DNA from: a virus
Direction: 5' to 3' (one strand)
Length of the DNA: 23,279 nt
Virus record (IMG/VR): IMGVR_UViG_3300032092_001844
Span: 1-23,279 of that record
Shown: piece by piece, positions 1 to 23,279 of the stretch
How positions within the stretch are numbered: position 1 is the stretch's first letter
Layout of the letters: every line of letters starts with the position of its first letter
Program-made: the position numbers and the translations under genes
The notes under the pieces: generated by a model
Told to the model about the DNA's origin: nothing
Database searches by the model: none
The model's input: the letters and a program-made list of their open reading frames with translations, nothing else

Positions 1-434
1 GTAACTGTGATACCAGTTTGTCCAGGCCATGATACATAATTTAAAGTTGGTAAAGGATCTCTGGTGTATGTTGATCCAGAAGCATGAATTTGACCTCTAC
101 CAGCAGTGATATCAAATGTTGCTGTATTTCCAGCATCGATGCTTATGATTCCACCATGAAGAAGACCTGTTGCTAAATTAGATGCGTAAATACTCCCAGA
201 AACACCATAAAGAGTTTCTGATGAAATTGTAAATGTTTTTCCTGTTACTGATATAGAAATATCAGGACCAGCAGATAAACCAATATCACCAGTTATACCA
301 TTTATAGTATAAACATCATTTGGGGTGGTGTCATATTTTTGCCAAGCATAACCATTAAAAAACCACGCACGGTCAACTGTGCGATCAGTTATACCATACG
401 TGGTTCCTGTTATTGGGTTACTTGGAAATGCCAT
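1..434 (-). CDS. Tail-fibre/adhesin-like structural protein (partial, runs off left edge)
   Basis: The frame is open from an ATG at 434 down to base 1 (144 visible codons), so the 3' end is missing. The start is supported by a GGAT ribosome site a few bases upstream and a T4-type late promoter at 452-459. The protein begins MAFPSNPITG and is rich in Gly, Thr, Ser and Ile, with short beta-type repeats (YTINGITGDIG, then SISVTGKTFTISS). A stretch near residues 98-115 reads GGIISIDAGNTATFDITAG, which resembles segments I associate with phage fibre and baseplate-appendage proteins. I see no signal peptide or membrane segment. The late promoter and composition suggest a virion protein, probably a fibre or receptor-binding part; the exact role is inference. 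It lies directly downstream of the glycan island. Confidence 0.6.
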   Translation of the reverse strand, partial: MAFPSNPITGTTYGITDRTVDRAWFFNGYAWQKYDTTPNDVYTINGITGDIGLSAGPDISISVTGKTFTISSETLYGVSGSIYASNLATGLLHGGIISIDAGNTATFDITAGRGQIHASGSTYTRDPLPTLNYVSWPGQTGITV

Positions 435-451
435 AGTTTATCCTATAGCAT

Positions 452-459
452 TATTTATA
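452..459 (-). promoter_or_regulatory. T4-type late promoter TATAAATA for the tail-fibre-like gene
   Basis: The minus strand reads TATAAATA, a perfect match to the T4 late -10 element read by gp55-bound RNA polymerase. It ends 17 bases before the ATG at 434. With T4 spacing, transcription would begin near 446, leaving a short leader that includes the GGAT ribosome site. It abuts the stop codon of the upstream glycosyltransferase gene. Confidence 0.75.
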
Positions 460-1677
460 TTAAGTTTTAACTTTCTTTCGTGACTTAAATTTCACAGGTT
501 TTAGTTGTGGTTTTTGTTCCATTATCTTTTTCTGTTGTTCTTCAAACTGCTTTCGTTGTTCCCCAATCTGCTCCATGATTTTTCGATATTGTTGAAAATT
601 GTTTTCAACTCTTTGAACTTGGTCAGGTGGAACTCTTCCTTCTTCAAGAAGTTTCTTTGCTGCAAGATAACCAATTTCTGGTCTTCCTGCATAAAAAGCA
701 GTTGCTGCTACTTCGTCAAGTGCATGGAACTTATAAACAATATCTGGAACGAATAATATTTCTTCTTGTGGAAATGGTGCTTCTGCTGCTTGTCTAGCAA
801 AAATAAATGCTGCTGCTGGTTGATCATATTTTTGTCGAAGAACTTGAGAAATATGAACAAGTGCTTCAACTCGCTGTGGTCTATAATTATACGCATCCAA
901 TAGAGATGACATAATCTCAGGCCATGGACGATCAAGTAGTGCTCTTGCGATTCCTATACGATAAAGTGAATAGTAAACTTCTTCTGCCCATCCACCCATT
1001 TCTGCTCTTTTTCTATATGCATCAATTGCTTTCTCATATTGTTGAGAATCAAAATATGATTGGGCAAGATAAAACTGATATCTTGTGTTAGTTGGTTCAT
1101 CCAACATTGCCTTTTCTAGTGTTTCTGCATCTCTTGTATACTTTTCAATAACAGAGATACCAACATTTCTTGCACCTAGAGTTCTAGCATCTACTCTATA
1201 GTCTCCTTCAAGTTTCATAAGAACTGGTTGTTCTTTAATTGAACATGCTGGATATTCATGAAGAACTCCTCTATATTCCCACTTAGATTCTGTCTTGAAT
1301 ATTTGAGTTCTCCACCAAGAAAAGTCTGGTTTACCGATTCGTAGAACATAACCATCTGCTTCCATCTTCTCTGGAAATACAAAATTACCTTCTACTTTAT
1401 CATCAGCATCAATCATCCAAACATAGTCTGCTTTTCCATCTGCATGACGAAGTGCTAGTGTTCGATTATGACCGAAGTTCTTCCACTCATCTTGGTGGAG
1501 CTCTCCTGGAATTCCTTTTTCTTTGAAAAAGTTTTTAATTATATCCTGAGTTCCATCTGTTGAACCAGTATCTGAAATAATCCAGTAATCAACATACTTG
1601 TAAATTGAATTTAAGCATTCATGAATGATATGAGATTCATTCTTAACGATCATGCAGAGAGCGACTTTTGGTTTCAT
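460..1677 (-). CDS. GT2 family glycosyltransferase with TPR-like region and coiled-coil C-terminus
   Basis: The predicted protein is 405 aa. The N-terminus is a GT-A glycosyltransferase: CMIVKNES near residues 8-15, SDTGSTDGT at 35-43 and the metal-binding WMIDADD ending at residue 93. A following GVLHEYP motif is typical of GT2 proteins that carry TPR repeats (SunS-like or protein-modifying). Residues roughly 190-260 hold TPR-like helices (YLAQSYFDSQQYEKAIDAY), and the last 45 residues are Gln/Lys/Glu-rich and likely coiled coil. The frame extends to a TTG at 1683, but the AAAGGAT ribosome site is correctly spaced for the ATG at 1677, so I chose that start. It has its own late promoter, unlike the other sugar genes. 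The donor sugar and acceptor are unknown; a virion protein acceptor is possible. Confidence 0.82.
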   Translation of the reverse strand: MKPKVALCMIVKNESHIIHECLNSIYKYVDYWIISDTGSTDGTQDIIKNFFKEKGIPGELHQDEWKNFGHNRTLALRHADGKADYVWMIDADDKVEGNFVFPEKMEADGYVLRIGKPDFSWWRTQIFKTESKWEYRGVLHEYPACSIKEQPVLMKLEGDYRVDARTLGARNVGISVIEKYTRDAETLEKAMLDEPTNTRYQFYLAQSYFDSQQYEKAIDAYRKRAEMGGWAEEVYYSLYRIGIARALLDRPWPEIMSSLLDAYNYRPQRVEALVHISQVLRQKYDQPAAAFIFARQAAEAPFPQEEILFVPDIVYKFHALDEVAATAFYAGRPEIGYLAAKKLLEEGRVPPDQVQRVENNFQQYRKIMEQIGEQRKQFEEQQKKIMEQKPQLKPVKFKSRKKVKT

Positions 1678-1696
1678 AATCAATATCCTTTAATTA

Positions 1697-1704
1697 TATT
1701 TATA
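1697..1704 (-). promoter_or_regulatory. T4-type late promoter TATAAATA for the GT2-TPR gene
   Basis: A perfect TATAAATA on the minus strand lies 19 bases before the ATG at 1677. With T4 spacing the transcript would start near 1691 and carry the AAAGGAT ribosome site. The element overlaps the 3' end of gmd (stop codon at 1700-1702), so the last gene of the island can be expressed late, separately from the sugar-synthesis genes. Confidence 0.75.
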
Positions 1705-2752
1705 CAAAACTAGAACCAGTAGGATTTAATTTTTTATCATATATCTCAATGATTCTTTCTTTTCTTGCTAACTCAAAGTCATGATCTACCATCATATCAA
1801 TTAGTTGATATACATCTGTTTTTGGTTCCCATCCTAGTTTCTCTTTTGCTTTAGTTGGATTACCTAATAGTTGATCTACTTCAGCAGGACGATAATATTT
1901 TTCATCAACTTCAACATAATCCAAATAATTCATACTGTATCGGGCAAATGCCTTTTGACAGAATTCTCGAACAGTTATCATTTTCCCAGTAGCAACTACA
2001 TAATCATCAGGTTTATCATGTTGTAACATCATCCACATTGCTTCAACATAGTCTCCTGCAAATCCCCAATCACGATATGCATCTAGATTACCAAGATATA
2101 ATTTCTTCTGAAGACCTTGATAAATTCTACCAACTGCTCTAGTAATTTTACGAGTTACAAATGTTTCCCCTCTACGTGGGCTTTCGTGGTTAAACAAAAT
2201 TCCACATGAAGCGTGTATATCGTATGATTCTCTATAATTTACTGTTAAATAATGTCCATAAGTTTTTGCACATCCATATGGAGATCTTGGATAAAATGGA
2301 GTTGTTTCTTTTTGTGGTACTTCTTGAACCTTACCAAACATTTCACTACTACTTGCTTGATAATAACGTATTTGTTTTCCTGTAAGTGTTTGTACAGTTC
2401 GTATTGCTTCTAGTACGTTTAATGTACCAATTCCAACTGTTTCTCCAGTATAAACTGGAGCATCAAATGAAACTCTGACATGACTTTGTGCTCCAAGATT
2501 ATAGATTTCATCTGGATTACATTTATGAATTAATTTTTCAATTGTTGTATAATCTGTTAAGTCACCATAATGTAAAAATAAAGATTTATTATATACTTCT
2601 GGATTTTGAATATGATGTTCTAGTCTTGATGTATTAAACGAAGAAGATCTACGAATAATTCCATGTACTTCATAACCTTTAGATAAAAGTAAATCTACTA
2701 AATATGATCCGTCTTGACCAGAAATGCCTGTTATTAGTGCTACTTTTTTCAT
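1700..2752 (-). CDS. gmd: GDP-mannose 4,6-dehydratase
   Basis: This 350-aa short-chain dehydrogenase converts GDP-D-mannose to GDP-4-keto-6-deoxy-D-mannose, the precursor of GDP-fucose, GDP-colitose and GDP-perosamine. It has the family-typical NADP-binding [10 protein letters not shown] at residues 9-18, RRSSSFNT at 34-41, the active-site SSSEMFG at 134-140 and the YGCAK (YxxxK) pair at 159-163. A further family block, [16 protein letters not shown], starts at residue 188. The length is normal for Gmd. It lies 1 base downstream of the RfbH-like gene, so it belongs to the sugar operon. GT10 fucosyltransferases normally use GDP-fucose, which fits the two GT10-like genes upstream. No unambiguous GDP-fucose synthase is present; the SDR at 4099-4932 is a candidate. 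Confidence 0.95.
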
Positions 2753-2753
2753 A

Positions 2754-4097
2754 TTAAACTCTAATATTATCTGCTTTATCGAAGTAATTATTAACTACTG
2801 TTTCAATATAATCTAGTTGTTCATCAGTAATAACTGGACTAGTTCCTAAAAAAAATGTATCTGTTGTAACTTTCGTTGATACTGGAAAATCATTTTTAGC
2901 ATTACCAGAATAAATTCCTTCATATGCTGGTTGAAGAAGAACATTTCCACCAAAATAATTTCTAGTCTGTATCTTATTATCTTCAAGATACATAGTAAAT
3001 TCATTTCTCTTAAGATATATTCTATCTCTTATTGTTAATGGAAATGCAAACCAAGAAGGATCTGATTTTTCTGTTGCTTTTGGTAAATGAAATACTTTAT
3101 CATATTTTGAAAATATTTGATAAAGACGATTAAAGTTTTTCTTACGAATTTTAATTATTTCTTCTAATTTTTTAAGTTGTACAAGACCAATCGCTGCTTG
3201 CAAATCTAGTGGTTTTAAATTAAAACCAATTTCCTCATAAACATATTTGTGGTCAAAAATTTCATCTGGGAAACTTGGCAACCAATTGCTAAATCTTTTT
3301 TTGCACATTCCATTTTTTAAACATGCTGAACCTTTTCCATAGCAATAACATCCTCGTCCCCACTCTCGTAAACTTTTAATAACAGTTTCTTGTTGATCTG
3401 TATTACATGCAACAAATCCACCTTCACCCATTGTAATATGGTGTGCTGGATAAAATGAACAAGATGCAAAGTCTCCAAATGATCCTAGTAATTTTCCATC
3501 ATATGTACTCCCAAGAGCATCACAACAATCTTCTAGTAAAATAAGATTATATTTGTTAACGATATCCATCAAACGATCCATATTTGGTGGATTTCCAAGA
3601 ACATGTGCAAATACTAAAACTTTTGCTCCATTTTTTGCTGCTTCTTCCACCTGATCTAAATTCAGATTCAAAGTATCAAGTTCAATATCAACAAAAATTG
3701 GTTCAAAATTATTTTGAATAATAGGATTTATTGTTGTTGGAAATCCAGCAGCAGGAGTTATTATCTTAGTTCCAATTGGAAGATTATATAGTCTTTTCGA
3801 CTTTAGAGCAGATATCATCAAAAGATTTGCACTTGATCCACTATTTGTCAATGCCCCATATTGTTTTCCTAATTTACTTTTAAATTCTCTCTCAAATCTG
3901 ACTCCATTTTCTCCAAGAGCAAACCAACCATCTAAAAGACATTCAACTCCAGAAATATACTCATCTTTTGTTAAGTATGATCCAGAATATTGAATCCAAT
4001 CTTTTCCAGGTATCCATTTTTTCTGTTTTAATTCAACTATAGTTTCAATATTTTTTCTTAGATGTTCTTTATGAATATTCACATTTATTTCAATCAT
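2754..4097 (-). CDS. RfbH/DdhC-like NDP-4-keto-6-deoxyhexose 3-dehydratase (DegT fold)
   Basis: The 447-aa protein has the DegT/DnrJ/EryC1 PLP-fold. The position that binds PLP through Lys in sugar aminotransferases is His here ([14 protein letters not shown], His220), the hallmark of PMP-dependent 3-dehydratases such as E1/RfbH and ColD. Four Cys (250, 252, 259, 265) cluster directly after REWGRG, the place where RfbH/E1 enzymes bind a [2Fe-2S] cluster; ColD lacks this cluster. NSGSSANL at 85-92 and the PLP-ring Asp in [11 protein letters not shown] (Asp190) are conserved. The family removes the C3 hydroxyl from a 4-keto-6-deoxy sugar to make 3,6-dideoxyhexoses. RfbH enzymes use CDP-sugars, while the adjacent gmd makes a GDP-sugar, so the substrate is uncertain. 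No reductase partner (E3-like) is visible in the window. Confidence 0.88.
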
Positions 4098-4098
4098 T

Positions 4099-4932
4099 TT
4101 AAGTTTCCAATATTTTATCTATTGCTTGATACACTGTTGTTTGTGGAGTGTATTGTAAGTTAATCAATTTAGTATTGTCAAGATAAATATTTTCAATTTG
4201 AACATTTTTATGAAATTCTGGAGTTTCTATTGATATAATTTTACTATAAGATTTTAGTTTTTCTTTAGCATAATAAATTATATCTTTAATAAAAACTGGT
4301 TCTGAATTTGATATATTAATTATTTCATTATAATTTGCACGTTCTATGCAAGTATTAATAGCACGACAACAATCATCAACAAACATATAATCTCTTACAA
4401 CATTACCATTATTATATAATTCAATATCTTCATTATTTTTAAGTTTATCAATTAAATACTGAATAGCATTTTTCTTTTTAGATATTTTTTTATCATTACT
4501 TCCAATTATATTGGTAAGTCTTAATATTCTATATTTTATATTAAATGTATCGCAATATGATATTAATAATTTTTCAGCGGCGTGTTTTGTTATAGAATAA
4601 AATCCTGTTGGATTACATCTAGATGTTTCTTTTGCTGGAAAATCATTAGTTTTTCCATAAACAAACCAAGAACTTATAAAATTAAAAGTTACTGGTGTTT
4701 TTTCGTTTATTTTTTTACATTCTTCTAATACAGAAATAAGTTTTATCAAATTTGTATTAATATCTAAATATGGATCTGTGTAAACATTATAATTATCAGT
4801 AGTGCTAATAAAATAAAGAATATCTTTACTTTTTGGTATATTAATATTTTTTTCTATAGAAATACATTTATCCTGATATAAAGAAATAAATCTAGAACCA
4901 ATAAAACCAGAAGAACCAAAAATAGATATCAT
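4099..4932 (-). CDS. NAD(P)-dependent sugar epimerase/dehydratase (extended SDR)
   Basis: The 277-aa protein is a short extended SDR. GSSGFIG at residues 6-12 is the Rossmann dinucleotide-binding loop, SS at 87-88 supplies the active-site Ser region, and YSITK at 112-116 is the YxxxK catalytic pair. A DYMFVDDCCRAI motif in the C-terminal half (VVRDYMFVDD) is typical of NDP-sugar epimerases and reductases. It is shorter than GalE or Gmd and closer to RmlD-type reductases in length. It is separated by 1 base from the dehydratase downstream and 3 bases from the fusion gene upstream. Likely roles are reduction or epimerisation at C4 of a keto-sugar, possibly the GDP-fucose or colitose synthase step; the sequence alone does not decide. 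Confidence 0.8.
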   Translation of the reverse strand: MISIFGSSGFIGSRFISLYQDKCISIEKNINIPKSKDILYFISTTDNYNVYTDPYLDINTNLIKLISVLEECKKINEKTPVTFNFISSWFVYGKTNDFPAKETSRCNPTGFYSITKHAAEKLLISYCDTFNIKYRILRLTNIIGSNDKKISKKKNAIQYLIDKLKNNEDIELYNNGNVVRDYMFVDDCCRAINTCIERANYNEIINISNSEPVFIKDIIYYAKEKLKSYSKIISIETPEFHKNVQIENIYLDNTKLINLQYTPQTTVYQAIDKILET

Positions 4933-4935
4933 AAA

Positions 4936-7509
4936 TTATATTTTAAAATTTTCGCTTTCTAGTTCTTTAATGTTTATAAAAATTACGCCTTTATTTATTA
5001 AATCTTGATTATTTGTTTTAATAAATTCGAAGAAATTCCATGCTAAGACAATTACTACGTTTGGAATATTATTTAAAAAGTATTCCTTATTTTTTATTGG
5101 TATATTAACGCAAGGAATATATTTTCCAGTCTTAAGTGGATTATCATCAACAGTATAATTTAATTGATTTGAAAATATTTCGTAGTAATTTAATGATGTT
5201 GTTGCTTTTGCTGGAGAACCATATCCACAGATCATATCATAATTTGATTTTAATTTAGAAATATTTTCTCTTACATTTTTCTTAACTTTTTCAATGCGAG
5301 AACCAAAATCATTATAGGTTTCTAGTTTAGTAAGTCCAAAGGAAATTTCATTACGAAGGAATTGATCCACACTAGAATCAATAGCGTTTCCTAAATTCTT
5401 CACATAAACTCGAATAGAACCTCCGTGAGTATTGATATGTTCTACTTTAACAACGGAAAAGTTTAATCTATTGAAGAAATTATTAATAGATGTAACACTC
5501 CAATAATTTGTATGCTCATGGTAGATATTATCAAAAGTCATATCCTTTATAGTGTCTAGCAAATATTGAACTTCAACAATAAAAGTTCCATCTGTTTCTA
5601 AAATCTCAAATGCACCCTTTGCAATTTCAGCAAGTTTATCTGAATGTGCAAAAACATTTGATGCTGTAACCAGTTTTGCCTTGCCATAATTCTTAACAAC
5701 ATTCTTTGCAGTTTTTATATCAAAGTAAGTGTTTAGGGTCTTGATCTTATTTTTATTGGCAAGTTTAGCAATATTCTTTGCTGGTTCGATACCAATAACT
5801 TTGACACCCCTTTCCATAAGTGGTTTCAAAGCAATACCATCGTTGCTTCCAATATCAACAACTAGAGTATTTGAATTCAATCCAAGTTCAGAGATATACT
5901 TATCAGCAACATCTTCAAAATGTTTTCTGAAAGTTGCCGCAGTGGACGAAACATAAAGATAATTATCAAACATCTTTTCTGGTGGAACGACTACAGAAAG
6001 TTGACAATTATGACACTTGGGGCAATAATTCATCTCAAGTGGATATGTTTCAGATTTAACATCAGACGAATCTATAAGATTATTTGCGAGTGGTGAAGCA
6101 CCAAGAGAAATAACACGCTCAAGATGTTTATTATTACAGCATCTACAGGTTGTTTTATAACTAGCGAGTAGTTTATCTCGCATTTCATCATCTACCAGTT
6201 TATATGGAATTGTATGGGTTACTCCATAGTTTTCATGTTCACGCTCACCACGAACCAAATTTAAAAACACAGAATCTTCTGTAAATACCATTGTATGTGC
6301 TACATTTGGTTTGATGATTGCAATATCACCTTCATTGATAAGTCGAGTTTCAATTGGAGCATCGGGAATTGAAAGATCCTTGATAACACTAATATATTGT
6401 CCTTTTACAAGAAGACATTTCTGTTCTTGGATTGGATGATAATGATTGGCACGAACAGTACCTTTTTTAGATTCAATATATCCAATAAGATTGATTGGTT
6501 CGGTTAGTTCATAATTATTAATTCTTCCACGGGAATCCACAAATTCCTTTCCACCACGATCAATGTATTCAAGAGCAGGATTTATATTCTTCACTGACCA
6601 ATTGGTAATCATTTCCTTCAAACATTCTTTAAGATTATAACGGAATTCAAATCCTGTTCTAAGAAGTTTATCATTAGAAATAGTATAACCAAGATTTGGA
6701 ATTTCATCTTGAGTTTCAACTATATTTAACTTTGGATTAATCTCTTTACAAAGTTCAGCAACTTGCTTAACTGTCATATTTTCTTTGGCAAGATGAAAAA
6801 TTTCTCTCTGAATATCCGTTTTTTCTGCCATAAACTTCATACAGCGAGCAACATCAAATAAAGGAACAAGACTCTTCAATTGAACACCACCTGAGAACAA
6901 TTTGATTGTTCCATTTTGAGATGCAATTTTTGAGAATAGATTTGGCATGATTCCCATACGCATCGTATCGGTCGAGTATCCATAAACAGATCCAAGACGA
7001 AGAATGATATAGTTTACACTTGATGCTTGAAGATCTATTTCTGATTGAACTTTTCCAGTGGAATACGTCAAAACAGCACATGTTGGTTCTGTTTCAGAAA
7101 TATCTGTTTTTGTTTCTGCAAATCCTTCATATACTACATGGGTTGAAGGAAATATAAGTTTACAATCCTTTTTGACATGCTTGATTATATTTCTAGTACC
7201 GTCTATGCCAGTAATACGAATTTCATTATCTTGTGTTTCATTCGATTCAGTCTTGGTATATGCTACATCGGTGATACCCGCAAGATGAATAACCACATCT
7301 GCATCGTTTATAATTTTAGAAATTACATCTTCATCCAAGATAGATGCTTGAATAAAATTAATTCCCCAATCCCTAAGTTGCTTGACACGCTCAGAAACAA
7401 ATCGTTTATCAACGACTGTTATATTTTTGAACCTTGCTTCTCCAGAATAAAGTTTGCAAAGTTCAGAACCAATATATCCAAGACCACCAGTAATAACTAT
7501 TTTTTGCAT
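4936..7509 (-). CDS. Three-domain fusion: SDR epimerase/reductase - cupin - Zn-binding sugar C-methyltransferase
   Basis: This 857-aa protein joins three sugar enzymes. Residues 1-305 are an extended SDR with GGLGYIG (8-14) and YSTGK (149-153). Residues about 320-436 are a cupin with HYHPIQEQK (His356, His358, Glu362) and His405, resembling the SDR-cupin layout of CapF/WbjC-type enzymes. Residues about 452-857 match TylC3/TcaB9-type C-methyltransferases: a zinc-binding start (CRCC at 455-458, CPKCHNC at 496-502), the SAM loop VDIGSNDG (551-558), the catalytic YHEH (663-666), GGSIRVY (696-702) and the C-terminal GYGSPAKAT (762-770). Known members methylate a ring carbon of keto-deoxysugars to make branched sugars. 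The reading frame is continuous with no internal stop. AAAGGAAA lies upstream of the ATG. Usually these are separate genes, so this is a likely assembly-line fusion. Confidence 0.9.
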   Translation of the reverse strand: MQKIVITGGLGYIGSELCKLYSGEARFKNITVVDKRFVSERVKQLRDWGINFIQASILDEDVISKIINDADVVIHLAGITDVAYTKTESNETQDNEIRITGIDGTRNIIKHVKKDCKLIFPSTHVVYEGFAETKTDISETEPTCAVLTYSTGKVQSEIDLQASSVNYIILRLGSVYGYSTDTMRMGIMPNLFSKIASQNGTIKLFSGGVQLKSLVPLFDVARCMKFMAEKTDIQREIFHLAKENMTVKQVAELCKEINPKLNIVETQDEIPNLGYTISNDKLLRTGFEFRYNLKECLKEMITNWSVKNINPALEYIDRGGKEFVDSRGRINNYELTEPINLIGYIESKKGTVRANHYHPIQEQKCLLVKGQYISVIKDLSIPDAPIETRLINEGDIAIIKPNVAHTMVFTEDSVFLNLVRGEREHENYGVTHTIPYKLVDDEMRDKLLASYKTTCRCCNNKHLERVISLGASPLANNLIDSSDVKSETYPLEMNYCPKCHNCQLSVVVPPEKMFDNYLYVSSTAATFRKHFEDVADKYISELGLNSNTLVVDIGSNDGIALKPLMERGVKVIGIEPAKNIAKLANKNKIKTLNTYFDIKTAKNVVKNYGKAKLVTASNVFAHSDKLAEIAKGAFEILETDGTFIVEVQYLLDTIKDMTFDNIYHEHTNYWSVTSINNFFNRLNFSVVKVEHINTHGGSIRVYVKNLGNAIDSSVDQFLRNEISFGLTKLETYNDFGSRIEKVKKNVRENISKLKSNYDMICGYGSPAKATTSLNYYEIFSNQLNYTVDDNPLKTGKYIPCVNIPIKNKEYFLNNIPNVVIVLAWNFFEFIKTNNQDLINKGVIFINIKELESENFKI

Positions 7510-7536
7510 TTTAAATATTTTCCTTTATAATAAAGA

Positions 7537-8271
7537 TTATTTGTAACTATTCCAATTTATGTATCCTGGTAAACAAGCACTATGTCCGCTATAACTAGGA
7601 ATAGGACTATATAATATTCTTCCCTTTTCTGCTAAATTATCAAATAATTCAATATCTTTTGCTTTACCTGGAGCAAAAGGTTTTGTCCACTTTGTAATAA
7701 TTTCAAAATCTTCTTTTAGTGTTTTAACTTGTGCAGCATAAGTCCAACAAGTTAAATTAGTGGTTCTCCACCAACCAGACTTCAATAGATAAATTTTTGA
7801 TTTAATATCTTGATTTGGTCCATGTTCACAGTGATTTATATATCTATTATAATTAGAATCCCACATAAATGGATAATATTTATCTGGATGATCATATAAT
7901 GTTACATAATTATTATTTCCAAAACATGAAAACATTTCGATAAGAGCAAATTTACTGCCTGGTCTATGAAGATAGTCACCTTCTACAAAATAGATTATAG
8001 TATCATCTGAATTTTCTGATATGGCATCAACTGTAACATTGTAAAATCCTAAAGCATTTCCATCATTTGTAATTTTATATTCAATATCTTTATCACTACA
8101 AAGTTTTACAACCTCGTCAATAGTAGTTTGTTCACAATTGTCTAGATAAATTATCAATTCCTTTTTATCTGGATTAAAATTATTAATAAAACTATTTAAA
8201 CAAATTTTCCAAGTACAACCATGTCCCATGTAAGATTTATCATATAATCTATAATAGCATTTTATATTCAT
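7537..8271 (-). CDS. Putative GT-A glycosyltransferase
   Basis: The predicted protein is 244 aa. The N-terminal half looks like a nucleotide-sugar-binding GT-A fold (IYLDNCEQ near 41-48, NALGFYN near 72-78), and IIYFVEGDYLHRPG around residues 92-105 supplies an EGD motif in place of the usual DxD. The C-terminal half has aromatic and His-rich motifs (TLYDHPDKYYPF, SGWWRTT, SYSGHS). The frame can start at a TTG at 8286 overlapping the upstream stop, but the ATG at 8271 follows a GTGGAT sequence and gives a natural N-terminus (MNIKCYYRLYD). The donor and acceptor are unknown. It lies in a very AT-rich stretch with the DUF5672-like gene. Confidence 0.68.
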   Translation of the reverse strand: MNIKCYYRLYDKSYMGHGCTWKICLNSFINNFNPDKKELIIYLDNCEQTTIDEVVKLCSDKDIEYKITNDGNALGFYNVTVDAISENSDDTIIYFVEGDYLHRPGSKFALIEMFSCFGNNNYVTLYDHPDKYYPFMWDSNYNRYINHCEHGPNQDIKSKIYLLKSGWWRTTNLTCWTYAAQVKTLKEDFEIITKWTKPFAPGKAKDIELFDNLAEKGRILYSPIPSYSGHSACLPGYINWNSYK

Positions 8272-8282
8272 ATTATCCACTT

Positions 8283-9002
8283 TCAATCAATTAAATTAAA
8301 TATTTTTTTATTTTCTAAAATATTTTTTACATCTTTTAAATTATGTTTTCCATGAAATCCAAACGATTCATTAAAATCATTATATTTAAAAGTTCTAGTT
8401 TCTATTGAAAATTTATAAGCAGTATCTATATCAGCAAATTTTATATTTTTATTTTTAAAATATTGATACATTAAGCAGCATAAAAATACATCTTCATTTG
8501 CACTGGAATTATAATTTACTGTTGAACATTCTTCTATAAATTTTTTACTCCTCAAACAAAATCCACCATTCCCTACAGCATTTTTATATTCAGTAACCCA
8601 TCCGAAAGGTTCTTCGTCTTTATTTTTTAACCAAGGAGCACCAATATAATCATAATTTAAAAAATTATTATCCCATAAATTTGGATTTATAATAAATCCA
8701 TCATCATGAATCATTAAAAAATGAGAACAATTTATATTTTTAATATATTCATATAAATATTTTATACAAAAAATATTATATTGATAATATGATAATTGTG
8801 GAATTTTAACTAAATTAATATTACAATTTGATTTTTCTAAATGGTCATATTCTTTATCAATAGAATTTGTAAAATGTATTGAATATTTAAATTTAAGTTC
8901 TGAATTACAATGATTTATTATATTATTTAAATTATTATACTTATTAATATTAAATTCTCTACCATCAATTGTTATCAAACAAACATCATTTATATTTTTC
9001 AT
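8283..9002 (-). CDS. DUF5672-like putative glycosyltransferase
   Basis: The 239-aa protein has a motif series I associate with the DUF5672 family: FLMIHDDGFI (HDDG at 99-102), YDYIGAPW at 117-124 and VGNGGFCLRS at 143-152. The acidic HDDG motif and position among glycosyltransferases suggest a GT-A-like transferase, but the enzymatic activity of the family is not established to my knowledge. The codons are extremely A/T-rich, with long Asn/Ile/Lys runs, more than in the replication genes. It sits 6 bases downstream of the methyltransferase gene and its stop overlaps the possible TTG start of the next gene. Confidence 0.75.
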   Translation of the reverse strand: MKNINDVCLITIDGREFNINKYNNLNNIINHCNSELKFKYSIHFTNSIDKEYDHLEKSNCNINLVKIPQLSYYQYNIFCIKYLYEYIKNINCSHFLMIHDDGFIINPNLWDNNFLNYDYIGAPWLKNKDEEPFGWVTEYKNAVGNGGFCLRSKKFIEECSTVNYNSSANEDVFLCCLMYQYFKNKNIKFADIDTAYKFSIETRTFKYNDFNESFGFHGKHNLKDVKNILENKKIFNLID

Positions 9003-9008
9003 ATATTA

Positions 9009-9560
9009 TTACTTGATTTTATTATGAATCCAACACATTTCTGTAAAATATAAATTTTCATTTATATGCTCGTGTACTGCTCGAACAACTCCAGGAAATG
9101 CGGGATAATCATGTCCTGCAAGTATTCCTCCAATTTTTACTTTTGGATACCATACTTTTATATCTTCATTCACACATTCATAATCGTGACAAGCATCTAT
9201 AAATACAAAATCTAAACTATTATCTTCATATTGTTTAGATGCTTCTACTGAAGTCATCTTCAATACATTATAATTATTTTCAAATGGTTTCATATTTGAT
9301 ATAAAAATATCATATAGATTAGAAGTATCAATATTATTATGTTCTGGTCCACCCTCAAATGTATCAACACAATCAAATTTTATTTTTTTATTACTATTCA
9401 AAATTTCAGTAATCATAAATGCTGATGATTTACCTTTCCATGAACCCACCTCTACAAAATGTGCTCCTGTTGGAAATAAATTAACCATTGATTTATATAA
9501 ATTTGGATAAGTAAACCAATCTTCTCCAAATTGAGGTTCTGTATAAATATGTTTTAACAT
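9009..9560 (-). CDS. Class I SAM-dependent methyltransferase (Methyltransf_24-like)
   Basis: The 183-aa protein carries VEVGSWKGKS at residues 36-45 (SAM motif I), an acidic residue closing strand 2 (CVDTFEG, Asp66), FIDACHDY at 120-127 and GGILAGHDY at 144-152. These motifs match small methyltransferases common in glycan clusters, often acting on sugar hydroxyls. It starts 7 bases inside the upstream glycosyltransferase gene, with an AAAGGAT ribosome site before the ATG. Its probable role is O-methylation of a sugar in the same glycan; a small-molecule substrate cannot be excluded. Confidence 0.82.
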   Translation of the reverse strand: MLKHIYTEPQFGEDWFTYPNLYKSMVNLFPTGAHFVEVGSWKGKSSAFMITEILNSNKKIKFDCVDTFEGGPEHNNIDTSNLYDIFISNMKPFENNYNVLKMTSVEASKQYEDNSLDFVFIDACHDYECVNEDIKVWYPKVKIGGILAGHDYPAFPGVVRAVHEHINENLYFTEMCWIHNKIK

Positions 9561-10156
9561 GTTTTTATATCCTTTGTTGTAAATTTACTTTGTTCATATT
9601 CCCAACCTGCTGGACTTATTCCTATTTTAATTTTTGTATTTTGATTAATGCTTGCAAAATTATATAATTTTGTAATATTAATATTATTATCAATCGTATT
9701 AAATAAATCAACTAATATACAATGTTCTGTACAATTCCATTCAACAAACATTTTTTCTTTACATCTGGTTTCCCAATCTCGTAGAAACTCTTTACTTTTT
9801 TCTGTATTTGAAAAATAAATAACTGCTGCATGTGGTGTTTTCATATCATGCTCCCGTATACAAAATCCTATATCACAGTTCAGTTTTTCAAACTCTATTG
9901 GTTTTTCTATTACAGAGGCATCTGCATCTATCCATATAACTGGTTCATTATATTTTTCTAATTTATTTAATATAAATGTTGGTTTATATAAATTTAATTT
10001 ATCGTATGCTTGAATGTGCATTTTAGAAAAATCTATATTTTCTCCATCAATAAAATAATTAAATTTTTCTATTTGATTTTTTAGATTTAAATAACAATTT
10101 TTATAAAAACATGATTCGTTTGGATTTTTATCATAATAATATGTTATAAATTTCAT
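9554..10156 (-). CDS. Small DxD glycosyltransferase, second copy of duplicated module
   Basis: The 200-aa protein has EPVIWIDADASV with a DxD-type metal/nucleotide-sugar motif at residues 77-79, preceded by YKPTFILNKLEKY. The same arrangement occurs in the gene at 10995-11657 (KPKFILDIFQEKKKPFVWMDVDSL), so the two are paralogues. The family resembles small GT-A proteins near other phage and bacterial glycan genes. It overlaps the upstream GT10-like gene by ATGA, which suggests coupled translation. It is shorter and more AT-rich than its paralogue. The specific sugar is unknown. Confidence 0.7.
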   Translation of the reverse strand: MKFITYYYDKNPNESCFYKNCYLNLKNQIEKFNYFIDGENIDFSKMHIQAYDKLNLYKPTFILNKLEKYNEPVIWIDADASVIEKPIEFEKLNCDIGFCIREHDMKTPHAAVIYFSNTEKSKEFLRDWETRCKEKMFVEWNCTEHCILVDLFNTIDNNINITKLYNFASINQNTKIKIGISPAGWEYEQSKFTTKDIKTC

Positions 10157-10998
10157 AATTGATTGATCCTATTAAAAAGTATATCATCTGATCCTTCTAT
10201 TTTTCTAACTGTTTCAAAATTTTCTTTTATTGCATCTATTTTACTATAATAATAATCAGATGTCAATAAATTTAAATCTATTTGATCATTGATTATTATC
10301 ATACCATCTGTGTTGAAATACTTACCAATATCAGGAGCACCCCAATACACAGGTATAGTTCCAGTTGCAAAACAATCAGTTAATTTTTCAGTAAAATAAG
10401 TTTCATACTTATCATTTTCTATAACAATCTGAAACATATAATCGTTAATTTGACCACTTTTATCAGGCCAAGGAGAACCATTATCACCAACTCTTTGTGT
10501 ATTGGCAGCACCACCAAATATATCAATTTTACCTTTAAGATTCTCCGCTATTTGATGTCGTAAAGCATGACCTGGAGTTACTTTTTTAGATGAAGCAAAC
10601 ATCGAACATAATTTAGACTTTGAAAAAACTTTATGTTCTTTTACCCAAGGTAAGTTACTTCCAGCAAATGAGAAATGAAATTTCGAACTTTTCTTGCAAT
10701 ATTCCCTATCTGCAAAATAAATAGCATCATAATTCTCTTCAAGTTGTGGAATAAGTTGATCGAGTACATTGCGAGGTACTGACCAAGCATGAAAAATAGC
10801 CCTTGATTCGCAAATCCATGCAATTTTTTTCTCGCCTGGTTTTTTCCTATAGTTTATTCCATGTGGAATAGCAGAATCCATAAAAACTTTGATTGGACTA
10901 TCTTCTTGCGTCCATTCAAAATTTTTAGGTTTTAAATCTGAATTAGAAGAAAATTGAGTTAAGAACGGAGCACCGATTGCTTGTAAGTATGTTGTCAT
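10153..10998 (-). CDS. GT10 (fucosyltransferase-like) glycosyltransferase, copy 2
   Basis: The 281-aa protein has the GT10 donor-site signature from residue 194: ENDKYETYFTEKLTD, then FATGTIPVYWGAPDI. It corresponds to the alpha-1,3-fucosyltransferase motif with Glu-Asn, Y-TEKL and G-IPV-WG. Upstream blocks IAWICESRAIFH (59-70) and FAGSNLPWV are shared with copy 1. GT10 enzymes normally transfer L-fucose from GDP-fucose; gmd in the same island could supply the pathway. A GGGGGATAG ribosome site precedes the ATG, and both ends overlap neighbouring genes by ATGA. No membrane segment is seen, so it is probably cytoplasmic. The exact deoxysugar donor is uncertain. Confidence 0.87.
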   Translation of the reverse strand: MTTYLQAIGAPFLTQFSSNSDLKPKNFEWTQEDSPIKVFMDSAIPHGINYRKKPGEKKIAWICESRAIFHAWSVPRNVLDQLIPQLEENYDAIYFADREYCKKSSKFHFSFAGSNLPWVKEHKVFSKSKLCSMFASSKKVTPGHALRHQIAENLKGKIDIFGGAANTQRVGDNGSPWPDKSGQINDYMFQIVIENDKYETYFTEKLTDCFATGTIPVYWGAPDIGKYFNTDGMIIINDQIDLNLLTSDYYYSKIDAIKENFETVRKIEGSDDILFNRINQL

Positions 10999-11657
10999 CT
11001 ATCCCCCACTAAATTATATTTAACAATATCTTCGGTTAATCCCATTTCTCTCAATGATTTTTCTTTAGAAGTACCATCAGCAATTCCCATAGTAATCATT
11101 GGTTTCATGCCTTGTGGGATACCAGTTCCAGGCCATATTGCATAATTTATTGGCAAACATCCTAATTTTAGTTTATTCATAAATTTTGGAAGAACTACAC
11201 CCATTAAGATTTCATGATCAAAAACTTTTTGTCCATTTCCTTTTTCATTCTCTTCACATTGCTCAATCCAATATTTTATAAATTCTTCTACTAATTCGTT
11301 GTAAGAAAAATATATTGGAGATGCTTTTGGAAATCTTGGATCAGTTGATGGATTTGCTAATTGATATGCGAATCCTAGATCAACTTTTCCTTCCATTTCA
11401 TCAAATACACTAAGTTCATTATGAATTAATGAATCTACATCCATCCAAACAAATGGTTTTTTCTTTTCCTGAAAAATATCAAGAATAAATTTTGGTTTTG
11501 CTAAACAATTTAAACGATATTCTCCTCTTGATGGAAGTTCACGAATATCGTGTGGAATATTATTTTCATTACAATTTATACGAAAACGACGAGCATGATC
11601 GCTATAATATGTGCGATCATCAATATCACAATAGAATGATACTATTTCAGTTTTCAT
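10995..11657 (-). CDS. Small DxD glycosyltransferase, first copy of duplicated module
   Basis: The 220-aa protein contains FVWMDVDSLI with a DxD motif at residues 73-75, preceded by KPKFILDIF. The later stretch FDHEILMGVVLPKF and a C-terminal Gly/Pro segment (YAIWPGTGIPQG) are compatible with a small GT-A transferase. It is paralogous to the gene at 9554-10156. Its ATG lies 11 bases inside the upstream GT10-like gene, and its stop forms an ATGA overlap with copy 2 of GT10, so the four genes look translationally coupled. The acceptor and donor are unknown. Confidence 0.7.
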   Translation of the reverse strand: MKTEIVSFYCDIDDRTYYSDHARRFRINCNENNIPHDIRELPSRGEYRLNCLAKPKFILDIFQEKKKPFVWMDVDSLIHNELSVFDEMEGKVDLGFAYQLANPSTDPRFPKASPIYFSYNELVEEFIKYWIEQCEENEKGNGQKVFDHEILMGVVLPKFMNKLKLGCLPINYAIWPGTGIPQGMKPMITMGIADGTSKEKSLREMGLTEDIVKYNLVGDR

Positions 11658-12483
11658 TTATTTGTTTATACAGCATATCATCTGCTGAAAGCAGATTCTG
11701 TACCCTTTCAAAGTTATCTCTAACTGCTTCAATCTTACTATTATACAATTCTTCAGTTAAACTGTCAATATCAAAATTAGGAGTAAGTTCAATTATTCCT
11801 TCATGATTGAAGTAATTACCAATATCAGGAGTACCCCAATATACTGGAATAGTCCCAGTAGCAAATGCATCTGTTAGTTTTTCAGTATAGTAAGTTTCAT
11901 ACTTATCATTCTCAATAATCAAAGAGAATCTATAATCGTTGAGTGCTTCTTCTTTTCCTTCAAATGGTTTACTGCCAAGGCGTTTTGATCCAGCAACTCC
12001 ACCAAAAAGATCAATCTTATCTTTAAAAGTATCAGCAAAGTGATGGCGAAGAGCATGACCAAATGCATACTTCTTTGGAGATGCAATTAGAGAACAATTT
12101 TTTGTTTTGTTATGAATCCCAACATCACGAACCCAAGGAAGATTGCTACCAGCAAATGCAAATTTAATATTTGGATACTTTCCTACTATTGATCTTTCAG
12201 TTGTATATACAACATCATATGCATTTGATATATCCAATAAATGCTTTTCCCACAGATCTCTAGGAATAGAAGACATATGAAAAATTGCACGGGACTCACA
12301 TACCCATGCAATCTTTCTCTCCCCTGGTTTTTTATCTATATTTATTCCAAGAGCAATACCACCATCGATATAAACTTTAGTATCGCAATCTTCTCTAGTC
12401 CATTCAAAAAACTTTGGTTTTAAATTTGAACATGAAGAATGTTCAAGTAGAAATGGAGCACCAATTGCTTGCATTTTGTTCAT
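11647..12483 (-). CDS. GT10 (fucosyltransferase-like) glycosyltransferase, copy 1
   Basis: The predicted protein is 278 aa. The GT10 donor-site block starts at residue 191 (ENDKYETYYTEKLTD, then FATGTIPVYWG to residue 217). Upstream it shares IAWVCESRAIFH and FAGSNLPWVRD with copy 2. The frame extends to a GTG at 12498, but GGTGGAG is ideally placed for the ATG at 12483, giving the start MNKMQAIGAPF, which also aligns with copy 2. It is the first gene of the glycan island, 26 bases after regA. I see no strong promoter in that gap, so it may be read through from the replication operon. Fucose or a related GDP-deoxysugar is the likely donor, by family. Confidence 0.87.
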   Translation of the reverse strand: MNKMQAIGAPFLLEHSSCSNLKPKFFEWTREDCDTKVYIDGGIALGINIDKKPGERKIAWVCESRAIFHMSSIPRDLWEKHLLDISNAYDVVYTTERSIVGKYPNIKFAFAGSNLPWVRDVGIHNKTKNCSLIASPKKYAFGHALRHHFADTFKDKIDLFGGVAGSKRLGSKPFEGKEEALNDYRFSLIIENDKYETYYTEKLTDAFATGTIPVYWGTPDIGNYFNHEGIIELTPNFDIDSLTEELYNSKIEAVRDNFERVQNLLSADDMLYKQINEN

Positions 12484-12509
12484 GATATAAATCTCCACCC
12501 ATATCTATA

Positions 12510-12905
12510 TCACTTTCCAATGTGGTACTTTGGAATCAACTGCCAATCTTTCTTTTCTTTGTGTGGAATAATTTTTAGTCTTGCCAATGAGAGTTGTGGT
12601 TCAGCAAACTTGGTAGCATCAACTGCATTTACTAGACCCCAATCTACTAAAAGTTTAACTATAGTATTTCTTCTTCCAAGATCGTCTATTGACATATCAC
12701 TCTCTAGACCATCTAGTATAAACATTTCTTTAAAATGCATTATAGCATATCTTCCACGCTTGTGTAGGATATGACAAGATTGATATAATTTTTTGTCTTG
12801 TTTTGAAGAAACACCAATTCTAGTTAAAGTTTCTTTAACCTTAAGAAAGTCTTCTTCTGTCTTTAATTGTACTTCTACACCCAATCCCTCAAAAATATCT
12901 TCCAT
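12510..12905 (-). CDS. regA: RegA translational repressor of early phage genes
   Basis: The predicted protein is 131 aa, close to T4 RegA (122 aa). The diagnostic stretches EEDFLKVKETLTRIG, LYQSCHILHKRGRYAI and HFKEMFILDG match T4 RegA as I remember it. RegA binds the translation start regions of many early mRNAs and blocks ribosome binding, including its own. The frame is open upstream to 12956, but GGAG sits 6 bases before the ATG at 12905 (MEDIFEGLG), so I use that start. An 8-bp inverted repeat covers this ribosome site and start codon. It follows gp62 as in T4. In T4 the polymerase gene 43 comes next; here the glycan island follows instead. Confidence 0.95.
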   Translation of the reverse strand: MEDIFEGLGVEVQLKTEEDFLKVKETLTRIGVSSKQDKKLYQSCHILHKRGRYAIMHFKEMFILDGLESDMSIDDLGRRNTIVKLLVDWGLVNAVDATKFAEPQLSLARLKIIPHKEKKDWQLIPKYHIGK

Positions 12906-12922
12906 AATATGCTCCATATTAT
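12904..12922 (-). promoter_or_regulatory. Inverted repeat over the regA ribosome site and start codon
   Basis: On the minus strand ATAATATG, a GAG spacer and CATATTAT form perfect 8-bp arms. The spacer is part of the GGAG ribosome site, and the second arm runs into the regA ATG (12905-12903). A hairpin here would hide the start of translation. Whether it folds or serves as an autoregulatory RegA site is inference; the stem is mostly A-U. Confidence 0.5.
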
Positions 12923-12939
12923 AGAAAATATTTATTATT

Positions 12940-13311
12940 TTAGCGTTTTTGACCACCCTTGTTGGTCATTTCCTTGATCTTATCCATAGGTAATAGGGTT
13001 TCTACCTCCATCGCTCTCTTCGTAGAATACCCGAAAACCTCTTTAATATGTTCTATATTACTATTTTCTTCAGGTTTTACCCATTTTGAGAATCGTTTTC
13101 GTTTAGAAACCGAATGTAAAAGATAATCATATTGCATTTTTTTATCCAAAAATGGCATATGATTCATTCGATTTGCATGAAAAATAGTATCTGGAAAATA
13201 AGAAAAACATTTATTTACTACAAATGGTAAATATTCTTTTTCATTTCTAGAATCTTCAGCAATTATATTCTTTTTAGTCTGATTGATGGAATTTAAGAAT
13301 TCGGATAGCAT
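12940..13311 (-). CDS. 62: Clamp loader small subunit gp62
   Basis: The predicted protein is 123 aa. The central part aligns with T4 gp62: NKCFSYFPDTIF, then an AN-MN region, then YDYLLHSVSKRKRFSKW, corresponding to T4 FNYLMAAVPRGKRYGKW. gp62 joins four gp44 subunits to form the complex that opens and loads the gp45 clamp on DNA. It is much shorter than T4 gp62 (187 aa); the C-terminal part seen in T4 is missing. The frame starts at a GTG at 13326, but the ATG at 13311 lies one base after the gp44 stop (TAA T ATG), the same arrangement as at the gp45-gp44 junction, so I chose it. Confidence 0.85.
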   Translation of the reverse strand: MLSEFLNSINQTKKNIIAEDSRNEKEYLPFVVNKCFSYFPDTIFHANRMNHMPFLDKKMQYDYLLHSVSKRKRFSKWVKPEENSNIEHIKEVFGYSTKRAMEVETLLPMDKIKEMTNKGGQKR

Positions 13312-13312
13312 A

Positions 13313-14257
13313 TTATTTAAAAGCACAAGACATCATAATCTGAACTAGACAAGCGACAAGATTGATTTCCTGATCTGCTACAAATGCGCTACGGTACTGT
13401 GCTTCTCCTATGATTATAATCGCCTCTGGAATGCTCTGGTTCTCCAGAACGTCCCCTAATGAGTCGTAGATTTTCCTATATACTTCCTGTGGCGAAGTCT
13501 CTGCATTGAGTGCTGCCCACCTACGAACTCCTGCAAAGTCTTTATTGCGAAGAGAACCGACCAGATTCTTAATCTCAGAATCCGCAATAGAAGTTAGAAT
13601 ACCAACATCAATTGATCCAGAGACACTGTATCTTTGAAGTTCATTCAAAATACGACGCATATCTGGAAAATGCTTCATGATAAGTTGACCTAAAACCTTC
13701 TTATCATGCTTGACACCTTCATGATTTAGGATGAACGAGCATCGCTCCATCATCTTCGCAGCGATTTGTGGTTTTTCAGATGGAGTAAGCACAAAGTCAA
13801 TGCAAGTGCATCGTGAATGAATAGGTTCAATAATACGTGACTTGTAATTACAAGTTAGGATAAACCTACAATTATTTGCAAATTCTTCGATTGCTCCTCG
13901 CAGGGCGGGTTGAATACTGTTTGCATTTGAGTAATCAAACTCATCAAGAATAACAACCTTCTTGACATCACCACTCAATGAGACTGTGCTTGCAAACTGA
14001 CGAATCTTTGTTCGGAGAGTATCAATATTTCCCTCTTCTGAACAATTGATTAGAATCCAATCACAATCCATCTCGTTGCAGAGTGCCTTTGCAACTGTAG
14101 TTTTACCGACTCCTGCTGTTCCTGAAAACAGTAGGTTCTGTGGTTCCCCCTTAGCAACCATGTCGCTAAAGGTTGATTTTAGCGACACGGGGAGAACACA
14201 CTCTTCAATTGTTTTTGGTCGATATTTTTCGACCCATAGAAAATTTTCTGGTTTCAT
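13313..14257 (-). CDS. 44: Clamp loader AAA+ ATPase subunit gp44
   Basis: The predicted protein is 314 aa, close to T4 gp44 (319 aa). It has FLWVEKYRPKTIEECVLP at the N-terminus, Walker A GTAGVGKT (46-53), Walker B VVILDEFD (101-108) and the SRC arginine-finger motif (148-150). The segment LIMKHFPDMRRILNELQRYS matches the T4 protein's KNFPDFRKTIGELDSYS region. It hydrolyses ATP to load the gp45 sliding clamp for replication and late transcription. The frame extends to a TTG at 14296 inside gp45, but the ATG at 14257, one base after the gp45 stop, gives the conserved N-terminus. The two upstream in-frame ATGs at 14269 and 14266 are possible but less likely. Confidence 0.96.
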   Translation of the reverse strand: MKPENFLWVEKYRPKTIEECVLPVSLKSTFSDMVAKGEPQNLLFSGTAGVGKTTVAKALCNEMDCDWILINCSEEGNIDTLRTKIRQFASTVSLSGDVKKVVILDEFDYSNANSIQPALRGAIEEFANNCRFILTCNYKSRIIEPIHSRCTCIDFVLTPSEKPQIAAKMMERCSFILNHEGVKHDKKVLGQLIMKHFPDMRRILNELQRYSVSGSIDVGILTSIADSEIKNLVGSLRNKDFAGVRRWAALNAETSPQEVYRKIYDSLGDVLENQSIPEAIIIIGEAQYRSAFVADQEINLVACLVQIMMSCAFK

Positions 14258-14258
14258 A

Positions 14259-14945
14259 TTATCCATCATAACGTGAGGTATTTGCTTCCATAGCAAACCA
14301 ATACTTGAGAGGAATATTCTTATTTACGAATTCACCTACAATATTATTAGCAAAGTTGATCTTGTAATCTCCTTGGAGAATTTTAATATTTTCCATCTTA
14401 AAGTGGAACATAAATTCTGGAACTGGAGATTCTGGAGTCGCCAATGTAATCTTGTAACTATTTGATGTTGGATCTGAGATATCAGATACCATCACAATAA
14501 TCTTATCATCATCTGATGTAAAGATAAGATCTGGAAGTTGCATTACCGACGATGCTTTCTGTAATTCTAGAAAATTCTTCTCTGTCAATTCAATTGACAG
14601 ATCAACTGGAGGCATGTTTACATCTTTAGTTGGAACAGAAAGAAGTTTCGGTTCTGAATAATAATAATTCACAATCGAATCTCCACCATTCTTAATCTTT
14701 ACACTCTTCTCACCAAACGTAAAATTTGGATTATTGAAAAGACTTACGACACCAAGAAACTTGTTAAGATCCCAGATACCAAACTCAGTATCAAAGGTTT
14801 CTTCTACAGTAGCAACTGCCATACCATTCTTAGATGGTGTGATTGTTTTGATCACATTTCCTGGTTTGACCAGAAGGTTAGAGTTAAGGGTTGCAAAGTT
14901 TTTGAGAATTGAAAATGTATTTTTTGAAAGGTTCACAGTGTTCAT
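14259..14945 (-). CDS. 45: DNA polymerase sliding clamp gp45
   Basis: The 228-aa protein matches T4 gp45 in length and pattern: LSKNTFSILKNFATLNSNL at the start, then FDTEFGIWDLNKFLGVVSLF corresponding to T4 FDVAIYDLNGFLGILSL. The C-terminus, KYWFAMEANTSRYDG, corresponds to T4 YVVALEADSTHDF. The trimeric clamp tethers the polymerase and, in T4, also activates late transcription by contacting gp55 and gp33. It lies directly upstream of gp44, as in T4. The start ATG at 14945 follows the upstream gene's stop by 4 bases. Confidence 0.96.
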   Translation of the reverse strand: MNTVNLSKNTFSILKNFATLNSNLLVKPGNVIKTITPSKNGMAVATVEETFDTEFGIWDLNKFLGVVSLFNNPNFTFGEKSVKIKNGGDSIVNYYYSEPKLLSVPTKDVNMPPVDLSIELTEKNFLELQKASSVMQLPDLIFTSDDDKIIVMVSDISDPTSNSYKITLATPESPVPEFMFHFKMENIKILQGDYKINFANNIVGEFVNKNIPLKYWFAMEANTSRYDG

Positions 14946-14949
14946 AATA

Positions 14950-15141
14950 TTATCTCATCATTTCATCATCATCGAAATCATCATCGTTCAAACCACCAGT
15001 AACATAATCTCGTAAATTTTGTTTAAGTCGATTTCGTTCTGAATTTTTTTCTTTCTTTGCTACAGACTTCAACTTAAACTTAGGAACTTGATTATTTTTC
15101 TGATCACGATTCTTAAAGTTATCGGTATTTTCGCGTGTCAT
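14950..15141 (-). CDS. Small charged hypothetical protein between gp46 block and gp45
   Basis: The 63-aa protein is Lys/Asn/Arg-rich in its first two-thirds (PKFKLKSVAKKEKNSER) and ends with an acidic segment, LNDDDFDDDEMMR. I see no known domain, membrane segment or signal peptide. It sits 4 bases upstream of gp45, so it is part of the same transcript. T4 has rpbA and a small gene at this place; I see no convincing similarity to either. Its start at 15141 follows a TGGATG sequence and is the only reasonable one. The charge split suggests a disordered nucleic-acid or protein contact peptide, which is inference. Confidence 0.6.
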   Translation of the reverse strand: MTRENTDNFKNRDQKNNQVPKFKLKSVAKKEKNSERNRLKQNLRDYVTGGLNDDDFDDDEMMR

Positions 15142-15167
15142 ATATCATCCATTGTATCATCATTAAA

Positions 15168-15494
15168 TTAAAACTCAACCCAAATTTGATCATTTTCTTG
15201 TTGAATAAGTGTGTAAACAATTCCATCGCTTGGTTTATACCAACGATCTCCTGCATTTAGAGGGTTATCATCAGGTGAAGATTCCGATATATAAAAAGAT
15301 TGATTTTCGCTAATCTCCTTCCAAACACTTTCTCCAGTTGGAGTTGTTGGAATTTTGAATGAATTTGGAGATATTGCAACATAAGTTTTACCATTATATT
15401 CAACGGAATCACCGATCTTATATAGTCTCGGTTTTCCATCAGGATCGTATTGTTTATACTTTCCTCTAAAATTAATGTTATCTGACTTATTCAT
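15168..15494 (-). CDS. Small protein with carbohydrate-binding-like and fibre-like motifs
   Basis: The 108-aa protein begins directly after the gp46 stop codon. Residues about 20-62 (YKIGDSVEYNGKTYVAI, then W58) have the Gly-Asp-x-Val-x-Tyr-x-Gly layout of chitin-binding-type carbohydrate modules (CBM5/12 or similar). Residues about 80-108 (NAGDRWYKPSDGIVYTLI, ending QIWVEF) resemble the short GD-W-----G-LY------W motif common in marine phage structural proteins. There is no catalytic motif. Its place among replication genes is unexpected for a structural protein. It could be a small virion decoration or fibre accessory protein; function is not established. Confidence 0.65.
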   Translation of the reverse strand: MNKSDNINFRGKYKQYDPDGKPRLYKIGDSVEYNGKTYVAISPNSFKIPTTPTGESVWKEISENQSFYISESSPDDNPLNAGDRWYKPSDGIVYTLIQQENDQIWVEF

Positions 15495-17219
15495 TTAGTT
15501 ATTTATCATCTTGCTAAAATTATTTTTCTTTTCAAAAGTTATTACGTTTGTAAACTTATCCATAAGTTGATCTGATTTATGACTAATAACATATACGTTA
15601 CAGTTCTGACTTACAGACTTTAAAAGTTTCATAAGTTCATCCATACCAACACTGTCTAGTGATGAATCAAATACTTCATCTAGAATAAGTAGATTGCAAT
15701 GTACGCTATTTTTCATCTTTGCAACTTCTCTCCATGAAAGGAGAAGAGCAAGATCGATACGCATCTTTTCACCTTCACTAAAATTCATATAACTAAATTC
15801 ATCTCTATGTCTAGATTTGATGTGTTCGTTAAATTCTTCGTCTAGGTGGAATTGTACAAAAAAGTCCATTGAAGTCAAGAATTTATTAATAAATTTATTC
15901 ATGTGTGGTAAATAATACTTAATAATTTTTGCCTTGACACCACCATCTTTTAGTAGATCACTTGCAAGTTCATGATACATCAGATCATCAGAAAATTGTT
16001 GTTTTTCTTCATCTAGTAGAGAGAGATTTGATTTATATGTTTTTAAATGTTCAGACTGAGTATGAATCTCGTCTGTAAATGAAGTTTTCTTCAGAGAGGA
16101 TTCTATACGTTTAATTTCAGTCTTAAATGCTTCAATATCTCTATTTAATTGTTTTACATGATCTAATGTTTTTTGTAGTTCTTTCAAAGCATTCTCTAAA
16201 CTTTGATTTTGCATTTCTATATCTTTAATAGACTTATTACCCAAATCTACTTTATTCTTAATATCAGATATCTCTAAATTATTTGAAAGAATTTTACTTT
16301 TCTTTACACTGTCGTCAATGTTCTGTGAACATGTTGGGCATGTTTTATTTTCTTGAAAGAATTTTATTTCTTTCTCAAATTTCTTCTGTTCTGCTTCTAC
16401 TTCAGCAATCGCTTTCGTAATGCTTAATATCTTATTTTTGTTTTTCTTTGTTGCTTCCAAATTAGTATTGATACCTTTTTCTGGATCATAAAGATTATTA
16501 GATATTATCCAGGATTCTTTTTCTAAAATATTTGTTTTAAGTTCTTCAATTCTGTCTAGTTTTTCTTGATTATCTTCTTTATTTTTCTTTTCAAGTGTGT
16601 TGATTAAATTCTCTTGTGAAGAAATCTTTGCCTTTTCAATTTCAATCTTAGAAGCATAATTTTTTAAAGTTTCTTTTAGAGAAAGAATTTTACCCTTAAG
16701 TACAACATTCATAGTACTAAAGATATTGATATCAAGAATATTTTCAATTACATTTCTACGATCAGATGCACTTAACTGCATGAATGGAACAAATGCAGAA
16801 CTACCAAGAATCACTACCTGAGTGAATGTCTTATAGTTCATCTTCAGAATTTGTTGTTCTAGAAGTTCTTGATAATCAAGACTTTTTGCATCTTGATTCA
16901 GCAGATCACCATTCTTATAGATTTCAAACAGTCTCGGTCCTAGACCACGGCGAACAATATAAGTATCGGAACCGCGTTCAAATTCAATCTCAACCAAGCA
17001 ACCTTTTTCATTCACAGTATTTACTAACTGTGGAATATTGATCTTTCTAAATGGTTTTCCAAACAATGCAAATGTGATCGAATCTAAAAATGCAAATGAT
17101 TTTCCCGAACCATTATTACCACATATAAGTGTTGAATTATTTTTATCCAACACTATTTCTGTCATATTATTTCCGAATGATCCAAAGTTTTTAAATTTTA
17201 TCTTCTTAAAGATTATCAT
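15495..17219 (-). CDS. 46: Recombination endonuclease subunit gp46 (Rad50/SbcC-like ATPase)
   Basis: The 574-aa protein is the ATPase of the gp46-gp47 complex, which resects DNA ends for recombination-dependent replication and host DNA breakdown. It shows Walker A CGNNGSGKS (33-41), a zinc hook CPTC (294-297) at the tip of a long coiled coil (about 170-420), the ABC signature FSEGEKMRIDLAL near 480-492 and Walker B LLILDE (510-515). A late ISHK (545-548) supplies the switch His. The length is close to T4 gp46 (560 aa). Its ATG overlaps the gp47 stop as ATGA, so the two subunits are translationally coupled. Confidence 0.97.
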   Translation of the reverse strand: MIIFKKIKFKNFGSFGNNMTEIVLDKNNSTLICGNNGSGKSFAFLDSITFALFGKPFRKINIPQLVNTVNEKGCLVEIEFERGSDTYIVRRGLGPRLFEIYKNGDLLNQDAKSLDYQELLEQQILKMNYKTFTQVVILGSSAFVPFMQLSASDRRNVIENILDINIFSTMNVVLKGKILSLKETLKNYASKIEIEKAKISSQENLINTLEKKNKEDNQEKLDRIEELKTNILEKESWIISNNLYDPEKGINTNLEATKKNKNKILSITKAIAEVEAEQKKFEKEIKFFQENKTCPTCSQNIDDSVKKSKILSNNLEISDIKNKVDLGNKSIKDIEMQNQSLENALKELQKTLDHVKQLNRDIEAFKTEIKRIESSLKKTSFTDEIHTQSEHLKTYKSNLSLLDEEKQQFSDDLMYHELASDLLKDGGVKAKIIKYYLPHMNKFINKFLTSMDFFVQFHLDEEFNEHIKSRHRDEFSYMNFSEGEKMRIDLALLLSWREVAKMKNSVHCNLLILDEVFDSSLDSVGMDELMKLLKSVSQNCNVYVISHKSDQLMDKFTNVITFEKKNNFSKMINN

Positions 17220-18274
17220 ACTTTTAGACTTTCCATATAAAGATCACTAATCAATGTCTTTAATTTTACTTTATCAAAGTCACGTTCTATTGCATCAATT
17301 TCTCTTCCAATGATACTCATTGTATCATCACTTTCTTCAAATTGAACATCTGAATTTATTTCAAGAGAATCTTCAAGTACAGAAAGATTTTGAATACCCT
17401 TTTCCCATAGAGCATCTATAAACTTATCAAAAATTACTTGTTTATCTTTTACTCTTATGTTTACCTTTACAAAAGTTCCTTTTAACTTTTTCTCATTTAT
17501 AAACTTTGCAATCTTTTTGATCTCTTCGTCTGAAGAATCATCGTATGTAAACAGATGAAAAATTTCATTATCATTCTCTATAAATTCTAAAGTATTGGAT
17601 TCAGTATCAAATACATGGAATCCTTTTTTAGAATAGACATCTGCAAAGTTCATCTGATATGCAGTTCCAAGATAATGAATATTTCCCATACTCTGTTTGA
17701 TATGGAAGTGACCAGAAAGTACTCGCTCAAAACGATTAAATTCTGACACCTTAAATCCTGACGTATGATATACTCCGTTTATTACTTGGAATCCTACAAT
17801 TTCAAAGTGACCACCAATCATTTTACAATTAGTAGTCTGAATAAATTTTTGAACTTCTTCTTCGTTTTCTTTTGTTATCCAAGGAACAATACCAAAATTA
17901 TATCCATTTAAATATATTACTGATGGTTTCTCATAAATAGAAACATTTAGATATCGATCTTCAAGAATTTCTTTAATTGAATTTAAATTATTTGTATTCT
18001 TGTAGTAAGTGTCATGGTTTCCAATAGTTATATGTAAATGTATTCCTTCATCATGAAGTCGTTGAAAGAATTTATCACGAACAGTAGAAAGTGTATTGAA
18101 GTTAATATATTTTCTACGATCAAATAAATCACCAAGATGGATGACAGTTCGAATATTATTTTCTTTTAGATAAGGAAAGAATTGCTGTTCAAAAAATGCA
18201 ATAGCATTTTCCAAAAAGAAAGGAGAATCATTTCGAACTCCAAAATGGGTATCACATATAAATGCTACTTTCAT
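17216..18274 (-). CDS. 47: Recombination endonuclease subunit gp47 (Mre11/SbcD-like nuclease)
   Basis: The 352-aa metallophosphatase has the Mre11/SbcD motif set: ICDTHFG (Asp8, His10), GDLFDRR from 48, GNHDTYY from 85, a GGHFE motif and SGHFHIK. These place the two catalytic metal ions. It forms the nuclease half of the complex with gp46 and processes double-strand ends. The length is close to T4 gp47 (339 aa). Its ATG overlaps the gp55 stop (ATGA), and its ribosome site AGGAG lies within the codons for the Lys/Arg-rich tail of gp55. Confidence 0.97.
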   Translation of the reverse strand: MKVAFICDTHFGVRNDSPFFLENAIAFFEQQFFPYLKENNIRTVIHLGDLFDRRKYINFNTLSTVRDKFFQRLHDEGIHLHITIGNHDTYYKNTNNLNSIKEILEDRYLNVSIYEKPSVIYLNGYNFGIVPWITKENEEEVQKFIQTTNCKMIGGHFEIVGFQVINGVYHTSGFKVSEFNRFERVLSGHFHIKQSMGNIHYLGTAYQMNFADVYSKKGFHVFDTESNTLEFIENDNEIFHLFTYDDSSDEEIKKIAKFINEKKLKGTFVKVNIRVKDKQVIFDKFIDALWEKGIQNLSVLEDSLEINSDVQFEESDDTMSIIGREIDAIERDFDKVKLKTLISDLYMESLKV

Positions 18275-18810
18275 TTCTTCTTTCTCCTTTTTCTTTTCTT
18301 TTTCTGTGGTGGTTCTAATTTTTCTATATCGGTTTCAGTTAAAGAAAAGTTCTTTTGTAAAAAATCAGAATATGATGAATAATCTGGTTGACCTTTTAAC
18401 CAGTCAACCAGTTTTCCATCAATATCATTCATTTGTAATGACTTATATTTAATATATGCTTGTTTCTTTTCTTTTTCGATTCTACGCAAAAATGCGTAGT
18501 AGATAATTTGTGTAAAATATGAAAAAGGATTTGATGACTTTGTTGGATCAAAATTATGAGCATATAGTAAACAATTTTCTACACCATCTCCAACCATATC
18601 TTCTCGAAATGGATAATTTATAAAATTTGGACGATGTGATAAATGCTCTGCAATTTTTAGAAAGGATTCTGCAATATAGTCTGTTACAGGTGGACGTGGA
18701 TCCCCACTCGCTTTTGCTTTATCCACGTTCTTTTTCCATTCCATCATAGATTTACAGAAAAATTCATTATCTATATAATGTTTAAAATTTTTAGTTGGTT
18801 TTTCTTTCAT
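18271..18810 (-). CDS. 55: Late-transcription sigma factor gp55
   Basis: The 179-aa protein aligns with T4 gp55 (185 aa) through most of its length: EFFCKSMMEWKKNV (T4 ELLQAIIDWKTEL), KIAEHLSHRPNFINY (T4 LIAEGLSKRFNFSGY), DMVGDGVENCLLYAHNFD (T4 EMIADGIEASIKGLHNFD) and a RIEKEKK helix. gp55 directs RNA polymerase to TATAAATA late promoters, three of which occur in this window. In T4 the C-terminus ends with a hydrophobic clamp-binding motif (SLDFLYE); here the protein ends EPPQKKKRKRRKKK, and I see no equivalent. An early-type promoter lies immediately upstream, with the predicted transcript start at or next to the ATG. No ribosome site precedes the start. Confidence 0.93.
   Translation of the reverse strand: MKEKPTKNFKHYIDNEFFCKSMMEWKKNVDKAKASGDPRPPVTDYIAESFLKIAEHLSHRPNFINYPFREDMVGDGVENCLLYAHNFDPTKSSNPFSYFTQIIYYAFLRRIEKEKKQAYIKYKSLQMNDIDGKLVDWLKGQPDYSSYSDFLQKNFSLTETDIEKLEPPQKKKRKRRKKK
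18384..18411 (-). repeat. Perfect 9-bp inverted repeat inside gp55
   Basis: CTGGTTGAC at 18384-18392 is the exact reverse complement of GTCAACCAG at 18403-18411, with a 10-base loop. It lies within gp55 codons for KLVDWLKGQP. The arms are unusually GC-balanced for this genome, so the mRNA hairpin could be stable. The role is unknown and it may only reflect coding. Confidence 0.45.
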
Positions 18811-18817
18811 AGCAATT

Positions 18818-18845
18818 AGTATATCACAATTTTATAAAAAAGCAA
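18818..18845 (-). promoter_or_regulatory. Sigma70-type extended -10 promoter before gp55
   Basis: On the minus strand TTGCTT (18845-18840), a 16-base spacer ending TGA and TATACT (18823-18818) form an extended -10 promoter with a partial -35. Transcription would start at about 18811, beside the gp55 ATG at 18810. Host-sigma-type recognition and early expression of gp55 fit its role as the late switch. The start site is inference. Confidence 0.5.
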
Positions 18846-18881
18846 CTACTAACAATTTTTAAGAATAAAATAATTTATCTC

Positions 18882-18911
18882 TTGACAAGATTCTGATGGT
18901 GAGTGTATAAT
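18882..18911 (+). promoter_or_regulatory. Consensus sigma70 promoter on the opposite strand to all genes
   Basis: TTGACA at 18882-18887 and TATAAT at 18906-18911 are both perfect consensus hexamers with an 18-base spacer. The transcript would start near 18918 and run rightward, antisense to the Sm-like gene and uvsW. No credible plus-strand gene follows. It may make an antisense or small regulatory RNA, or be a leftover of rearrangement. Confidence 0.55.
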
Positions 18912-18956
18912 TTCTGTGTGGGAATAAGAAGAAGGATTCTAATAAGAACATTATGA

Positions 18957-19700
18957 TTAGTTATAATCATCTGACTTAGGATCTGGATTCCAATCTGAGT
19001 ATTTATTTCCAAAGTCTTTACGATCTTTTTCATCACCAGTGAAACGATTTCTCTTCTTGGTTTCATTGATCATTTTAACTAGATCCTTTGGATTTAAAAT
19101 TCCAGCAGTAACAAGATTCATAATAGTCTCACCTGGAATCATCATAGACATATAAATACCACTTCTCTCTGCTTCATCTTCTTCCATTTCTGGAGAAATA
19201 TTTTCTTTTCTTCTTTTAGATTTTCTCTTTCTTTTTTTAGGAGAATAATCAGATTCAAATGGATCTTCCAAATTTAGATCTGGAGCAATAGGAGTATCGA
19301 CTATTTGTTCTGCAACATCGTCTAGAATTGCACCTAAAAAGTCTTGAAACAAATCTGCTGCTTCTTTATCTTCTTTTGAAGATGGTTTAATAATATCTTT
19401 TGTATTTACAAGTTTTTGTGTGTCTTCAGAATCTAGATGTAAATTATAAAGTTTTAATGCATCTTCATTTGCATCATACACATTTACAATGTGATTCTTT
19501 GGAAGTGGTGTTGTTTTTGTTGTGGTGTTTACCAACCAATCATTAAGAACAGTCATATCATATGCACCACCCATAGGTCCAGGAATCATATTAGTCTTGA
19601 AGACCATAGGATTCTGAATCTTATAAGAAGTTTTCTTTTCTTCAAGAATTTCAGAAATTATTTCTTCACCACTTCTTAGACGGAAAATTTTAATATTCAT
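18957..19700 (-). CDS. Sm-like (LSm fold) phage protein with charged C-terminal extension
   Basis: The 247-aa protein starts with IKIFRLRSGEEIISEILEE (3-21) followed by YKIQNPMVF (26-34), and has LPKNHIVNVYDAN around 66-78. This layout matches short Sm1/Sm2-like beta strands in a family of marine phage proteins; an Sm-like protein of putative cyanophage origin has a known crystal structure, as I recall. After residue 100 the protein is acidic, with a strongly basic cluster PKKRKRKSKRRK at 154-165 and a predicted helical C-terminal part (GIYMSMMIPGETIMNLV). AGGAG lies 5 bases before the ATG, which directly follows the uvsW stop. It sits upstream of gp55, so RNA binding or transcription control is plausible, but the function is not established. 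Confidence 0.65.
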   Translation of the reverse strand: MNIKIFRLRSGEEIISEILEEKKTSYKIQNPMVFKTNMIPGPMGGAYDMTVLNDWLVNTTTKTTPLPKNHIVNVYDANEDALKLYNLHLDSEDTQKLVNTKDIIKPSSKEDKEAADLFQDFLGAILDDVAEQIVDTPIAPDLNLEDPFESDYSPKKRKRKSKRRKENISPEMEEDEAERSGIYMSMMIPGETIMNLVTAGILNPKDLVKMINETKKRNRFTGDEKDRKDFGNKYSDWNPDPKSDDYN

Positions 19701-21152
19701 TTATTCTCCTAAATTTATTCTGGTCTTCTTGAACTTGAACTGCTCATTAGTATATATGGTAGTTCGTTCATCCAGATGCCTAAGAGAATGGTTTCTATAC
19801 TTGCCATAACTTAGATCATCACCAATATCATACACAGTCACTTTATCTTTGGTTTCAGACTTTCGAAGACCTCTTCCAATAGACTGTAACACACGGATAA
19901 CTGATTTTGAAGGTGATGCAAATATTATAGCATGAATATTCTTAATATTAATTCCCGTGCTACACGTTCCATATGAAGCAACAAGAACACTATTGTTAGA
20001 CCTATCAACAATATTTCTTATCTGCTCTCTCTCATCAATTTCCGTAGTTCCGCAGATAAGGTATGCATTCTTTTTATTTTCTTTTGAGATTTTTTGAAAT
20101 AAAGGTACTCCATGCTTGCCAACAAAATTGAACAGAACAAGAACATTACCAGAAATACTATTTGCAAGATTGCATATAAAATCATTTCTTTTATTATTTA
20201 GGACTAACCATTCTATTTCTTGTTGATATTTTGCTCTCTTTATTTCTTGAACAGCGGATGGTGGATATTTTAACAACAAACAGTCAATATTTAAATCGGC
20301 AAGAACTTCTCTGTCAATCAATTCTTTTGTAGACGTTACTTGATAAACAGTTCCAAATAGACCTTCTAACACAAGTTTATGAACCTGTGTTCCATCTAAA
20401 GTTCCAGTTGTACCGATCCTGTAATTGCAATTTTTAAGTTTTGTCATTATTTTAATTAATGACTTTGCTTTAAATAAGTGAGATTCATCTCCAATTACAG
20501 ACTCAAACTGATCGAAAAATGACTCTGGTTGATTATAAACACTCTGCCAAGTTGTAATCACAACTCTAGCATCAGTTTCTTTTTCTTGTCCAGAATATAT
20601 TAAATGAATATAGTTTGATATTTTCTTCGTATTTGCATAATCTTCAAAGTCTGATTTTAATTGTGTAACCAACCCAGTAGTTGGAACAATGATTAATATT
20701 TTCTTTTGAGTTCTTTTTAGTAACTCAAGAAGTATAAAATAAATGATAAGACTCTTTCCACTACCAGTTGGTGATATCAGTAATGCCCTACGATTTTCTA
20801 CAGCATGTTTCACAGACTCAATCTGATAATCATGCGGTTGAATCTCGGATCCTCTAGAATAGACTTTAGGAAATTGTAATTGACTTATATCTTCTTTAAG
20901 ATCTATATCGTATGAAACTTTATATCCATTATCAGATGCAAATGATAAAATATAAGGAATAAGTCCAGCATATATTCTATTTGTTAGAATATTGAAAAGT
21001 CGAATCTTTCCATCCCATTTCTTTCTACGAAATGCTGGATTATATTGAGAATTTGGAATACGAAAAGTAAAGAAAGATGATAACTCTTTAGCGATAGACT
21101 TTTCGCATTCAATCTCAACATATACAGAATCAACTTTACGAATCTTTATCAT
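19701..21152 (-). CDS. uvsW: UvsW-type DNA/RNA helicase
   Basis: The 483-aa superfamily 2 helicase has a Q-motif-like HDYQ (107-110), Walker A SPTGSGKS (127-134), Walker B variant GDESH (221-225), motif III TTGTL (248-252) and motif VI QSIGRGLRK (423-431). An N-terminal domain (RIPNSQYNPAFRRKKWDGKI) matches the small UvsW DNA-binding domain. T4 UvsW unwinds R-loops and branched DNA and moves replication from origin to recombination mode. The length is near T4 UvsW (503 aa). Its start overlaps the uvsY stop by ATGA, and an AGGG sequence precedes it. Confidence 0.96.
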   Translation of the reverse strand: MIKIRKVDSVYVEIECEKSIAKELSSFFTFRIPNSQYNPAFRRKKWDGKIRLFNILTNRIYAGLIPYILSFASDNGYKVSYDIDLKEDISQLQFPKVYSRGSEIQPHDYQIESVKHAVENRRALLISPTGSGKSLIIYFILLELLKRTQKKILIIVPTTGLVTQLKSDFEDYANTKKISNYIHLIYSGQEKETDARVVITTWQSVYNQPESFFDQFESVIGDESHLFKAKSLIKIMTKLKNCNYRIGTTGTLDGTQVHKLVLEGLFGTVYQVTSTKELIDREVLADLNIDCLLLKYPPSAVQEIKRAKYQQEIEWLVLNNKRNDFICNLANSISGNVLVLFNFVGKHGVPLFQKISKENKKNAYLICGTTEIDEREQIRNIVDRSNNSVLVASYGTCSTGINIKNIHAIIFASPSKSVIRVLQSIGRGLRKSETKDKVTVYDIGDDLSYGKYRNHSLRHLDERTTIYTNEQFKFKKTRINLGE

Positions 21153-21592
21153 ACACCCTGTGTGAATTTAATCCATTCGATCATAGAACGAATATTCCAA
21201 ATTTTATTTGATATAATCTTTGCAACACTTTCGATATAATTTATTTTTTCTTTTTGAATGAAGATTTGATTTCTAAGATTGATAATATCACCATCACTAT
21301 CGATAAAGCGATCAAGATCATTTTTGAGTATGTTGAGTTCAAATGGTTCCCATCCCTTTTTGGATAATTCTTCTTCTGACATTTTGCCAGAATAGTATAA
21401 CCATTTATCTCTATTTAAGATATTCATCTTAGATTCAAGAGTTTCAAGATATACTTTTTCATCCATCAACATACACAAATACTTATTATGAAGTTGTGGA
21501 AGTTTTGATGCCTCATCATCAAGATGATTAGCATCAATTGCAGTATCCATTTCTGCATTTATTTTAATTTTAGTAATATCACTTAATTTCAT
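21149..21592 (-). CDS. uvsY: Recombination mediator UvsY
   Basis: The 147-aa protein matches UvsY in length (T4, 137 aa), position directly before uvsW, and pattern: ASKLPQLHNKYLCML at 28-42, RDKWLYYSGKMSEEEL (T4 KARLDYYSGRGDGDEF) and a C-terminal helix IWNIRSMIEWIKFTQG (T4 GFAIKHIQDMRAFEAG). UvsY loads the UvsX recombinase on gp32-coated single-stranded DNA. An AAGGAA sequence lies 10 bases before the ATG. It is followed by uvsW through a 4-base overlap, so both are made together. Confidence 0.9.
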   Translation of the reverse strand: MKLSDITKIKINAEMDTAIDANHLDDEASKLPQLHNKYLCMLMDEKVYLETLESKMNILNRDKWLYYSGKMSEEELSKKGWEPFELNILKNDLDRFIDSDGDIINLRNQIFIQKEKINYIESVAKIISNKIWNIRSMIEWIKFTQGV

Positions 21593-21610
21593 AATATAAA
21601 ATTCCTTTTA

Positions 21611-22216
21611 TTAGACACAACTTGGTACTGTATTATTTGCAAATATTTCGTACTCGTAATGAGAATATGAGAAAGTTGCAGTTGCTATACTAGTCTCAGC
21701 ATCTTGTAGAGAGACATCAAAATCTACTCCACCTAAGTATGTAGGATACATATTTTTAAACTTAAATGCTATTATTGGTGAGTATTTACTATTTAATACT
21801 AAAAGATATCCAGTAGCAGTTTTTTGTTTTTCTGCATATCTTTCATTCTCTCTTTTGTAATTTACACCAATATCTAACATCCAATCGTATAACTCCAACC
21901 AATTTTTCATATTTTCATCAACAGCAAATCCAACTTGTAAGTCTTCGTAGACATATGAAGTTCCTGGTCTTTTCAATACAACTCCAGTTGCATTTGATTG
22001 ATTTGAAGTTCCAAATGAAACAGAAGGAATATTTGCTCTCTGACAAAAATATGTCACAGTGGGGCAACGTGTTAAAATAAATTGAAATCTATTACCAGTT
22101 AATTTATTATTTGTCACTGGTTCAAAATTATTCTGATTTAAAAAATCTCCAGGCAATTCACTGAGAATATAACTTGGTATATCACTAATGACTTGTTGAG
22201 GATTGTTCGTAGGCAT
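21611..22216 (-). CDS. Tail-tube-fold structural protein (gp19-like; syntenic position of cyanophage gp3)
   Basis: The 201-aa protein begins with LPGDFLNQNNFEPVT and contains NRFQFILTRCPTVTYFCQRANIP at about 42-64, then WLELYDWMLD and a C-terminal FKNMYPTYLGGVDFD with SYSHYEYEIF. This resembles T4 gp19-type tail tube proteins (T4 ends GLWPTNVGELQLD with ALDYWE). In T4-like cyanophages the gene between gp23 and uvsY is, from memory, usually called gp3, a tail terminator. I cannot decide between the two by eye; both have tail-tube-like folds. A late promoter ends 5 bases before the ATG, so the transcript should start at the A of ATG. No ribosome site is seen. Confidence 0.72.
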   Translation of the reverse strand: MPTNNPQQVISDIPSYILSELPGDFLNQNNFEPVTNNKLTGNRFQFILTRCPTVTYFCQRANIPSVSFGTSNQSNATGVVLKRPGTSYVYEDLQVGFAVDENMKNWLELYDWMLDIGVNYKRENERYAEKQKTATGYLLVLNSKYSPIIAFKFKNMYPTYLGGVDFDVSLQDAETSIATATFSYSHYEYEIFANNTVPSCV

Positions 22217-22221
22217 ACTAT

Positions 22222-22229
22222 TATTTATA
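22222..22229 (-). promoter_or_regulatory. T4-type late promoter TATAAATA before the tail-tube-like gene
   Basis: A perfect TATAAATA on the minus strand ends 5 bases before the ATG at 22216. In T4 the element spans -13 to -6, so +1 falls on the A of the start codon, giving a leaderless mRNA. It overlaps the U-rich tail of the upstream capsid terminator. Confidence 0.75.
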
Positions 22230-22234
22230 AAAGA

Positions 22235-22260
22235 AAACTCACGAATTTCTTCGTGAGTTT
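22235..22260 (-). terminator. Rho-independent terminator after the major capsid gene
   Basis: On the minus strand AAACTCACGAA and TTCGTGAGTTT form an 11-bp perfect stem around a GAAA loop. The transcript continues with TCTTTTATAA, giving a T-rich tail. It lies 33 bases after the capsid gene stop and directly before the next late promoter, so it separates capsid from tail-protein transcription. Confidence 0.88.
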
Positions 22261-22293
22261 CCCAGATTTATTTTGGATTATCTGAACTACTTA

Positions 22294-23279
22294 TCAGAAT
22301 CCAGTGTTACCGTGAAGATTTCTAACTGCGAATAGACGGTAATATGCGTTGCTATTTGTTTCAAGACCATCACCAGTTGGTGCTGCCCATGTATCACGAC
22401 CTCTTGCAAATGGATTTGCAACTAGACCGTAGCGAGTCTTGAATCCGATCTTGGGTTGGAAGGTATCTTGACCAACTGCACGAACCATTTGTAGAGGAAC
22501 GTATGGGCAGTAGAACATACCAGCATCGTATGGTGATTGACCCTTATAACCGACACAAACGAAGTTTGCATTGCTTGCAACAAATGGATCGATAAAGACC
22601 TTAAACTTATTGTTAAGGATACCAGCAAAGACGTTGCCAGTATCATCTACTTGCATGTCAACATTGATTGCTGGTGAGAGATTGAGGAATCCACCCATTG
22701 CGAGTGCTGAAGCAACATCAGCAGAGCAAACGATGAAGTTACCCTTACCTCTACGAGTTTCTTTAGCAATTACGTTTGCTTCACGTTCAATTTGGAACAT
22801 AAGTCCACGGAAGCGTTCTGCTGACCAACGACCGTCTGAATCTTGGAGGAGATCATATACACCACCTTGACCACCAGCGACTTCGTTGTAATAAAGATCT
22901 GATTGAGCACAACCAGTCTTAGCAACGTAGTACATACCTCTGAGAATTTCTCTATTGATTTCGTTCATGATTTCAACTGAGAGAATATTTGCAAGTTCAG
23001 ATTCTGCATCAAGTCCGTGAACTGCACGAAGATCTTGTGCAAGTTCAGTGGTGTATTCTGCCTTGAGTGCGCGAGTACGTGCTTGAACTGCAACACGTTC
23101 AATACCAAATGCCATTTCACGGAATGGATTAGATGATGAATCACCCAATGCTTCTGCTTGTGATGTAAGCATACCACGGAAAGTAGTGAATACGTCACCT
23201 CTAGATGAGATACCAGAAGCACCAATTGTTCCATATGGTGTAATACCTAAAGTATGACCATAAAGAATACTATTGGGTG
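22294..23279 (-). CDS. 23: Major capsid protein gp23 (partial, N-terminus off right edge)
   Basis: The frame is open to the right edge: about 35 codons precede the internal Met at 23172 (ending GDVFTTFRG), so the true start is outside the window. About 328 residues are visible of roughly 450-520 expected. NPFREMAFGIERVAVQAR and ELAQDLRAVHGLDAESEL match T4 gp23 (FRIDKATVEAKSR, ELAQDLRAVHGMDADAEL), followed by MNEINREI. The C-terminal part has GNFIVCSADVASAL and KTRYGLVANPF, both typical of T4-like capsid proteins. In T4 the protein is cleaved by gp21 during head maturation. Its base composition is less AT-rich than the glycan genes. A strong terminator follows. Confidence 0.96.
   Translation of the reverse strand, partial: PNSILYGHTLGITPYGTIGASGISSRGDVFTTFRGMLTSQAEALGDSSSNPFREMAFGIERVAVQARTRALKAEYTTELAQDLRAVHGLDAESELANILSVEIMNEINREILRGMYYVAKTGCAQSDLYYNEVAGGQGGVYDLLQDSDGRWSAERFRGLMFQIEREANVIAKETRRGKGNFIVCSADVASALAMGGFLNLSPAINVDMQVDDTGNVFAGILNNKFKVFIDPFVASNANFVCVGYKGQSPYDAGMFYCPYVPLQMVRAVGQDTFQPKIGFKTRYGLVANPFARGRDTWAAPTGDGLETNSNAYYRLFAVRNLHGNTGF

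Follow-up and report, generated by a model that had tools for sequence, protein, structure and literature searches.

A phage RfbH/E1-type sugar 3-dehydratase whose gene contexts suggest a host-supplied dTDP-sugar substrate

A sugar gene block in a T4-like phage

The window analyzed here is a whole virus record of 23,279 bases. It carries T4-like genes for the major head protein, tail tube, clamp loader, clamp, translation repressor and late sigma factor and, adjoining the translation repressor gene, a block of sugar-related genes at positions ~460-12,500. Within this block an intact reading frame on the minus strand, running from 4097 to 2754 with the plus strand full of stops, codes for a protein of 447 residues. 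It scores 473.9 bits with the NCBIfam RfbH equivalog NF011936 (cut-off 423) and 264.9 bits with Pfam PF01041, and its best matches among solved structures are those of the Yersinia E1 enzyme (PDB: 3bcx and 3bb8; E ~1e-106 and 1e-105), the ColD structure being matched at E 1e-49. Together with its place in the phage RfbH group described below, these matches uphold the preliminary assignment of this gene (2754-4097, minus strand) to the RfbH/E1-type NDP-4-keto-6-deoxyhexose 3-dehydratases.

On one side, 1 bp away, lies Gmd (1700-2752, minus strand), the GDP-mannose 4,6-dehydratase gene recognized at the outset (TIGR01472, 525 bits; cut-off 415), followed at the end of the block by GT407 (460-1683, minus strand), a GT2-type glycosyltransferase by family match; in 80 loci fetched by Gmd, GT407 directly adjoins Gmd in 17 and RfbH does so in six. 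The other side is occupied by SDR277 (4099-4932, minus strand), which family matches and a tree place among extended SDRs without the 4,6-dehydratase triad motif (SSWFVYG), and which would be the 4-ketoreductase partner of RfbH. Next to it an 857-aa fusion protein (4936-7509, minus strand) joins an SDR to a sugar C-methyltransferase through a middle region that on visual inspection resembles a cupin; the best PDB matches of the methyltransferase part are D-mycarose 3-C-methyltransferase and TcaB9. Relatives of this fusion are found in 13 viral loci with changing neighbors, and a C-methyltransferase gene stands directly before RfbH and SDR277 in L190 and L192-L194, a second arrangement that joins C-methylation and 3-deoxygenation. 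Farther along the block, two similar genes (10153-10998 and 11647-12498, both minus strand) alternate with short glycosyltransferase-like ORFs; the former matches the GT10 (fucosyltransferase) family, and relatives of both occur in many related phage loci. Because glycosyltransferase genes surround the sugar block, its products are likely destined for glycans of the virion or the host surface.

None of the three SDRs in the window exceeds the cut-off for CDP-glucose or dTDP-glucose 4,6-dehydratases; the record, a 23-kb fragment, extends only 2.7 kb past RfbH on one side, and such a dehydratase may lie elsewhere. The window likewise gave no match to rfbF, to the E3-type NAD_binding_1 domain or to a ThDP enzyme, and it thus holds no cassette of the yersiniose type.

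Conserved residues and phylogenetic position

In the 3bb8 chain a lysine replaces the first histidine of an HH pair, and an alignment including this chain equates the catalytic H220 of E1 with H219 of the phage protein (codon 3441-3443, minus strand). A review names the E1 H220K variant and gives a histidine at the site of the PLP-binding lysine as the rule for E1, ColD and SpnQ (PMC8987622). The preliminary description was right that a histidine occupies the position where sugar aminotransferases of PF01041 have their PLP lysine; it had placed this residue at H220, which is the next one and is also invariant. Indeed, H219, H220, C192, C250, C252 and C265 are all invariant across 85 of 85 distinct full-length phage homologues. 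In the alignment, C192 (codon 3522-3524), C250 (3348-3350), C252 (3342-3344) and C265 (3303-3305; all minus strand) line up with the cluster cysteines of E1 and would together bind a [2Fe-2S] cluster. Three of the four cysteines first proposed as ligands are thereby retained. The remaining one, C259 (codon 3321-3323, minus strand), is a cysteine in just 20 of the 85 homologues and was rejected, its place being taken by C192. The cysteine loop is five residues longer than that of E1 in the alignment: 11-12 residues separate the CxC motif from the last cysteine in 17 phage rows, as against seven in all but one of the 28 bacterial rows, the exception being off pattern.

The absence of an iron-sulfur cysteine motif, which would mark ColD, is not seen here, all four cysteines being kept. 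Since histidine is the rule at the lysine site in E1, ColD and SpnQ, its combination with the cysteines is the signature of an E1 relative, no oddity, and the observation of this gene with these residues is far above chance. On these sequence features the phage protein is best classed as a 3-dehydratase of the E1/RfbH/SpnQ kind, an ordinary type of enzyme in an informative setting.

Phylogenetic trees are consistent with this classification. The first was built with 53 of the 85 phage RfbH proteins and 20 of 28 bacterial loci, a motif filter having missed the other eight, some of them cassette-bearing; in it all 53 phage proteins cluster together (99/93; recovered in 98% of bootstrap trees) and separate from 25 bacterial rows. 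A repeat with all 28 Bacteroidota loci, six named bacterial references, 35 phage rows and no outgroups separates phages from bacteria at 100/100. Four long-branched outgroup rows split from RfbH (92/55), the length of these branches leaving the root unsure; the window's protein nests inside RfbH and not with plain aminotransferases, a placement that would have spoken against the preliminary assignment.

An RmlB-like dehydratase is the usual companion of phage RfbH

We gathered the gene-neighborhoods, with flanks of up to 10 kb, of the window and the best 80 of 161 relatives; this set of 81 RfbH loci leans to close kin, and the tallies over it, made with score thresholds of our own setting, are lower bounds as many contigs are short. 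An RmlB-like (dTDP-glucose type) 4,6-dehydratase that we term DH317, an SDR of 317 aa bearing the motif STDEVYG, is encoded in 65 of the 81, so that an RmlB-type dehydratase, as would fit an SpnQ-like enzyme, accompanies RfbH there though not in the window. Counting just the loci whose flanks reach 7 kb or more on each side gives 33 of 37, and dereplication at 85% leaves 44 of 51 with DH317. In L183 the order is SDR277-DH317-RfbH with overlapping ends, and L195 shows a dehydratase-SDR277-RfbH run, again with overlapping ends, in which the dehydratase belongs to a different subgroup and exceeds the curated RmlB cut-off (386.5 bits; cut-off 365.1). In the L185 record, ~8 kb away from RfbH, there are genes for RmlB (475 bits) and for an RmlA-like protein that scores 348 bits against a cut-off of 360.65. 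RmlA is no regular companion: NTP_transferase exceeded its cut-off in eight of 50 records, two of them strongly. In L062, where many genes are broken into short ORFs, sequencing errors may account for the lack of DH317.

The DH317 of L067 has dTDP-glucose 4,6-dehydratase as its best family (283 bits; 69 bits with the CDP model), and because all three DH317 proteins tested (283, 328 and 300 bits) fall below the RmlB cut-off, their nucleotide is uncertain. In a tree of up to 18 of 67 DH317 proteins and samples of other groups, with five identical pairs double-labelled, DH317 joins RmlB (98/93), and RfbG forms a separate clade (100/100). The DH317 pattern and tree, along with the L185 and L195 genes, are the strongest indications that the related phages probably use dTDP-sugars.

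The window belongs to a small clade that departs from this pattern. Its RfbH groups with those of L002, L003 and L004 (100/97), then L009 (100/96), and next with those of L006, L010, L011, L014 and L112 (99/98). DH317 lies upstream of RfbH in L010, L011, L014 and L112, the L006 contig being cut. SDR277 is present in 29 of the 81 loci of the window and the best 80 of 161 relatives, the gene directly after it being DH317 in 17, RfbH in six and some other gene in six. All six loci with the direct SDR277-RfbH pair belong to the window clade (L005 by 90% identity and not by the tree), and the pair is kept in all six. Of the 37 long-flank loci only four are without DH317, three of them (L003, L004 and L009) being members of the window clade. 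The simplest reading is that the dehydratase, together with anything between, was lost from between SDR277 and RfbH in this clade.

CDP-sugar partners, reductases and bacterial loci

Profile searches of a cyanophage-free subset of 50 out of 80 RfbH records recovered neither rfbG nor rfbF over cut-off (0/50 each), weak sub-cut-off matches to rfbF appearing in five. The searches for Fer2, NTP_transferase, gmd and NAD_binding_1 each covered 50 chosen records: NAD_binding_1 was found in none of the 50 and Fer2 in none of the 48 from IMG/VR, Fer2 being present in both cyanophages within a frame of ~100 aa. The complete genome of one cyanophage, RN05-S, is also without NAD_binding_1. Some of the IMG/VR records are large (168, 199 and 212 kb), none being listed as at least 90% complete, and rfbF, rfbG and E3 are likely absent from these phages. 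The absence of the three noted early on for the window is thus general across the related records searched. Two hallmarks of the E1 system, rfbF/rfbG alongside and a dedicated E3, were thus not found in the records searched; the former defines the CDP branch and not the enzyme type.

Supply by the host is plausible, because RmlB exceeds its cut-off in ten of 14 control genomes, as against one of 14 for RfbG and six of 14 for gmd; of the reductase domains, Fer2 occurs in 12 and NAD_binding_1 in ten of these 14 genomes.

Of 395 Bacteroidota genomes, 28 have RfbH over cut-off. At 25 of these 28 loci it is accompanied by rfbF- and rfbG-type genes (family calls confirmed on one example each), two of the other three being at contig ends. 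The highest DH317 match listed for these loci is 72 bits. They too are mostly without an adjacent E3, a flavin-reductase-like gene (cluster 15) being present at four of the 28, and at 17 a ThDP enzyme is encoded no more than six genes away from RfbH (13 acetolactate-synthase-like and four transketolase-like). On Streptomyces plasmids, rfbH stands next to rfbB at two loci, which indicates dTDP use. In nature, then, enzymes of this type are compatible with more than one nucleotide, accompanying rfbF-rfbG in Bacteroidota and rfbB on the Streptomyces plasmids. No nearest bacterial donor emerged from the Bacteroidota genomes and plasmid records sampled. A scan of genome contigs for a bacterial origin yielded a single fragment, 62% identical to the window's RfbH, on a 3.2-kb contig of a Flavobacteriales MAG (L082, DNDT01000114.1) that is possibly a binned phage contig. 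A further match labelled as a Salmonella phage (H2) is an unverified 2.6-kb clone that looks like host DNA, and was excluded as phage evidence.

ThDP enzymes and a possible sugar-branching pathway

A ThDP enzyme, always of one kind per locus, is encoded in 52 of the 81 loci (again the window and the best 80 of 161): 32 are acetolactate-synthase-like, ten split transketolase-like and ten split E1-like. DH317 is present at every one of the 52, with Fisher p = 2e-9 over all loci, 1e-3 for flanks of 7 kb, 1.7e-4 after dereplication and 0.025 after dereplication with flanks of 5 kb, values that serve as guides only as the loci are related. A 263-aa SDR (SDR263) accompanies the ThDP enzyme in 42 of the 52. 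The phage acetolactate-synthase-like enzyme finds its best match in 8rph, which is JanthE, a YerE-like enzyme (PMC12188165); another report names YerE-like enzymes, alpha-ketoacid dehydrogenase-like enzymes and transketolases as sugar-branching ThDP groups (PMC12247030). The split enzymes are short, with median subunit lengths of 212+158 and 210+178 aa, two bacterial transketolase-like examples measuring 273 and 307 aa. By family match, the split subunits at L029:11370-12008, L028:15739-16215, L081:3693-4328 and L065:16872-17408 comprise one cofactor-binding domain each. Some loci also encode a FabG-like SDR, an AroB-like enzyme and an HpcH-type aldolase; the last could supply 2-oxo-acid donors of greater length. 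The AroB-like gene of L026 (12612-13628) resembles AroB-related sugar phosphate lyases (TIGR04425, 316 bits; cut-off 400) and stands beside FabG- and HpcH-like genes, a set that recurs in some Bacteroidota RfbH loci.

Taken together, these contexts allow the tentative proposal, to which we give slightly less than even odds, that T4-like and probably other phages encode their own sugar-branching path. The RmlB-like enzyme and RfbH would make a dTDP-4-keto-3,6-dideoxyhexose, and a carbon branch would then be added by a ThDP enzyme of one of three interchangeable kinds (a YerE-like protein, an E1-like split pair, or a transketolase-like split pair that retains no more than its two cofactor-binding domains); the nucleotide front end would be swapped relative to the CDP-using bacteria, and the window would represent a stripped, host-fed form. 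Among the literature matches listed, seen as titles and the beginnings of abstracts and with subscription papers largely outside, none describes a phage ThDP or branched-sugar cassette. To our knowledge, cassettes able to build branched 3,6-dideoxy sugars have not been known from phages.

Proposed role of the window's RfbH and alternatives

For the window itself we favor, at a rough probability of 0.58, an E1/SpnQ-type 3-dehydratase acting with the SDR277 ketoreductase on dTDP-4-keto-6-deoxyglucose fed by the host, with reducing power from a host reductase. As outlined in the review cited above, the family mechanism proceeds through a PMP Schiff base, histidine-driven loss of the C3 hydroxyl and reduction via the [2Fe-2S] cluster; E1 draws on E3, and SpnQ, acting on a dTDP-sugar, on ferredoxin/flavodoxin systems (PMC8987622). 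With the dehydratase apparently lost in the window's lineage, the host dTDP pathway would have to feed RfbH, a dTDP-sugar being the most likely substrate because RfbH has an RmlB-like dehydratase gene next to it in the related phages. RfbH, as a PMP-dependent [2Fe-2S] enzyme, would then remove the C3 hydroxyl of the NDP-4-keto-6-deoxyhexose with H219 as acid/base; by analogy with SpnQ, a host ferredoxin or flavodoxin and its reductase would take the place of E3. We infer that SDR277 would finally reduce the 4-ketone and so provide the block's glycosyltransferases with an NDP-3,6-dideoxyhexose. Against this reading, the only 4,6-dehydratase in view in the window, Gmd, makes a GDP-sugar, an RmlB-like gene over cut-off is absent there, and the trees hold long branches.

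The preliminary description had left two options, a switch to a GDP-sugar or provision of the missing parts by the host; the second fits the gene contexts better. In the former, RfbH would take GDP-4-keto-6-deoxymannose from Gmd and SDR277 would yield a colitose-like GDP-3,6-dideoxyhexose, making the phage enzyme an iron-sulfur counterpart of ColD. Gmd is indeed the sole 4,6-dehydratase encoded in the window and sits 1 bp from RfbH, L002 repeats the order SDR277-RfbH-Gmd-GT407, and the window clade is without DH317. Nevertheless, Gmd is present in just 14 of the 81 loci (window and best 80 of 161) and is the immediate neighbor of RfbH in five, and no gmd over cut-off was found in the L003, L004 and L009 records (40, 31 and 61 kb), even though the RfbH proteins of L002 and L003 are identical at 437 of 447 positions, differing at ten. 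Because Gmd comes and goes beside near-identical RfbH, adjacency says little on the substrate. In L007 and L008, moreover, Gmd comes after a full DH317-TPP-SDR263-RfbH block that includes its own 4,6-dehydratase, and the neighbors of Gmd vary (RfbH in six of the 80 loci noted above), being the C-methyltransferase fusion, without RfbH, in L169 (same contig as L111). These phages also have another candidate: the fetched loci hold ten DegT-family genes, more distantly related and longer than 330 aa, that are all without the CxC motif, and nine of them (L037, L056, L077, L176, L108, L113, L135, L136 and L157) show a ColD-like histidine site, the tenth being off pattern. In L037 such a cysteine-free gene is directly beside Gmd, while RfbH sits with DH317, which hints that the GDP route, where phages have one, uses a cysteine-free enzyme. 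Gmd is thus probably a mere neighbor, a functional link with RfbH not being supported, and we placed the GDP switch, which we regard as unlikely, behind the dTDP reading.

Still less probable is a supply of CDP-4-keto-6-deoxyglucose by host rfbF and rfbG, as in Salmonella and Yersinia. The phage protein passes the RfbH equivalog cut-off and 25 of the 28 Bacteroidota RfbH loci have rfbF- and rfbG-type genes; against this stand the 0/50 phage records with rfbF or rfbG over cut-off, the RmlB-like gene at 65 of the 81 loci (window and best 80 of 161), and the rarity in hosts of rfbG (one of 14 control genomes) and of RfbH itself (28 of 395 Bacteroidota genomes). That the protein is a plain sugar aminotransferase, or a ColD-like enzyme without an active cluster, seems very improbable: PF01041 covers aminotransferases too, and SpnQ deprived of its reductase shows side transamination according to the review (PMC8987622), but the histidine in place of lysine and the four E1 cysteines are kept in 85 of 85 homologues, the match to E1 far exceeds that to ColD (E 1e-106 and 1e-49), and the protein nests inside RfbH, apart from the four outgroup rows (92/55). 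We give equally little credence to a gene that is non-functional in this phage and drifting to loss for want of supply, as the absence of DH317 from the window clade might suggest, given that the ORF is intact, its catalytic residues are kept and the SDR277-RfbH pair persists in all six loci of the clade.

Implications and comparison with known systems

The standard name rfbH implies CDP-sugars; the gene orders suggest that it misleads for phages, where the substrate is probably a dTDP-sugar. While rfbH already features in lists of viral metabolic genes (PMC10653327, PMC11295528), many phage rfbH genes are part of cassettes with the potential to make branched 3,6-dideoxy sugars. If so, phages would place rare sugars on some structure, be it the virion, a tail fibre or the surface of the host, and the short split ThDP enzymes would be useful test cases for what a ketone-accepting ThDP enzyme needs.

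Among characterized systems, E1/RfbH (ascC, ddhC), the CDP-4-keto-6-deoxyglucose 3-dehydratase of Yersinia and Salmonella, has in common with the phage enzymes the fold family, catalytic histidine, four cysteines and equivalog score; the phage enzymes differ in forming a separate group, in their longer cysteine loop and in having no rfbF, rfbG or E3 over cut-off. SpnQ and the two Streptomyces rfbB-rfbH loci (dTDP) resemble the phage loci in placing RfbH beside an RmlB-type dehydratase, and the Streptomyces loci also in having no dedicated E3 adjacent; SpnQ differs in that its substrate is a 2,6-dideoxy sugar and a 2,3-dehydratase acts before it; no such 2,3-dehydratase was noticed in passing at the phage loci. 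ColD, the GDP-4-keto-6-deoxymannose 3-dehydratase that acts on the product of Gmd, shares with phage RfbH the PLP-enzyme fold and the histidine in place of lysine; it is without an iron-sulfur cluster (PMC8987622), whereas phage RfbH keeps the four cysteines. Finally, the yersiniose-type cassettes (YerE, ErwE, JanthE) and the bacterial RfbH-TPP loci combine RfbH with a ThDP enzyme and SDRs, a likeness that concerns the relatives of the window's phage, the window itself having given no ThDP match; compared with these bacterial systems, the phage cassettes have an RmlB-like front end in place of rfbF-rfbG, and shorter split transketolase-like enzymes.
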